Positions 1-64,000 of a stretch of 64,000 nt of DNA are shown here, piece after piece. The notes under the pieces are model-generated. The model made no database searches, had not been told where the DNA came from, and worked only from the letters and a program-made list of their open reading frames with translations. The stretch's first letter is position 1. Each line of letters begins with the position of its first letter. Both the position numbers and the translations under genes were made by a program. The DNA is from Pseudomonas sp. MM223 (GTDB lineage: Bacteria; Pseudomonadota; Gammaproteobacteria; Pseudomonadales; Pseudomonadaceae), in contig OX352322.1 in NCBI GenBank assembly GCA_947090765.1, forward strand, positions 4,261,501-4,325,500, written 5' to 3'.

Positions 1-62
1 ATTATCAGGTCCGCACAACGCCAATGCCGTGCGGTTTAATCAGGCACGCATTATTTCAATCA

Positions 63-887
63 TCAAGCCCTTGGCCACAGCACCGGGAACAGTTCATGGT
101 TCATTGGGGCGCCACCGGCCAGTTGTGTTTCAAGGCCGGGAAACTGTGGCGAGGTTTTCCATTGCCGTGGCGCGTGGGTGATGTCATCGCCCAGGAAACG
201 CACCGAAAAGGCACGGCGTCGGCGATTGCCCCCGACACCGCCCGAGGCGTGCAAGGTGAGCATGTGGAAGAACACCGCGTCGCCTGGGGAGAGCTCCCAG
301 CCGAGGATGTTCCAGGCGCTGCGGTCGGCCTCGATGTCTGGCAAGTCCGCCAGGCTGCCTTCCGGGAACCATTGCGCCTGGCTGTCCAGGAAGGTGCGCG
401 GCATCAGCCACGGCCCCAGGTGCGAGCCCCCTACAAACTCAAGGGTGGATTCCCTGGAGACGGGGTCGATGGGCATCCACATGCTGCAGTTCTGGCGCCC
501 ATCGATGTTGTAGTACGGCTGGTCCTGGTGCCAAGGCGTGCGCTGGCGCGTGTTCGGCTCCTTGACCAGCAGGTGATCGTGATAAAGCCGGGCTGTTTCG
601 CTGTTCATGAGTTGAGCGGCAACGCTACCCACCCGGCTCTCGAAGATGAACTGGCGATAGGCCGCGATATCGCCCCAGTTGCAGAAGTCCTCGAAGAACC
701 AACCCGGGTCGTCGGGGCGGCTCGCCACTTTGGCGCGCTCACTTGGGGTTTTCAGATTCTGTTCAATACCCGTTTCGAGCAGTGCAACTTCTTCAGGCGT
801 GAACAGATTACGCACGCACACAGCACCCTCACGCTGAAAAGCCTCGATGGTGTCATTGCTCAGTTGAAATTCGGCGGACTGTTTCAT
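63..887 (-). CDS. Phytanoyl-CoA dioxygenase (PhyH) family protein
   Basis: Predicted Fe(II)/2-oxoglutarate-dependent oxygenase of 274 aa. The iron-binding HxD is His120-x-Asp122 (context TPWHQDQPYYN) and the distal His is probably His213, followed by an Arg-rich stretch (NRRRRAFSVRF) suited to binding the 2-oxoglutarate carboxylate. I chose the start at 887 (MKQSAEF); an in-frame upstream extension would begin inside the regulatory region. It is divergent from a LysR regulator, which probably controls it through the half-sites at 982-1020. The substrate cannot be read from sequence; the family hydroxylates diverse small molecules. Confidence 0.85.
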   Translation of the reverse strand: MKQSAEFQLSNDTIEAFQREGAVCVRNLFTPEEVALLETGIEQNLKTPSERAKVASRPDDPGWFFEDFCNWGDIAAYRQFIFESRVGSVAAQLMNSETARLYHDHLLVKEPNTRQRTPWHQDQPYYNIDGRQNCSMWMPIDPVSRESTLEFVGGSHLGPWLMPRTFLDSQAQWFPEGSLADLPDIEADRSAWNILGWELSPGDAVFFHMLTLHASGGVGGNRRRRAFSVRFLGDDITHAPRQWKTSPQFPGLETQLAGGAPMNHELFPVLWPRA

Positions 888-981
888 AAGGCACCCTTTG
901 GTCTTTTTATTGGGCAACAGCACCACTGCGTCTTAAGCGGAACAAGCAAGGTGCACCGCGAGTATTGCTTTTCGGTACCAA

Positions 982-1020
982 TAGGAAAAGAATATATTTC
1001 CTAATCCCGAGTATAGGAAA
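982..1020. promoter_or_regulatory. Triple half-site operator between phyH-like gene and lysR
   Basis: Three 7-nt half-sites occur in alternating orientation: TAGGAAA (982-988), TTTCCTA (997-1003) and TAGGAAA (1014-1020), with spacers of 8 and 10 bp. They lie just upstream of the LysR start (1023) and about 95 bp from the divergent dioxygenase start. Such an array is typical of a LysR-type recognition plus activation site. Assignment to this LysR protein is inference. Confidence 0.6.
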
Positions 1021-1022
1021 AC

Positions 1023-1919
1023 ATGATAGGTTTCTCGTTCAGGCAGCTCGAATACTTCGTCGCCGTGGCCGAACACGGCAGCATCAGTGCTGCGGCGAGA
1101 GCCCGGCACGTTTCACAGCCATCGGTTTCGGTTGCGATTGCCCAGCTGGAAGAAGCGCTGAATGAGCGGCTTTTCCGGCGCCAGGTCAGCCGTGGGCTGG
1201 AGCTGACGTCAGCGGGTACGCGGTTACTGGCCCAGGCGCGCGACATCATTGGCATGGCCATCGCCATGAACCAAAAGGCAGATGCACCACAAGGTTCGCT
1301 TCGCGGGAATCTGTCGCTTATCTGCTTTCAGGACTTAGGCCCCTACTACGCACCACGGCTGCTATCGAGCTTTCGCAAACAGTACCCCGATGTTGAGGTA
1401 ACGCTTTTCGAGACTGACCTGGCAGGCGTACACCGCCACCTCAGCGCCGGTAAAGCCGAGCTTGCGCTTACGTATGACATCGGCCTTGACCCTTCGCTGC
1501 CGCGCCAGGTACTGGCGGAACTGAAGCCCTACGCGCTTATCGCCACAAACCACCGGCTCGCCCACCTAGCGGCGATACCGCTGCATGAGCTGGCACAAGA
1601 ATGTTTGATTCTTGAGGACATCGCGCAAACGCGTGAGTATTTCCTTTCCCTGTTCTGGGCGCATAACCTGCAACCTCGCACTCAGCAATACACCCAGACC
1701 TTCGAAATGCAGCGGGGCCTGGTCGCGCACGGCTACGGGGTTGCGTTGTCCTGCACCCGCCCCGCCGGCGACCACTGCTACGACGGCACACCCCTGGTAT
1801 GCCGGCCATTACTGGAAGAGGTGTCCCCGCAAAAAGTGGTGCTGGCCCAATCAGGCATGATGCACCCATCGCCGGTAGCAGAGGCGTTCAAGGGTTGGGT
1901 TGCCCGGGCGATCGCATGA
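1023..1919 (+). CDS. LysR family transcriptional regulator
   Basis: 298 aa, normal LTTR length. The N-terminal winged HTH (residues about 4-62) contains the family signature FVAVAEHGSISAAARARHVS; the rest is a periplasmic-binding-like effector domain. It is divergent from the PhyH-type dioxygenase, with half-sites in the 135-bp gap. It is likely the local activator/repressor of that gene and of itself; the effector is unknown. Confidence 0.9.
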   Translation: MIGFSFRQLEYFVAVAEHGSISAAARARHVSQPSVSVAIAQLEEALNERLFRRQVSRGLELTSAGTRLLAQARDIIGMAIAMNQKADAPQGSLRGNLSLICFQDLGPYYAPRLLSSFRKQYPDVEVTLFETDLAGVHRHLSAGKAELALTYDIGLDPSLPRQVLAELKPYALIATNHRLAHLAAIPLHELAQECLILEDIAQTREYFLSLFWAHNLQPRTQQYTQTFEMQRGLVAHGYGVALSCTRPAGDHCYDGTPLVCRPLLEEVSPQKVVLAQSGMMHPSPVAEAFKGWVARAIA

Positions 1920-2149
1920 CGAAAGCTGGGCGGCAAAAAAGCACACATTCGGCAACAAACGCGCTTGCGCCTCACAGCCCACAGTGTGCGCAGCGTCACG
2001 TTCCGGAACTTGCTAGCACATGCGTACTATTTTCGATGCAGTGAGCACTCCCGATACTCCCGGTCTTCATCCGTTGCACCTGAGGACCGCCAACGCCCTG
2101 CGCGGTGGCCGCCACTAACGTGGCCTTTAATGGACTATCCGGAGTCGCC
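1920..2149. other. Intergenic region before the autotransporter
   Basis: 230 bp without a credible gene. It holds a small hairpin (GCCAC-TAAC-GTGGC, about 2110-2124) shortly before the autotransporter start. I see no clear promoter consensus. Confidence 0.4.
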
Positions 2150-5100
2150 ATGAAGCCCCTGTTCAGACTATCCCCGCTCACGTTCGCCATCACCCTTGCC
2201 ATGCTACCGACCGCCCACGCTGAGGACTACATCCTCGACAGCGGAGAGGACACCTTCAGCAGCGACCGCGCCTACGATGGCACGGTGTCACTGCGCCCCG
2301 GCAACGGCGTGCCCGCCAGCCTGACCATCAACAATGGCGCCGAACTCACCAGCAAAGGTGGGCGCATCGGTGGCTCGCTCACCAACGATGCAGCCAGCAC
2401 GGCCATGGCGACGGTCACGGTCCAGGGCGCAGGCTCCCGCTGGGTGGTGCCGCGCACCACGGCCGTTCTCGGTAACACCATCGTCGTCGGTGGCGCCGGC
2501 CAAGGCACGCTGAACGTGCTCGACGGCGGGGAAGTGTTTGTACGCGACCTGCAACTGAGCGACAACGGCAATGCCGGCAATGGCCTGTCCCGGGCCAACC
2601 TGGTGGTCAGTGGTGCAGGCGCGAGGGTGGATGCCGTTGAGGTGACCTCTGGCGGCGTATTCCTCTATGACTCGCGCATCACCCTGAAGGACGGCGGGCA
2701 ACTTGCCAGCGAGCGTGTGGCCATCAACTCGATCAGTGAACTGTCTGGCGCCAACACGCGCTGGGACAACACCGGCACCTTCCGCAACCGTAACGACCTG
2801 AGCTTGAGCGATGGCGCGGTGCTGACCAGCGACTCGATGACGCTGGGCTCGGCCAACCTTGGCCGCAATACCGTGGTAAGCGTAACCGGCGAAGGCACGC
2901 GCCTGGCCACGCGCGCGCTGACCTTGGGCACCACCACCTCCAGCACCGTCCTGGTGCTGGCCAACGGCGCCGAACTGAGCAGCACCGACGGCATCGACAT
3001 CAGCGAACTGACCAGCATCAACTCGGCTGCACGCGGCACCCTCAGCATCGGTGGCGCAGTGGTGAGGGACGACAGCCGCACCGATATCGACGCCCTCACG
3101 GCCAGCGCCGCACAGGCCGCCGGCCGCCTTGACCCGCAAACGGCGATACGCTTCGGCGCCGGCAGTGGGGCGCTGGCGTTCAACCACACCGACAGCGACC
3201 TGCAACTGAGCAACAGCATCAGCGGTGCCGGCCGGGTGTATGCCTTCAGTGGCAACACCACCCTGAGCGGCGACCTGACCGGGATGTCTGGCAGCACGGT
3301 GGTGCGTGGCGGGCGCCTGGTACTGGCCGGCGATGTCGACCAAACCAACCCGCGCGGCACCTCGCTGCTGAGCATCGGCAACGGCACCCTGGTGGTCAAC
3401 GGCACCGTGGGCCATACCGACTCCACAGGCAATTACAGCAACCGTGCCCAAGTACTGGACGGCGGTGTGCTGGCCGGTGTTGGCCAGGTCGGCAGTACCC
3501 AGGTTGCTTCGGGCGGCACCCTGTCACCGGGTGAAGGCGCGCTGGGCACCCTGTCGATCAACGGCGACCTGGACATGGCCGCCGGCTCGCGTTACGCCGC
3601 CGATATCGCGGGTGATGGCGGGTCTGACCGGGTCAAGGTGAGCGGCACCGCGACCTTGCGCGGTACACGGGTGGATGTCACCACGCTCAACGACGCGCAA
3701 AGTTACCAGACCGGGCAAACCTACACCTTGCTGGCTGCCCAGGGCGGTGTGGTAGACGGTGCTGCCGCTGGCACTGCCTATGCCGAGGCGTTCACAAACT
3801 CGGCGTTTCTCAACGTCAGCCTGCAGCGCACGGCCAACGAACTGAACCTGACCATCGCGCAGAAGACCACTCCACCTGTTGAGCCACCGGTCGAACCACC
3901 CGTTGAGCCGCCTGTAGAACCACCGGTGACGCCCCCGGTGGAGCCGCCTGTCGAGCCACCGGTACAGCCCCCGGTAGAACCACCTGTAGAACCACCGGTA
4001 CAGCCCCCGGTCGAACCGCCCGTACAGCCCCCAGTACAACCACCGGTCCAGCCGCCAGAAACAGGCGGGCCTGGCACCCCCGGCATCTTCCAGACCGTGG
4101 CGCAAACCGAAAACCAGTGGAACACCGCAGGCGCACTGAGTGTGCTGCAACAAAGCGGCGACCCACTGCGCCTGTACAACAACCTGCTGGTGCTGGATGC
4201 CGACAGCGCGCGCACTGCCATCGACCAGTTGTCCGGCGACTACCACGCCAGCACCGGCACCGCGCTTATCGCCAACAGCCAGGTGGTTTCCGGCGTGCTG
4301 GGCACCCGCCTGCGCAGCCTGTTCGACAGCACGAGCGTGCGCATGCCGCTGGGCGCGTCGAACCTCATGCCCACCACCCCTGAAGCGCAAGGTGGGGCCT
4401 GGGCGCAAGTGTTTGGCAACTGGTCGAAGCTGGACGGCAACAACGGCGCCGGCGGCCTGCACCAGAGAACCGGCGGTGTGCTGATTGGCGCCGACGGCAG
4501 CATCAACCCGGACTGGCGCGCCGGCGTGTACGGTGGCTACAGCCGCACCAAGTTCGATGCCGACGACCGCGATGCCAAGGGCCACAGCGACAACTACCAC
4601 CTGGGCCTGTACACCGGCGCCCAGCTGGACGCCCTGCGCCTGAGCGCGGATGTTGGCTACACCTGGCACAAGCTGGACAGCAAACGCAACGTGGCCTTCG
4701 CCGGGTTCAACGACCACCTGAAGGGCAAGCGCGACGCCAACACGTTGCAGGCCAGTGGCGAAGCGGCTTACCGCATTGGCTTGGGCGCGGTGGCGCTGGA
4801 GCCGTTTGTGGGCGTGGCCTACGTGAAGTACGACGCCGACAGCTTCCGCGAAAAAGGTGGTGCGGCGGCCCTGGACGTGTCCAGTGAAAAGCAGGACACC
4901 TGGTTCTCGACCGTGGGCATGCGCGCTTCCACCCGCACCCAAGTGGCCGATCACGCCACCGAGGTGTACGGCTCGCTGGGCTGGCGCCGCGCGTACGGTG
5001 ATTTGGACCCGAGCAGCACCCAGGCCTTTGCCGGTGGGCCGGACTTTGCGGTGCAGGGCATTGCCCAGACACGTAACGTGGCAATGACCGAAGTGGGCGC

Positions 5101-5209
5101 GAAAGTGCAACTGAACCGCCAAACCGAGGTGGGGTTGTCGTATCAGGGGCAGTTTGGTTCGGATGCCCGGTTCCACTCGGTGAATGCGGGGGTTACGGTT
5201 CGGTTCTGA
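2150..5209 (+). CDS. Autotransporter (type Va) with Pro-rich linker
   Basis: 1019 aa secreted/outer-membrane protein. The start at 2150 (MKPLFRLSPLTFAI) gives a signal peptide ending near AHAED. The passenger (about 25-570) is a repetitive Gly/Asn/Thr-rich beta-helix with autotransporter-associated strand repeats (for example SGNTTLSGDLTGMSGSTVVR). A linker of fifteen PPV(E/Q/T) units follows, then a C-terminal beta-barrel (about 750-1019) ending in an aromatic residue (VTVRF). No protease or esterase triad is evident, so an adhesin-like role is the safest guess. A large palindrome follows the stop. Confidence 0.9.
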   Translation: MKPLFRLSPLTFAITLAMLPTAHAEDYILDSGEDTFSSDRAYDGTVSLRPGNGVPASLTINNGAELTSKGGRIGGSLTNDAASTAMATVTVQGAGSRWVVPRTTAVLGNTIVVGGAGQGTLNVLDGGEVFVRDLQLSDNGNAGNGLSRANLVVSGAGARVDAVEVTSGGVFLYDSRITLKDGGQLASERVAINSISELSGANTRWDNTGTFRNRNDLSLSDGAVLTSDSMTLGSANLGRNTVVSVTGEGTRLATRALTLGTTTSSTVLVLANGAELSSTDGIDISELTSINSAARGTLSIGGAVVRDDSRTDIDALTASAAQAAGRLDPQTAIRFGAGSGALAFNHTDSDLQLSNSISGAGRVYAFSGNTTLSGDLTGMSGSTVVRGGRLVLAGDVDQTNPRGTSLLSIGNGTLVVNGTVGHTDSTGNYSNRAQVLDGGVLAGVGQVGSTQVASGGTLSPGEGALGTLSINGDLDMAAGSRYAADIAGDGGSDRVKVSGTATLRGTRVDVTTLNDAQSYQTGQTYTLLAAQGGVVDGAAAGTAYAEAFTNSAFLNVSLQRTANELNLTIAQKTTPPVEPPVEPPVEPPVEPPVTPPVEPPVEPPVQPPVEPPVEPPVQPPVEPPVQPPVQPPVQPPETGGPGTPGIFQTVAQTENQWNTAGALSVLQQSGDPLRLYNNLLVLDADSARTAIDQLSGDYHASTGTALIANSQVVSGVLGTRLRSLFDSTSVRMPLGASNLMPTTPEAQGGAWAQVFGNWSKLDGNNGAGGLHQRTGGVLIGADGSINPDWRAGVYGGYSRTKFDADDRDAKGHSDNYHLGLYTGAQLDALRLSADVGYTWHKLDSKRNVAFAGFNDHLKGKRDANTLQASGEAAYRIGLGAVALEPFVGVAYVKYDADSFREKGGAAALDVSSEKQDTWFSTVGMRASTRTQVADHATEVYGSLGWRRAYGDLDPSSTQAFAGGPDFAVQGIAQTRNVAMTEVGAKVQLNRQTEVGLSYQGQFGSDARFHSVNAGVTVRF
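3872..4058 (+). repeat. 12-bp tandem repeat coding PPV(E/Q/T) linker
   Basis: Fifteen consecutive in-frame 4-residue units PPVE/PPVQ/PPVT plus a partial unit sit between passenger and barrel. Because the unit is 12 bp, copy-number change preserves frame and only alters linker length. Confidence 0.9.
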
Positions 5210-5242
5210 GCCGCACTGTCGCGCAGAGAGCAAAGACTGTGA

Positions 5243-5480
5243 GCATACCGCCTCCCCCCTGTGGGAGCGGTTCACCCTAATGCCGGTCAGTTAAGCAATT
5301 TGGGGCTGCTGCGCAGCCCATCGCCGGCAAGCCAGGCTCCCACAGGTACGGTGCACCCCTTAAACATTGCGCTGTACCTGTGGGAGCCTGGCTTGCCGGC
5401 GATGGGCCGCAAAGCGGCCCCAATTGCTTAACTGACTGGCAGGTGAACCCGCTCCCACAAGGGGGGCGGCGGCGGTATGC
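5243..5480. repeat. 238-bp imperfect palindrome with REP-like units
   Basis: A nested inverted repeat: outer arms GCATACCGCC/GGCGGTATGC, then GTGGGAGCGG.. with its complement, an AGTTAAGCAATT-type arm, and an inner REP pair (CATCGCCGGCAAGCCAGGCTC and complement). It fills the gap between the convergent autotransporter and EamA genes and probably acts as a bidirectional terminator or is a REP doublet. Confidence 0.75.
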
Positions 5481-5499
5481 TCGCGGTTTTTGTACTTAT

Positions 5500-6369
5500 T
5501 TACTGCGCGTACTTCCTGGCCCCGGCCACACAAACCACGGCCCCCAGCGTCACCACCAGCATCAACCAGCTGACCTGCTCGTGCAGCAACAACGCTGCTA
5601 ACCCAAGCCCCATGAACGGCTGAAACAGTTGCAGTTGACCCACCGCCGCAATGCCACCCTGAACCAGCCCCCGGTACCAGAACACAAACCCAATCAGCAT
5701 GCTGAACAGCGAAACATAGCCAAAGCTGAACCACGCAGGCGCACTTACCTTGGCAAAGGTGTCAGGCGCGGGGAAATTAATTACCGTCAGCAGCAGCATG
5801 AACGGCAACGCCACCAGCAATGCCCAACTGATCACTTGCCACCCACCCAACGTGCGCGACAGCCGCGCCCCTTCCGCATACCCCAACCCACACACAACCA
5901 CCGCCGCCATCATCAGCAGGTCGCCCACCAACGACCCGTCGCCGCCATTCATCAGCGCATAGCCAGCGACCATCCCGGCACCTGCCAACGAAAACAACCA
6001 GAACAACGGCCGAGGCCGCTCGCCGCCCCGCAGCACGGCAAAACCTGCGGTACACAGCGGCAGCAGCCCGACAAACACAATGGAATGCGCCGAGGTGACA
6101 TGTTGGAGCGCCAGTGCCGTCAGCAGCGGAAAACCGATAACCACGCCAAGCGCTGTTACCGCCAATGACACCAAGTCACCCCGCTTTGGCCGAGGCTGGC
6201 GCAGCACAATCAAGAAAAGTGCCCCCAACAAGGCGGCAATGGTTGCCCGGGCACAGGTCAGAAACGTCGGTTCGAAAGCCGCCACGGCCACACGGGTTGC
6301 CGGCAACGAGCCCGCAAAAATTGCGACGCCTATGAAGCCGTTGATCCACCCGCTTGTTGTTTTTTCCAT
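5500..6369 (-). CDS. EamA/DMT superfamily permease
   Basis: 289 aa inner-membrane protein with about ten hydrophobic segments in two EamA repeats, the usual size for drug/metabolite transporters. It begins MEKTTSGWINGFIGVAIFAGSLPATRVAV. It is divergent from a MocR/GntR-aminotransferase regulator, which likely controls it through the inverted repeat at 6440-6457. Export of an amino acid or PLP-related metabolite is plausible; the substrate is not determinable. Confidence 0.88.
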   Translation of the reverse strand: MEKTTSGWINGFIGVAIFAGSLPATRVAVAAFEPTFLTCARATIAALLGALFLIVLRQPRPKRGDLVSLAVTALGVVIGFPLLTALALQHVTSAHSIVFVGLLPLCTAGFAVLRGGERPRPLFWLFSLAGAGMVAGYALMNGGDGSLVGDLLMMAAVVVCGLGYAEGARLSRTLGGWQVISWALLVALPFMLLLTVINFPAPDTFAKVSAPAWFSFGYVSLFSMLIGFVFWYRGLVQGGIAAVGQLQLFQPFMGLGLAALLLHEQVSWLMLVVTLGAVVCVAGARKYAQ

Positions 6370-6439
6370 CGGTAAGTCCTCGATAATCCTGTGCTCAGTA
6401 CATCACTGACGGGTTCACCAAGGCCATGTACAATCCCAT

Positions 6440-6457
6440 ACAGTTAAACCGAACTGT
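6440..6457. promoter_or_regulatory. Inverted repeat ACAGTT-N6-AACTGT (MocR operator candidate)
   Basis: A perfect 6-bp dyad separated by 6 bp in the 121-bp gap between the divergent EamA permease and MocR genes, with a further ACAGTT at 6477-6482. MocR regulators commonly bind repeated half-sites next to their own gene; binding here is inferred. Confidence 0.5.
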
Positions 6458-6490
6458 TATGCATACAAAACCAGCACAGTTGAGGGCACG

Positions 6491-7873
6491 ATGAAACGCA
6501 GCGGCACGCGAATTCAAACGGTCATGGCTGAAATCCAGTCCAGGATCGCCTCCCGCACCTACACACCCGGCGCGAGAATTCCGTCCGTCCGCGCCATGGC
6601 CCAGGCCATGCAAGTCTCGGTTTCTACCGTGCTGGAGGCTTACGAACGCTTGATGGCAGAGGGCGTACTCAGCGCCCGCCCCGGCTCCGGCTTTTACGTC
6701 GCAGGGCCTGTGGCGCCACTGGCACTGACCGAACTTGGCCCCAAACTGGACCGTGTCGTCGACCCGCTGTGGATCTCGCGGCAATCGCTGGAAACCTCCC
6801 TCGATGCATTGAAGCCCGGGTGCGGCTGGCTACCGCCGTCCTGGATGTACGAAGCGGGCGTGCGCAAAGCGCTTCGAAACGTTGCCCGCTCTGACGCTTC
6901 AAAACTGACCGAGTACGCGTCACCGCTTGGCTACCCGCCGCTTCGGCAATTCTTGACGCGACGGCTGGCAGGCATCGGGGTAGAAGCCCCGCTTGAACAG
7001 ATCATGCTCACCGAGTCCGGCACCCACGCCATCGACCTGATTTGCCGTTTTCTGCTGGAACCAGGCGACACGGTGCTGGTGGACGACCCCTGCTACTTCA
7101 ATTTTCACGCACTGCTGAAGGCCCACAGGGTGAATGTGGTGGGCGTGCCCTATACGCCCACCGGCCCGGACATTGATGCATTCGGCGCGGCCCTGCTTGC
7201 GCACGCGCCCCGGTTGTACATTACAAATTCCGGCATCCACAACCCGACCAGCGCCACCCTGTCGCCGGTCACGGCGCACCGGCTGCTGAAGCTGGCCGAC
7301 ACCACCAACCTGGTGATTGTTGAAGACGATATTTTCGGCGACTTTGAACATACGCCCGCGCCACGGCTGTCGGCCTTCGATGGCCTCGCGCGGGTCATCC
7401 AGATTGGCAGCTTTTCCAAAACCATCTCCGCTTCAATCCGCTGCGGCTACATTGCTGCGCGTGGTGAATGGATCGAGGGCCTGGTCGACCTCAAGATTGC
7501 GACCACCTTCGGCGGTGGGCGCTTGGCGGCGGACATCATCCACCACGCGATTACCGATAGCGGGTACCGCAAACACATGGAGAGCGTGCGCCTTCGGTTG
7601 GCCGAGCACATGGACAAAACGGTAGCGCGGCTTCAGGCCATTGGTATCAAGCCCTGGATCATTCCCCAGGCAGGCCTGTATGCCTGGTGCCAACTGCCGC
7701 AAGGCAAGGATGCGGCAACGCTGGCCAAGGCCTGTTTGAATGAAGGTGTAGTGCTGGCGCCCGGCAATGCGTTTAGCCAGTCCATGACTGCGGGGGACTT
7801 TCTGCGGTTTAACGTTGCGCAGTCGGGGGACGCCAGAATCTATGAAGTGTTGAAGCGCGCCCTGGGTGCTTAG
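6491..7873 (+). CDS. MocR-type regulator (GntR HTH + aminotransferase fold I)
   Basis: 460 aa. The N-terminal GntR winged helix (about 1-75; RIPSVRAMAQAMQVSVSTVLEAYERL) is fused to a class I aminotransferase-like domain. Cofactor residues are present: Lys310 in GSFSKTISASIRCGY for the PLP aldimine and an NPT motif (SGIHNPTS). Such proteins sense PLP or PLP-adducts rather than catalyse transamination. It is divergent from the EamA permease. The last 3 bp overlap the stop of the convergent DUF1737 gene. Confidence 0.92.
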   Translation: MKRSGTRIQTVMAEIQSRIASRTYTPGARIPSVRAMAQAMQVSVSTVLEAYERLMAEGVLSARPGSGFYVAGPVAPLALTELGPKLDRVVDPLWISRQSLETSLDALKPGCGWLPPSWMYEAGVRKALRNVARSDASKLTEYASPLGYPPLRQFLTRRLAGIGVEAPLEQIMLTESGTHAIDLICRFLLEPGDTVLVDDPCYFNFHALLKAHRVNVVGVPYTPTGPDIDAFGAALLAHAPRLYITNSGIHNPTSATLSPVTAHRLLKLADTTNLVIVEDDIFGDFEHTPAPRLSAFDGLARVIQIGSFSKTISASIRCGYIAARGEWIEGLVDLKIATTFGGGRLAADIIHHAITDSGYRKHMESVRLRLAEHMDKTVARLQAIGIKPWIIPQAGLYAWCQLPQGKDAATLAKACLNEGVVLAPGNAFSQSMTAGDFLRFNVAQSGDARIYEVLKRALGA

Positions 7874-8070
7874 TCGCGTGCCCCATTCTGCGCCCCGGGC
7901 CAGGTAACAGCCTGCGCTACGATCACATCCTTGCCATTGAACGTAAGCGCAGGCCCGCCATGGAGTTGGTACCCCAGCTTCAAGGCATCACTGACCCGAT
8001 GGCAAAACGAAGCGTCATCGGGGCCCGTCAGCACCCGGTAAATCGGCAGCCCATCCGGTGGTTGAGTCAT
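7870..8070 (-). CDS. DUF1737 domain protein
   Basis: 66 aa small protein matching the DUF1737 pattern (YRVLTGPDDASFCHRVSDAL, then GYQLHGGPALTFNG). It is probably cytosolic with no known function. Its stop overlaps the convergent MocR stop by 3 bp. A DUF1737 protein often stands alone in proteobacterial genomes, so context gives no role. Confidence 0.8.
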   Translation of the reverse strand: MTQPPDGLPIYRVLTGPDDASFCHRVSDALKLGYQLHGGPALTFNGKDVIVAQAVTWPGAQNGARD

Positions 8071-8280
8071 CAGTTCGGTCCTTGCAGAAGTGTGTGTTAA
8101 CCAAGACTACTGTTAACTGCCGGGCTATGGCTACGCAAGCCATTGTGGGAGCGGGCAAGCCGGCGAAGCAGACATGCACATGCAAGCCAGCCGCCCCCAA
8201 ATTGGTTATCCTGCCCAAAACCCCAGCCCCAGCGGCCACCTAAAACAATAAATCCTGCCTTGCCCTCAGGGAGTAACCGC
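8071..8280. other. Intergenic region with a lone REP-like unit
   Basis: 210 bp. A single unit TGTGGGAGCGGGCAAGCCGGCG lies at about 8145-8166. The end carries the AGGGAG Shine-Dalgarno of the following LuxR-type gene. Confidence 0.5.
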
Positions 8281-9108
8281 ATGGAATTCTGGCCCCTACG
8301 CCCCTCCACCACCGACTTCCGCCTGAGCATCGAGCAAACCGCCACCCTGCTCGCCCGCACCAGCGAAAGCCACGGCAAGCTGCTGGCCGCCGACATACTG
8401 AAACTGGTCAGCGCCCAAGTCCCCTTGGCCCAATGCACCATCTTTGCCTACAGCCCCAACCGCAGCCCGCAAGTCATCTCGTTCGCCGACCGCGCACGCA
8501 TGCTCGAGCTACCCAGAATCTCCAGCAACTACGCCGAACGCTTCTACAGCATGGACGGCAACCAACAGGCGATGACCGCGCGCCCTGCCCTGTCGACGGC
8601 CGACCGCATCCTGGTGCAACGCCAAGCCATCGAAGACATCGCCCACCGCGACTACCGACGCATCTGTTACGAGCTGCCGCAAATTTCCGAACGCGTCGCC
8701 CTGCTGACCCATTGCGAGGGCAACCGTTGGCTGTCGGTGAACCTCTACCGAGGCCGCGAGCACGGCCGGTTCTCAGCCAACGAGATCAACGTCATCGAAA
8801 CAGTTGCCCCGCTGATCGTACAAATCTCACGCCTGCATTACCAGGCCTACCTTGAAGCCAATGAAATGCCGGCGCTGCTCAGTGAACGGGTTGTGAGCCT
8901 ATACCCGGAACTGACCCGGCGTGACCAGGAGTTGCTGCAATTGATGCTGGCAGGGTGTGAGGTTGAGGGGATTAGCGTGAGCATGGGGATTCAGCTGTCG
9001 AGTGCGGCCACGTATATCAAGCGGCTGTATCGCAAGCTGGGGGTTTCTGGGCAGCGGGAGTTGTTGGCGTTGGCTACGCAGCGCAAATGGTCGGGCCAAG
9101 TGCACTGA
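8281..9108 (+). CDS. LuxR-type HTH regulator
   Basis: 275 aa. The start at 8281 (MEFWPLRPS) is chosen because AGGGAG lies about 8 nt upstream. The C-terminal 60 residues form a LuxR/GerE HTH (ELTRRDQELLQLMLAGCEVEGIS...AATYIKRLYRKLGV); the N-terminal 200 residues resemble a GAF/PAS-like sensory module but lack the obvious autoinducer-binding Trp/Asp signature. It is monocistronic; target and ligand are unknown. Confidence 0.85.
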   Translation: MEFWPLRPSTTDFRLSIEQTATLLARTSESHGKLLAADILKLVSAQVPLAQCTIFAYSPNRSPQVISFADRARMLELPRISSNYAERFYSMDGNQQAMTARPALSTADRILVQRQAIEDIAHRDYRRICYELPQISERVALLTHCEGNRWLSVNLYRGREHGRFSANEINVIETVAPLIVQISRLHYQAYLEANEMPALLSERVVSLYPELTRRDQELLQLMLAGCEVEGISVSMGIQLSSAATYIKRLYRKLGVSGQRELLALATQRKWSGQVH

Positions 9109-9184
9109 TGCTCGCAAGCGACCGGCCAAAGCACCAAACGAAGAAACCTCAGGATAACCTCCCCATGAAGCGCGTACACCGCCC

Positions 9185-9236
9185 GGTGTAGGAGCGGCCT
9201 TGTGCCGCGAATGGACCGCAAAGCGGTCCCAGCAAT
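9185..9236. repeat. Single REP-like unit with hairpin
   Basis: TGTAGGAGCGGCCTTGTGCCGCG is followed by GGACCGC-AAA-GCGGTCC, a stem-loop between the convergent LuxR-type and HD-hydrolase genes. It belongs to the same unit family as the doublets at 36 and 41 kb. Confidence 0.65.
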
Positions 9237-9265
9237 GCCCGCCCAAACCAGGTTCACAAACCCAA

Positions 9266-9943
9266 TCAAGCCAGCTGGTCACACACCGGGCCTATCACCC
9301 CAACCTCTTCCATAAAGTCCGCAAGATACACCTCAAGCCGCGCATGTCGCTCAGCCGCAAGGCGAGCCCCCTCACAGGTTTTAAAGCCCGAAGCGAGCTT
9401 GAGCAGCTTGGTATGGAAGTGCTCGATCGCATACGTCGTGTCCTGATATTCCCGGCCCAGTGCAGTAGGGTTCTCAAAATCGTACATCGCCGACCCCATG
9501 CGCCCGGAAACGTAAAAGCACCGGGCGATACCCACTGCACCGATGGCGTCCAGGCGATCACTGTCCTGAAGAATCCTGGCCTCCAGGGTGAGTGGTTCGA
9601 AGCCAGCCGAGTAGCTGTGGGATTTGATTGCATGCGCCACCTGTTCGATGCGCTGCACGGGCCATCCCATGTCAACCAGGATTGACGTCGCCTTCTCTGC
9701 CGACAGCGTTGACGCCAGCCCGCGCAAGGGCGAGTTTTTTTCTACTGCGACACAATCATGCAGCAGAACCGCTGCAAGCAGCACGTCCAGGTCGCCGCCT
9801 TCTACGCGCTGTACCCGTTGCGCATTGACCCACACGCGATGGATGTGGGCCAGGTCGTGGGCGCCGTCTGGGTGGTCAGCGGGTAAATGCTTCAGTAGGT
9901 CAGCGGCCAAGCGCTGGAAAGGGGCGAAAGCTTCGTTAGTCAT
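9266..9943 (-). CDS. HD-domain phosphohydrolase (YedJ-like)
   Basis: 225 aa cytosolic protein of the HD superfamily. The metal-binding residues are visible: His33 or His29-Asp30 in AHDLAHIHRV, the HD pair His62-Asp63 (VLLHDCVAVEKN), a later His in AIKSHSYSAG, and the distal Asp in ILQDSDRLDAIG. Length and order match the YedJ/YpgQ-type metal-dependent phosphohydrolases that act on nucleotides. It is monocistronic. Confidence 0.87.
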   Translation of the reverse strand: MTNEAFAPFQRLAADLLKHLPADHPDGAHDLAHIHRVWVNAQRVQRVEGGDLDVLLAAVLLHDCVAVEKNSPLRGLASTLSAEKATSILVDMGWPVQRIEQVAHAIKSHSYSAGFEPLTLEARILQDSDRLDAIGAVGIARCFYVSGRMGSAMYDFENPTALGREYQDTTYAIEHFHTKLLKLASGFKTCEGARLAAERHARLEVYLADFMEEVGVIGPVCDQLA

Positions 9944-10130
9944 CGTGAGTACGTTCCACTTTCATCGTGAGACTTCAAATCGACATTACCCCACCAGTTT
10001 GCAAACAAGGCAAACCGCATGGTGCGCATGGTATGCCCAAGCTTGAACGTGTTCGCTGGCATGCGGGATGGGGGGCCGAGCTTCGCGCAGCAAAACCAAT
10101 AAGGTACCCGCTACCTTTCAAACCTTGCGA

Positions 10131-10847
10131 TCACGGCCGCATCAGAGGCTCGATCCCGATCCATTTCTTGACTGGGTGATAGCACAACTGCAACGGCGGA
10201 ATATCCACCTTCCGCCCCTCTACACGCAGGCTGCCCAGGTGAATGGTCCACTTGGAATCGGCGTTCAGCTTGTCCGTCTGGAAGATTACATAAGCCGAGC
10301 CGTAGCGTTTGTTGTTGGTGAGCTTGGGTATGTGCCGGTGCACTTCATCGCTGTTGATGTCGTACGGCGATGGCCTGGCAGCCCGCTCGGTCACAGACGG
10401 GAAGTCGTAGATATCGTTGAGGCCCACATACACCTCGGGCCGTGCATTCAGGCGCGAGCCGTCTTCAAAGGTGATGTAGGCCTGGCGGCTGTCGTAGAGC
10501 ACCGGGATTGGCGGTTCGCCGCGCTTGGAGTCGGTCGACGGGCGCTGGCGGTCCTTGTTGTAGGCGATCATCTGCACGAAGAATTCCGGGCGTGGGTATT
10601 CCTCGCCTGGGTACTGCACGTGCAGGCCTTGCTCGTAGCGCTTTTCGCCCCATTGGGCGGCGTGGTCGTAGAGGTAGGTTTCCAGGTAGAGGGTGGTTTC
10701 GCCTTTTGGGCCTGGGACTTTGAACTGGAATTCGGAATCGCAGAGGTCCGCGTAGGCGGCGCGTTCGCGTTTCCAGGGGACGCAGGCGGTTAGGGAGGCG
10801 GTGGCCAGTAGTAACAGGAGGGAGGTTGTGCGCGTGAGGTTATTCAT
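10131..10847 (-). CDS. Predicted lipoprotein, unknown function
   Basis: 238 aa. The start at 10847 gives MNNLTRTTSLLLLLATASLTAC: a lipoprotein signal peptide with lipobox LTAC and lipidated Cys22. The mature part is hydrophilic with many Tyr and Glu and no motif I recognise. It is probably anchored in the outer membrane; no sorting Asp at +2. Confidence 0.8.
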   Translation of the reverse strand: MNNLTRTTSLLLLLATASLTACVPWKRERAAYADLCDSEFQFKVPGPKGETTLYLETYLYDHAAQWGEKRYEQGLHVQYPGEEYPRPEFFVQMIAYNKDRQRPSTDSKRGEPPIPVLYDSRQAYITFEDGSRLNARPEVYVGLNDIYDFPSVTERAARPSPYDINSDEVHRHIPKLTNNKRYGSAYVIFQTDKLNADSKWTIHLGSLRVEGRKVDIPPLQLCYHPVKKWIGIEPLMRP

Positions 10848-11243
10848 GACCGGCCTTGGTCTGGATGCTTGAGGGCAGTTTCGAGGGCTGAGGGGCGGAA
10901 GTCCATGCTGACCGTTTGCCATCATCCCTACGTGCAAACTTTGTAAGTGATCGTGCGAAAAATCAGAAATAGGCCCTTCTTTGTAGGGCATTTCCCAAAG
11001 ATACTCCCTGCGCCTGATTTTCGTTGCGGTCGTTTTTTCAGCGCTCTAGTCTCGGTCCGTCGTTGTATACCAACGATTAGCTTTGACAGGCTAATGACGA
11101 CCAAACACGCGGCTTTGCCTATGGCGGCTGTGTGTGGGGCACCTCGTGTGCGCCGGTTTGGTCTTCACCGGTCTGTCAACCCATACACGGCTGCCACCAC
11201 TTGTTTGACAGCAAGCGCTGGTCGCTCCACTGAGGACCAAAAG
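10848..11243. promoter_or_regulatory. Intergenic region with two adjacent hairpins
   Basis: 396 bp between the lipoprotein and the small DUF6124-like gene. It has two tandem dyads, CGTTG-TATAC-CAACG (11061-11075) and ATTAGC-N8-GCTAAT (11076-11095). An open frame runs through the region upstream of 11244 but has no start context or recognisable protein. The dyads could be a structured leader or an operator. Confidence 0.45.
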
Positions 11244-11486
11244 ATGCTGAAGATCGTCCCTGATCCACCCCACCATGTTCTTTCCCTTGAAGACACTCTG
11301 ATCCAAGCCACGGATTACGCTTTATGTGCAGCGACTGTCGTGCATCACGCAATGCTGTTGCAGCCCAAGTCGCCAGCGTCGATTTTGATGATGACCTCAA
11401 TGCATGAACTGGAGACGCTGCGAGCTTTGCTTGAGTCCGCAATAGCCCAAGTGCAGATGCCTACTGAGCCTCTGACTTCGCACTGA
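11244..11486 (+). CDS. Small DUF6124-like protein
   Basis: 80 aa. It begins MLKIVPDPPHHVLSLEDTLI, which resembles the N-terminal pattern of pseudomonad DUF6124 proteins (short acidic helical proteins beginning with a V(T/P)xPP motif). The internal start at 11244 is preferred because homology-like sequence begins there, although its ribosome site (GAGGACC) is modest. It precedes a DUF3077 gene, a frequent partner in Pseudomonas. Confidence 0.65.
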   Translation: MLKIVPDPPHHVLSLEDTLIQATDYALCAATVVHHAMLLQPKSPASILMMTSMHELETLRALLESAIAQVQMPTEPLTSH

Positions 11487-11582
11487 AGCCTAACTGCTGT
11501 GTCGCCTAGGCCCCTTACGCCCGAAAGCCGAGCGCCCACATTGATCTGAGCAATGTCGCAGATCTTGAAGCCTATGCAGTAC

Positions 11583-11610
11583 TTGTGGGAGCTGGCTTGC
11601 CGGCGAGAGG
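11583..11610. repeat. Single REP-like unit
   Basis: TGTGGGAGCTGGCTTGCCGGCG between the DUF6124-like and DUF3077 genes, the same unit as at 25.7 and 51.2 kb. Confidence 0.6.
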
Positions 11611-11647
11611 CCAGCACAGGCACTAGAGATTTCGGGGAGATTGACCA

Positions 11648-11917
11648 ATGTCCACAGAAGAAACCAAATTCACCGTCGGCAAAACCACCTTCTACCAAGG
11701 TGAAAACCAGACCCATCCCCTCTTCCGCATCGAGCCCGGCATTCCTTGCCAGAGCGCCCGTGAACAGGCCTCGGGCTCGATGGGCTACGCACGGGATATG
11801 ACCTTGGACGGTTTGATGGAAGACAAACCACAACTGATCTGGGCCTCGCACTACCTATGCGCGTTGGCTAAAGCGCTGATGGATGATGCCGAGCTGGGTA
11901 TGATGAAGAACCCTTGA
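11648..11917 (+). CDS. DUF3077 family protein
   Basis: 89 aa with the DUF3077 pattern: FRIEPGIPCQSAREQASGSMGYARD then WASHYLCALAKALMDDAELG. No membrane segment or signal peptide. The family is largely restricted to pseudomonads and of unknown role. It sits about 160 bp after a DUF6124-like gene, and the two may be co-regulated. Confidence 0.85.
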   Translation: MSTEETKFTVGKTTFYQGENQTHPLFRIEPGIPCQSAREQASGSMGYARDMTLDGLMEDKPQLIWASHYLCALAKALMDDAELGMMKNP

Positions 11918-12053
11918 TTAGAAGCTCTATCGCAGGCCCATCGCATACACCTTAAAGGTGTGGGCCTGCCCACAGAGGGCCGCAACGCGGCCTCAGCAAC
12001 CCAGGCATTAAACCAGACGAACTCGTCTGGCTACGCAAGAAACTAATCGAGTG
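11918..12053. other. Junction of backbone and AT-rich island
   Basis: It contains two hairpins: ACACCT-TAA-AGGTGT (about 11948-11962) and GGCCGC-AA-CGCGGCC (about 11978-11992), then CCAGACGAACTCGTCTGG, a perfect dyad (about 12013-12030). These may terminate DUF3077 transcription. No direct repeat of the tRNA-Pro 3' end was found here. Confidence 0.45.
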
Positions 12054-13196
12054 CTATCTAAAGTGCTCGCGGAAGCTGGCCCTAAAGTCCAACGGCTTTA
12101 AGTACAGCTGGTTCGACAAGTCACCTCGGAGAATGAAAAGCTTAGGCTCACCGCTTAGCTGGAAAACCCGGTAAAGATAGAACTGGTCCCCTGCTTCCGC
12201 AGAAAACTCCAGCTCATTGTGGCTAACGATGAATGAGGATGCGATACCTCCATTCGTTGTCTTCACCTCGATATAGCGATGGAGTACATCGCTTTCGAAC
12301 GAGAGAATGTCGTAGCCAGCGCCATCACCTTGAGTATCCGAGATCCACTCCAGCTTCTGGAACAACTCAGGATGGCCAATCTCAGCCAGCCGATGCTGCT
12401 CGTAGCCAATTACCCAATCCTCTCCCAAGCGTCCCAGTTTGCGATTCGCTTCGTCCCGAGCAGCGTAATCAAACTTCCGCGGTAGGCGTTGTCGAGAACG
12501 GGTAGATACCACGAGCTTTTGCCGCTCCTCCATAACCGGAGATTCGACTAGCACAGCCGAGTAAGACTTCTGTGCTGGAGTCTTTACCTCCTCTAACACA
12601 TCGACGATCTTGCCCAAATCTGCGGAATGCCGAAGTACATAATCCTGTACAGACTTACGCAATAACAATTGGCTGTTGCCACGCGGCTTGTAGCCCTGAA
12701 TGAAAGGCAGGCCCATCCCCGCAAGAACGGCGCTGATGTTCTGGTGCTTGAGCTCTACGGACGCTTTGCTTCGCCCTCTTAGCTGCTTGCGCAAGACCTC
12801 GTTGTGCCCGGACTTATTGAAGGCCACGCCATCAGCTTCCAAGCGCAGCATTTCAAAGTAGTCCTCGATAGTGGCCTGGACCTCATCCTCCGTCCAATCC
12901 TCCCCGGTCCGTATCACCTCAAAACCCAAGCCCCGAAGAAGCGGAACCACGGTCATTTCACCGCCAGAGAAATCATCCGCCCCAAGCACGCCTTGATTAA
13001 GGAACTGCTTACCGAAAGCAACACCCACGATCGCCTTGGAATCACATGGCTCGCCGGTTCGAGGGTTGCGGACCATGTAATCTCGAGACTTACCGAAGCC
13101 ATATCGTTTGAGGAACGCCACACGCCCCAAACGCGAAAATTCATCCATTGCAGCTTGTACAGCGGCGGGGCTTTTCAGGAGGGAAAGCTGAGTCAC
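12054..13196 (-). CDS. DUF3883 domain protein, putative restriction/defence nuclease
   Basis: 380 aa. The N-terminal 130 residues contain DYMVRNPRTGEPCDSKAIVGVAFGKQF, resembling the ScoMcrA-type N-terminal domain. The C-terminal part carries DUF3883 with a PD-(D/E)xK-like core: Asp296 (GAGYDILSF) and Glu310-x-Lys312 (RYIEVKTTNG). This arrangement is seen in modification-dependent or island-borne nucleases. It lies at the edge of an AT-rich island with a Z1 helicase gene and a cytosine methyltransferase, which supports a defence role; cleavage specificity is unknown. Confidence 0.8.
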   Translation of the reverse strand: MTQLSLLKSPAAVQAAMDEFSRLGRVAFLKRYGFGKSRDYMVRNPRTGEPCDSKAIVGVAFGKQFLNQGVLGADDFSGGEMTVVPLLRGLGFEVIRTGEDWTEDEVQATIEDYFEMLRLEADGVAFNKSGHNEVLRKQLRGRSKASVELKHQNISAVLAGMGLPFIQGYKPRGNSQLLLRKSVQDYVLRHSADLGKIVDVLEEVKTPAQKSYSAVLVESPVMEERQKLVVSTRSRQRLPRKFDYAARDEANRKLGRLGEDWVIGYEQHRLAEIGHPELFQKLEWISDTQGDGAGYDILSFESDVLHRYIEVKTTNGGIASSFIVSHNELEFSAEAGDQFYLYRVFQLSGEPKLFILRGDLSNQLYLKPLDFRASFREHFR

Positions 13197-13396
13197 TAAC
13201 TGGGCGTCCTTGCGGTAATTTTCGTCGCCACTTTCAGCCTTTTCCTACGCAAAATCAAGCCAAACGAAGCCCTACACTCGACGATAAAGGCACGGCCGTA
13301 GCCCAAATGCACTCAACAGAAAAGATAATGATGGCACTATGCCTTGGGCGCAGGCAGAATCATTTCACAGCGGAAGGATTTGAAGGACCAACTCCT
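13197..13396. promoter_or_regulatory. Divergent promoter region of the defence island
   Basis: About 200 bp between the DUF3883 gene and the rightward small-ORF/Z1 operon. AT content rises here. AAGGA precedes the ATG at 13397 by about 10 nt. No clear operator dyad. Confidence 0.4.
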
Positions 13397-13744
13397 ATGA
13401 CATTGCAAGCCACACCTGGACTCGACAGCGGAATTCAATCCCACAACACGACACAGCAGTCCGCTTTCGTGCATCCTCCAAGCGCTAAGGCCTATCTAAA
13501 CGACAAGGTCAGCCAAATGATCCTTGCGATCCTTCTCGCCAGCAGAAACCGTCGTCTCACGACCCAAAATTATTCAGCGTTCCTCCAAAGTCCGAATGGC
13601 TTAGCTCCGCTTCACCCTTTTGCCTACTCGGAGACTCTCGACACTATATTAATAGATCGTTTAACAACTCTCTCGGCCGCATATGAAAACGGCGGATCTA
13701 AAGGCAATAACAATCTCACAACCGACCACGCAGCAAGGACCTAA
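13397..13744 (+). CDS. Small unknown protein upstream of Z1 gene
   Basis: 115 aa, starting MTLQATPGLDSGIQSH, with a helical hydrophobic stretch (YLNDKVSQMILAILLASRN) and a polar C-terminus. It matches no family I recognise. Its stop ends 1 bp before the Z1 start, implying translational coupling. It may be an accessory or specificity subunit, or a remnant of a longer protein. Confidence 0.55.
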   Translation: MTLQATPGLDSGIQSHNTTQQSAFVHPPSAKAYLNDKVSQMILAILLASRNRRLTTQNYSAFLQSPNGLAPLHPFAYSETLDTILIDRLTTLSAAYENGGSKGNNNLTTDHAART

Positions 13745-13745
13745 T

Positions 13746-15877
13746 ATGAGTTTCTACCCTCGACTTCGCGATACAAGAAATGACGACGAACCACTTCAAA
13801 GGTGCATTGAAACCGTAGTTAATCAACTCGAAACTGCGACCACTCCCAATAAGCCAGGCATGTTATTGGGCAAAATACAATCGGGTAAAACCCGTGCATT
13901 TTTAGGAATAATCGCACGTTCATTTGATAAAGGCTTCGACGTCACAATAGTATTAACGAAAGGTACAAAGACCCTAGCAAAACAGACTGTAAAGCGCATT
14001 GGTCGAGACTTTAAAGATTTTATTGAAAATGACGAGATGATACTCTTTGATATCATGTCAGCACCAGAGCCCCTTACCCGCTCCGAACTCAAACGAAAAA
14101 TTATCATTGTCGCCAAAAAGCAAGCACAAAACCTAACACGCATCCAGGAGTTTTTTGATAAAAAATATCCGGAGCTAAAGAATAGAAGAGTACTTTTAGT
14201 AGACGACGAAGCTGATATGGCTAGCGTACGCTTCGCTAAAGTCAAAGGTACAAAAAAAATCGAACAGGGAACCATCGCAACGCAGATGGATCAACTTCGC
14301 CAGAGCATTAAAGAAATTTCATTCCTTCAAGTCACAGCAACACCTTACGCTCTATATTTACAACCGGAAGATTACGAAGACTCAAGCGCGTCCAGCGAAA
14401 TCTACTTCCCTAAACGACCCGCATTCACTGAGCTTCTTCCTATTCACGACGCTTACATCGGTGGCGAAGATTATTTTGGCGGTCATGGGCCCGACAATCC
14501 AAGAAGCTATTTATATATAGAGGTACCTACAAAAGAGCAGGATGCCTTACGTTCGAATGATGGTCGCGTTATACGAGACGACCGAATCTGGACAAGTGAA
14601 AATATAAATGCTCTCCGGTTAAGCCTGATGACCTTCATTCTTGCCGTTTCAATTCGAAGGTGGCAACAAAAAGAGCTTGAGCAGCAGCCACTGAAATATG
14701 CAATGATCATTCACAATGACACTCAACGAGCCTGCACACAAATGGCAATGGGAGACCGTAAACAAACTTAAGATCGCCTTTGAAGATGCCGCAAAAGTTA
14801 AAGGCGCACAACTGAAAAAGTTATTTGAAGAGGCATATCAAGATTTAAAACGCTCCATTGAAGCAAATGGTGATCAAATACCTACATCAAAGGAAGCGTA
14901 CAATACGGTCCTAGAACGATTAATGACGGAGAGATAAATATTCAACGAGTAAACTCTGACGTAGAGCTGGAACCGCTACTTGATGCCGAAACAGCAGAGT
15001 TAAAACTACGCACCAAAGCGAACATCTTCATTGGGGGTAGCATTTTAGATAGAGGCATCACAGTCCCTAATCTACTTGCTTTCTATTACGGGAGAAACCC
15101 TTCCAGAATGCAAGCAGACACAGTACTACAACACTCACGGATGTATGGCGCCCGCCCTATATCGGACATAGCCGTAACAAGATTTTATACATCCAGCGCT
15201 GTCTATGCTCGTTTGAATGTCATTCACGATCTTGAAACGGCTTTGAGAGAAGCATTTGGCTGGATGCTTATGAGGGAGGGGTTGTTTTCATCCAGAATGA
15301 TACTAAAGGCGGTGTGACTCCTTGCGCCCCTAACAAGCTCTACCTCAGCGATACCACGTCAGTACGACCCAATAACATTTTACTCCCCACGAACTTCAAT
15401 ACATTAAAAGACATACCACTTAAGAAACTCACCTGCGAAATCACAAAACTAATCCCAAGTGAATGCATCGACTCTCAAACTTTTTCGAAAGTCCCACTTG
15501 CGACAGCCATCAAAATAGTTGAACTTGCAGCTAAGTCTATTAATTTTGACGGCCCTGCTCCATTCGACTGGGAAGCAATGAGAGGGCTATTGACTTACTA
15601 TTGCGAAAAGTTTAATTCCGACGTATTAATTCTAGCAGAGACTAATCGAGCACTTCACAAAGAGAAATCCGGTGACCGGTCAGGCCTATCCATTCTTGGT
15701 ACCGAAAAGCTCAGAAATATCGTGAAGGAACCTACGCGTAGTGCACCAGCATTAATTCTCCTTCAACAAAAAGGGGGAGCCGGCTTAGGTTGGAATGGAG
15801 GACCTTTTTGGTGGCCCATGCTAGCCAGCCCACCTCAAGCGAAATCATGTGTGTTTGCAGGTAAAAGCGCAAAATAA
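13746..15877 (+). pseudogene. Z1 domain helicase/ATPase, three frameshifts
   Basis: The reading frame is broken three times but the parts join into one Z1-type superfamily 2 protein of about 710 aa. Walker A GKIQSGKTRAFLG, DExx box LLVDDEADMAS, TATPY motif, then the Z1 region IFIGGSILDRGITVP...DTVLQHSRMYG. Breaks: one extra base near 14731-14732 (restores RAAHKWQWET), one base missing near 14935 (a stop follows LMTER), one base missing near 15257 (restores REAFWLDAYEGG). The C-terminal part ends WNGGPFWWPMLASP. Family members act in restriction-like systems with MutL/HATPase and nuclease partners. It is either a decayed gene or affected by sequence errors. Confidence 0.82.
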
Positions 15878-15905
15878 AAAAAACCGCCGAATAGGCGGTT
15901 TTTTT
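15876..15905. terminator. Bidirectional intrinsic terminator
   Basis: A-run, stem ACCGCC/GGCGGT with loop GAATA, T-run of seven. It lies between the convergent Z1 and methyltransferase genes and works on both strands. Confidence 0.9.
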
Positions 15906-17073
15906 AACGCAGATTTGCGTATACGGATAACGCAATTACTTCTGCCAACCTCACAGGAACTGCGTTCCCGAGCTGACGCATAGCTTGCCCCCATGCGCCA
16001 TGAAACTCGTAATAATCTGGAAATGTCTGCAACCTCGCAGCTTCCCGAACGGTAAAATATCTAACTGAACCATCGTCCTTAATGAGCATATTTTCACCAC
16101 CAGGAACACCGTGATAGCCTGCCTTTAACGTTTTCGATGGTTCATCTAAACCACTGCCTGTGTGCCCTACATAGCTACGCGCCCCGGGCACATAAACATG
16201 ATTAGAAATAGAAGCACAAGTCATCACCTCGGGATCTGGCAAATCAGTTATTGCGTCGCGAACTGTTCTCCAAGGAAGAGTACGAACACCTTCTGCTCGC
16301 TTAGTTAGCATTCTGATTTTTGATACAGATCTTTCAGGAATTAATTTAACTGATGGATTAATAGAATGCTTTAGCCAATACTCACCAGTAATCCATTTAC
16401 TAATTAAAAGAGCATCTTGTGAATGAGTGGGCTCCGGGAAAGTCCAATCCACATTTAACGTTTTTTTGAAGCCAACAAAAAATATTCTTTCACGTTTTTG
16501 TGGCACACCATAGTCGGCCGCATTAAGAACTTGCGCCCAAACATCGTATACTGGCTCGACCAGGCCACTGATAGAAAGCAGCTCTAAACGCGAGAAGTGA
16601 GAACACCAATCTTCGTCGACATGAGCTGTATAATTTGGAAACTCTAACTGCAGCTTTATATAAGAGAGATACTGACTAAAGCTAGCTCGTGTTAGTCCTT
16701 TTACATTCTCAAAAATGAATGCAGATGGCGTCAATTCGCGAATAGCACGAATAGCTTCGGGAAACATATTGCGCTCATCTTGCTGCGCTTGATGTTTTCC
16801 TCCCATCGAAAACGGTTGACAGGGAGGCCCACCAGATACGACGGAAACCCCAGGCGCTATCAAATTGTAATCAAATTTACGCGCATCAACCTCATGTACA
16901 GGCCATGCATCCACCACGTTTACATGATGATGCTGGTTTTGCCTAAATGTTTCGCACGCATAGTGATCTCGCTCAATGACAGCATCGTGATGGAATCCGG
17001 CATTTGCCATTCCAATTGCTAGACCTCCCGCGCCTGCAAATAGCTCAACACTACGCATTGGGAATGACACCAT
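15904..17073 (-). CDS. dcm: DNA (cytosine-5-)-methyltransferase
   Basis: 389 aa C5-MTase with all key motifs intact: I (ELFAGAGGLAIGM), IV with catalytic Cys85 (GGPPCQPFS), VI (FIFENVKGL), VIII (QKRERIFFVG), IX/X (REAARLQTFPDYY ... QLGNAVP). An alternative start is Met6 at 17058, directly before the conserved core; neither has a strong ribosome site. The target-recognition domain (about 230-300) does not reveal its specificity. It is convergent with the Z1 gene and adjacent to tRNA-Pro. With a broken Z1 gene, it may act as an orphan or protect against the DUF3883 nuclease. Confidence 0.93.
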   Translation of the reverse strand: MVSFPMRSVELFAGAGGLAIGMANAGFHHDAVIERDHYACETFRQNQHHHVNVVDAWPVHEVDARKFDYNLIAPGVSVVSGGPPCQPFSMGGKHQAQQDERNMFPEAIRAIRELTPSAFIFENVKGLTRASFSQYLSYIKLQLEFPNYTAHVDEDWCSHFSRLELLSISGLVEPVYDVWAQVLNAADYGVPQKRERIFFVGFKKTLNVDWTFPEPTHSQDALLISKWITGEYWLKHSINPSVKLIPERSVSKIRMLTKRAEGVRTLPWRTVRDAITDLPDPEVMTCASISNHVYVPGARSYVGHTGSGLDEPSKTLKAGYHGVPGGENMLIKDDGSVRYFTVREAARLQTFPDYYEFHGAWGQAMRQLGNAVPVRLAEVIALSVYANLR

Positions 17074-17119
17074 GATTTAGATCAGGAATAAACTTCTAAT
17101 TTTTGAAGATATAGAAATG

Positions 17120-17152
17120 AAAAAGCTCAGCCAATTCCGGCTGAGCTTTTTT
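17120..17152. terminator. Terminator downstream of tRNA-Pro
   Basis: Perfect 13-bp stem AAAAAGCTCAGCC/GGCTGAGCTTTTT, loop AATTCC, T-run on both strands. It ends the leftward tRNA transcript. Confidence 0.9.
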
Positions 17153-17157
17153 AAAAA

Positions 17158-17234
17158 TGGTCGGGACGGAGTGATTCGAACACTCGACCCCTTGCACCCC
17201 ATGCAAGTGCGCTACCGGGCTGCGCTACGCCCCG
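17158..17234 (-). tRNA. tRNA-Pro (anticodon GGG)
   Basis: 77 nt on the minus strand, CCA encoded at 17158-17160. Acceptor CGGGGCG/CGTCCCG (one G-T pair), D-arm AGCGCAGCCCGGTAGCGC, anticodon stem CTTGC/GCAAG with loop ATGGGGT giving GGG, T-arm GAGTG-TTCGAAT-CACTC. The 3' end faces the AT-rich island, a common integration position, but no duplicated 3' end was found. Confidence 0.97.
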
Positions 17235-17351
17235 ACTGGGCTTTGAAGCATGTTCTCAATGTTGCCGAGAACGTTGAAGAATGTACCCTAACCCTCTGAT
17301 AAATGAAACCTTTTTCTCAAAAAATTTTCCACTCATCAGAAAAAGCCCAGC

Positions 17352-17708
17352 TCACTTCTTCAAAACCACCAACACATCCTCCAACTCAACAATCATCTGC
17401 CGAATCAGCTGCTTGTACTGGCTGGATTCATCCTTAGCCTCATCACTGGAAAGCCGCAACCGGGCCCCGCCAATGGTGAACCCCTGGTCATAAAGCAGCG
17501 CGCGAATCTGGCGGATCATCAGCACATCTTGGCGCTGGTAATACCGCCGGTTCCCCCGCCGCTTCACAGGGTTAAGCTGGTCGAACTCCTGCTCCCAATA
17601 CCGCAGCACGTGTGGCTTTACGGCACACAGCTCGCTCACTTCACCAATGGTGAAATAGCGTTTGCCCGGTATGGGGGGCAGTTCGTCGTTATGGCTTGGT
17701 TCCAGCAT
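17352..17708 (-). CDS. MerR family regulator downstream of ihfA
   Basis: 118 aa. MerR-type winged helix at residues about 15-80: [23 protein letters not shown]. It lacks the C-terminal metal-binding Cys set. The start MLEPSHND at 17708 overlaps the ihfA stop by 20 bp, so the genes are translationally linked. The position after ihfA is conserved in Pseudomonas. The target is unknown. Confidence 0.9.
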
Positions 17709-17991
17709 AGGCCTCAACCCGGGCCTTCAACTTCTGCCCTGGACGAAAGGTGACGACGCGCCGTGCAGTGATCGGGATCTCTTCCCCCGTTTTGGGGTTG
17801 CGGCCCGGCCGCTGGCGTTTGTCGCGGAGGTCGAAGTTGCCGAAACCGGACAGCTTCACCTGCTCGTTCTCTTCAAGTGCGTGCCGAATTTCTTCGAAAA
17901 ACAGCTCGACCAGCTCCTTGGCCTCACGCTTGTTAAGCCCCAGCTCCTCGTACAGCCTTTCGGCCATCTCAGCTTTCGTCAGAGCACCCAT
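17689..17991 (-). CDS. ihfA: Integration host factor subunit alpha
   Basis: 100 aa, standard size. HU/IHF fold with the DNA-intercalating arm region ([32 protein letters not shown]) containing the conserved Pro. It forms a heterodimer with IhfB and bends DNA in recombination and sigma-54 promoters. It begins 4 bp after pheT, as in enterics and pseudomonads. Confidence 0.97.
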
Positions 17992-17995
17992 GCCG

Positions 17996-20377
17996 TTATT
18001 TCCTTAACGTGGTGTTCAACCTTTGTTCAAGCGAGGTGAGGATGTTTTGCAGGGTAGTGTTCACCTCATCGTCGTTAAGAGTGCGCGATGGATGCTGCCA
18101 GGTCAAGCCGACGGCAAGGCTTTTTCTATCAGGATCAATGCCTTTACCTTGGTAGACATCAAACAGCCTGAGGTCTGTGAGCCATTCGCCTGCATTGTCA
18201 CGAATTAATTCAAGCACCGCGCTGGCAGCCACATCACGGCCGGCGATCAAGGCCAGGTCGCGACGGGTTTCCGGGAACTTGGACAGTTCGCTGAATTTTG
18301 GCAGACGGCCTTCGACCACGTCGCCCAGCACCAGCTCGAACAGGAACACAGGGCGGTCCAGGCCCAGGGCTTTGGCCAGCTCTGGGTGGATGGCGCCGAG
18401 GTAGCCGACCAGTTTGCCGTCGCGCTCGATGGCGGCAGTTTGGCCTGGGTGCAGGGCGGGGTGTTTGCCGGCGCTGAAGGTGAAGTCGCTCAGGGCGCCG
18501 GAGTAGCCCAGCAGGGCTTCCACGTCGGCTTTGACGTCGAAGAAGTCGACGCCGTCGCGGCCGTTGGCCCAGCCTTCTGGCAGGCGGCTGCCGGTGATAA
18601 CGCCGGCAATCATTGGCTGCTGTTGCAGGTCACCCAGTTGCCCAACGAAGCGCAGGCCGCTTTCGAACAGGCGCACGCGGTCTTGCTGGCGGTTCAGGTT
18701 GTGCTGCAGTGCCTTGACCAGGCCCGGCCACAGGGACGCACGCATGGCGGCCATGTCGCTGGAGATGGGGTTGGCCAGCAGCAGTGGCTCTACGCCCGGG
18801 CTGAACAGTTCGAACAGTTTCGGGTCGATGAAGCTGTAGGTGATGGCTTCCTGGTAGCCGCGGGCAACCAGCAGGCGGCGCAGGGTTGGCAGGTCACCGC
18901 GGGTTTCCGGCTTGCCTTGTGGGGCCAGGCGGGCTTGCGGGTAACGTACCGGCAGGTTGTTGTAGCCGTACAGGCGGGCCAGCTCTTCGATCAGGTCCAC
19001 TTCCAGGCTGATGTCGAAGCGGTGGCTTGGGACGGTTACGGTCCACTGCCCTTCCCCACTCTTGGTCGTGGTCAGCTCCAGGGCGTTGAGCAGTTGCTCG
19101 ACCTGGGCTGGGTCCATCTGCATGCCGAGCATCTGGGTGATGCGTTCGTCGCGCAGGGTGACCGGGGCCACGTTTGGCAGGTGCTGTTCGCTGACGGCTT
19201 CGACTACCGGGCCGGCTTCGCCGCCGACGATGTCGAGCAGCAACTGGGTGGCGCGTTCGATGGCTTCGCGGGCCAGTTGCGAGTCGACGCCGCGCTCGTA
19301 GCGGTGCGAGGCATCGGTGTGCAGGCCGTAGGAGCGGGCTTTACCGGCGACGGAAATCGGCTCGAAGAAGGCGCTTTCCAGGAACAGGTCGCGGGTTTTT
19401 TCGGTGTTTACACCGCTGTGCTCGCCACCCATGACGCCGGCGATGGCCAGGGCGCGGGTGTGGTCGGCGATAACCAGGGTGTCGGCGCGCAGGGCCACTT
19501 CCTGGCCGTCGAGCAGGACGAGTTTTTCGCCCTCTTCAGCCATGCGTACGCGGATGCCGCCGTTGATTTCTGCCAGGTCGAAGGCGTGCATCGGCTGGCC
19601 GAGTTCGAGCATCACGTAATTGGTGATGTCGACGGCAGCGTCGATGCTGCGCACGTCGCTGCGGCGCAGGCGTTCAACCATCCACAGTGGGGTTGGCTTG
19701 CTGAGGTCGACGTTACGGATAACGCGGCCCAGGTAGCGTGGGCAGGCGGCCGGGGCGCTGACTTCAACCGGGCGCACTTCGTCGTGGGCAGGCGCTACGG
19801 CCGGCACCACCGGGCGGGTGACCGGGGTGTCGTACAGGGCGCTGACGTCGCGGGCCAGGCCGGCGATGGACAGGCAGTCACCGCGGTTCGGCGTGAGGCC
19901 GATTTCGATGCTGGCGTCGTCCAGGCTCAGGTAGGTGCGAATGTTTTCGCCAACCGGGGCATCGGCAGCCAGTTCCAGCAGGCCGTCGTTCTCTTCGCTG
20001 ATTTCCAGCTCGGCGGCCGAGCACAGCATGCCGAAGGACTCGACGCCGCGCAGCTTGGCCTTTTTGATTTTGAAGTCGCCAGACAGCTCGGCGCCGATCA
20101 TGGCGAACGGAATCTTGATGCCTGGGCGGGCGTTAGGGGCGCCGCACACGACCTGGAAGGTTTCCTGGCCGTTGGTCACCTGGCACACGCGCAGCTTGTC
20201 GGCGTCCGGGTGTTGTTCGGTGGCGAGGATTTCGCCCACGACAATGCCGCTGAACTGGCCGGCAGCGGGGGTTACGCTGTCGACTTCGAGGCCGGCCATG
20301 GACAGGCGGGCGACCAGTTCGTCACGGGAGACTTGCGGGTTTACCCAACCGCGCAGCCACTGTTCACTGAATTTCAT
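17996..20377 (-). CDS. pheT: Phenylalanyl-tRNA synthetase beta subunit
   Basis: 793 aa, full length. N-terminal tRNA-binding EMAP/OB domain (about 40-150; [16 protein letters not shown]), B3/B4 editing domain, B5 and the C-terminal ferredoxin-fold anticodon-binding domain ([14 protein letters not shown] onward). It works as an alpha2-beta2 enzyme with PheS, 30 bp upstream. Confidence 0.98.
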
Positions 20378-20407
20378 GCTGTTCTCCTAGAATGTGCGTC
20401 GATTGGC

Positions 20408-21487
<1,080 letters not shown>

Positions 21488-21533
21488 TCAATGCCCGACG
21501 ACGCTAGCGCCGCCGGGTGATTGTCGCGGGTAC

Positions 21534-21890
21534 TTAAGCCAGAACGGCTTTAGCTTTCTCGACAATCGCAGCAAACGCCGCTTTTTCGTTCACTGCCAGA
21601 TCGGCCAGAACCTTACGGTCGATTTCGATCGAAGCCTTTTTCAGGCCAGCAATCAGACGGCTGTAGGACAGACCGTTGGTGCGGGCACCGGCGTTGATAC
21701 GAGCGATCCACAGTGCGCGGAACTGACGCTTCTTCTGGCGACGGTCGCGGTAGGCGTATTGGCCTGCCTTGATGACCGCTTGCTTGGCTACGCGGAATAC
21801 GCGCGAGCGTGCACCGTAGTAACCTTTAGCCAGTTTCAGAATTTTTTTGTGACGCTTACGAGCGATAACGCCGCGCTTAACACGAGCCAT
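21534..21890 (-). CDS. rplT: 50S ribosomal protein L20
   Basis: 118 aa, standard size, N-terminal basic extension ([24 protein letters not shown]). It binds 23S rRNA early in 50S assembly and in enterics represses the rpmI-rplT messenger. It follows rpmI by 27 bp. Confidence 0.98.
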
Positions 21891-21917
21891 GAGTAACTTC
21901 CTCTATCTTAACCAGAA

Positions 21918-22112
21918 TTAACGAACGCGCAGCATGCGCTCGACTTTTGCCACGTCGGACGGGTGCAGCAAGCTGGCACCGCGCAGTTGACGCTTACGCT
22001 TGGTCGACATTTTGGTCAGGATGTGGCTTTTGAAAGCGTGCTTGTGCTTGAAGCCCGAAGCTGTCTTCAGGAAGCGCTTCGCAGCACCGCTCTTGGTTTT
22101 CATTTTTGGCAT
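21918..22112 (-). CDS. rpmI: 50S ribosomal protein L35
   Basis: 64 aa, [21 protein letters not shown], basic, matches L35. In enterics translation is repressed by L20 through upstream mRNA structure; the 61-bp gap after infC is long enough for a small leader but I could not define a pseudoknot. Confidence 0.98.
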
Positions 22113-22173
22113 GTTGAACTCCGCATTCGAAAAAAATTACACAATAATCATCAGGCCTGCCGTGCCCGGGAGA

Positions 22174-22719
22174 TTACTTCTTCTTTTTGGGGGCGATGAC
22201 CATCATAAGCTGGCGTCCTTCCATCTTCGGATGCTGCTCAACGGTGCCGTATTCGGCGAGGTCGGCTTCGACCCGCTTCAACAGCTCCATGCCCAGCTCC
22301 TGGTGGGCCATCTCACGGCCACGGAATCTCAGAGAGATTTTGGCCTTGTCCCCATCGGTAAGGAAACGTACCAGGTTGCGTAGTTTTACCTGGTAATCCC
22401 CATCCTCCGTCCCTGGACGAAACTTGATTTCTTTGATCTGGATCTGCTTCTGGTTTTTCTTGGCTTCGTTGGCCTGCTTCTTCTTCTCGAAGAGGTGCTT
22501 GCCGTAGTCCATGACCTTGCAGACCGGTGGTACCGCGTCTGCAGAAATTTCTACCAGATCCAGCTTCGCTTCATCAGCGATACGCAGCGCTTCATCAATC
22601 GAGACGATGCCAACCTGCTCGCCGTCTGCGCCAATTAACCGAACCTCGCGGGCCGAGATATTCTCGTTGATCGGGGCCTTCGGTACAGCACGCTTATCGT
22701 TTCTCATTTCACGCTTAAT
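22174..22719 (-). CDS. infC: Translation initiation factor IF-3 (AUU start)
   Basis: 181 aa if started at ATT (22717-22719). The SD GGAG (22729-22732) lies 9 nt from ATT but only 2 nt from the in-frame ATG at 22725, too close to serve; infC genes typically use AUU. The protein has the IF3-N domain ([20 protein letters not shown]), linker helix and IF3-C domain ([29 protein letters not shown]). The AUU start lets IF3 repress itself by rejecting non-canonical initiation codons. The SD sits inside the end of thrS, implying coupling. Confidence 0.95.
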
Positions 22720-22724
22720 AGTCA

Positions 22725-24647
22725 TTACTCCGATTCTTGGCGACCACGCCGGGAAACCGCTTGTGTCAGAAGCTCAGCGAATTGGGCGACGGGCATGGAG
22801 CCCAGGTCTGCGCCTTCGCGAGTACGCACTGCAACGGTCTGCGTTTCGACTTCGCGATCCCCTATAACCAAAAGGTACGGGACCTTGAGCAAAGTATGCT
22901 CGCGGATTTTAAAGCCGATCTTCTCATTTCTCAAGTCCGACTTGGCACGGAAACCGCTACCGTTCAGAGATTTCTCAACCTCAAGGGCGAAATCGGCCTG
23001 TTTGTCGGTGATGTTCATGATCACGGCCTGGGTCGGAGCCAGCCACGCCGGGAACACGCCCGCGTAGTGCTCGATCAGCATGCCGATGAAGCGCTCGAAC
23101 GAACCGAGGATGGCGCGGTGCAGCATGACCGGGCGAACACGGCTGTTATCTTCGGCGATATAGCTGGCATCCAGGCGTTCTGGCAGGTTCGGGTCGTACT
23201 GCAGGGTACCGCACTGCCAGTTACGGCCGAGGCAGTCACGCAGGGTAAACTCGATTTTCGGGCCGTAGAACGCGCCCTCGCCTGGCTGGTATTCCCACTC
23301 CAGGCCCGACTCGTTCAGGGCGTCGGCCAGTGCGCTTTCGGCACGGTCCCACAGCTCTTCGGAACCCACACGCTTGGCCGGACGGGTGGACAGCTTCATG
23401 GCGATGTCGCTGAAGCCGAAGTCCTTGTACACGTCCAGGGTCAGCTTGATGAAGTCGGCGGCTTCTTTCTTCACCTGGTCTTCGGTGCAGAAGATGTGCG
23501 CGTCGTCCTGTACAAAGCCACGCACGCGCATGATGCCGTGCAGGGCGCCGGACGGCTCGTTACGGTGGCAGGCACCGAACTCGGCCAGGCGCAGCGGCAG
23601 GTCGCGGTAGCTTTTCAGGCCCTGGTTGAACACCTGCACGTGGCACGGGCAGTTCATCGGTTTTACCGCGTAGTCACGGCTTTCCGACGAAGTGGTGAAC
23701 ATGTTCTCGGCGTAGTTGGACCAGTGGCCGGAACGCTCCCACAGAATGCGGTCGACAACCTGTGGGGTTTTGATTTCCAGGTAGCCGTTGGCGCGTTGAA
23801 CCTGACGCATGTACTGCTCAAGTACCTGGTACACGGTCCAGCCATTGGCGTGCCAGAACACCATGCCCGGGGCTTCTTCCTGCAGGTGGAACAGGTCGAG
23901 CTGCTTGCCGATCTTGCGGTGGTCGCGTTTTTCGGCTTCTTCGATGCGCTGAACGTAGGCAGCCAGCTGCTTCTTGTCAGCCCAGGCGGTGCCGTACACG
24001 CGTTGCAGCTGCTCGTTCTTGGCATCACCGCGCCAGTAGGCACCAGACAGCTTGGTCAGCTTGAATGCCTTGAGGAAGCGGGTGTTCGGCACGTGCGGGC
24101 CACGGCACATGTCGACGTATTCTTCGTGGTAGTACAGGCCCATGGCCTGCTCATCCGGCATGTCTTCGACCAGGCGCAGCTTGTAGTCTTCGCCACGGGC
24201 CTTGAACACGTCGATGACTTCGGCGCGCGGGGTCACCTTCTTGACCACGTCGTAGTCTTTTTCGATCAGCTCCATCATGCGCTTTTCGATGGCGGCCATG
24301 TCTTCAGGGGTGAAGGGGCGCTCGTAGGCGATGTCGTAGTAGAAGCCTTCGTCGATGACCGGGCCGATCACCATCTTGGCGGTCGGGTACAGCTGCTTCA
24401 CGGCGTGGCCAACCAGGTGGGCGCACGAGTGACGGATGATCTCCAGTCCCTCTTCATCTTTAGGGGTGATGATCTGCAGGGTGGCGTCTTTGCTGATCAG
24501 GTCGCATGCATCGACCAGTTTGCCGTCAACCTTGCCGGCGACGGTGGCCTTGGCCAGGCCGGCGCCGATGGAAGCGGCAACGTCGGCTACGGATACGGCG
24601 TGATCAAACGAACGTTGACTGCCATCGGGAAGAGTAATAATGGGCAT
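22725..24647 (-). CDS. thrS: Threonyl-tRNA synthetase
   Basis: 640 aa. The start at 24647 ([11 protein letters not shown]) has GGAGAGGAGG upstream. Domains: TGS (1-62), editing domain with HxxxH ([13 protein letters not shown]), class II core with motif 2 ([22 protein letters not shown]) and Zn ligands (MNCPCHV), C-terminal anticodon-binding domain. The leader contains tRNA-Thr anticodon-arm mimics (24667-24687 and 24742-24758), so translational autoregulation like that of the E. coli gene is expected. Confidence 0.98.
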
Positions 24648-24666
24648 GGCGCCTCCTCTCCTAGTG

Positions 24667-24687
24667 GTGACCCCTACCAAAGGTCAC
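24667..24687 (-). promoter_or_regulatory. thrS operator hairpin with GGU anticodon-like loop
   Basis: On the minus strand GUGACCU / GGGUCAC form a 7-bp stem (last pair U-G) closing a 7-nt loop UUGGUAG. Loop positions 3-5 are GGU, the tRNA-Thr(GGU) anticodon, with U before and A after as in a real anticodon loop. The loop centre is about 30 nt before the start codon, next to the SD, as in the E. coli ThrRS operator domain. Confidence 0.8.
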
Positions 24688-24723
24688 GTGGGTTGGGATG
24701 AGCCAGTACAAGATCCGGCCTGC

Positions 24724-24772
24724 CTTCCTGCATAAGGAAGCCTGCCTCACAGTGGCAGAAGCCTTTCGGCTT
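24724..24772 (-). promoter_or_regulatory. thrS leader hairpins, one with UGU loop
   Basis: Three consecutive stem-loops on the minus strand: AAGCC-GAAA-GGCTT (24759-24772), CTGCC-ACTGTGA-GGCAG (24742-24758) and CTTCC-TTATGCA-GGAAG (24724-24740). The middle one has a 5-bp stem and 7-nt loop with UGU, another Thr anticodon, at loop positions 3-5. It could be the second ThrRS-contact arm. Confidence 0.6.
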
Positions 24773-24985
24773 GCAAGGGACGAACCAGAGTGACTGGAAA
24801 GAAAAAAGATAGCTGCAGCCGGCAACAATGCGACCACAAGCCGAGCATGCTAGCACGCGGGTTGCACCCCAGGCAGAAATATTTGGAAATTGCACCGCAG
24901 GGGTGAACTAACGCGGAAAAATAACCCTCAGACCTTGGGAAGCAACCTACTCTTGATGAGACCTTAACCCAAGGAGTAACCGGTT
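24773..24985. promoter_or_regulatory. Divergent thrS / small exported protein promoter region
   Basis: 213 bp. The thrS promoter must lie here on the minus strand; the best -10 is TATCTT near 24807-24812 without a strong -35. Rightward, a CCTTGGG/CCCAAGG dyad (about 24934-24978) surrounds the approach to the SD AAGGAG (24973-24978). Confidence 0.4.
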
Positions 24986-25291
24986 ATGCGAGTACCGTCT
25001 CTTCTGGCCCTGGCGGCCGCTGGTGCCCTGCTGCTGCCTGTGGCTGCGAACGCTGGCAACTTCCCACCCGGGAAGGAGGCCGGCTACATGGCCCAGTGCA
25101 CGCAAGTGGCCAGCGGCCAGGGCGTTGACGCTGCCACCGCGAAAAAGCACTGCGACTGTGGCGCACAAGCCATCAAAAAGAACTTCACCGATGCCGAAAT
25201 TGCCGACCTGGACAGCCAGGATGGCGTGGACGCCAAGCTGATGCAGAAGGCGCAGACCGTGGTGAAACAGGCCTGCGCACCGAAGAGCTGA
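24986..25291 (+). CDS. Small exported Cys-containing protein
   Basis: 101 aa. Sec signal peptide MRVPSLLALAAAGALLLPVAANAG, mature part about 78 aa with four Cys (QCTQ, HCDCG, QACAP), predicted periplasmic with possible disulphides. No family I can name with certainty. Strong SD AAGGAG. Monocistronic. Confidence 0.8.
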   Translation: MRVPSLLALAAAGALLLPVAANAGNFPPGKEAGYMAQCTQVASGQGVDAATAKKHCDCGAQAIKKNFTDAEIADLDSQDGVDAKLMQKAQTVVKQACAPKS

Positions 25292-25322
25292 AACCTTAAA
25301 GCCGTGGCCGCCTAGCTAATAT

Positions 25323-25336
25323 TTGAGTTGGATCAA
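25323..25336. promoter_or_regulatory. Anr/FNR-like box upstream of csp gene
   Basis: TTGAG-TTGG-ATCAA differs by one base from the consensus TTGAT-N4-ATCAA. With a -10 TATGAT at 25379-25384 and +1 near 25391, the box centre falls near -61.5, the classical class I position. The -35 hexamer is poor, consistent with activation. Confidence 0.6.
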
Positions 25337-25453
25337 TATCCTGCGAAGGTAAAAGGCGCTAGATGCGCAGAATTAGACTATGATGTGTCCCGTGCTCCGT
25401 AGCCTCGGCCGCATTGCACCACTGAAAAAACTAAATGTTCTGGAGATTCACCC

Positions 25454-25666
25454 ATGTCCAATCGCCAACAAGGCACCGTCAAATGGTTCAATGATGAGAA
25501 AGGCTACGGCTTCATCACCCCAGCAGGCGGCGGCGACGACCTGTTCGTACACTTCAAGGCCATCGAATCCGACGGCTTCAAGAGCCTGAAAGAAGGCCAG
25601 ACTGTTTCCTTCGTCGCCGAGCGCGGCCAGAAGGGCATGCAGGCTGCACAGGTTCGTCCGGAGTAA
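25454..25666 (+). CDS. Cold-shock domain protein (CspA family)
   Basis: 70 aa single cold-shock domain with RNP1 (GYGFIT) and RNP2 (LFVHF). Starts [17 protein letters not shown]. It binds single-stranded nucleic acid and melts mRNA structure. A 160-bp upstream region with an Anr-like box suggests oxygen-linked control. Followed by a strong terminator. Confidence 0.95.
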
Positions 25667-25681
25667 TTCGGATAGCTGTAG

Positions 25682-25710
25682 AAAAACCCGCCCATGTGGC
25701 GGGTTTTTTT
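25682..25710 (+). terminator. Terminator of the csp gene
   Basis: AAACCCGCC-N6-GGCGGGTTT stem followed by T-run; A-run on the other side makes it potentially bidirectional. Confidence 0.9.
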
Positions 25711-25740
25711 ATGGGCGCTTGGCCTCAGCCGCCACGCCGG

Positions 25741-25770
25741 CCCTGTGGGAGCTGGCTTGCCGGCGATGAG
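25741..25770. repeat. Single REP-like unit
   Basis: CTGTGGGAGCTGGCTTGCCGGCGATGAGG just before the stop of the convergent I78 gene. Confidence 0.6.
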
Positions 25771-25780
25771 GCCATTGAGA

Positions 25781-26098
25781 TCAACCGCAGTTGACGCGGG
25801 TTACCTTGCCTTGCTCGTCCACGTTCAGGTTGAGGCGGTCGGAGCGGTACTCCAGGGTTACCACATCGTGCGGTTTGAGAATGCGTGCTGTCTGCGAGCC
25901 ACTGGCCTTGCGCGCCTGCTCCAGCAGCTCGGCGCTGCCGGGCTTGCCAATGGCAAAGTCGGCGCCGCTGGCTTCGCAGCGGCCATCGTTGCCAGCCGAT
26001 GCGGCCGGTGCATCGCCACCAGCGTTGCCACCAGTGCTGCAACCAGCCAGGACAGCAGCCACCGCCAGGGTTGCCAGGTAAGCACGGGTACGGAACAT
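25781..26098 (-). CDS. I78 family peptidase inhibitor lipoprotein
   Basis: 105 aa. Start at 26098 gives MFRTRAYLATLAVAAVLAGC: lipobox LAGC, Cys20. The C-terminal region matches Inhibitor_I78: LLEQARKASGSQTARILKPHDVVTLEYRSDRLNLNVDEQGKVTRVNCG. Expected to sit at the cell envelope and inhibit serine peptidases. Monocistronic. Confidence 0.85.
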   Translation of the reverse strand: MFRTRAYLATLAVAAVLAGCSTGGNAGGDAPAASAGNDGRCEASGADFAIGKPGSAELLEQARKASGSQTARILKPHDVVTLEYRSDRLNLNVDEQGKVTRVNCG

Positions 26099-26372
26099 GA
26101 AGCCTCCTAAATGGGTCCGGGAACTGTCTGTTCCGACAGCTCCGCTCGGTATTCGTTGCAAAACCGGTCAAGTCTGCCTGAACTCTAGCACCGAGGCGAA
26201 AAGCAATCGTGACCGGATTTTGCACAACCCCCTGCGTTTGCCATATGCTTAGCGCGCACGGTCACTGGCGCAAAGCCATGATTGGCTGCAAGAAGTGGAG
26301 CGCATCCCGCCTCCATCAAACACCAGGGTCAGGTGTTTATCCTTCGTTCCGGGCCCCTAGCGAGAGCTTTTC

Positions 26373-26585
26373 ATGAGCACCCACAGCATCGATGCCGACA
26401 TTAAGGTCAAATGGGCGGAGGGCCAGAGCGCGTACAGCCCTGGTACACCGGAAGAGTTGTTGTTGATCGCCATCGACCTGCTGGTACGCGACAACGGTGC
26501 CGAGGCGGCACGCAGCTTCATCGACCAGGTGTTCGAGCGCTACGCGCCGCACGCAGCTATTCCAATCGCGCCAGACGGGCACTGA
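26373..26585 (+). CDS. Small conserved hypothetical protein
   Basis: 70 aa, acidic, helical (SPGTPEELLLIAIDLLVRDNGAEAARSFIDQVFERY). No recognised domain. Its last 29 bp overlap the convergent nucleoside hydrolase stop. An AACACC/GGTGTT hairpin lies upstream (about 26317-26336). Confidence 0.65.
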   Translation: MSTHSIDADIKVKWAEGQSAYSPGTPEELLLIAIDLLVRDNGAEAARSFIDQVFERYAPHAAIPIAPDGH

Positions 26586-27558
26586 GCAGGTCGAACAGCC
26601 CTTGGGCATCGCCCTGCTCCACCCACAGCACATTCGCCGGTTGCTTGAGCACGCCGTACCAGTCGGCAATGGTCTGGCCAAAGGTTGGCCCTTCGCGGCT
26701 GTCGATGCTCATGTGGATGCGCCGGCCGCTGAACAGCTCGGGCTTTAGCAGGTAGGCGATGACACTGGCGTCGTGCACCGGGCCGCCGGGCATGCCGTAC
26801 AGGTCCATGTCGTGGGCAATGTACGCCTTCAGGATATCCACCACGCGCTTGCTGGCCTGGTTGTTGACGGCTGCCAGTTGTTGCAGGCGGGCGTCGCTGG
26901 TCAGCAGCTTGTGGGTGACATCCAGCGGCAGGTAGGTGAGTTGCACGCCGCTGGCCAGCACCACTTCGGCGGCGTGCGGGTCGGCGTAAAGGTTGAATTC
27001 CGCTGCCGGGGTGATGTTGCCGCCATTGAAGTGGGCGCCGCCCATGACCACCACCTCCTTGATGCCCTTGGCGATGTCCGGGCGCTGGATCAACGCCAGG
27101 GCCAGGTTGGTCTGCGGGCCAAGCATGGCCACGGTGATGCTGTGCGGTTTGGCTGTGCCGAGGGTGTCGACCAGGTATTGCACGGCATTGCCCTGCGCCA
27201 GGGGCGCTTTCGGCTCGTGCACCTGTACGCCAGTCAGGCCTTCTTCACCATGAACGTCGGCGGCGTAGATGGGTGCGCGCACCAGTGGGCGGCCTGCGCC
27301 GGCGTACACGGGGATGTCTTCACGGCCGGCCCATTCGCGGGCCAGGCGGGCGTTGCGCGAGGTTTTATCCAGGCGCACGTTGCCGGCCACGGTGGTGATG
27401 GCGCGGATATTGAGCTCGTCGGGCGAGGCCATAGCCAGAAACAGCGCCACCACGTCGTCGGCGCCTGGGTCGGTGTCGATGATCAGGTCGAGGGGGGCAG
27501 CCTGGAGGGTGGTGGCGGTGGCCATGAAGGCGATTCCTTGTAGCAGGGGTTTGAGCAT
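26557..27558 (-). CDS. Nucleoside hydrolase, probably exported
   Basis: 333 aa inosine-uridine preferring nucleoside hydrolase. Metal-binding DxDPGxDD motif intact (IIDTDPGADDVVALFLAM), plus the later VMGG and EFN(L)YADPHAA motifs. Start at 27558 gives a plausible signal peptide MLKPLLQGIAFMATATTLQAAP, so action is likely periplasmic: it would release ribose from nucleosides for the adjacent RbsABC importer. It lies downstream of rbsD on the same strand, separated by a REP doublet. Confidence 0.9.
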   Translation of the reverse strand: MLKPLLQGIAFMATATTLQAAPLDLIIDTDPGADDVVALFLAMASPDELNIRAITTVAGNVRLDKTSRNARLAREWAGREDIPVYAGAGRPLVRAPIYAADVHGEEGLTGVQVHEPKAPLAQGNAVQYLVDTLGTAKPHSITVAMLGPQTNLALALIQRPDIAKGIKEVVVMGGAHFNGGNITPAAEFNLYADPHAAEVVLASGVQLTYLPLDVTHKLLTSDARLQQLAAVNNQASKRVVDILKAYIAHDMDLYGMPGGPVHDASVIAYLLKPELFSGRRIHMSIDSREGPTFGQTIADWYGVLKQPANVLWVEQGDAQGLFDLLSARLARLE

Positions 27559-27608
27559 GGGGGCACTCCTGTTGCCTGGGTGTTGGGTTCCGGGGCCGCG
27601 GTGCGGCC

Positions 27609-27692
27609 CATCGCCGGCAAGCCAGCCCCACAGGTGCAGCACCGCCTTTGAGGCTGGTGAAATCCCAGTGGGAGCTGGCTTGCCGGCGATCG
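27609..27692. repeat. REP doublet (inverted pair) between rbsD and nucleoside hydrolase
   Basis: CATCGCCGGCAAGCCAGCCCCA and its near-complement GTGGGAGCTGGCTTGCCGGCGAT form an inverted pair about 84 bp across. It could reduce expression of the downstream nucleoside hydrolase relative to rbs genes. Confidence 0.7.
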
Positions 27693-27710
27693 GGGGCAAA
27701 GCCCCCGCCT

Positions 27711-28109
27711 TCAAAAGGTGACGCCGGAGATCAGGGCGATGTTGCTGTAGGGCTGGCATTCGCCAGTGCGCACCACCGCACGGGCACTGCGTGACAGCAC
27801 TTTGAAATCTTCATGGCCAAGCCATTCGCGCTTGCCCAGCTTGCCCTTCAGCCGCTCGATCTCCACCAGCGCTGGCGGCACTACTTTTTGCATTTCTTCA
27901 GCCAGCACATGCCGCTCTACCTGCAACTCGCTCAGCACCACCCGCAACACACTGGCGAAATCCGGCAGGCCGGGTGTGATGGCCAGGTCGATCAGTTCCA
28001 CACCAGGCGGCACCGGTAGCCCGGCATCGCCGATCACCAGGATATCGCCATGCCCCATGCCGGCAATGACCCGCGACAGGGCAACGTTCAGCAAGGGGGT
28101 TTTCTTCAT
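27711..28109 (-). CDS. rbsD: D-ribose pyranase
   Basis: 132 aa, normal length. RbsD/FucU fold with catalytic His20-like residue in [18 protein letters not shown]. Converts beta-pyranose to furanose ribose for RbsK. Start overlaps rbsK stop by 4 bp. Confidence 0.96.
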
Positions 28110-29014
28110 GGTGTGAGCTCCGCCAGGTAGGGGATTGACGGCTGGGCACCGGCACGGGTAACCGACAAGGCTGCGGCACGCTGGCCAAAGGCAATGGCTT
28201 CGCCCTCCCCCAGCCCCCTCACCAGCCCGGCAGCAAAACCTCCAATGAAGGTATCGCCAGCAGCCGTGGTGTCCAGCGGCTGCACCACAGGCGCCGGGAA
28301 ATGCTGGTGCCCGGTGGCAGTCACCAGCAAGGCCCCTTGCGCACCCAAGGTAATGATCACTTTGCCCGCCCCCAGTTGCAGCAAATGTTCGCCAGCACGC
28401 CGGGCGCTTTCCTGGTCAGTGACTGCCACGCCGGTCAGGGCCTCGGCCTCGCTTTCGTTAGGCGTAAGGTAATCGATGCGGGCAAACCAGTCCGCTGGCA
28501 AGGGCCCGGTGGCCGGCGCCGGGTTCAGGATCACCTGTTTGCCCAGTTCATGGGCCCTGGCCAGGGTCCAGGCCACGGTGTCGGCCGGCACTTCCAGCTG
28601 GCAGATGACCACCTCGGCCGCCTGCAGCAGTGCATCGAAGCGCTGCACCGATTGCGGCGTCAGCAGGCCGTTGCCGCCAGGAATGATGACAATGCAGTTC
28701 TGGCTGGCAGCATCCACGGTGATCAGCGCCACCCCGCTGGACATACCCGGGCAGGTACTGACGCCCTGGCAGTCGATGCCCTCCACATACAAGGCCCGGT
28801 GCAGTTGCCGGCCATAGTCATCGTCACCCACGTTGCCAATCATCGCCACGCTGCCGCCCAGCCGCGCCACCGCCACGGCCTGGTTGGCGCCCTTGCCGCC
28901 CGGCACGGTGAAAAAGCTTTCGCCGGCAAGTGTTTCGCCGGCCCGGGGCAGGCGCTGGGCGCGGGCCACCAGGTCCATATTGAGGCTGCCGACCACCACA
29001 ACCTTGGCATTCAT
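28106..29014 (-). CDS. rbsK: Ribokinase
   Basis: 302 aa PfkB-family sugar kinase: N-terminal [25 protein letters not shown] (substrate lid), anion hole/base motif [17 protein letters not shown]. Phosphorylates ribose to ribose-5-phosphate. Part of the rbs operon between rbsR and rbsD. Confidence 0.97.
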
Positions 29015-29029
29015 GACGTTTCCTTAGCG

Positions 29030-30052
29030 TTAGCGGTAATCGTTGAACAAGTCCGGGCGCGGCCCGGTGGACTCTCGCAAGACGATGCGCGGGGCAACGA
29101 TGCGTTGCTCCGCCGCGCCTTGGCGGGGTGTACCTATACGTGTCAGCAACAGTGACGCGGCGCTCTCGCCCAGCTCGCGAATCGACTGGCCCACCGTGGT
29201 CAACGGCGGGTACACGTAGCGGCTAAGTTCGATGTCGTCGAAGCCGATCACCGACAGCTCGCCGGGCACGCTGATATTGCGTTCGGCCGCAGCACGCAGC
29301 ACGCCAAACCCGATCATGTCGTTGCCGGCAAAAATTGCCGTGGGCCGCTTGCCGTCCAGCACCTGCGCCGCCGCTGCATGGCCACCCGGGCTGGTAAAGT
29401 CGCAGTGCAGCACACGGCCGCCCAGCACCGGCACACCGGCTTCGGCCATGGCACGGCGGAAGCCGTTCAGGCGCAGTTGGGTAACCCCGGTTTCGGCGGG
29501 GCCGCCGATATAGGCGACGTCGCGGTGGCCAAGCTCCAGCAGGTGCTGGGTGGCCAGGTACGCGCCGTGCTCGTGGTCGATGCGTACCAGGTCGGCATCG
29601 ACGCCTTCCAGCTCACGGTCGACAATAACCATCGGCGTGCGCACGCAGGCCAGGCTTTGCAGCAGGTCGCTGTCCTGGCCCACCGAGGCCACCACCAGGC
29701 CGTCGATGCGCTTTTCCAGCAGCACGCGCAGGTAACTGCGCTGCTTTTGTGGGTTGTCGTCAGAGTTGCACAAAATCACACAGTAGCCGTTGCGCTCACA
29801 GGCGTCTTCAATGCCCCGCGCCAGCTCGGCGAAATACGGGTTGACGCTGTTGGGCACCAGCAGGCCGATGGTGGCCGTGCTGCGCGCCTTGAGTGAACGC
29901 GCTACAGCGCTGGGCACGTAGTCCAGCTCGATAATGGCGGCTTCAACCTTTTGCCGCACGTGTTCGCTCACCGGCCGGGTCTTGTTCAATACATGGGACA
30001 CGGTGGTGTATGAAATGCCCGCCAGTGCCGCGACGTCTTTGATGGTTGCCAT
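29030..30052 (-). CDS. rbsR: Ribose operon repressor (LacI family)
   Basis: 340 aa. Start at 30052 (MATIKDVAALAGISYTTVSHVLN): LacI HTH plus hinge, then a periplasmic-binding-like domain. It sits inside the operon it controls. Predicted operator: the perfect palindrome at 33617-33630 upstream of rbsB. Confidence 0.95.
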   Translation of the reverse strand: MATIKDVAALAGISYTTVSHVLNKTRPVSEHVRQKVEAAIIELDYVPSAVARSLKARSTATIGLLVPNSVNPYFAELARGIEDACERNGYCVILCNSDDNPQKQRSYLRVLLEKRIDGLVVASVGQDSDLLQSLACVRTPMVIVDRELEGVDADLVRIDHEHGAYLATQHLLELGHRDVAYIGGPAETGVTQLRLNGFRRAMAEAGVPVLGGRVLHCDFTSPGGHAAAAQVLDGKRPTAIFAGNDMIGFGVLRAAAERNISVPGELSVIGFDDIELSRYVYPPLTTVGQSIRELGESAASLLLTRIGTPRQGAAEQRIVAPRIVLRESTGPRPDLFNDYR

Positions 30053-30056
30053 GTTT

Positions 30057-31052
30057 TCAGTTCCGCCGGGCTGCACGCCGGCTGCGGTAGGTGTCGAGCA
30101 CCACGGCGATGACGATCACCGCCCCGGTGATGATGCGTTTGGTGGGTTCGCTGGCACCGATCTGCGCCAGCCCGGCGGCCAGCACCGAAATGATCAGTAC
30201 GCCGAAGAAGGTGCTGATGACCGAGCCACGCCCGCCCATCAGGCTGGTGCCACCGATCACCACGGCGGCAATCACTTGCAGTTCCAGGCCAGCGCCGGCA
30301 TTGGGGTCGGCTGCCTCCAGGCGCGAAATCTGGAACAGCGCCGCCAGGCCTGCCAGCAGCCCCATCAGGGCGAACACCAGTACTTTGTACGGGCGCGGGT
30401 CGATGCCTGCCAGGCGCACGGCTTCTTCGTTGGTACCGATGCCGATCAGGTAGCGGCCGAACACCGTGCGGGTCAGCACCAGGTGGGCGAGTACGATCAC
30501 CAGCAAAGCGATGAGGAACGCTGGCGAAACGCCAAAGGCAACCGGGTTGGAAAACCAGGCGTAGGCATCGCCGATATAGGCAGTGCGCGAGTCGGTGAGC
30601 TGGTAGGCCAGGCCGCGGGCCATTTCCAGCACGCCAAGCGAGACGATGAACGACGGAATACGCCAGGCCACGGTAACGCCACCCGTGACGCTGCCGGCCA
30701 GCGCGGCCACGGCCATGCCCAGCAGGGCCGACGGCAGCGCGCCCCAGCCCCAGCCGAGGATCGCCACGCTCACGGCAGACGCCGCCAGGGCCAGCACCGA
30801 GCCTACCGACAGGTCGATGCCGCCGATGATCAGCACGAAGGTCATGCCCACCGCCAGCACCATCAGGTCGGGGATCTGGTTGGCCAGGGTACTGAAGGTG
30901 TTGTACGACCAGAAGTGGCTGCTAAGAAACGAGAACAGCACAATCATCGCCAGCAAGGCGCCAGCCAGGCCCAGGTAGGTGCCCAGGCCAAAGTAGGTAC
31001 CACTGCGGCGCACAGGGGCGGCGCCTTGGCTATCGAGCGGGGTGGTTTTCAT
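30057..31052 (-). CDS. rbsC: Ribose ABC transporter permease
   Basis: 331 aa, about 8-10 membrane segments, BPD_transp_2 family with the conserved ISVLAAGLAQIGAS-type cytoplasmic loop. Start codon overlaps the rbsA stop (ATGA). Confidence 0.96.
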   Translation of the reverse strand: MKTTPLDSQGAAPVRRSGTYFGLGTYLGLAGALLAMIVLFSFLSSHFWSYNTFSTLANQIPDLMVLAVGMTFVLIIGGIDLSVGSVLALAASAVSVAILGWGWGALPSALLGMAVAALAGSVTGGVTVAWRIPSFIVSLGVLEMARGLAYQLTDSRTAYIGDAYAWFSNPVAFGVSPAFLIALLVIVLAHLVLTRTVFGRYLIGIGTNEEAVRLAGIDPRPYKVLVFALMGLLAGLAALFQISRLEAADPNAGAGLELQVIAAVVIGGTSLMGGRGSVISTFFGVLIISVLAAGLAQIGASEPTKRIITGAVIVIAVVLDTYRSRRAARRN

Positions 31053-32602
31053 GCGTCCATCCTGGGGGCTGCATCGTGCAGCAGTGCGTCACGTTTCTGA
31101 TAACCGGCAAAGGCCGCGGCCAGCAGTTGGTCCTGGCTCCAATGATCACGGTCGAAGGTGTCGATCAGGCGACCGGCCGACAGCACGGCGATGCGGTCGC
31201 AGATCAGCATCAGCTCGCGCAGGTCGCTGGACACCACTACCAGTGCCTTGCCCTGGCGCGCCAGTTCGGCCAGCAGGCCATAGATGTCGAACTTGGCACC
31301 CACGTCGATGCCACGGGTGGGCTCGTCGAACAGCAGCACCTGGCAGTCGCGCTCCAGCCAGCGGCCAATCACCACCTTCTGCTGGTTGCCGCCAGACAGC
31401 TCGCCCACAACCTGGTGGGCGCCGGCACTGCGAATGCGCATGGCCTGGATTTGGCGCTCGGCCAAAGCCTGTTCTGCCTGGCCATCGAGCACGCCAGCAC
31501 GTGACACCGCGCCCAGGTTGCCCAAGGCGATGTTGGCGCTGATCGACTGCGTCAGCAGCAGGCCCTCGCCTTTGCGGTCTTCGGTAATCAGCGCGATACC
31601 CGCCCGCACGGCGGCCTTGGGCGAGTCGATGCTTACCGCTTGTGGTGGCTGGCCGAGCGCGATGCTGCCGCTGTCGGCGCGGTCGGCGCCGTAAATAAGC
31701 CGCAGCAACTCGGTACGGCCGGCACCGATCAGGCCGGATATGCCGAAAATCTCCCCTGCCCTGACCTCGAACGACACCTCACGCACCTTGTCAGCACGGC
31801 TGAGCTTGTCGACCTTGAGCAACGGCGCGCCAATCTGCCGGCGGCCAAGGTCAATGTGTTCGCCCAGCTCGCGGCCGACCATCAGGTTGACCAGCTCGGC
31901 ACTGCTGTAGCGCTGGATCGGCTCGTCGCACACCAGCTTGCCGTCGCGCAGCACGACGATGCGCTGTGCCACACGTTGCAGTTCTTCCAAGCGGTGGGAA
32001 ATGTAGACGATGGCCACGCCGCGCTGGCGCAGGCGCTCGATCTGTGTGAACAGCAGTTCCACCTCGCGGGCCGTGAGCATGGCGGTGGGTTCGTCGAAGA
32101 TCAGCACATGGCAGTCGCCGATCAGGTTGCGGGCAATCTCGACCATTTGCTGGTGGCCGATACCCAGCTCGCCAACCGGGGTGTCCGGGTCGATGGCGTC
32201 GAGCCCGACCTGGGCCATGGCGGCCGTGGCCAGTTGGCGCAGGCGTTTGTGGCTGATCCAGCCGAAACGGCTGGGCAGGTTGTCGAGAAACAGGTTTTCC
32301 GCCACGGTCAGCGTGGGCAGCAGGTTAAGCTCCTGCATGACCATGCGCACGCCCAGGCGCTCGGCTTCGCTGCGGCTGGCGGGCGCGTAGGCCTGGCCGC
32401 GGTAGCTCATGTGCCCGGTGGTGGGGGTTTCCAGGCCGCTGATGAGTTTGGACAGGGTGCTTTTGCCCGCGCCGTTTTCACCGGTCAGGGCCAGCACTTC
32501 GCCGGCGCGCAGGCTCAGGCTGACATCGCCCAACACGGGCTGGGCATAGGTCTTGCCCAACCCGGTGGCGGCGAGTACCACTTCGTTGGCCGATGCAGGC
32601 AT
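31049..32602 (-). CDS. rbsA: Ribose ABC transporter ATPase
   Basis: 517 aa with two ABC domains: Walker A GENGAGKST, signature LGIGHQQMVEIAR and Walker B VLIFDEPT in the first; degenerate P-loop (SGLIGAGRTE) and LSGGNQQKV/LLFDEPT in the second, as usual for RbsA. The ATG at 32602 has AGGAG upstream; an in-frame TTG at 32623 is less likely. Confidence 0.96.
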   Translation of the reverse strand: MPASANEVVLAATGLGKTYAQPVLGDVSLSLRAGEVLALTGENGAGKSTLSKLISGLETPTTGHMSYRGQAYAPASRSEAERLGVRMVMQELNLLPTLTVAENLFLDNLPSRFGWISHKRLRQLATAAMAQVGLDAIDPDTPVGELGIGHQQMVEIARNLIGDCHVLIFDEPTAMLTAREVELLFTQIERLRQRGVAIVYISHRLEELQRVAQRIVVLRDGKLVCDEPIQRYSSAELVNLMVGRELGEHIDLGRRQIGAPLLKVDKLSRADKVREVSFEVRAGEIFGISGLIGAGRTELLRLIYGADRADSGSIALGQPPQAVSIDSPKAAVRAGIALITEDRKGEGLLLTQSISANIALGNLGAVSRAGVLDGQAEQALAERQIQAMRIRSAGAHQVVGELSGGNQQKVVIGRWLERDCQVLLFDEPTRGIDVGAKFDIYGLLAELARQGKALVVVSSDLRELMLICDRIAVLSAGRLIDTFDRDHWSQDQLLAAAFAGYQKRDALLHDAAPRMDA

Positions 32603-32623
32603 GGCCGTTTCTCCTGCCAGCAA

Positions 32624-33580
32624 TCAGGGTTTGGTAATGAGTTTGACCGGGGTCTGGATGACGTTGTCGGCATCCACATCGGGTTTCTCGCCCTTGACCA
32701 TTTTCAGCGCCGCCTGGATGCCGTACACCGCCTGCTGGCTGGCTGCCTGATCGAGGGTGGCGAGTACACGGCCATCCTTGAGCATGGGTTTGATGGCTTT
32801 GATGTTGTCGTAGCCCACCACTTGCACCTGGCCGGCCTTGCCGGCGGCGCGCACGGCCGACACAGCGCCCAGGGCCATGCTGTCGTTGCCGGCCAGCAAG
32901 GCTTTCAGGTCGGGGTATTCGTTGAGCATGGCGGCGGCGACGGCGTTGCCTTTGTCGATTTCCCAATTGCCGCTTTGTACCGAGACGATTTTCATCTGTG
33001 CGGCATCCATGGCGTCCTTGAAACCGGCGGTGCGCTGCTGGGCGTTGGTGGTGGTCGGCACCCCTTCGATGATGCCCACCTGGTCGCCAGCCTTGAGCTT
33101 CTGGTTGGCCAGGTAGTCGCCAACCAGGCGCGCCCCCTTGCGGTTGTCGGGGCCGACGAAGGGCACGCTGATGCCTTTGCTCTTGAGCAGATCAGGGTCC
33201 AGACGGTTGTCGATGTTGATCACCACCACGCCCTTGTCCATGGCCTTCTTCACTGCCGAAACCAGCGCCTTCGAATCGGCCGGGGCAATTACCAGTGCCT
33301 TGGCGCCGGAATTGACCATCTGCTCGACGATGCGGATCTGTTCGCCGGTGTCGGTCTCGTTCTTGATGCCGTTGGCGATCAGGTCGAATTCGTTGGCGTG
33401 GGTTTTCTGGTAGTCCTTGGCGCCGTCTTCCATGGTGCGGAAAAATTCGTTGGCCAGTGACTTCATCACCAGGGCGACCTTCGGCTTGTCGTCGGCATGC
33501 GCAGCCGACAATGGCAGGGCGAAGGAAAGAGAGGAAACGACAGCGAGGGCCAGCAGACGACCGGGGAACGGCAGTTTCAT
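32624..33580 (-). CDS. rbsB: Ribose-binding periplasmic protein
   Basis: 318 aa. Signal peptide ending LSAAHADD, then a type I periplasmic-binding fold (VALVMKSLANEFFRTMEDGA...). First gene of the leftward rbs operon. Confidence 0.96.
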   Translation of the reverse strand: MKLPFPGRLLALAVVSSLSFALPLSAAHADDKPKVALVMKSLANEFFRTMEDGAKDYQKTHANEFDLIANGIKNETDTGEQIRIVEQMVNSGAKALVIAPADSKALVSAVKKAMDKGVVVINIDNRLDPDLLKSKGISVPFVGPDNRKGARLVGDYLANQKLKAGDQVGIIEGVPTTTNAQQRTAGFKDAMDAAQMKIVSVQSGNWEIDKGNAVAAAMLNEYPDLKALLAGNDSMALGAVSAVRAAGKAGQVQVVGYDNIKAIKPMLKDGRVLATLDQAASQQAVYGIQAALKMVKGEKPDVDADNVIQTPVKLITKP

Positions 33581-33616
33581 GGACGATGACTCCGAATCTT
33601 GTGTTTTTTATCGGAT

Positions 33617-33630
33617 CGCAAACGTTTGCG
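33617..33630. promoter_or_regulatory. RbsR operator palindrome
   Basis: CGCAAACGTTTGCG, a perfect 14-bp palindrome 37 bp upstream of rbsB, of LacI/RbsR type (central CG with AAAC/GTTT). Confidence 0.85.
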
Positions 33631-35069
<1,439 letters not shown>

Positions 35070-35078
35070 GTGCGTCCC

Positions 35079-36296
35079 TCAGGGCCGGTGCGCCGGCGCT
35101 GAGGGCTTTACTGCCCTCCCCTCTGCGGTGCGTACCCTGAGCCACAAATAGCACAGCACCGCACCGCCCCCGGCGGCGGCAATCACCAGGCACATCGGCC
35201 GCGGTGAGCCGTCCGCCAAACTCCCTACCAACGCACTGAACGCAGCGCCCATGGCAAACTGGGTTGCCACGGCCACCCCGGCCGCCGCACCCGCATTGGC
35301 CGGGAACAGCTTCAGCAAGCTGGCCACGCAATTGGCCCCCATCAGGCCGGTCACGCTGACATACAACACCACCAGCCCGACGATGCCACCCAGGCCCAGC
35401 AACCCTGCCCCGCCCAACAGCCCCAGGCCCAGTGCTGCAATGCCGGCAAACAGCGCACCCAACCCCAGCATCCACAACGGGCCGACACGGCTGACCAGCC
35501 GGGCATTGAGCAGGGTCATGATGATTACCCCGCCGATGTTCAGGGCGAACAGCCAGCCATAGGTGTGCGTGGAAACCCCAAAGTATTCGATGTACACGTA
35601 CGGCGAGGCGGTGATGAAGGCAAACATGCCGCCGAACGACAGGCCCATGCACAGGATGAACGCCAGAGCCGTGGGGCTGCGGGCAATGTGCCAATAGCCG
35701 GCCAGGGCAGCGCCGAGGGAGTTTGCGCGCTTATCGGCGGGGTGGGTTTCCGGGATGCTCCACACGCAGGCCGCCAGGCACAGGGCAGCGAACACGAACA
35801 GCCCGGCAAAGACGGTGCGCCAGCCTTCCAGCAGCATCAGGAAGCTGCCGGCCAGCGGTGCGACCAGGGTGGCGATCATGGTCACCAGGTGCATCAGCGA
35901 CAGTGTTCTGGCGGCGTCGTTGATGGCAAACAGGTCGCGCACGATGGTGCGCGCCAGCACCGAGGCTGCGGCACCGCCCAGGGCCTGCAAAAAGCGCCAG
36001 GCGATCAGTTGCTCGACGCTGCCGGCCAGCATGCAACCGACCGTGGCGCCCAGGTACAGCAGCATGCCGCCCAGCAGCAAGGGCTTGCGACCGAAGCGGT
36101 CGGAAAGCGGGCCGTGGAACAGCATGCCCAGGCACAGGCCGGCCAGGAACGCGCCGATGGTCAGTTGCACGCTGGCGGCACTGGCCTGCAGGTCATGGGC
36201 GATGGCGGGCAGGCTGGGCAGGTAGGTGTCGATCGACAGGGGGGCGAAGGCTACCAGGGCGGCCAGTAGCACGATCAGGCGGTTGGGGTGGGTCAA
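35079..36296 (-). CDS. Bcr/CflA family MFS drug exporter
   Basis: 405 aa, about 12 membrane segments, MFS motif A (GPLSDRFGRKPLLLGG) between TM2 and TM3 and Bcr-type N-terminus (LAFAPLSIDTYLPSLPAIAHDL-like). Convergent with ansB. An HpaR-like TTAA dyad lies 36 bp upstream of the start, so it may be linked to the hpa regulon. Confidence 0.92.
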   Translation of the reverse strand: MTHPNRLIVLLAALVAFAPLSIDTYLPSLPAIAHDLQASAASVQLTIGAFLAGLCLGMLFHGPLSDRFGRKPLLLGGMLLYLGATVGCMLAGSVEQLIAWRFLQALGGAAASVLARTIVRDLFAINDAARTLSLMHLVTMIATLVAPLAGSFLMLLEGWRTVFAGLFVFAALCLAACVWSIPETHPADKRANSLGAALAGYWHIARSPTALAFILCMGLSFGGMFAFITASPYVYIEYFGVSTHTYGWLFALNIGGVIIMTLLNARLVSRVGPLWMLGLGALFAGIAALGLGLLGGAGLLGLGGIVGLVVLYVSVTGLMGANCVASLLKLFPANAGAAAGVAVATQFAMGAAFSALVGSLADGSPRPMCLVIAAAGGGAVLCYLWLRVRTAEGRAVKPSAPAHRP

Positions 36297-36331
36297 CGGT
36301 TTCGCTCCGGGCGGTTGGGCGGGCGGAAAAC

Positions 36332-36345
36332 GATAACATATTAAT
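36332..36345. promoter_or_regulatory. HpaR-like site upstream of the Bcr-type gene
   Basis: GATAACATATTAAT shares TAACATATTAA with the paired sites before hpaG1. Confidence 0.4.
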
Positions 36346-36406
36346 CAACCTGCACCACCGCGCTGGACTCTTCGCGGGTGAACCTGCCTGCCCGGCTATT
36401 GCACCC

Positions 36407-36530
36407 CCTTGTAGGAGCGGCCTTGTGCCGCGAAAGGGCTGCGAAGCAGCCCCAGCATCCTGTGCATTTGCGCTGAAAACCTGGGGCTGCTGCGCAGCCC
36501 TTTCGCGGCACAAGGCCGCTCCTACAAGGG
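36407..36530. repeat. REP doublet palindrome
   Basis: CCCTTGTAGGAGCGGCC... and its complement ...GGCCGCTCCTACAAGGG form an almost perfect long hairpin with inner stem GGGCTGCGAAGCAGCCC-type repeats. It lies between the Bcr-type and hpaR genes. Confidence 0.8.
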
Positions 36531-36552
36531 CCAGCGCAAGGCCTGGAGGGCG

Positions 36553-36975
36553 TCAGGGCGCAATGCGCTTCAGGTCATTCAACAACCCCATCAGCTGCTG
36601 CAGCTTCTCTTCCCCAAACTGCGCCTGAATCTTCCGGTAGTTGGCCTCCATCCCCTCCTTCATCGAAGCAAAGCACGCCTCCCCGCCTTCGGTCAGGCTG
36701 ACAAACACCCGCCGCTGGTCCTGCGCGGCTTTCTGCCGCCGCACCAGCCCGTCGCGCTCCAGCCGCCCCAACACCCCGGTCATGCTCGGCTTGAGGATGC
36801 AGGCCAGCTCTGCAAGCTGGTAGTTCTCCAGCTCGCCATGCTGCTTGAGGATGCGGATTACCCGCCATTGCTGCTCGGTCAGGTCATGCTGGTTCAGCAG
36901 CGGCCTGAAAAATGCCATCGCGGCTTCTCGGGCCTGCAACAGGCTTAGCGTGAGCGAAGGTTGCGTCTTGGTCAT
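36553..36975 (-). CDS. hpaR: MarR-type repressor of homoprotocatechuate genes (copy 1)
   Basis: 140 aa MarR winged helix (DLTEQQWRVIRILKQHGELENYQLAELACILKPSMTGVLGRLERDGLV). The ATG at 36975 is used; a TTG six bases upstream is unlikely. It has a close paralogue at 48834-49256. HpaR represses the meta-cleavage operon until the aromatic substrate binds. Confidence 0.88.
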   Translation of the reverse strand: MTKTQPSLTLSLLQAREAAMAFFRPLLNQHDLTEQQWRVIRILKQHGELENYQLAELACILKPSMTGVLGRLERDGLVRRQKAAQDQRRVFVSLTEGGEACFASMKEGMEANYRKIQAQFGEEKLQQLMGLLNDLKRIAP

Positions 36976-36998
36976 GGTCAAACCTGTGGCTTTTTCTC

Positions 36999-37010
36999 AA
37001 TTCACGAATT
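36999..37010. promoter_or_regulatory. AATT-N4-AATT dyad upstream of hpaR copy 1
   Basis: AATTCACGAATT, 24 bp before the hpaR start; candidate autoregulatory MarR operator. It differs from the TTAA-type sites elsewhere. Confidence 0.35.
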
Positions 37011-37024
37011 TAAGGGCATGCACG

Positions 37025-37038
37025 ATGGAAAGTGCAAT
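37025..37038. promoter_or_regulatory. Putative HpaA motif, copy 1
   Basis: ATGGAAAGTGCAAT, followed 2 bp later by GTTCC. The same 14-mer, followed directly by GTTCC, occurs upstream of the hydroxylase operon at 48107-48120 (minus strand). Confidence 0.5.
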
Positions 37039-37131
37039 CTGTTCCACGGAAAACCCATTCAAGCCCGGCGCGCGGGCTGCGACCATCCGCTACAAACAAC
37101 AACAGCAACCGGGTAAGCCGACGTGGCCATT

Positions 37132-38037
37132 TCACTGCAACGCTGCCTGCCGCTGGCGGTACTCCCCGGGCGTAAGCTTGGCATAGCGGTTGAAGAAGCG
37201 GCTGAAATAGGCCGGGTCCTTGAAGCCAAGCTGGTAACAGATTTCGTTGGCCGTGCTGCCGGAAAACAACAGCAAGCGCTTGGCCTCCTGCATCAGCCGC
37301 TCCAGCACCAGGCGCTTGGACGGCAAATCGGCAATACGCCGGCACACATCGTTCAGCCGCGCCTCGGTCACGCCGATCTGCTGCGCGTAACGGGCCAGTG
37401 GCCAATGCTCAAGGTAATGCGCTTCGATCAGCGCATTGAAACGGTGGAAAATCTTCAGGTCTTCATGCCGCGCCGGGGTCGACTCCAGCGAGTGGGGGCA
37501 CAGCCGCAGCAGGCTGATCATGATCAAGCGGGTCAGCGACTGCAACGCCGCCTCGCGCCCCGGTTGCTGCGTGGCAAATTCGTCGCTCAGCGCTTCCAGC
37601 CAGCCTTGCAGGCGCTGCGCTTCGGCCTTGTATTCAGCCGGCAGGTTGCCCAGTGCCACACAGGCCGGCTGCACCTGCATGCCCGCCGGCAGCAGACTGG
37701 CATCGGCTTCAATCAATTGCCACACCAGTTGCTGACGCACCGTCAGCACATGCCCGTCGCTGTCAGCTTCGGTGACAAAGGCATGTGCCACCGTGGGCGG
37801 CGTGAGGAAGAACATCGGCCCGGCCTCGATGTACTGCTGGTCATCGAGGTACACCCGCACCGTGCCCGACTTCACGTAATGCACCTGGAAAAACCGGTCA
37901 TGCCGATGCACCGGCATGTTACGCCCGAAAAAGCCCGCCAGGTTGCCCAGCCGGTCGTAATGCACCTCGCTGTCGCTGTAGCGCTGGTCGTAGACCTGGC
38001 CGATGTTGATGTTCGGTATCGGATGCCGGTCGCTCAT
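37132..38037 (-). CDS. hpaA: 4-hydroxyphenylacetate pathway activator HpaA (AraC/XylS)
   Basis: 301 aa from Met at 38037 (MSDRHPIPNINIGQVYDQRY, matching the HpaA N-terminus). N-terminal cupin-like ligand domain (HRHDRFFQVHYVKSG), C-terminal double HTH (GVTEARLNDVCRRIAD ... ANEICYQLGFKDPAYFSRFFNRY). Activates the hydroxylase genes in response to 4-hydroxyphenylacetate in enterics. Alternative start 15 residues upstream. Confidence 0.92.
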   Translation of the reverse strand: MSDRHPIPNINIGQVYDQRYSDSEVHYDRLGNLAGFFGRNMPVHRHDRFFQVHYVKSGTVRVYLDDQQYIEAGPMFFLTPPTVAHAFVTEADSDGHVLTVRQQLVWQLIEADASLLPAGMQVQPACVALGNLPAEYKAEAQRLQGWLEALSDEFATQQPGREAALQSLTRLIMISLLRLCPHSLESTPARHEDLKIFHRFNALIEAHYLEHWPLARYAQQIGVTEARLNDVCRRIADLPSKRLVLERLMQEAKRLLLFSGSTANEICYQLGFKDPAYFSRFFNRYAKLTPGEYRQRQAALQ

Positions 38038-38129
38038 GGCTGCTTGCTCGCAAATCGCTTGACCCTGTTGAGGATGGCCCATGGTGCACTGCCTTGTCGG
38101 CAGGCGCCACTGGCCACCCCTTGACCATC

Positions 38130-38163
38130 GTTAACATATTAACTATAACATTAACACATTAAC
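38130..38163. promoter_or_regulatory. Tandem HpaR-like operators before hpaG1
   Basis: GTTAACATATTAAC (38130-38143) and ATTAACACATTAAC (38150-38163), both TTAA-N4-TTAA dyads, spaced exactly 20 bp (two helical turns), in the hpaA/hpaG1 divergent gap. Best assigned to HpaR. Confidence 0.65.
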
Positions 38164-38208
38164 AAAATCCGCAGGACGGCCACCGCCCTGCACTGCCAGG
38201 AGAAAAGC

Positions 38209-38868
38209 ATGAGCCATGCCCTGCATGACGTTGCCAGCGGCACCCTGTTCGGCGTCGCGCTGAACTACCAGGGTTTGCTGCAGCAGCACCAAGCGGCGTT
38301 CGTCGAAGCACCGTACAAGCAACTGCCGGTCAAGCCGGTGCTGTTCGTGAAAACCCCGAACACCCGCAACCAGCATGAAGGCCAGGTGGTGTTCCCGGCC
38401 GGTGTGCAGCGCGTGCAGCCCGGCCCGGCGCTGGGCGTGGTGATTGGCAAGGACGCCAGCCGCGTCAGCGTGGCCGAAGCCCTTGCGCATGTGGCGGGCT
38501 ACACCATCGTCAACGAAGTGAGCCTGCCCGAAGACAGCTACTACCGCCCGGCAGTCAAGGCCAAGTGCCGTGACGGCTTTTGCCCGGTCGGCCCTGAACT
38601 GGTACCCGCCAGCCAGGTGGCCAACCCCGACGCCCTGGGCCTGCGCCTGTATGTGAATGGCGAACTGCGCCAGCACAACAACACCGCCAATTGCGTGCGC
38701 ACGGTGGCCCAGCTGATTGCCGAAATCAGCGAGTTCATGACCCTGCACGCCGGCGACATCCTGATCACCGGCACCCCCGAGGGCCGCGTCGATGTCCAGC
38801 CAGGTGACCGCGTCGATATCGAGATCGACGGCCTGGGCAAGCTGACCAACTACATCGTCGCCGAGTGA
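38209..38868 (+). CDS. hpaG1: HpaG1: homoprotocatechuate-pathway decarboxylase/isomerase half
   Basis: 219 aa, fumarylacetoacetate hydrolase fold. Corresponds to one half of the fused HpaG of E. coli (5-oxopent-3-ene-1,2,5-tricarboxylate decarboxylase / HHDD isomerase). Motifs: LFVKTPNTRNQHEG, EFMTLHAGDILITGTPEG. The second half is the next gene. First gene of the meta-cleavage operon. Confidence 0.93.
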   Translation: MSHALHDVASGTLFGVALNYQGLLQQHQAAFVEAPYKQLPVKPVLFVKTPNTRNQHEGQVVFPAGVQRVQPGPALGVVIGKDASRVSVAEALAHVAGYTIVNEVSLPEDSYYRPAVKAKCRDGFCPVGPELVPASQVANPDALGLRLYVNGELRQHNNTANCVRTVAQLIAEISEFMTLHAGDILITGTPEGRVDVQPGDRVDIEIDGLGKLTNYIVAE

Positions 38869-38878
38869 GGAATTACCT

Positions 38879-39643
38879 GTGAAACACGCCCGTATCCAGT
38901 TCGACGGCCAGGTTCATGACGTTACTGTCGAGGACGATCACCTGCGCCTGGCCGATGGCCGCCTGGTGCATCAGGACCAGGTCACCTGGCTGCCACCGGC
39001 CACCGGCAGCATGTTCGCCCTGGGCCTGAACTACGCCGACCACGCCAAGGAGCTGGCCTTCGCGCCACCCACCGAACCCTTGGCCTTCATCAAGTCGCCG
39101 GGCACCTACACCGGCCACAACCAGGTCACCTGGCGCCCGGACAACGTCGAGTACATGCATTACGAGTGCGAGCTGGTCGCGGTCATTGGCAAGCCGGCAA
39201 AAAACGTCAAGCGTGAAAACGCCCTGGACTATGTAGCCGGCTACACCGTGTGCAACGACTACGCCATCCGCGACTACCTGGAAAACTACTACCGCCCCAA
39301 CCTGCGGGTAAAAAACCGCGACGCCACCACCCCGGTCGGCCCGTGGATCGTCGACGCGGCCGATGTGCCAGACGTCAGCAACCTGAAGCTGCGCACCTGG
39401 ATCAACGGTGAGCTGAAGCAGGAAGGCACCACCGCAGACATGATCTTCGACATCCCGCACCTCATCGAATATTTCTCCAGCTTCATGACCCTGCAACCGG
39501 GCGACATGATCGCCACCGGCACGCCAGAAGGCCTGGCCGATGTGGTACCGGGCGATGAAGTGGTGGTGGAAGTGGAAGGCGTCGGCCGCCTGGTCAACCG
39601 TATCGTCAGCGAAGCTGACTTCTTCAAGAACAACAAGGCATGA
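38879..39643 (+). CDS. hpaG2: HpaG2: second half of decarboxylase/isomerase
   Basis: 254 aa, GTG start, FAH fold. Metal-binding/catalytic motifs: FIKSPGTYTG, YECELVAVIGK (E-x-E), FMTLQPGDMIATGTPEGL. Works with HpaG1 to convert OPET via HHDD/OHED. Stop overlaps hpaE start. Confidence 0.93.
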   Translation: MKHARIQFDGQVHDVTVEDDHLRLADGRLVHQDQVTWLPPATGSMFALGLNYADHAKELAFAPPTEPLAFIKSPGTYTGHNQVTWRPDNVEYMHYECELVAVIGKPAKNVKRENALDYVAGYTVCNDYAIRDYLENYYRPNLRVKNRDATTPVGPWIVDAADVPDVSNLKLRTWINGELKQEGTTADMIFDIPHLIEYFSSFMTLQPGDMIATGTPEGLADVVPGDEVVVEVEGVGRLVNRIVSEADFFKNNKA

Positions 39644-41109
39644 GCAGCATGATCAAGCACTGGATCAACGGCCGTGAGGTCGAGAGCAAAGACACCTTCG
39701 TCAACTACAACCCGGCCACCGGCGATGCCATTTGCGAAGTCGCCAGCGGCGGCGCCGAAGAAGTGGCCCAAGCCGTAGCCGCGGCCAAGGAAGCCTTCCC
39801 CAAGTGGGCCAACACCCCGGCCAAGGAACGTGCCCGGCTGATGCGCAAGCTGGGTGAGCTGATCGAGCAGAACGTGCCAAAACTGGCCGAGCTGGAAACC
39901 CTCGACACCGGCCTGCCGATCCACCAGACCAAGAACGTGCTGATTCCGCGTGCCTCGCACAACTTCGACTTCTTTGCCGAAGTGTGTACGCGCATGGACG
40001 GCCACACCTACCCGGTCGACGACCAGATGCTCAACTACACCCTGTACCAGCCAGTGGGTGTGTGCGGCCTGGTAAGCCCGTGGAACGTACCGTTCATGAC
40101 CGCCACCTGGAAGACCGCGCCGTGCCTGGCCTTGGGCAACACCGCAGTGCTGAAGATGAGCGAACTGTCGCCGCTGACCGCCAACGAACTGGGCCGCCTG
40201 GCTGTTGAAGCCGGCATCCCCAACGGTGTGCTGAACGTGATCCAGGGCTACGGCGCTACTGCCGGCGATGCACTGGTGCGCCACCCGGATGTGCGCGCCA
40301 TTTCCTTCACCGGCGGCACCGCCACCGGCAAGAAAATCATGCAGACCGCAGGCCTTAAAAAGTACTCGATGGAACTGGGCGGCAAGTCGCCCGTGCTTAT
40401 TTTCGAAGACGCCGACCTTGAGCGTGCGCTGGACGCCGCGCTGTTCACCATCTTCTCGCTGAACGGCGAGCGCTGCACTGCCGGCAGCCGCATCTTCATC
40501 CAGGAAAGCGTCTACCCACAGTTTGTCGCCGAGTTTGCAGCGCGCGCCAAGCGCCTGATCGTCGGTGACCCGACCGACCCGAAAACCCAGGTCGGCTCGA
40601 TGATTACCCAGCAGCACTACGACAAGGTTACCGGCTATATCCGCATCGGCATCGAAGAAGGCGCACGCTTGGTCGCCGGTGGCCTGGAGCGCCCGGCCAA
40701 CCTGCCGGCACATCTGGCCAAAGGGCAGTTCATCCAGCCCACCGTGTTCGCCGACGTGAACAACAAGATGCGCATTGCCCAGGAAGAAATCTTCGGCCCG
40801 GTGGTGTGCCTGATCCCGTTCAAGGACGAAGCCGAGGCGCTGCAACTGGCCAACGACACCGAGTACGGCCTGGCCTCGTACATCTGGACCCAGGACATCG
40901 GCAAGGCTCACCGCCTGGCGCGTGGCATCGAGGCTGGCATGGTGTTCATCAACAGCCAGAACGTACGCGACCTGCGCCAGCCGTTCGGCGGCGTGAAAGG
41001 CTCCGGTACCGGGCGTGAAGGTGGGCAATACAGCTTTGAGGTCTTTGCAGAGATCAAGAACGTGTGTATTTCCATGGGTAGCCACCACATCCCTCGCTGG
41101 GGCGTGTGA
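39640..41109 (+). CDS. hpaE: 5-carboxymethyl-2-hydroxymuconate semialdehyde dehydrogenase
   Basis: 489 aa NAD-dependent aldehyde dehydrogenase with active-site Glu (MELGGKSPV) and Cys (GERCTAGSR) and C-terminal PFGGVKGSGTGREGG. Oxidises CHMS to CHM. ATGA overlap with hpaG2. Confidence 0.95.
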   Translation: MSSMIKHWINGREVESKDTFVNYNPATGDAICEVASGGAEEVAQAVAAAKEAFPKWANTPAKERARLMRKLGELIEQNVPKLAELETLDTGLPIHQTKNVLIPRASHNFDFFAEVCTRMDGHTYPVDDQMLNYTLYQPVGVCGLVSPWNVPFMTATWKTAPCLALGNTAVLKMSELSPLTANELGRLAVEAGIPNGVLNVIQGYGATAGDALVRHPDVRAISFTGGTATGKKIMQTAGLKKYSMELGGKSPVLIFEDADLERALDAALFTIFSLNGERCTAGSRIFIQESVYPQFVAEFAARAKRLIVGDPTDPKTQVGSMITQQHYDKVTGYIRIGIEEGARLVAGGLERPANLPAHLAKGQFIQPTVFADVNNKMRIAQEEIFGPVVCLIPFKDEAEALQLANDTEYGLASYIWTQDIGKAHRLARGIEAGMVFINSQNVRDLRQPFGGVKGSGTGREGGQYSFEVFAEIKNVCISMGSHHIPRWGV

Positions 41110-41129
41110 TCTGACCCTTGATGGCTGAT

Positions 41130-41261
41130 GCGGTCTATGTAGGAGCGGCCTTGTGCCGCGATGGGGCGCGCAGCGGCCCCGGCGATATCTGCGGTGAAGC
41201 TGAAACCCTGGGGCCGCTGCGCGCCCCATCGCGGCACAAGGCCGCTCCTACAGGGGACCGC
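41130..41261. repeat. REP doublet palindrome between hpaE and hpaD
   Basis: GCGGTC...TGTAGGAGCGGCCTTGTGCCGCG with full complement on the other arm; about 132 bp inside an operon. May lower downstream expression or stabilise the upstream mRNA. Confidence 0.8.
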
Positions 41262-41302
41262 GTCAGCCCCAAAACAACAATAGCGTCTTAACGGAGCTTT
41301 CC

Positions 41303-42226
41303 ATGGGCAAACTCGCTCTCACTGCCAAGATTACCCATGTACCGTCCATGTACATGTCCGAACTGCCAGGCCCGCGCCAGGGCTTTCGTCAGGCAGCCAT
41401 CGACGGGCATCACGAAATCAGCCGCCGCTGCCGTGAGCTGGGCGTGGACACCATCGTCGTGTTCGACACCCACTGGCTGGTCAACGCCAACTACCACGTG
41501 CTGTGCGGGCCGCATTTCGAGGGCGTGTACACCAGCAACGAACTGCCGCACTTCATCAGCAACATGCCCTACGCCTTCCCCGGCAACCCCGAGCTGGGCA
41601 AGCTGCTGGCCGATGAATGCAACCGCTTCAACGTCGAGACCATGGCTCACCACGCCACTACCCTCGCCCCGGAATACGGCACCCTGGTGCCCATGCGCTA
41701 CATGAACCAGGACCAGCACTTCAAGGTTATTTCGGTCTCGGCACTGTGCACCTCGCACTACCTGGCCGACAGCGCCCGCCTGGGCTGGGCCATGCGCAAG
41801 GCCGTGGAAGACCATTACGACGGCACCGTGGCGTTTCTGGCCAGCGGCTCGCTGTCGCACCGCTTCGCGCAGAACGGCCAGGCGCCGGACTTCGCCACCA
41901 AGGTGTGGAGCCCGTTCCTCGAAACCCTCGACCACCGCGTGGTGCAAATGTGGCAGGACGGTGAGTGGGAAGCCTTCTGCGGGATGCTGCCGGAGTACGC
42001 CGCCAAAGGCCACGGCGAGGGCTTCATGCACGACACCGCGATGCTGCTGGGTGCGCTGGGCTGGTCCGATTACGACGGCAAGGCCGAAGTGGTCACGCCC
42101 TACTTCGGCTCATCCGGCACCGGCCAGATCAACGCGATTTTCCCGGTCACCCCGCAGGATGGCGGCGCCATCCCCGCTGCCCAGGCCGCCAACCCGGCCG
42201 CCGTGGTGTCCACCAGCCGCCTGTAA
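41303..42226 (+). CDS. hpaD: 3,4-dihydroxyphenylacetate 2,3-dioxygenase
   Basis: 307 aa class III (LigB) extradiol ring-cleavage dioxygenase. Conserved His in FDTHWLVNANYHV and LASGSLSHRF support Fe coordination and catalysis. Starts MGKLALTAKITHVPSMY like enteric HpaD. Cleaves homoprotocatechuate to CHMS. Confidence 0.95.
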   Translation: MGKLALTAKITHVPSMYMSELPGPRQGFRQAAIDGHHEISRRCRELGVDTIVVFDTHWLVNANYHVLCGPHFEGVYTSNELPHFISNMPYAFPGNPELGKLLADECNRFNVETMAHHATTLAPEYGTLVPMRYMNQDQHFKVISVSALCTSHYLADSARLGWAMRKAVEDHYDGTVAFLASGSLSHRFAQNGQAPDFATKVWSPFLETLDHRVVQMWQDGEWEAFCGMLPEYAAKGHGEGFMHDTAMLLGALGWSDYDGKAEVVTPYFGSSGTGQINAIFPVTPQDGGAIPAAQAANPAAVVSTSRL

Positions 42227-42289
42227 CCCACCCGTTCGCGCCTGGTCGCCCTGGCGGGTGGCCAGCCGCTGCTCACCGAGGAGGCCCCC

Positions 42290-42694
42290 ATGCCACACCT
42301 GGTTCTGCTCTACACCCCCGACCTGGAAGCCGACGCCGACATCCCCGGCCTGTGCCGCGCCCTGGCCGACACCATGCTTGAACAGCGCGATGCCGAAGGC
42401 AAAGCCGTGTTCCCCACTGGCGGCACCCGCGTGCTGGCCTACCCCGCCGCGCATTGCGCGGTGGCCGATGGCAAAGGCGAGTACGGCTTCCTGTACGCCA
42501 ACCTGCGCATGGCTACCGGCCGTAGCGCCGAGGTGCACAAAACAGTGGGCGACAGCTTGCTGGCAGTGCTGAAAGCCCGCCTGGACCCACTGCTGCAACA
42601 ACGCCCGATCGGCATCACCGTGCAGATCGACCACAGCACCGCCCAGGTCTACGACGCCAAGCACAGCACCTTGCACCCACTGTTCAACCGCTAG
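42290..42694 (+). CDS. hpaF: 5-carboxymethyl-2-hydroxymuconate delta-isomerase
   Basis: 134 aa, CHMI family, tautomerase superfamily with N-terminal Pro after Met (MPHLVLLYTPDLE). Converts CHM to OPET. Operon position conserved. Confidence 0.94.
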   Translation: MPHLVLLYTPDLEADADIPGLCRALADTMLEQRDAEGKAVFPTGGTRVLAYPAAHCAVADGKGEYGFLYANLRMATGRSAEVHKTVGDSLLAVLKARLDPLLQQRPIGITVQIDHSTAQVYDAKHSTLHPLFNR

Positions 42695-42749
42695 CGCGCC
42701 GGCTCAAGCCCCAGCCCTCCCCGACTCATTACAGAACAAGTACAAAAAC

Positions 42750-44057
42750 ATGAGCACACTCGAACAAGCCTCGCCACGCGAGGCACACGTTGAACGGGCC
42801 GACAGTACCCATCGGGCAGTCACCTGGCGGCTGATGCCGCTGCTGCTGGTGTGCTACCTGTTCGCCCACCTGGACCGCATCAACATCGGCTTCGCCAAAA
42901 TGCAGATGAGCCAGGACCTGCACTTGTCCGATACGGTCTATGGCCTGGGTGCCGGGCTGTTCTTCATTGCTTATGCGCTGTTCGGCGTCCCCAGCAACCT
43001 GATGCTCGACCGCGTTGGCCCACGCCGCTGGATCGCCTGCCTGATGGTGGTGTGGGGGCTGTTGTCGACCAGCATGCTACTGATCGAAAGCAGCAGCGCG
43101 TTCTACCTGTTGCGCTTCGCCCTGGGCGCGGCCGAGGCCGGGTTTTTCCCGGGCATCCTGGTGTACCTCAACCGCTGGTACCCGGCCGGGCGCCGTGCCC
43201 AGGTCACCGCGCTGTTCGCCATTGCCGTGCCGTTGGCCGGGGTGGTCGGCGGGCCGGTTTCCGGGGCGATCCTGGCCTTCATGCACGACACCGCCGGGCT
43301 GCGTGGCTGGCAGTGGATGTTCCTGCTCGAAGGTGCGCCGGTGGTGCTGCTGGGCCTGGTGGTGCTGGCCGTATTGCCGGAACACTTCGAGCGGGTGAGC
43401 TGGCTGAATGAACAGCAAAAAGCCACGCTGCGCGCGCAATTCGGCGAGGAAGAACAGCGCAAGCCGGTCACCTCGTTCGGTGCCATTTTTGCCAGCCGTG
43501 CGTTATGGCTGCTGGTGGCGGTGTATTGCGCGGTAATGCTGGCGGTGAACACCCTGGCGTTCTGGATGCCTAGCCTGATTCACAGCGCCGGGGTGGGCAG
43601 CGACGCCAGTGTCGGCCTGCTCAGCGCTGTGCCGTACGTGGCCGGCTGTGTGTTCATGCTGGCTTGCGGGCGCTCCAGCGACCGCCAGCGCGAGCGCCGC
43701 TGGCACCTGTGCGTACCCCTGCTGATGGCTGCCGTCGGCATCGCCATTGCGGCCATTGCCCCCGAGCAGGCGCTGCCGGTAATGGCCGGCCTGGTGCTGG
43801 CCGGCATGGGCGCCAGCGCCGCGCTGCCGATGTTCTGGCAACTGCCGCCGGCGTTTCTCAATGCCCGCACCCAGGCCGCAGGCATTGCCCTGATCGGCTC
43901 GCTGGGCAGCATCGCCTCGTTCTTCACGCCCTACTTCATCGGCTGGGTGCGCGACACCACCCACAGCGCCAGCCTGGCCCTGTACGTACTCGCCGTGTTC
44001 ATCGCCCTGGGCGGCCTGCTGGTGCTGCGCACCCGGGCTGCCATCGTCAATCCTTGA
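42750..44057 (+). CDS. hpaX: MFS transporter for 4-hydroxyphenylacetate
   Basis: 435 aa, about 12 membrane segments, anion:cation symporter group of MFS ([44 protein letters not shown]). Position between hpaF and hpaH argues for import of 4-hydroxyphenylacetate or related acids. Confidence 0.92.
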
Positions 44058-44074
44058 ATCAAGAGACCTTCCCC

Positions 44075-44878
44075 ATGCTAGACAACGCTTTCATCCAGCA
44101 CGCCGCCGAACGCCTCGACCAGGCCGAACGCAGTCGCGAACAAGTGCGCCAGTTCTCGCTGGAGCAACCGGCAATCACCCTCGAAGACGCCTACGCCATC
44201 CAGCGCGCCTGGGTGGCGAAAAAGATCGCCGCCGGGCGCAAGCTGGTGGGCCACAAGATCGGCCTGACCTCGCGCGCCATGCAGGTGTCGTCGAACATCA
44301 CCGAGCCCGACTACGGTGCCTTGCTCGACGACATGCTGTTCGATGAGGGCAGCGACATCCCCTTCGAGCGCTTCATCGTGCCGCGCGTTGAAGTGGAGTT
44401 GGCGTTCATCCTCGGCAAGCCGCTGAAGGGCCCGAACGTGACCGTGTTTGATGTGCTGGACGCCACCGAATGGGTGATCCCGGCGCTGGAGATCATCGAC
44501 GCACGCATCCAGCAGGTAGACCCGCAAACCCAGGCCACCCGCAAGGTGTTCGACACCATCTCCGACAACGCAGCCAATGCCGGCGTGGTGATGGGCGGGC
44601 GGGCCGTGCGCCCCACCGAAATCGACCTGCGCAAGGTGCCGGCGGTGCTTTACCGCAATGGCGTGATCGAAGAGTCCGGGGTCAGCGCTGCCGTGCTCAA
44701 CCACCCGGCCAAAGGCGTTGCCTGGCTGGCCAACAAACTGGCGCCGTACGACGTCACCTTGCAACCCGGCCAAATCATTCTTGGGGGTTCGTTCACCCGC
44801 CCGGTCGCCGCACGCCCTGGTGACACCTTCCACGTCGACTACGACATGCTCGGCTCCATCGCCTGCCGCTTCGTTTGA
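44075..44878 (+). CDS. hpaH: 2-oxo-hept-3-ene-1,7-dioate hydratase
   Basis: 267 aa, FAH-like hydratase family (MhpD/HpaH): [39 protein letters not shown]. Adds water to OHED giving 4-hydroxy-2-oxoheptanedioate. Start at 44075, 17 bp after hpaX. Confidence 0.95.
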
Positions 44879-44888
44879 GGACCTGCCC

Positions 44889-45692
44889 ATGGACATGCCC
44901 ATCAACCACTTCAAGCAACGCCTGCGCAGCGGTGAACCGCAGATCGGCCTTTGGCTCGGCCTGGCCGATGCCTACTGCGCAGAGCTGGCCGCCAATGCCG
45001 GTTTCGACTGGCTGCTGATCGACGGCGAGCACGCGCCCAACGACCTGCCCGGCATGCTAGCGCAGTTGCAGGCGGTGGCGCCCTACCCCAGCCAGGCGGT
45101 GATCCGCCCGGTGATCGGCGACACCGCGCTGATCAAGCAGGTGCTGGATATCGGCGCACAGACCTTGCTGGTGCCGATGGTGGAAACTGCCGAACAGGCG
45201 CAGCAACTGGTCAAGGCCATGCACTACCCACCCAAGGGCATTCGCGGGGTGGGCAGTGCGCTGGCACGGGCTTCGCGCTGGAACACTATCCCCGGTTACC
45301 TGGATCACGCCGATGAGCAGATGTGCCTGTTGGTGCAGATCGAGAATAACGAAGGCCTGGCCAACCTGGACGAGATCGTTGCGGTAGAGGGTGTGGATGG
45401 CGTGTTCATCGGGCCTGCGGACCTGAGTGCGGCGATGGGGCATCGGGGCAACCCGGGGCACCCGGAGGTGCAGGCCGCGATTGAAGACGCCATCGTGCGC
45501 ATCGGCAAGGCGGGCAAGGCTGCGGGTATTCTCAGCGCGGACGAGAAACTGGCGCGGCGCTACATCGAGCTGGGTGCGGCGTTTGTGGCAGTGGGTGTGG
45601 ATACCACGGTGCTGATGCGCGGATTGCGTGAGCTGGCGGGGAAGTTCAAGGGTACCCCAGTGGTCGCCAGCGCCGGGGGTGGTGTCTACTGA
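44889..45692 (+). CDS. hpaI: 4-hydroxy-2-oxoheptanedioate aldolase
   Basis: 267 aa HpcH/HpaI class II aldolase: [12 protein letters not shown] (metal/base region), QIENNEGL (metal Glu), [23 protein letters not shown]. Yields pyruvate and succinate semialdehyde. Last gene of the operon; REP pair follows. Confidence 0.96.
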
Positions 45693-45726
45693 AGCACCTT
45701 GGGGATGGCACCGGCTTTCGCCGGTG

Positions 45727-45810
45727 TTCGCGGCACAAGGCCGCTCCTACAGGTTTGGCGCTGGCTTCGGCTACTGCGCGGTCCATGTAGGAGCGGCCTT
45801 GTGCCGCGAA
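45727..45810. repeat. Inverted REP pair after hpaI
   Basis: TTCGCGGCACAAGGCCGC... and complement ...GCGGCCTTGTGCCGCGAA between convergent hpaI and the flavin reductase gene; orientation of units opposite to that at 36.4 and 41.1 kb. Confidence 0.75.
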
Positions 45811-45840
45811 AGGCCGCAAAGCGGCCCCAAGTTTTCAGGT

Positions 45841-46770
45841 TCAGATATTGATAAGCGTCTTGAGCACTGTCTTGAAGGTATCCAGTTGCTCTTCACTGAA
45901 CTGCCCGAACACCTTGTCCTGCTGTTCCCGGGCAATGGTCCACAATGCCTCGGTCTCATCCACACCCTTTACCGACAACCGCACCCGCCCCTCGTCATCG
46001 GCAATCAGCCCTTTGCGCTTGAGGTTGGCCACCGCTTCCTCGATCTCCCGCGCCGGCATCGCCACTTCGCGTTGCAGGTCGTTCAGGCTCAGCCCCGCAT
46101 CGTTTTCCAGCACCATCAGCATGCGTGCCTCGCTGGTGCGCAAGCCGGTGCACAACTGGCGTGGCTGGTAGTCAGCCTGGTAGGCGCGCAACGCCTGGGT
46201 CATCAGGTAGTACAGGTTGTGCTGCAGGCGGCCCTGGAAGTGGCTGCTGGGTGCCTGCCCCTCTGCGCGTTGGGTCATGCGGGTATGCGGCAGCACCATG
46301 GAATAGGCGCCCTGGTGGTACAACAGCGGCGAGCGGCCGAAATCATCGAACGCCACCACCTTGCCCACCAGGATCCAGTGATCGCCCCCGTCCAGCTGCT
46401 GGTACTTTTCACACTCGAAGCGTGCCGCGCAGTCGGCGAACAGCGGCGCGCCGCCGGTGCCGGTTTGGTACTCGATGCCGGCAAAACGGTCTTCCTTCGG
46501 GCGGGCAAAGTTGTTGGACAGGTCGATCTGGTCCGCAGCCAGAATGTTCACGGCAAAGTGCGACGCCTCTTCGAACACTTCATGGCTGGTCGAGCGCTTG
46601 TCGATGCTCCACAGGATCAGCGCCGGGTCCAGCGACACCGAGTTGAAACTGTTGGCGGTCACGCCGACCTTGCGGCCGCTGGGGCCAGCGGCAGTCACCA
46701 CGGTCACGCCGGTGGCGAAGTTGCCCAGGGCACGGCGGAAGGCACGTGGGTCGAAGGTTTCATTGGACAT
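45841..46770 (-). CDS. 4-hydroxyphenylacetate 3-hydroxylase reductase (C1 type)
   Basis: 309 aa. N-terminal flavin-reductase fold (residues about 1-165; FATGVTVVTAAGPSGRKVGVTANSF, GKVVAFDD) fused to a MarR-like C-terminal domain (about 190-309; SEARMLMVLENDAGLSLNDLQREVAMPAREIEEAVANLKRKGL). This architecture and length match the Acinetobacter C1 reductase, in which the C-terminal domain senses substrate and stimulates flavin reduction. It supplies reduced flavin to the oxygenase encoded upstream (46851-48020), with which it is transcribed. Confidence 0.9.
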   Translation of the reverse strand: MSNETFDPRAFRRALGNFATGVTVVTAAGPSGRKVGVTANSFNSVSLDPALILWSIDKRSTSHEVFEEASHFAVNILAADQIDLSNNFARPKEDRFAGIEYQTGTGGAPLFADCAARFECEKYQQLDGGDHWILVGKVVAFDDFGRSPLLYHQGAYSMVLPHTRMTQRAEGQAPSSHFQGRLQHNLYYLMTQALRAYQADYQPRQLCTGLRTSEARMLMVLENDAGLSLNDLQREVAMPAREIEEAVANLKRKGLIADDEGRVRLSVKGVDETEALWTIAREQQDKVFGQFSEEQLDTFKTVLKTLINI

Positions 46771-46850
46771 GCAAGACTCCCGGGCAGGCCTGGCAGCCTG
46801 CCCTGTTTGTTGTTGTGCTTGTAGGGGGATGGTTGAAAACAGGTAGCGGC

Positions 46851-48020
46851 TCAGACCATCGCCGGGTCAGGCTCCAGGCCCATCAGCTCGCGGCCGAGGA
46901 TTTGCGAACACACGTCGTAATCGGTGTAGGCATGGGCGCCGGTCATGTGCGAATCGCGGAACAGCCGTTGCAGTTCGTTGCTTTCGAACCAGGCGCCACC
47001 ACCGGCGGCTTCCATCAGCCGGTCGACGGCCTGGATGCACATCTTCACCGCGTAGCCCTGGTTGGTGCGCCAGAAGGCCAGCGTGCCGCGCGACGGGTAT
47101 TCATGGCGGGCACTGTGCTCCGCAATCTCGTCCCAGCTCTTTTCCAGCAGTGCCCGTGCGGCGGCCACCTGGTGGGTCGACTCGGCCAGGCGCATCAACG
47201 CCGGGGTGGCGGCGCCCACGGCTGCACCGGTGTAGGCGCGCACACGGTTGCGGGTTTTCTCACGGAACACCTCCAGCATGCGCTCGGCAACGCCGAGGCT
47301 GACGGTGGAGAAGCCGCTGGCAAAATACGGGCGATACGGGGCAAAGAAAATCTTGCTGTCAGGGTACAAACCAAAGCCCGCCGACTTGCCCTCCATCATG
47401 TCCTTGGCCTTCTGGATGCGGTGCTCGGGCACGAAGGCGTCACGCACGATCAAGGTCTTGCTACCACTGCCGCGCATGCCTACGGCGTACCAGTCATCAC
47501 GGATCTCATAGTCGCTGCGGGGCAGGATGGCGAAGCAGTAATCCTGAGTGCCTTCGGCATTCTTGCGGCGGAAACCGACAATCGCCCACTCGGCGTGGTC
47601 GCAGCCGGAACTCCAGCCCATTTCGCCGCTGAACAGCACCCCACCCTCCACCTCTTCGGTGCGGCCGAACGGCGCGATACTGCTGCTGGCGGTAGCATCC
47701 GGGTTGCTGCCCCACACTTCCTGCTGCAGCTTGGGTGAGAACATCGCCATCTGGTGGCTGTGGGTGCACAACAGGCTCATGGCCCAGGCAGTGCTGGCAC
47801 AGGCACCCGCCAGCAAGGCGATGCATTGGGCGAACTCCGGCAGGGTGATTTCCATGCCACCGTAGTGTTTAGGCAAGAACGCGCGATGCATGCCAATGCT
47901 TTTCAGCAAGGCGATATTCTCTGCCGGCACACTGCGGTCCTGCTCGGCACGCATGGCATTGGCGGCGATGGTCGGCAGGACGGATTTCAGGTCTTCCAGC
48001 AGGGGGTTTGGCGTTTTCAT
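46851..48020 (-). CDS. 4-hydroxyphenylacetate 3-hydroxylase oxygenase (C2 type)
   Basis: 389 aa acyl-CoA-dehydrogenase-fold flavin monooxygenase (group D), e.g. LKSIGMHRAFLPKHYGGMEITLPEFAQCIALLAG, and GEMGWSSGCDHAEW in the flavin region. Size and partner gene match the C2-HpaH oxygenase rather than the enteric HpaB. Hydroxylates 4-hydroxyphenylacetate to homoprotocatechuate. Promoter region carries a putative HpaA motif 87-100 bp upstream. Confidence 0.9.
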   Translation of the reverse strand: MKTPNPLLEDLKSVLPTIAANAMRAEQDRSVPAENIALLKSIGMHRAFLPKHYGGMEITLPEFAQCIALLAGACASTAWAMSLLCTHSHQMAMFSPKLQQEVWGSNPDATASSSIAPFGRTEEVEGGVLFSGEMGWSSGCDHAEWAIVGFRRKNAEGTQDYCFAILPRSDYEIRDDWYAVGMRGSGSKTLIVRDAFVPEHRIQKAKDMMEGKSAGFGLYPDSKIFFAPYRPYFASGFSTVSLGVAERMLEVFREKTRNRVRAYTGAAVGAATPALMRLAESTHQVAAARALLEKSWDEIAEHSARHEYPSRGTLAFWRTNQGYAVKMCIQAVDRLMEAAGGGAWFESNELQRLFRDSHMTGAHAYTDYDVCSQILGRELMGLEPDPAMV

Positions 48021-48106
48021 GAGCGGTCTCTTTTTTATTTGGATTCGAAGACGCGGTCAGTATGTGAGCGGTGATCAGGCGGCGGAATGCACGTTACGAG
48101 GGGAAC

Positions 48107-48120
48107 ATTGCACTTTCCAT
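48107..48120 (-). promoter_or_regulatory. Putative HpaA motif, copy 2
   Basis: Minus strand reads ATGGAAAGTGCAAT then GTTCC, about 87-100 bp before the hydroxylase start; identical 14-mer at 37025-37038. Confidence 0.5.
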
Positions 48121-48222
48121 GGCGCCCTGAAATTGCCTTGCAACAAACATTGACCCGTGCATTTTCGATCACCACAATCCCCCCTCAAGACGCGCGCGGC
48201 CCGCCGCGCCCCTGACGGAGTG

Positions 48223-48822
48223 ATGCAGTTGAAAGACCTTTCCCCTTCTGCGGTGCGTGTGTGCGATGCCGCCGTCGGCCACTTCGCCGAGTACGGCTAC
48301 GACGCCTCCTCGCTGAACGAAATCGCCCAGCTGGCAGGCATGCGCAAGGCATCGCTGTATGCGCACTTTGCCAACAAGGATGCCTTGTTCGTGGAGGTGT
48401 TCCAGCGTGCGCTGGTGCAGGAAACGGCCTTTGTCGAGTACGGCTTTGCACAAGAAGGCCGCGACGGCCTGGCGCCGGGGCACTGGCTGGCCCTGCACCT
48501 GGCCGACCGTTATCGCGACTCGGCCGAACTGCGCTTTGTGTTACGCACAGCGTTCCTGCCCCCGGCGGGCATCAAGCCGATTGTCACTTCAGGCTTTGAA
48601 AAATACCTGGGCGGCATACGCGAAGGGTTTTGCCTGGCCCTGCAAGCTCGCCATAGCTGGGCGCATGAGCAACATAGCCGCCTGGCGCTGTATGCCGATG
48701 CCTACCTGGGCATCATCGACAGCCTGTATGTGGAGCTGATGTACGCCGGCCCCGCCGCCTATGAACGGCGCGCGGCAGCGCTGCTGAAAGTGCTGGAAGA
48801 CTCGCTGTCGCTCAACCACTGA
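48223..48822 (+). CDS. TetR family regulator
   Basis: 199 aa from ATG 48223 with GGAG SD. N-terminal HTH: VCDAAVGHFAEYGYDASSLNEIAQLAGMRKASLYAHFANKDALF. Divergent from the hydroxylase operon; likely controls it or itself. A GTG start 66 bp upstream is possible but lies in the promoter region. Confidence 0.85.
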   Translation: MQLKDLSPSAVRVCDAAVGHFAEYGYDASSLNEIAQLAGMRKASLYAHFANKDALFVEVFQRALVQETAFVEYGFAQEGRDGLAPGHWLALHLADRYRDSAELRFVLRTAFLPPAGIKPIVTSGFEKYLGGIREGFCLALQARHSWAHEQHSRLALYADAYLGIIDSLYVELMYAGPAAYERRAAALLKVLEDSLSLNH

Positions 48823-48833
48823 CGCCTGGCGCG

Positions 48834-49256
48834 TCAGGGTTTGATCTTCTTCATTTCGTCCAGCAACTGCATCAGCTGCTGCAGCTTTTCCTCGCCAAAC
48901 TGGGCGAGGATCTTGTCGTAGTTGCGCGCCATCTCTTCGCTCATCGCCAGGAACGCTTGCTGGCCGGCCTCGGTCAGGCTGATGAACACCCGGCGCTGGT
49001 CTTCCGGCGACTTGCGCCGCGCCACAATGCCGTCACGCTCCAGGCGCTTGAGCACCCCGCTCATGCTGGGCTTGAGAATACACGCCAGCTCTGCCAACTG
49101 ATGGCTTTCCAGCTCACCTTGCTGGCGCAAGATTCGGATAACCCGCCATTGCTGTTCGGTCAGGTCATGGGCATTCAACGCCGGGCGGAAGAACGCCATG
49201 GTGGCTTCGCGCGCTTGCAGCAAAGTCAGGGTGAGGGAGGGTCTTGGTGTGGTCAT
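48834..49256 (-). CDS. hpaR: MarR-type HpaR paralogue (copy 2)
   Basis: 140 aa. Nearly collinear with the 36553-36975 protein along its length (shared PSLTLTLLQAREATMAFFRP-type N-terminus, DLTEQQWRVIRIL, GEEKLQQLM end). Convergent with the TetR gene. ATTAATACATTAAT lies 55-68 bp upstream of its start, a probable autoregulatory site. Confidence 0.87.
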   Translation of the reverse strand: MTTPRPSLTLTLLQAREATMAFFRPALNAHDLTEQQWRVIRILRQQGELESHQLAELACILKPSMSGVLKRLERDGIVARRKSPEDQRRVFISLTEAGQQAFLAMSEEMARNYDKILAQFGEEKLQQLMQLLDEMKKIKP

Positions 49257-49310
49257 GCGGGCTCAAAGGGGCTGGAAATAGCAAACCGGCGAGTATGCCA
49301 GTGCACAATC

Positions 49311-49324
49311 ATTAATACATTAAT
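49311..49324. promoter_or_regulatory. HpaR-like TTAA dyad
   Basis: ATTAATACATTAAT, perfect 5-bp arms around TACA, in the gap between hpaR copy 2 and the amine-oxidase gene. Confidence 0.5.
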
Positions 49325-49396
49325 AGAATGGTTTCTACCCATTTCCGGGCAGCAATGCCAGCCGCCGGTTGCGCCTGGCAGGCTGGATAAACCCGA

Positions 49397-49414
49397 TGGC
49401 AGGCAAGAACAAGA
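49397..49414 (+). promoter_or_regulatory. FeaR-like site 1 (amine oxidase)
   Basis: TGGCA-GGCAAGAA-CAAGA, ending 82 bp before the ATG of the FAD oxidase. One of five copies of TG(G/T)CA-N8-CAAGA in this module. Confidence 0.6.
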
Positions 49415-49495
49415 CACCTACCGAGCGGCAGGCGCTCAATGCCCGAGCGCCCCGCGAAACGGCCCTAACACAATTCCAATTCAGCAGGCTGCGTC

Positions 49496-50795
49496 ATGAT
49501 CACCTTCGAGAGCCCCACCTACTACTCGGCGACCAAGAAGTACAACCTGAGCTTCCCCACCCTGGAAAGCGACATCGAGGCCGATGTCGTGGTAATTGGT
49601 GGCGGCTTCTCCGGTATCAACACCGCCCTGGAGCTTGCAGAACAGGGCGTGACCAACATCGTCGTGCTCGAAGCCCGCTACCTGGGCTACGGTGGCACCG
49701 GGCGCAACGGCGGGCAGATCATGGCGGGCATCGGCCACGACCTGGAGAAGGTCCGCAGCAGCGTCGGCGATCAGGGCGTGAGGGACATATTCGAGATCAG
49801 CGAACTGGGCGCCGGCATCATCAAGGCACGCATCGCCCGCTACGCCATCGACGCCGACTTCTGCCACGGCTACGGCTACATGGGCTTCAACCGCCGCCAG
49901 GAACAGACCCTGCGCAAGTGGGAAAAGGAATTCAAGGCGATCAACACACGCGACGAAATCCGCTTTCTTGGCGGCAGTGAAGTGCGCCAGATCATCGGCA
50001 GCAACGCCTACAGCAGCGCCCTGCTGCACATGGGCGGTGGCCATGTACATTCACTGAACCTGTTGCTGGGCGAAGCGCAGGCGCTGGTGGGCCATGGCGC
50101 ACGCATCTTCGAACACAGCCCGGCCCTGGAAGTGACCTACGGCGAGCGCATCAAGGTACGTACCGGCCGCGGCTCGGTGCGCGCCAGCAAGCTGCTATGG
50201 GCCTGCGACAGCTTCCTCAACAAGCTGGAGCCGGAGCTGCACGCGCGCACCATCAACACCTATGCCTTCCAGATGATGACCGAGCCATTGCCAGATGAGC
50301 TGATCGAGCGTATCAGCCCGATACGCGGGGCCTACAGCGACATACGCCCGGTCATCGACTATTACCGGGTCACCCGCGAAAACCGCCTGCTGTTCGGCGC
50401 CGCCACCCCCTTAGTCGAGCACTTTCCGCTGGACCTGAAGGCCTGGAACCGCGCCCTGATGCTGAAGATATTCCCCTACCTGAAAGACGTGCGCATCGAC
50501 CTGGCCTGGGGCGGCCCGATGGCCACCAGTGCCAACCTGTTCCCGCAGATCGGCACCCTCGGTAATCGCCCCAACGCCTTCTATGTACAGGGCTACTCCG
50601 GCTTTGGTGTTACGCCCAGCCACATCATTTGCAAGGTCCTCGCCGAGGGCATGCTGGAGGGATCGAAGCGCTATGACCTGATCGAGCTCGGTCAAGCATG
50701 CGCGCATCTTCGGCAAGGACCACTTCCGCCCGCTGCTGCTCACTGCCGGCAAGACCGTGCACCAGCTGTCGGGCTACTTCAACGGCCGTCGCTGA
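49496..50795 (+). pseudogene. FAD-dependent amine oxidase (PuuB/DadA-like), frameshifted
   Basis: The protein is DAO-type: FAD-binding VVVIGGGFSGINTALELAEQG, then GYGGTGRNGGQI and a C-terminal YVQGYSGFGVTPSH. One extra G at 50690-50691 breaks the frame; deleting it restores LIELVKHARIFGKDHFRPLL and a stop at 50793-50795 (432 aa). Without it the frame runs on into the cupin gene. Predicted role: oxidative deamination of an amine (tyramine-like) to the aldehyde; PuuB homologues oxidise gamma-glutamylputrescine. The loss affects only the last ~35 residues, so partial activity is not excluded. Confidence 0.85.
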
Positions 50796-50824
50796 ACCTT
50801 TTGACTCAACCCTGGAGAACTGCC

Positions 50825-51190
50825 ATGACCCTTACCGCCGCCAAGCAAGGCGTACAACTGTCCGAACTCGATGCCTGGGGCACCGTTGCCGACCTGGGCT
50901 CGGAAATACTTGAAGGCGACGTGAAAGCCTTTGGCAAGATGACCTATGGCGCGCCCGACGACGCGGTCAGCAGTGCTTACTTCGGCACTACGCGCGGCAA
51001 GTTCCGCATGGTCTACCCGTTCGACGAACAGGCGGTGATCGTGACGGGCGAAATCCAGCTGACCGATGAATCCACCGGCCAGGTTACCCGCTACAAAGCC
51101 GGTGATGCCTGGTTCGTAACCAAGGGCACGCCGGTGCTGTGGGAAGTGCTGAGCGAGTCGTTCGTCAAGCATTACCTGGCGGTGGCTTGA
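50825..51190 (+). CDS. Cupin domain protein
   Basis: 121 aa cupin_3 (ureidoglycine hydrolase-type) protein: EGDVKAFGKMTYGAPDDAVSSAYFG..., RYKAGDAWFVTKGTPVLWEV. Start at 50825, 29 bp after the oxidase stop. Often paired with PuuB-like oxidases; role unknown. Confidence 0.85.
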   Translation: MTLTAAKQGVQLSELDAWGTVADLGSEILEGDVKAFGKMTYGAPDDAVSSAYFGTTRGKFRMVYPFDEQAVIVTGEIQLTDESTGQVTRYKAGDAWFVTKGTPVLWEVLSESFVKHYLAVA

Positions 51191-51205
51191 GCCTATGGCT
51201 TGAGG

Positions 51206-51298
51206 GCCTCATCGCCGGCAAGCCAGCTCCCACAGGTCTCCACAGGTCTCAAGTTTGGTGGGCTACCTGTGGGAGCTGGCTTGCCGGCGATGAGGCCT
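51206..51298. repeat. REP doublet between cupin and AraC genes
   Basis: GGCCTCATCGCCGGCAAGCCAGCTCCCACAG-type arm and its complement, with a short CTCCACAGGTCTC direct repeat in between; convergent-gene spacer. Confidence 0.75.
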
Positions 51299-51332
51299 GC
51301 ACAAGCACCACAAGACCATGGCCGCTTCACAC

Positions 51333-52274
51333 TCAAACCATCGCCTGCGCCCGGTAATCCTTGGGCGAGCGTTCGAACTGTTTCTTGAACGAACGGCTGA
51401 AATGCGCCGAGTCGGTAAACCCCCACTTGTAGGCAATCGAGGTGATCGACTCGCTCCTGAAGAACGGGTTGGCCAGGTCATCGGCACTGCGCTTCAGGCG
51501 CGCCCGCTGTATGTAGCGGCACACGCTGTCCCCTTCCTCTTCGAACAACCGGTACAGGTGGCGTACCGAAATATTCAGGCGACCAGCCAGGTTGGACGGG
51601 GTCAGCCCTGGCTGTGACAACGACTCGTCGATTACCTGCTGCACATAGCCACGCAGGTTGGCACCGCTCAAGGCCCCCAGGTTGCCCGGTGCTTCGCCAT
51701 GGCGCTCGAAGCCCGGCTCCAGCAAGGCGATGAAGGCGGTTTGCAGCGCATCACCCTGGGCGCCATCGCCACTGACGTTACCGTCTTTGCACAGTTGGTC
51801 CATCAGCACATGCAGCATGCGCCCGCAAGCGTTGCTTGAGGAGATCTTGCCAAACATCGGGCCGCTGCCCTGCACGTACTTGCGCACCTGCTCGCGCGAC
51901 AGGGCCAGCGAGACATGCTCGATCAAGCCGCTGGGCTTGATCTCGCAACGCCCCACCGAATCCATCAGCAGCAACTCGCCCGGCGCCAGGCTGACCTGCA
52001 TGCCACCCTGGGACACGGTGGAATGCCCCGCACGCTGGCTGACCAGAAAGCAATGCTGGTCATCGTCAAGCGTGGGGTTTTCGCCCAGCCGGCGGATGTT
52101 GCCGGCATTGGTGCGCAGGTTGGCCAGCGGCAAGCCAGCGCGGGAAAAGGTAGACACCTCGCCGATGAACAACGAGTGATTGGACGCAAGCTCCGTCTCG
52201 AAGCGGCCACAGATCTGCTGCATGGCCGTGGTCCAGCGTTCCAGCCCCTGACGGTTGGATTGTTGAGTATGCAT
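51333..52274 (-). CDS. AraC-family regulator, FeaR-like
   Basis: 313 aa. N-terminal AraC-binding_2-type sensor (about 30-200) and C-terminal AraC HTH (LAGRLNISVRHLYRLFEEEGDSVCRYIQRARLKRSADDL ... ITSIAYKWGFTDSAHFSRSFKKQF), the organisation of FeaR, which activates amine oxidase and phenylacetaldehyde dehydrogenase genes in E. coli. Genes around it carry a shared TGNCA-N8-CAAGA motif, close to the known FeaR half-site. Upstream lies a 34-bp near-palindrome (52304-52337). Confidence 0.85.
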   Translation of the reverse strand: MHTQQSNRQGLERWTTAMQQICGRFETELASNHSLFIGEVSTFSRAGLPLANLRTNAGNIRRLGENPTLDDDQHCFLVSQRAGHSTVSQGGMQVSLAPGELLLMDSVGRCEIKPSGLIEHVSLALSREQVRKYVQGSGPMFGKISSSNACGRMLHVLMDQLCKDGNVSGDGAQGDALQTAFIALLEPGFERHGEAPGNLGALSGANLRGYVQQVIDESLSQPGLTPSNLAGRLNISVRHLYRLFEEEGDSVCRYIQRARLKRSADDLANPFFRSESITSIAYKWGFTDSAHFSRSFKKQFERSPKDYRAQAMV

Positions 52275-52303
52275 GGCTGCCCTCGACGCAGGATTTGTTG
52301 TTA

Positions 52304-52337
52304 TGCGTGCATTGTTAACATGTTATCAATGCACGCA
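52304..52337. promoter_or_regulatory. 34-bp near-perfect palindrome before feaR-like gene
   Basis: Arms TGCGTGCATTG and CAATGCACGCA flank a core TAACATGTTA; only one of 17 pairs mismatches. It begins 30 bp before the AraC start. The core matches the HpaR-like dyad GTTAACATATTAAC at 12 of 14 positions. Confidence 0.6.
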
Positions 52338-52387
52338 CAACTGTCATCATTTGTCGTTAGACACAGCAAGTCATGTGCCAGGCTACG

Positions 52388-52960
52388 TCAAAGGCTGGGG
52401 AGCAAACGGCTGAACTGGGCCAGGCTGGCCATCAGGTGCACCCGCTGTTGCGGGCTGATCGGAATGTACCGACGAAACGCCGGCATGCGGTTGACCACTT
52501 CGCTGCCACCCATGTGTTCCAGCGTCAGCAGCCATTGGCCGTCGCGCCAGGCCAGGGTCAGGCGCTTGAAATCCAGCGGCATCAGCGCAGCTACCAGTGC
52601 TGCCTGCTGCAGTAACCGCTCGCGCAGTTGGGTGAAGCGCGCCCGGTCGCCCTTGCGGTACACGCAGGCCAGGCCGGTACGGCGCAGCGCACCGGTATGG
52701 CGCAGCTCCAGGCTCACCTCGCCCCCTTGCGGGGCAGCTAGCTGCAGCTGGAACTCACAGGTGACGATGTGCATCAGCAGGTGGGCCTCGACGCGTTCGT
52801 GCACCTTGGCCTGCCAGCCTTGGGCCGGGTCTTGGATCACCCCGGCAGTGGCCAGGTCTTGCTGCCCCAGGTTGCGCGCCAGGCATGCCAGCGTCGCACC
52901 CGGGCGATAGCCGGCAGGCGCCCTTGGCGCCAGCAAGCGTTCACGCAAACTTCTGATCAT
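52388..52960 (-). CDS. DUF3156 family protein
   Basis: 190 aa from ATG 52960 (MIRSLRERLLAPRAP), overlapping the permease stop by 20 bp. Contains GYRPGATLACLARNLGQQDL and LEHMGGSEVVNRMPAFRRYIPI. DUF3156 genes sit next to APC permeases in Pseudomonas; function unknown. The overlap implies translational coupling with the permease. Confidence 0.85.
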   Translation of the reverse strand: MIRSLRERLLAPRAPAGYRPGATLACLARNLGQQDLATAGVIQDPAQGWQAKVHERVEAHLLMHIVTCEFQLQLAAPQGGEVSLELRHTGALRRTGLACVYRKGDRARFTQLRERLLQQAALVAALMPLDFKRLTLAWRDGQWLLTLEHMGGSEVVNRMPAFRRYIPISPQQRVHLMASLAQFSRLLPSL

Positions 52961-54437
52961 GCAGCACGTGCTCCACAGCGTGGCCAGGCTCGGCGGCGAA
53001 CTCTTTCTCGAGCACATCCTCGACCCGCGCCGGCTTGAACGGGTTGACCTTTTGCACGCACAGCGTCCAGAACAACGCATAGGCCGCCGTGGCGCCCAGC
53101 ATGATGGCGAACGGCACGTAGACATCGGCAGGGTTCATGCCCGGCGGTGTGATGAACGCCATGCCGATCAGGATACCGCTGCTGGAAAAAATCTGCGGCA
53201 ACGGGAACAGCGGCGAGCGGTAGGCACGCGGCAAGTCCGGGCGGCGAATGCGCAATATCACCACCGACAGCGTCACCAGCAGGTACGCGGTGCTCCAGGC
53301 GCACACGGCTGCCAGCACCAGGTGCAGGATGTTGTCCGGGTTGCCGCCCAGGTACCAGGCATGCAGGCAAGGGATCAACGCCACCACCAGGATGCACAGC
53401 AGCGGTGTCTTGAAACGCGGGTGCAGGTAGGCGAACACCTTGGGCAACGCGCCGTCGACCGCCATGCCGTAGAGAATGCGTGGCACACCGGCCATCAACG
53501 TGTTGATGGTCGCCGCGCCGGCGAACAGAAAACCGATGCCCAGCCACACCGGGCCGATGTCACCCATCACCTGCTCGGCAAAACGCGGGATGGCCATGGG
53601 CGTGTCCAGCAGGTGCACGCCACTGGCGGCATCCAGCACCACGTTTTCCACCTGGCGCTTCATCGCCGCACCGTAGATGAACATGCAACTGGCCACACCA
53701 AACAGGCCCAGCGCCATGGCCCGCGGCAGCACCCAGGCCGAGCGACGCAGCTCGGGCGCCAGCGGTGTGACGAACTCGCAACCAACGAACATGAACATGG
53801 CCATGCCGACCAGCGACAGGATGGTCATCAGGTCGGTGCCCACCATCGACACGCCGAACGGGCCGTCCAGTTCCACCGCTGGCGCGGCGATCAGGCCAAG
53901 CACGCCGAACACCATCAAGGTGGTCCACATGCCGAAGGTAAGCACCACTTCGGCGCGGCTGAAGGCGCTGACGCCAAAGGCATTGAGCACCGCAAACGCC
54001 ACCACGAAGCACACCCCCAGCAGCCACGAACCACCGGCGGATTCGGCCAAGGTATTGAGGTGCTCGAAGTTCACCAGCGCCATCACCCCCGACAGGATGG
54101 TTTCGGCGGTGCCGGCAAATACATGCACGATCAGGTAGGCCGACAGCGTGCCAGTAATGGCGAAGAAGCGGCCCATGCCGCAGTTGATGTAGTCGTACAC
54201 CGAGCCTGTGGTCGGCAGGATCGACGCGGCCTCGGCAAAGGTGGTGGACTGCGCCAGCATCATCAGTGCGGCGATGACCATGGCCACGGCGAAGGCGCTG
54301 CCGCCAATGCCAAAGCCCATGGTCGCGGTGAGGATCACCGGGCTGGCCATGATCAGCCCGACGGTGCTGGCCAGTGCGGTGGGGAAACCGACCGTGCCGC
54401 GGTTAAGGTGCTCGGTGAGCTTGTTGTTGAGTGACAT
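52941..54437 (-). CDS. APC superfamily amine/amino-acid permease
   Basis: 498 aa from ATG 54437 (MSLNNKLTEHLNRG), about 12-14 membrane segments. APC signature GLIMASPVILTATMGFGIGGSAFA and GVPRILYGMAVDGALPKVFAYLHP. Probably imports the amine substrate of the neighbouring oxidase. A FeaR-like site lies 68 bp upstream. Confidence 0.9.
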   Translation of the reverse strand: MSLNNKLTEHLNRGTVGFPTALASTVGLIMASPVILTATMGFGIGGSAFAVAMVIAALMMLAQSTTFAEAASILPTTGSVYDYINCGMGRFFAITGTLSAYLIVHVFAGTAETILSGVMALVNFEHLNTLAESAGGSWLLGVCFVVAFAVLNAFGVSAFSRAEVVLTFGMWTTLMVFGVLGLIAAPAVELDGPFGVSMVGTDLMTILSLVGMAMFMFVGCEFVTPLAPELRRSAWVLPRAMALGLFGVASCMFIYGAAMKRQVENVVLDAASGVHLLDTPMAIPRFAEQVMGDIGPVWLGIGFLFAGAATINTLMAGVPRILYGMAVDGALPKVFAYLHPRFKTPLLCILVVALIPCLHAWYLGGNPDNILHLVLAAVCAWSTAYLLVTLSVVILRIRRPDLPRAYRSPLFPLPQIFSSSGILIGMAFITPPGMNPADVYVPFAIMLGATAAYALFWTLCVQKVNPFKPARVEDVLEKEFAAEPGHAVEHVLHDQKFA

Positions 54438-54504
54438 TGTTATGCCCCGGCTTGTTTTTGTGGCGTTGAACGAGTGATTACTCTGCGCTGTGGGCGGTAT
54501 GGCG

Positions 54505-54522
54505 TCTTGCCAATGGCTGCCG
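54505..54522 (-). promoter_or_regulatory. FeaR-like site 2 (permease)
   Basis: On the minus strand CGGCA-GCCATTGG-CAAGA; one mismatch (first C for T) to the consensus. 68 bp before the permease start. Confidence 0.5.
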
Positions 54523-54622
54523 CAAGGTTTGTTGCTGCCTGCCAGCAACCAGCCAAGACCCCGCTCCCACAATGGACTGTGCAAGGCTTACCCGACACGC
54601 TTGGCACCCACAGTCATGCCCC

Positions 54623-54640
54623 TGTCACGCAGGCACAAGA
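54623..54640 (+). promoter_or_regulatory. FeaR-like site 3 (aldehyde dehydrogenase)
   Basis: TGTCA-CGCAGGCA-CAAGA, 57 bp before the start. Together with two flanking bases it matches the site at 59159-59178 at 19 of 20 positions. Confidence 0.65.
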
Positions 54641-54696
54641 ACCGCTCTGCCCCGCTCACTAAGCTGCAAGCTTTGGTTACCTGCCCCGGAGTCTGC

Positions 54697-56185
54697 ATGA
54701 GCGACATCACCCTCCTACCTGCCGTCACGGCCTTCCTGGCCCGCGAGCATGGCGTGTTCATCCACGGCCAGCACCTTGCCAGCCAGTCGTCGTCGACAAT
54801 TGCCGTGGTCAACCCGGCCAACGGCCAGACCATCGCCCACATCGCCGACGCCAACCAGGCCGATGTCGACCAGGCTGTCGGGCTCTTCGCGCCAAGGTTT
54901 CACCGCCTGGTCGCACACCAGCCCCGCCGCCCGCGCCGCCGTGCTGTTCAAGCTGGCCGACCTGCTGGAAGCCAACCGCGAAGAGCTGGCACAGCTGGAA
55001 ACCTTGCAGTCCGGCAAGCTGATCGGCATTTCCCGTGCCTTCGAAGTAGAGCAGGCCGCGCACTTCCTGCGCTATTACGCCGGCTGGGCCACCAAGATCA
55101 CCGGCCAGACCATCACCCCGTCGCTGCCCTCGTTCGCCGGTGAGCGCTACAGCGCCTTCACCCTGCGCGAGCCGATTGGCGTGGTGGTGGGCATCGTGCC
55201 GTGGAACTTCGCCACCATGATCGCCATCTGGAAGCTGGCCTCGGCCCTGACCACCGGCTGCAGCATCATCCTCAAGCCCAGCGAATTCACCCCGCTGACA
55301 CTGTTGCGCATCGCCGAACTGGCCACCGAAGCCGGCCTGCCGGCCGGTGCATTGAACGTGCTGACCGGTGGTGGCCTGGTGGGCAAGGCGTTGATCGAGC
55401 ACGCAGATACCGACAAAGTGTCGTTCACCGGCTCCGTCCCTACCGGCATCGCCGTCGGCCAGGCGGCCATGGGCGCCAAACTGACCCGCGCAACGCTGGA
55501 ACTGGGCGGCAAGAACGCGGTGGCCTTCCTGCCCGATGTGGCAACCGACAAGGCCGTGGACGGCATCATCGAGGCCGGCTTCCTGCACTCGGGGCAAATC
55601 TGCGCCGCTGGCGAGCGCTTCTACGTGCACCGCTCGCGCATCGACCCGCTGCTGGACGCGCTGTCGCAGCGCCTGGGCCAGTTGAAAGTGGGCTCGCCGC
55701 TGGACGAAGCTACCCAGTTTGGCCCGGTGGCCAACAAACCGCACCAGCAAAAACTGGCCGAACTGTTCGCCATCGCCCGCGCCGAAGGCAGCCAGATCAT
55801 TCACGGCGGCACGCTGGGCGACGGCCCTGGCTGCTTCGTCGAGCCTACGGTCATCCTCGCCAGGTCGGCCAGCGACACCCTGCTCAACCAGGAAACCTTC
55901 GGCCCGGTGGCGACCTTCCTGCCGTATGACGACGAAGACGAACTGCTGCACCTGATGAACGCCTCGCCCTATGGCCTAAGCGCCAGCCTGTGGACCAACG
56001 ACCTGGGCAAGGCCATGCGCATGATCCCGCAAATCCAGGCCGGTACCCTGTGGGTGAACATGCACACCCTGCTCGACCCGGCTGTGCCGTTTGGTGGCAT
56101 CAAGGCTTCCGGCATTGGCCGCGAGTTCGGCTCGGCCTTCATCGATGACTTCACCGAACTCAAGTCGGTGATGATCCGCTACTGA
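54697..56185 (+). pseudogene. Aldehyde dehydrogenase (FeaB/PadA-like), frameshifted
   Basis: Start MSDITLLPAVTAFLAREHG at 54697. One extra G in GGG at 54880-54882 shifts the frame; removing it restores DQAVGSSRQGFTAWSHTSPAARAA and a 495-aa enzyme. Catalytic Glu (TLELGGKNAV) and Cys (HSGQICAAGERF) and the PFGGIKASGIGREFG end are intact. Resembles phenylacetaldehyde dehydrogenases; predicted to oxidise (4-hydroxy)phenylacetaldehyde to the acid feeding hpa. Internal starts after the shift would lack about 60-80 N-terminal residues. Confidence 0.88.
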
Positions 56186-56216
56186 CCCGCCCCCTGGCCA
56201 AGGCGTGCAAACGCCT

Positions 56217-56234
56217 TGGCAGCCACGAACAAGA
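56217..56234 (+). promoter_or_regulatory. FeaR-like site 4 (porin)
   Basis: TGGCA-GCCACGAA-CAAGA, 130 bp before the porin start, directly after the aldehyde dehydrogenase stop (56185). Confidence 0.55.
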
Positions 56235-56363
56235 CCCCGCCCCATTGCACACGCCCTAATAGGCCATCGCCGCCAACCGCGATGGCCCCTCGCCAGACCG
56301 AGGGTGCCCCCGAACAACAAAGGCCCCTGTGTAGGTGGCCGAGAAAAAACGAGGGATGTACAA

Positions 56364-57674
56364 ATGGTCAAACCACAGACGCTGTCCAGCCTGGCCCTGG
56401 CAACCTTGCTGGCCAGCCAGGCCGCGCCGGCCGTTGAGCCTGTACGCCGACGATGACAGCCACCTGAACGCCGACATGCTGGCGGTATGGGGCATGTTCA
56501 ACAGCCGCAAGAACTACGACGGCACCACGGGTGGTTCGACCTGGCGCGAAGGCTTTATCAAGTATGGCCTTAGCGGTGACCAGGGCCTGGCCGGCAACGG
56601 CACGCTGTATGGCAGCCTGAACTGGGTGAGTTCAGCCACCTGGGGCGATGGCGATGCGGCCGGCAACACTGACGGTTCCGAACGCACCACCAAGATCGAA
56701 GACGCCTTCCTCGGCTGGCGCTCGGCCGACCTGTTCCCGGTGCTGGGCAAAGATGGCGTCGACGTTTCCGCCGGCCGCCAGACCATTCGCCTGGGCAGTG
56801 GCTTTTTGATCAACGACGACGGCCCGAACCTGGGCAATGGCGTCGCCGACGGTGCACTGGACCGTGGCGGCGCTTACTACCTGGCCGCCCGCCACGCCTT
56901 CGACCGCACCGCCATGCTGCGCCTGGGTGGCAGCGATGGCCTGCACGGCAGCCTGCTGTGGCTGAAATCCGACAACCGTGCCCAGGCCGAAACCGAACTG
57001 GCTGCCGGTACCCTCGACTACACCCACGCGCTGGGCACCCTGGGGCTGACCTGGGTTCACGGCATCGACGTCGCCGACCAGTGGGCCAGCGACTTCCAGA
57101 AAGCCCGCGAAGGCATGGACGTGTACAGCGTGCGCGGCGAAGGCAGCGCCGGCATCGACAATGCCAGTTTTGCTTTCGAATACGCCTGGCAGGACAAGAC
57201 CGACGGCCCCGAGCAAGCCTGGTACCTGCAGGCCGGTTACACCTTCGCCGACCTGCCTTGGGCACCGTCGGTTACCTACCGCTACACCCGCTACTCGGCG
57301 GGCTGGGACTCGTTGTTCAGCGGCCTGTCTTCCGGCTATGGCACGTGGTTCCAGGGGGAAGTCGCCGCCAACTACGCCGGCCCGTTCAACAGCAACACCG
57401 GCATCCACCATGTGGGCGTGAAGGCAACACCGCTGGAAAACCTCACGGTCGGCGCGCTGTACTTCGACTTCGACACCGTGCGCACCCGTGACAGCCTCAA
57501 CCTCGATGCCCGGGGCTGGACCTGTACGTGGAATGGGCGGTCAACGAGCACCTGATCATCAGCCCGCTGGTGGGCCTGTACCAGCCGCGCAAGGACGAGA
57601 GCAACGGCGGCAACCAGGTGGGGGGCAATGGCACGAATGTGTACAGCCAGTTGACCGTGGCTGTGCCGTTTTAG
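56364..57674 (+). pseudogene. Outer-membrane porin, two frameshifts
   Basis: Signal peptide MVKPQTLSSLALATLLASQAAPA; an extra T near 56434-56435 disrupts the frame (deleting it gives AVSLYADDDSHLN), and one base is missing near 57511-57515 (restoring ARGLDLYVEWAVNEHL). Corrected length about 436 aa, ending VYSQLTVAVPF (aromatic end). Beta-barrel pattern similar to the alginate-export/DUF1302-like porins; substrate probably an aromatic or amine. Two breaks make it the most damaged gene here. Confidence 0.75.
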
Positions 57675-57701
57675 TGCACATGCAGAAGCCTATGCATTCG
57701 A

Positions 57702-57818
57702 TGTAGGCGCGGCCTTGTGCCGCGAAAGGGCTGCGCAGCAGCCCCTGCAATATCTGTGTCGACGCACAAACCGAGGGGCCGCTTTGCGGCCCTTTCGCGG
57801 CGCAAGGCCGCTCCTACA
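57702..57818. repeat. REP doublet between porin and MFS genes
   Basis: TGTAGGCGCGGCCTTGTGCCGCG on one side and its complement GCGGCGCAAGGCCGCTCCTACA on the other. Confidence 0.75.
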
Positions 57819-57875
57819 GGGTCTGCGTGCTTTAGGAGGTTTGACGTTGGCTGCACTGGCGAATAAGATCCACCA

Positions 57876-57893
57876 ACCTACCGACCGGTAGGT
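57876..57893. promoter_or_regulatory. TetR-type operator before Bcr/CflA gene
   Basis: ACCTACCG-AC-CGGTAGGT: perfect 8-bp arms around 2 bp, 22 bp before the start codon. Confidence 0.65.
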
Positions 57894-57915
57894 GAAAAAT
57901 CAGCCAGAGAAAACC

Positions 57916-59133
57916 ATGCAAGCCAATCCCTCTCCCCTCATACGCTTCAGCTTCGCCTTGGGCCTTGGCCTGATCGGCGCCCTCGGCCCTTCCGCCGTCG
58001 ACATGTACCTGTCGAGCCTGCCGGAAATCGCCAGCCACTATCAAGCAAGCTTCACGCGCGTTCAGCTGACGCTGACGTTCTTCCTGCTGGCCATGGGTGC
58101 CGGCCAGTTGATCTTCGGCCCCATCGTCGACGCCTATGGCCGGCGCAAACCGCTGCTGGCCGGCCTGCTGCTGTTCATCCTGTGCTCGCTCGGCGCAGCC
58201 GCTGCTCCCAGCCTCGACACCTTGATCATGTTGCGCTTCTTCCAGGGCCTGGGCAGCGCGCTGACCCTGGTGGTGATCATGAGCATGGTGCGCGATGTCA
58301 GCCAGGGCGTTGCCGCGACCAAACTGTTTGCCCTGCTGATGACCATCGAAGGCGTGGCGCCAATCCTGGCACCGGCCCTGGGCGGCGTGATCGACGCGCA
58401 TTTCGGCTGGCGTGCAGTGATGCTGGTACTCGCCGGCATGGGCGTGGCAGTGCTGGTCAACAGTGTGTTGAACCTGCCGGAAACCCTGCCCTTGGGTAAA
58501 CGCGAACCCCTGCGCCTGGGCCACGCCTGCCGCACCTACCTGGCCATTTTGGCCGACCGCCGATTCCTGCGCCCGACCCTGGCAGTGGCTGCGGTGTTCT
58601 TCTTCCTGTTCGCCTACATCGGCGGTGCCACCCTGGTGTACCAGGCCCACTACGGCCTGAGCGCCCAGGCCTTCGGCCTGCTGTTCGGCGCCACCGGCGT
58701 GTCGATCCTGTTCGGCGCCATGACGGCCAGCCGCCTGATCAGCCGGCTGGGCCTGAACACCCTGACTCGGGTGGGCGTGCTGTGCATGGCCGGCGGCGCC
58801 TGCATCAGCCTGCTTGGCGCACTGACGGGCCTGGGGCTACCGGGTGTGGCTGGCGGCATGGTGGTAGCCCTGTTCGGCCTGGGGATAGCCGAGTCGACGC
58901 TGATGTCGCTGGTGATGGCCTCGCAGGACAAGGCACTGGGCTCTACCGCAGCGCTGCTGGGTGCCATCCAGCTGTCGGCGTCTGCCGGCGCGGCCCCTCT
59001 GGCAGCGGTGGTACTGAACCACGGCCCGAGCGCGTGGGCCGCGCTGCTGGCCCTGTGCACCCTGTTGGTGTGCCTGTTGACCGCCCTGAGCCTGCGCGAC
59101 ACCCCTGCCAGCTTTTCTCTGGCCGGGCATTGA
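57916..59133 (+). CDS. Bcr/CflA family MFS exporter (second copy)
   Basis: 405 aa from ATG 57916 (MQANPSPLIRFSFALGLG). About 12 membrane segments; motif A GPIVDAYGRRKPLLAGLL; GALGPSAVDMYLSSLPEIASHY matches Bcr/CflA N-termini. A GTG at 57892 is an alternative. Probably repressed by a TetR protein via the site at 57876. Confidence 0.9.
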   Translation: MQANPSPLIRFSFALGLGLIGALGPSAVDMYLSSLPEIASHYQASFTRVQLTLTFFLLAMGAGQLIFGPIVDAYGRRKPLLAGLLLFILCSLGAAAAPSLDTLIMLRFFQGLGSALTLVVIMSMVRDVSQGVAATKLFALLMTIEGVAPILAPALGGVIDAHFGWRAVMLVLAGMGVAVLVNSVLNLPETLPLGKREPLRLGHACRTYLAILADRRFLRPTLAVAAVFFFLFAYIGGATLVYQAHYGLSAQAFGLLFGATGVSILFGAMTASRLISRLGLNTLTRVGVLCMAGGACISLLGALTGLGLPGVAGGMVVALFGLGIAESTLMSLVMASQDKALGSTAALLGAIQLSASAGAAPLAAVVLNHGPSAWAALLALCTLLVCLLTALSLRDTPASFSLAGH

Positions 59134-59160
59134 TTCCCTGGCACTGAGGGTCAACTCGCC

Positions 59161-59178
59161 TGGCACGCAGGCACAAGA
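59161..59178 (+). promoter_or_regulatory. FeaR-like site 5 (OCD operon)
   Basis: TGGCA-CGCAGGCA-CAAGA, 81 bp before the OCD-fold gene; same spacing as site 1 (82 bp). Confidence 0.65.
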
Positions 59179-59258
59179 CGACCTACCAGTCGTTAGCGAA
59201 ACTGGCTGCCACGTCACCAACAATAAATCCGACGGCAGCCAGCCCTGCGAGACCCGCT

Positions 59259-60397
59259 ATGACCCTCGATACCAGAATTGACTTCATCTACTTGTCCGAG
59301 CAGGACATGATCCGCGCCGGCGTCACCGACATGCCGGCCTGTGTCGACACCATGGAAGAAATGTTCGGCCTGCTGTACCAGGGCGACTACCGCATGGCCG
59401 GCCCGAACAGCGACTCGCACGGCGCGATGATCACCTTCCCCGAGCACTCGCCGTTCCCCAACATGCCCAAGCCCACCGCCGACCGGCGCATGATGGCGAT
59501 GCCAGCGTACCTCGGTGGCAACTTCCAGACCGCAGGCGCCAAGTGGTACGGCTCCAACATCGCCAACCGCGAAAAAGGCCTGCCCCGCTCGATCCTGATG
59601 TTCACACTCAACGACGCCGATACCGGTGCACCGTTGGCGCACATGTCGGCCAACCTGCTGTCGGCCTACCGCACCGGTGCCATCCCGGGTGTCGGCGCCC
59701 GCCACCTGGCGCGCAAGGATGCCAAGGTTATCGGCCTGGCCGGCCCAGGGGTGATGGGCAAGACCACGGTCGCCGCGTTCATGGCCGTCTGCCCGCTGAT
59801 CGACACTATCAAGATCAAGGGCCGTGGCCAGAAGAACCTGGATGCGTTTGTCGCCTGGGTGAAAACCACCTTCCCGCAAATCACGCATGTCCAGGTGGTT
59901 GAAACCCTGGAGGAAGTGGTGCGCGGTTCCGACCTGGTCAGCTACTGCAGCCGGGCGAAGTCGGCGACCCCAGCCAGTACCCGCTGGTACGCCGCGAGTG
60001 GGTCAAGCCTGGCGCGTTTCTGGCCATGCCGGCCCCGTGCAGCATCGACGCCGGCATGGAGCAAAACGACGTGCGCAAGGTGGTGGACAACACCGGCCTG
60101 TACGAGGCCTGGTTCGAAGAGCTGCCCAAGCCTGCGCACAACCACGTGCCGCTGGTAGGCGTGCGCTTCATGGACATGATTGCCGAAGGCAAGCTGGCCG
60201 CCGAGCAGGTCGAAGACATCGGCAAGATCATCAGCGGCGACGCACCAGGCCGCCTGCATGACGACGAAATCATCCTGATGTCGGTGGGCGGCATGCCCGT
60301 CGAAGACGTGGCCTGGGGCACCGTGGTGTACCGCAAGGCGCTCGAGCAAGGCATCGGCGTGAAGCTCAACCTCTGGGAAACCCCCGTTCTCAGCTGA
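59259..60397 (+). pseudogene. Ornithine cyclodeaminase/mu-crystallin family protein, frameshifted
   Basis: OCD fold: GSNIANREKGLPRSILMFTLNDADTGAPLAHM, NAD(P)-binding GLAGPGVMGKTTVAAF. One base is missing near 59952; restoring it gives SYCSSGEVGDPSQYPLVRREWVKPGAF and a 379-aa protein ending WETPVLS. From memory, close homologues in Pseudomonas and actinomycetes are named 'tyramine oxidase subunit B'. Heads a probable operon with RidA, a DadA-like oxidase and an MFS permease. Confidence 0.82.
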
Positions 60398-60429
60398 TCC
60401 CCCCGCAACCGGATAACAAGGCAAAGCCC

Positions 60430-60852
60430 ATGACACAGATCATCAAACTGAAAACCGGCTCCAAGTTCGAAGACATGGCCAGCTACTCCCGCCTGGTGGC
60501 AGTGGACAACTGGATTCACGTCTCCAACACCGCCGGGCGCAACCCGCAGACCCAGGTCATTCCGGAGGACGTCATCGAACAGACCCACCAGGTGTTCGCC
60601 AACATCGAAACGGCCCTAGCCGCGGTGGATGCCAGCCTGGCCGACGTCATCAACTCACGCGTGTTCATCCAGGACCCTGCCGATGTGCCACGGGTAATGG
60701 ACGTGATCGGCGAGAAGTTCCGCGGCATTGACCCGGCCACCACGGTCACTTGCCCGCCGCTGGGCTCGACCGTTTACAAGGTGGAGCTGGAAGTCACCGC
60801 CTACCGCGGTGCGGGGCAAGCGCAAGTGACCATGATCCGCCTTGGCCAGTGA
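60430..60852 (+). CDS. RidA family (enamine/imine deaminase) protein
   Basis: 140 aa YjgF/RidA fold: VSNTAGRNPQTQVIPEDVIEQTHQVFANIETALAAVDASLADVINSRVFIQDPADVPRV. The usual catalytic Arg (in NSRVFI) is present. Probably hydrolyses reactive imines made by the neighbouring amine oxidases. 32 bp after the OCD gene. Confidence 0.92.
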   Translation: MTQIIKLKTGSKFEDMASYSRLVAVDNWIHVSNTAGRNPQTQVIPEDVIEQTHQVFANIETALAAVDASLADVINSRVFIQDPADVPRVMDVIGEKFRGIDPATTVTCPPLGSTVYKVELEVTAYRGAGQAQVTMIRLGQ

Positions 60853-60906
60853 GGCCACTGGCTGGCGCTAAGCACTCACCCTGCACGAATAACAAAGAGT
60901 AAAGCC

Positions 60907-62202
60907 ATGTCTCCCACGATCGCCCCTGTGCAAACCAGCACCCGCCACCCCGACGCCACCACCGTGGTGATTATCGGTGGCGGCATTATCGGCCTCACCG
61001 CCGCACTGAGCCTCGCCGAACGCAACATACCGGTGGTGGTACTGGAAAAGGGGCGCATCGCTGGCGAACAGTCGTCGCGCAACCTGGGCTGGGTACGCAA
61101 GACCAACCGCCACGCCCACGACATTCCCCTGGCGCTGGCAGCTGATCGGCTTTGGGCCGAGATGCCCGCACGGGTGGGTAGTGACGTCGGCTATCGCCAG
61201 GCGGGCATCATGTTTATTGGCCGCAACGACACCCAGATGGGCATGCACGAAGGCTGGCTGAAAAGCGTCGAGGCGCTGGGCCTGGATTCGCGCCTGCTGA
61301 GCGCGCGTGAAATCGCCCGGATGGTGCCGGGTGGCCGGGCGGATTGGGCGGGCGGCATCTTCACCCCCTCAGACGCCCGCGCCGAACCCACCCTGGCTGC
61401 CAGCGCCATCGCCCGTGCGGCAATCGCCAAAGGCGCGGTGGTGGTGGAGAACTGCGCGGTGCGCACCCTGGCCACCGCAGCCGGCCGTGTCAGCGGGGTG
61501 GTCACCGAGCAAGGCGAAATCCGCTGCGACCAGGTGTTGCTGGCCGGTGGCCTGTGGTCGCGCAAGTTCCTTGGCAACCTGGGTATCAACCTGCCGACCT
61601 TGCCACTGACCTGCTCCGTGCTGCGCACAGAGCCCATGGACGGGCCGACCGACATCGCCGTTGGCGCACCAGACTTTTCCTTCCGCAAGCACAAGGACGG
61701 TGGCTACATCATCACCCAGCGCGGCGCGCTGGATGCCTTCCTCACCCTGGACCACCTGCTGCTGGGCAAGCGCTACCTGCCGCAGCTGCGTGCCCAGCGT
61801 GACTTTTTGCGCATCAGCTTTGGCAAGTACTTCTTCAAGGACCTGGCCCTGGCCCGGCGCTGGAAGGCCACCGATGTCACCCCTTTCGAGCGGGTACGGG
61901 TACAAGACCCGCACGCCAACCCGGCACTCAACGACGAGGCCATGCGCAACCTGAAAGCGGCCTGGCCAGTGTTCGAACAGGCACGCATCGCCAGCGCCTG
62001 GGCCGGCACCATTGACGTTACCCCCGACTCCAACCCGGTCATCGGCCCTGTGGCCAGTATCCCGGGCCTGACCCTGGCCACCGGTTTCTCCGGGCACGGC
62101 TTCGGCACCTCGCCTGCTGCCGGCCAACTGGCGGCAGACCTGGTAGCCCAGGCTACCCCGCTGATCGACCCGTCCCCGTACCGCTTCGAGCGCTTCGCCT
62201 GA
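60907..62202 (+). CDS. FAD-dependent amine/D-amino-acid oxidase (DadA-like)
   Basis: 431 aa DAO fold: VVIIGGGIIGLTAALSLAERNIPVVVLEKGRI, C-terminal GFSGHGFGTSPAAGQLAADL. Intact. Likely an amine dehydrogenase acting with the OCD-fold and RidA proteins. Third gene of the operon. Confidence 0.9.
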   Translation: MSPTIAPVQTSTRHPDATTVVIIGGGIIGLTAALSLAERNIPVVVLEKGRIAGEQSSRNLGWVRKTNRHAHDIPLALAADRLWAEMPARVGSDVGYRQAGIMFIGRNDTQMGMHEGWLKSVEALGLDSRLLSAREIARMVPGGRADWAGGIFTPSDARAEPTLAASAIARAAIAKGAVVVENCAVRTLATAAGRVSGVVTEQGEIRCDQVLLAGGLWSRKFLGNLGINLPTLPLTCSVLRTEPMDGPTDIAVGAPDFSFRKHKDGGYIITQRGALDAFLTLDHLLLGKRYLPQLRAQRDFLRISFGKYFFKDLALARRWKATDVTPFERVRVQDPHANPALNDEAMRNLKAAWPVFEQARIASAWAGTIDVTPDSNPVIGPVASIPGLTLATGFSGHGFGTSPAAGQLAADLVAQATPLIDPSPYRFERFA

Positions 62203-62347
62203 CCGCATTGGGGGGCGCGCACCCGCACCCCCTGTTCAAGCGGCTGCAAAAACCACTCAACACCCGCCAGAGTGGTTCATCTGCGGGATACCGCCCCCCA
62301 CGCCACTTGCCGAAACTGGCTCCCTGTCCACAGTGGAGCCCGGGCAC

Positions 62348-63505
62348 ATGCCTACCACCCTCGATGCCACAACTGCCCTGCCCGCCAGCCGCCTTGGCCT
62401 TGCCGCGATCGTCGTGTTCGCGGCCCTTACCCCATCGCTGCTGATGACCGCACCCGCAGTCGCCGCACAACTGGCCAGCCAGCTGGCACTCAGCCCCGCG
62501 CAGATCGGCCAGCTGTTCAGCGCCGAACTCGGGGCCATGAGCCTGGCAACAATTCCGGCCTGGTTCTGGCTAAAGCGCGTCGCCCCTCGCCGGGCCGCCC
62601 TGCTCGCAGCACTGCTGTTCATCGCCGGTAACATTGCCTCCGCCACCGTGGCCAGCTACCCGCTGCTGCTGTTGCTGCGCTTTGTCACCGCCCTGGGTGG
62701 CGGCTCGCTGATGATCCTGTGCATGGCCAGCGCTGCCAACCTGCCTAACCCCAGCCGCGTCTACGGCCTGTGGCTGCTTGGGCAACTGGTGCTCGGTGCA
62801 CTGGGCCTGGCGCTGCTGCCCGGGTTGTTCGCCCGCTACGGTCTGTCAGCCTGCTACCTGAGCCTGGCGGCGCTTTCGTTGCTGGCCCTGCCGCTGACCC
62901 AGGCTTTTCCGGTTTCGCTGGCAGCGCAGCAAAGCCAGGCCGCAGCGCCGCTGCACAAGGGCAAGGCCCTGCTCGGGCTGGCCGCCGTGTTGTGCTTCTA
63001 CCTGAGCCTGAGCGGGGTCTGGACCTTCATCGGTGCCATCGCCCAGGCCTCGGGCATCGACAGCAGCGCCAGCGGGCGTGTGCTGGCCCTGGCCACGTTG
63101 ATGGGCATTGCCGGCGCGGCCCTGGCCGCCAGCCTTGGCGCGCGGCTGCCCAGGACCTTGCTGCTGGTGCTGGGCTTTGCCGTGATGGCGGCATCGATCC
63201 TGGCCCTGCGCGGGCAACTGCCACTGGCCCGTTTTGCCCTGGCCGCCATGGCCTTCAAGCTGATGTGGACCTTCGTTTTGCCGCTGGTGCTGGCCACCCT
63301 GGCCGACCTCGACCGCAGCGGCCGGCTGATGAATGCCATCAACCTGATGATCGGGGCCGGCCTCGCCGCCGGCCCTGCCATTGCCGGGCAGATGCTGCAG
63401 GCCAACGGCAATGCTGGCGCCAGCCTGCTGGCCGGTGCCGGCATGAGCCTGCTGGCCCTGCTGCTGATTCTTTGCTGCCGCACCCGCGGCAGCACCCACC
63501 CCTGA
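62348..63505 (+). CDS. MFS permease
   Basis: 385 aa with about 12 hydrophobic segments (for example LLLLLRFVTALGGGSLMILCMAS). ATG at 62348 chosen; GTG at 62333 is possible. No family-defining motif A is clear. Likely imports or exports a metabolite of the amine pathway. Confidence 0.85.
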   Translation: MPTTLDATTALPASRLGLAAIVVFAALTPSLLMTAPAVAAQLASQLALSPAQIGQLFSAELGAMSLATIPAWFWLKRVAPRRAALLAALLFIAGNIASATVASYPLLLLLRFVTALGGGSLMILCMASAANLPNPSRVYGLWLLGQLVLGALGLALLPGLFARYGLSACYLSLAALSLLALPLTQAFPVSLAAQQSQAAAPLHKGKALLGLAAVLCFYLSLSGVWTFIGAIAQASGIDSSASGRVLALATLMGIAGAALAASLGARLPRTLLLVLGFAVMAASILALRGQLPLARFALAAMAFKLMWTFVLPLVLATLADLDRSGRLMNAINLMIGAGLAAGPAIAGQMLQANGNAGASLLAGAGMSLLALLLILCCRTRGSTHP

Positions 63506-63521
63506 CCACCGAGCTATCGCC

Positions 63522-64000
63522 ATGACAACAAGCACCGCATTCTTCTTCGATGAACTGAGCCTGTGGCACAGCGCAGCGCCGCACGCCCTGACCCTGCCCG
63601 TCGGTGGCTGGGTGCAACCGCCCGCCAGCGGCGGCCACGCCGAGTCCCCAGAGAGCAAACGCCGCCTGAAAAGCCTGATGGACGTCAGCGGCCTGACCCG
63701 CCAGTTGCAAGTATGCAGCGCCGCCCCCGCCAGCCACGAGGACCTGCTGAGGGTGCACGACGCCAACTACCTGGCACGCTTCAAGGCACTCAGCGACGCC
63801 GGCGGCGGCTCGCTGGGCCAGGACGCACCGATCGGCCCGGGCAGCTACGAAATTGCGGCACTGTCCGCTGGCCTGGCCATTGCCGCCGTGGATGCCGTGC
63901 TGTCGGGCGAGGCCGACAACGCTTATTCACTGTCGCGTCCGCCAGGGCACCACTGCCTGGCCGACCAGGCCATGGGCTTCTGCTTCCTGAACAACATCGC
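63522..64000 (+). CDS. Class II histone deacetylase-like protein (truncated by window end)
   Basis: 159 residues visible, open to the window end. Deacetylase/acetylpolyamine amidohydrolase superfamily: STAFFFDELSLWH, SPESKRRLKSL, and the catalytic RPPGHHC (tandem His). It may deacetylate an acetylated amine before oxidation. Starts 17 bp after the MFS gene. Confidence 0.9.
   Translation, partial: MTTSTAFFFDELSLWHSAAPHALTLPVGGWVQPPASGGHAESPESKRRLKSLMDVSGLTRQLQVCSAAPASHEDLLRVHDANYLARFKALSDAGGGSLGQDAPIGPGSYEIAALSAGLAIAAVDAVLSGEADNAYSLSRPPGHHCLADQAMGFCFLNNI

Follow-up and report, generated by a model that had tools for sequence, protein, structure and literature searches.

Activators of the XylS/AraC type act on class II operators that consist of two two-part direct repeats about 21 bp apart, with the proximal copy lying over the −35 region. 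For FeaR of Escherichia coli, the site consensus is TGNCA-N8-AAA. The 3,4-dihydroxyphenylacetate catabolon of Pseudomonas putida U, reportedly described by Arcos et al. in 2010, is said to link an hpa cluster to a tyn cluster that includes an AraC-type regulator. In E. coli, tynA and feaB are under FeaR control (PMC4640556), and the HpaR operator TTAA-N4-TTAA has been footprinted in Yersinia pseudotuberculosis (PMC7180172).

The window, the whole stretch of 64,000 nucleotides analysed here, comes from a bacterium of the Pseudomonas putida group, Pseudomonas sp. MM223, and holds a cluster for tyramine-type amine degradation. The initial annotation had recognized an intact FeaR-like AraC gene in the middle of this cluster; the frame (51333..52274, minus strand) is indeed open, and its 313-residue product matches HTH_18 (73.4 bits) and, over residues 1–311, the NCBIfam FeaR equivalog NF007243 (398.9 bits, with a cut-off of 199). 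E. coli FeaR, which shares 26% identity with the window protein, scores 504.4 bits on the same model. The only genome over this cut-off among 185 drawn at class level was the window's own, and a sequence search of solved structures with FeaR returned a match to the DNA-binding part only.

Five units of the cluster are candidate targets. The first encodes a FAD-dependent oxidase of the DAO fold (49496..50796, plus strand; PF01266, 179.4 bits), for which no related solved structure was found by sequence search at an E value of 1e-10, and is followed by a cupin gene (approximately 50825–51190). The second is an amino acid permease family protein (52959..54434, minus strand; PF13520), the end of whose gene is overlapped by a DUF3156 open reading frame (52388–53125; PF11354), with feaR on the same strand as this unit, 113 bp further on. 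A phenylacetaldehyde-dehydrogenase-like aldehyde dehydrogenase (ALDH; 54698..56185, plus strand; PF00171, 483.8 bits), which scores 513.7 bits on the StyD model, under its cut-off of 850, is the third target, and a probable outer-membrane porin (56364..57674, plus strand), weakly matching PF13372 (22.1 bits, cut-off 25.2) and with an orthologue of 436 residues in the related locus L033, is the fourth. The fifth is an OCD-fold ‘tyramine oxidase subunit B’ (59259..60397, plus strand; NF004848 over residues 1–239, 458.5 bits, cut-off 362), followed by a gene that we read as RidA-like (60430–60852; no NCBIfam match) and by a second FAD oxidase (60907–62202). The cluster oxidases are FAD enzymes, by PF01266 for the first and by NCBIfam FAD-oxidase models for the second, and the copper amine oxidase tynA is not among the targets. 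Relative to three relatives, the window's own assembly has five frameshifts in four target genes: one of 1 nt in the oxidase gene (at approximately 50683), one in the ALDH gene (approximately 54881), two in the porin gene (approximately 56439 and 57514) and one in the OCD gene (approximately 59951).

Upstream of the oxidase, permease, ALDH, porin and OCD genes, the initial annotation had placed five copies of a single box, TGKCA-N8-CAAGA. Its coordinates and its assignment of sites to genes are correct, and the spacing between box and start codon that it gave matches what the sequence shows, about 82, 68, 58, 130 and 81 bp. Four copies are exact (49397–49414, 54623–54640, 56217–56234 and 59161–59178), and the fifth, on the minus strand (54505–54522), begins with C instead of T and is one base off the motif, as had been stated. 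Its argument that such recurrence is unlikely by chance holds for the exact motif, with 0.19 copies expected in the window and 4 reached in 0 of 100 dinucleotide shuffles, but not for the form with one mismatch, which was discarded as a signal in the window because it stands at chance level (12 matches against 8.83 expected, a number reached in 20 of 100 shuffles). The exact single box was likewise ruled out as a genome-wide signature, since 29 of its 33 matches lie outside the window (reversed-pattern control, 10).

Each single box proved to be the promoter-proximal half of a direct repeat whose other copy lies 21–22 bp upstream. The boxes picked out by the initial annotation are thus real, but the regulatory unit is not the lone box but a tandem of about 40 bp, TGGCA-N8-CAA-N5/6-(T/C)GGCA-N8-CAAG. 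The repeat period is 21 bp at the oxidase (49376..49414, plus strand, one mismatch) and ALDH (54602..54640, plus strand, two mismatches) sites, and 22 bp at the permease–DUF3156 (54505..54544, minus strand, no mismatch), porin (56195..56234, plus strand, one mismatch) and OCD–RidA–FAD oxidase (59139..59178, plus strand, no mismatch) sites. The distal half of the porin tandem overlaps an inverted repeat 3′ of the dehydrogenase gene. Likeness to the E. coli consensus, which had been invoked for the single box, extends to part of the site only: the second half reads CAAG(A/C) and is shifted by one base. All five proximal boxes read CAA at the AAA positions, AAA occurs among the distal boxes only at the oxidase, and the strict consensus is not kept in each box. 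In each of the five promoter families, the best −10-like hexamer lies 19–20 nt past the box: CTCAAT (49435–49440, plus strand) for the oxidase, CAGAGT (54480–54485, minus strand) for the permease, where the match is weak (mean of 2.15 of 6 letters), TAAGCT (54660–54665, plus strand) for ALDH, CCTAAT (56255–56260, plus strand) for the porin and GAAACT (59198–59203, plus strand) for the OCD gene. These predicted operators have the AraC/XylS class II geometry, with two-part direct repeats and the proximal box at −35.

Scans of the 6.73-Mb genome for 21- and 22-bp tandems, in which all places with up to two mismatches were listed, returned five places with no more than one mismatch. Four of these coincide with the promoters of the oxidase, permease, porin and OCD genes; the concentration of hits that the initial annotation had looked for in a genome scan is therefore a property of the tandem and not of the single box. 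The permease and OCD promoters hold the only two exact 22-bp tandems, the porin promoter the only 22-bp tandem with one mismatch, and the oxidase promoter one of the two 21-bp tandems with one mismatch. The ALDH tandem, one of 26 places with two mismatches, would be inconspicuous by scan alone. The fifth place (G000:C1:4326134–4326171) lies just beyond the window, with no gene found in front of it; it is 3 nt past the stop codon of a plus-strand gene, is directed back into that gene and was set aside. Follow-up scans, for this extra site and in relatives, used a slightly laxer box that accepted G or T as its third base.

Conservation was assessed at 81 feaR loci, that of the window and 80 related ones (L031–L110), 77 of these 80 being titled Pseudomonas. 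Homologue matches starting at most 26 residues from the N terminus, with at least 45% identity, at least 80 bits and 300 bp available, gave 258 upstream regions, scored with the spacing free from 18 to 26. In 257 of these the tandem scored 14 or higher out of 17; 258 shuffled regions reached 14 once, and 258 reversed regions never exceeded 13 (the shuffles here, as in the E. coli/−10 and HpaR-dyad tests, keep base composition and not dinucleotides). Scores were 14–17 in all 55 oxidase regions, window included, 16–17 with 22-bp spacing in all 80 permease regions, 14–16 in all 58 dehydrogenase regions of relatives (the window's own was dropped because of its frameshift), 14–16 in 56 of 57 porin regions and 16–17 in all 8 OCD regions. 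The exception is the porin of L037, which scores 12 and has no tandem site; it and four ALDH regions spaced at 23 bp are the only five without a spacing of 21 or 22 bp. The 81 loci are related, so these counts are not independent. Several tandems in relatives score 15–17 with no assignable target gene.

Across 119 Pseudomonas genomes, the exact 22-bp tandem occurs in 29 of the 32 that encode a window-type FeaR (E at most 1e-70) and in none of the 87 that do not, with a Fisher p of 1e-24 that ignores kinship among the genomes; the reversed pattern occurs in none of the 119. Together with the upstream regions, this bears out the conservation in related strains that the initial annotation had called for. 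Two of the three remaining FeaR genomes (G276 and G297) have sites scoring 15–16. An OCD operon located 89 kb from feaR (G208/L145) still carries a 17/17 site, and distant sites in G216 and G236 adjoin another FeaR-like gene (39–40% identical).

Very probably, a single FeaR-like activator acts through the conserved double box to turn on the five promoters together, and we propose with considerable confidence, on the strength of these sequence comparisons, that FeaR is a class II AraC-type activator whose control, exerted through the tandem operators, extends to the oxidase, permease, dehydrogenase and porin genes and to the OCD operon. In the predicted operator, a monomer box made up of an A half, TGGCA, and a B half, CAA(G), occurs twice as a direct repeat at an interval of 21–22 bp. 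The promoter-proximal box would occupy the expected −35 position, 19–20 nt before the −10-like hexamer, and two FeaR subunits would therefore occupy the repeats in tandem and bring in RNA polymerase by the class II mode. Bound to its ligand, probably an aromatic amine or the corresponding aldehyde, FeaR would let one signal raise the porin for entry through the outer membrane and the permease–DUF3156 unit for uptake, along with the FAD oxidase and the OCD/FAD oxidase operon for oxidation and ALDH for oxidation of the aldehyde; the product, a (hydroxy)phenylacetate, would then feed the neighbouring hpa genes. The tandem scan and the conservation support the earlier grouping of porin, permease and OCD-fold partner in one FeaR regulon; that its regulator is amine-sensing, as also proposed, we infer.

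The genome encodes a second FeaR (G000:C1:2716580–2717494), within an amine dehydrogenase cluster, that could bind the same tandem sites. An unlikely arrangement, but one with some points in its favour, is that the sites serve FeaR-family regulators generally, with this paralogue as the main regulator or with cross-regulation by both. The paralogue scores 396.5 bits on the same model, above its cut-off, three 21-bp tandems of the same type in its cluster score 13–14 of 14, and in G255, where sites persist at the permease, oxidase and ALDH genes, the FeaR adjoining the oxidase is of the paralogue type and the window-like FeaR (54%) lies 840 kb off. The exact tandem nevertheless tracks the window-type FeaR in the 119 genomes, in a scan that followed only the window-type FeaR, and sites of E. 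coli and the paralogue cluster mostly read CAAA one base earlier with 21-bp spacing, whereas three of the five window sites are spaced at 22 bp.

Much less probable is that the box is an extended promoter, or the site of another regulator travelling with the cluster, and no FeaR operator. The binding of FeaR to the box is a prediction from sequence, and the proximal box overlaps the −35 region, so that core-promoter function could account for part of the conservation. A direct repeat of 40 bp recurring every 21–22 bp is, however, foreign to sigma-70, the exact 22-bp form is absent from all 87 genomes without a window-type FeaR, and the E. coli genes under FeaR control (PMC4640556) bear the same kind of tandem. 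That the five short boxes, chosen by eye, arose by chance would agree with the one-mismatch count in the window and with the 29 of 33 exact matches elsewhere, but is scarcely credible given the tandem in 257 of 258 regions and in 29 of 32 against 0 of 87 genomes. Among the 26 of 29 outside matches retrieved, moreover, just one has a tandem partner scoring at least 7, and it lies at a promoter of the second FeaR cluster (L013). Control by the window FeaR through the tandem operators remains the preferred reading.

Two further regulators may act on the cluster. HpaR, of the MarR family (48834..49256, minus strand; TIGR02337, 179.8 bits, cut-off 121.2), is a candidate repressor of feaR, whose promoter holds an imperfect dyad, TTAACATGTTATC (52315..52327), as a candidate HpaR operator. 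This dyad reads TTAA-CATG-TTAT, with one half imperfect, and is a one-base variant of the strict dyad, of which the 6.73-Mb genome has only three copies: a pair in the interval from hpaA to hpaG1, and a third (TTAATACATTAA, 49312–49323) in the promoter of hpaR itself. The core of the feaR dyad is present in 81 of 81 loci and the 13-bp pattern in 73, and the pattern precedes hpaR in just 10 of the 52 loci holding HpaR; HpaR itself occurs in 31 of 32 FeaR genomes against 4 of 87 without FeaR. A reading of the feaR-promoter palindrome as an RNA hairpin with covarying arms is not supported: at 12 or more positions from the centre, pairing is about what column make-up gives, and the excess at positions 11 (14 of 59 against 7.7 expected) and 8 (49 against 31.5, well above) falls within the dyad or close to it.

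The oxidase promoter also holds a palindrome, CCTACCGAGCGGCAGG (49417..49432), placed after its FeaR box and ahead of its −10, with others of the same type in the OCD promoter (59182–59197) and, in perfect form, before a Bcr/CflA transporter gene (57877–57892); all three are candidate operators of TetR (gene at 48157–48822; PF00440). The oxidase-promoter palindrome occurs in 18 of 25 loci with the TetR gene and 8 of 30 without (p 0.001). A three-regulator circuit of the amine and adjacent hpa clusters is a tentative proposal, a little short of an even chance, in which FeaR would activate; HpaR, repressor of the lower 4-hydroxyphenylacetate pathway, would also repress feaR via the conserved dyad, and the pathway product would thus raise its own upstream activator; and TetR would sit on the palindromes at the oxidase and OCD promoters and before the transporter gene. 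We hold it at these lower odds because the dyad pattern precedes hpaR in so few loci.

With the proposed FeaR regulon, a gene neighbourhood becomes a defined unit with a measurable operator, and aromatic-amine catabolism in many Pseudomonas species would gain the porin, the permease linked to DUF3156 and the operon of the OCD-type ‘tyramine oxidase subunit B’. By this arrangement, the upper amine pathway may be coupled directly to the lower hpa pathway, and the sensing of biogenic amines is relevant to biosensors, rhizosphere bacteria and food bacteria.

Compared with HpaR of Y. pseudotuberculosis and E. coli W, the window has the same dyad before hpaG1 and hpaR, but here an imperfect copy also precedes feaR, a target that does not appear in the available part of PMC7180172. 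A literature search for a FeaR operator site returned nothing pointing to one, the name ‘FeaR’ being swamped by the word fear. The present operator model is sharper, a tandem spaced at 21–22 bp that fits the E. coli promoters too. Those of feaB and tynA each hold a 21-bp tandem of the form TGKCA-N9-AA with the full score of 14, and in 17 of 20 shuffles of the 12-kb stretch that contains them nothing was as high as 13. The E. coli FeaR regulon resembles that of the window in having an AraC-family regulator that passes the NF007243 model and TGKCA direct repeats, there 21 bp apart, before oxidase and dehydrogenase genes; it differs in that its oxidase is the copper enzyme TynA, whereas the window has a FAD oxidase of the DAO family, a B half reading CAAG one base later, a spacing of 21 or 22 bp, and a porin, a permease and the OCD operon as additional targets. 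From XylS/AraC tandem operators the window sites differ in box sequence and in the 22-bp spacing at three of five sites. Like the Tyn/Hpa catabolon reported for P. putida U, the window pairs its regulator cluster with hpa genes, here hpaA, hpaG, hpaE, hpaD and hpaR.

The five copies of the single box TGKCA-N8-CAAGA described in the initial annotation are all confirmed at their positions, four of them exact and the permease copy with C as its first base. At each of the five promoters a second copy of the box lies 21 or 22 bp upstream, forming a tandem direct repeat. The spacing is 21 bp at the oxidase (TGGCA-N8-AAA then TGGCA-N8-CAAGA) and dehydrogenase (TGGCA-N8-CAT then TGTCA-N8-CAAGA) promoters, and 22 bp at the permease (TGGCA-N8-CAA then CGGCA-N8-CAAGA), porin (TGGCC-N8-CAA then TGGCA-N8-CAAGA) and OCD (TGGCA-N8-CAA then TGGCA-N8-CAAGA) promoters. 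Exact single boxes exceed chance within the window (4 versus 0.19 expected); those with one mismatch are at background level (12 versus 8.83), and 29 of the 33 exact matches in the 6.73-Mb genome fall outside the window, so that the single box is insufficient to define a regulon and fails as its signature. Of these 29, 26 were inspected, and a strong tandem partner accompanies only one, which belongs to the genome's second FeaR and its amine dehydrogenase cluster. The amine regulon proposed at the five promoters is real, but the motif on which it was based is just half of its signature.

The tandem, scored out of 17 with the spacing free between 18 and 26, was examined in 258 regions upstream of the target genes, drawn from the window plus 80 related feaR loci (55 oxidase, 80 permease, 58 dehydrogenase, 57 porin and 8 OCD regions, the window's own dehydrogenase being excluded). 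Scores of at least 14 were obtained in 257, bearing out the expected conservation among relatives, although the loci are related and the counts are not independent trials; the lone exception, the porin of locus L037, scores 12. Shuffled regions reached 14 once in 258, and reversed regions 13 at most. Only five regions depart from a spacing of 21 or 22, namely four dehydrogenases at 23 and the L037 porin. Conservation is highest at the box positions, and the N8 spacers vary among promoter families while being partly kept inside each.

In its own genome the 22-bp tandem has two exact matches (permease and OCD) and one with a single mismatch (porin), and the 21-bp tandem has no exact match and two with one mismatch (the oxidase and a place just beyond the window). 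The dehydrogenase tandem, with two mismatches, belongs to a class with 25 other genomic members and therefore rests on conservation. With up to three mismatches, 112 tandems of 22 bp (17 in the reversed control) and 157 of 21 bp (39) are present. The one-mismatch tandem just beyond the window, 634 bp from its end (L144 7135–7172, minus strand), lies 3 nt past the stop of a plus-strand gene, and no target gene was found facing it.

Window-type FeaR, called at E ≤ 1e-70, is encoded in 32 of 119 Pseudomonas genomes; all 29 genomes with an exact 22-bp tandem are among these, against none of the 87 others. The three FeaR genomes without one comprise G276 and G297, which have tandems scoring 15–16, and G214, where FeaR matched over its C-terminal part only. 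In G208 the OCD operon, 89 kb from feaR, retains a 17/17 site, and in G216 and G236 distant tandems adjoin a third FeaR-like gene (39–40% identical). The arrangement in G255 (L148, L149) counts against the simplest reading: permease, oxidase and dehydrogenase retain tandems beside a FeaR gene of the other type, and the window-like FeaR (54%) sits 840 kb away, making this genome a natural test case for FeaR cross-regulation. Several tandems scoring 15–17 in relatives have no assignable target gene (for example, L148 17053, L151 6431 and L154 13353).

Each of the five promoter families has its best −10-like hexamer 19 or 20 nt past the proximal box (mean TATAAT matches, of 6: oxidase 3.18, permease 2.15, dehydrogenase 2.88, porin 3.75 and OCD 3.00), which places that box over the −35 position. 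AraC/XylS activators of class II show this geometry, and FeaR bound there would probably activate in that manner. The permease, DUF3156 and feaR genes follow in that order on the same strand, with 113 bp between the last two, which would permit positive feedback on feaR. The oxidase is an FAD oxidase (PF01266), the dehydrogenase is nearest to a phenylacetaldehyde dehydrogenase model (score under cut-off), and the OCD protein scores above the cut-off of the ‘tyramine oxidase subunit B’ model. From these family names, and from hpaA, hpaG, hpaE and hpaD sharing the window with the FeaR cluster, we infer that the substrate is tyramine or a similar aromatic amine.

Two further regulators may act on the cluster. 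The feaR promoter contains a dyad with core AACATGTTA (AATATGTTA in one locus) in 81 of 81 loci, and HpaR footprints in Y. pseudotuberculosis include TTAA-N4-TTAA (PMC7180172). The strict dyad TTAAYAYRTTAAY occurs at only three places in the genome, two between hpaA and hpaG1 (38131–38162) and one before hpaR (49312–49323). Relaxing one position adds the imperfect copies at feaR (52315–52327) and at 36333, a scan that is not independent because the feaR copy had already been seen; one further mismatch brings the count level with the control (16 versus 15). The dyad at 36333 adjoins a second HpaR gene (36556–36975, 73% identical to the first) and a gene resembling, by eye, a Bcr/CflA transporter. 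HpaR is encoded in 31 of the 32 FeaR genomes and 4 of the 87 others, but the dyad precedes hpaR in only 10 of the 52 loci where that gene was found, which counts against the link. The dyads, as candidate operators, suggest HpaR control of feaR, and a tie of the FeaR-type regulon to HpaR is plausible and can be tested. Of 55 oxidase promoters, 25 have a palindrome, CCTAMC-N4-GKTAGG, between FeaR box and −10 (at most one mismatch); the locus contains a homologue of the window's TetR gene in 18 of these and in 8 of the 30 others (P = 0.001, kinship ignored), absences being soft as flanks span only 10 kb. The CCTACCGNNCGGTAGG-type palindromes at 49417–49432 (oxidase promoter), 57877–57892 (Bcr/CflA transporter promoter) and 59182–59197 (OCD promoter) are possibly operators for the TetR gene at 48157–48822.

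Compared with three relatives, four of the five target genes carry single-base frameshifts, at 50683 (oxidase), 54881 (dehydrogenase), 56439 and 57514 (porin) and 59951 (OCD), with positions agreeing within 2 nt against each relative; they reflect either sequencing error or real decay. No frame-changing indels were listed in the same comparison for HpaR, FeaR, DUF3156, the permease, the Bcr/CflA transporter, the RidA-like gene or the aligned part of the second oxidase.

The FeaR consensus is TGNCA-N8-AAA. The likeness to it noted initially holds for the A half, which is identical, but the second half reads CAAG, its C standing one base further on than in the majority of E. coli boxes. In E. 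coli, FeaR acts as an activator of feaB and as a regulator of the tynA product (PMC4640556). In K-12 both promoters have repeats at 21 bp scoring 14/14 (TGTCA...AAA at feaB, TGGCA...AA at tynA), like the window's tandem, and the first recognition helix, assigned by eye in the alignment, is alike (SVRHLYRLF in the window FeaR, SVRSLYRMF in E. coli). The second FeaR cluster of the same genome (L142 11913–17353, G000:C1:2715912–2721352), with a FeaR 27% identical, methylamine-dehydrogenase-like genes (heavy chain PF06433, MauE) and genes for cytochrome c, ALDH and porin, has three 21-bp tandems of the E. coli-like type. The window very probably holds a FeaR-type regulon that many Pseudomonas share; its architecture is a known one, whereas the box and the target set are its own.
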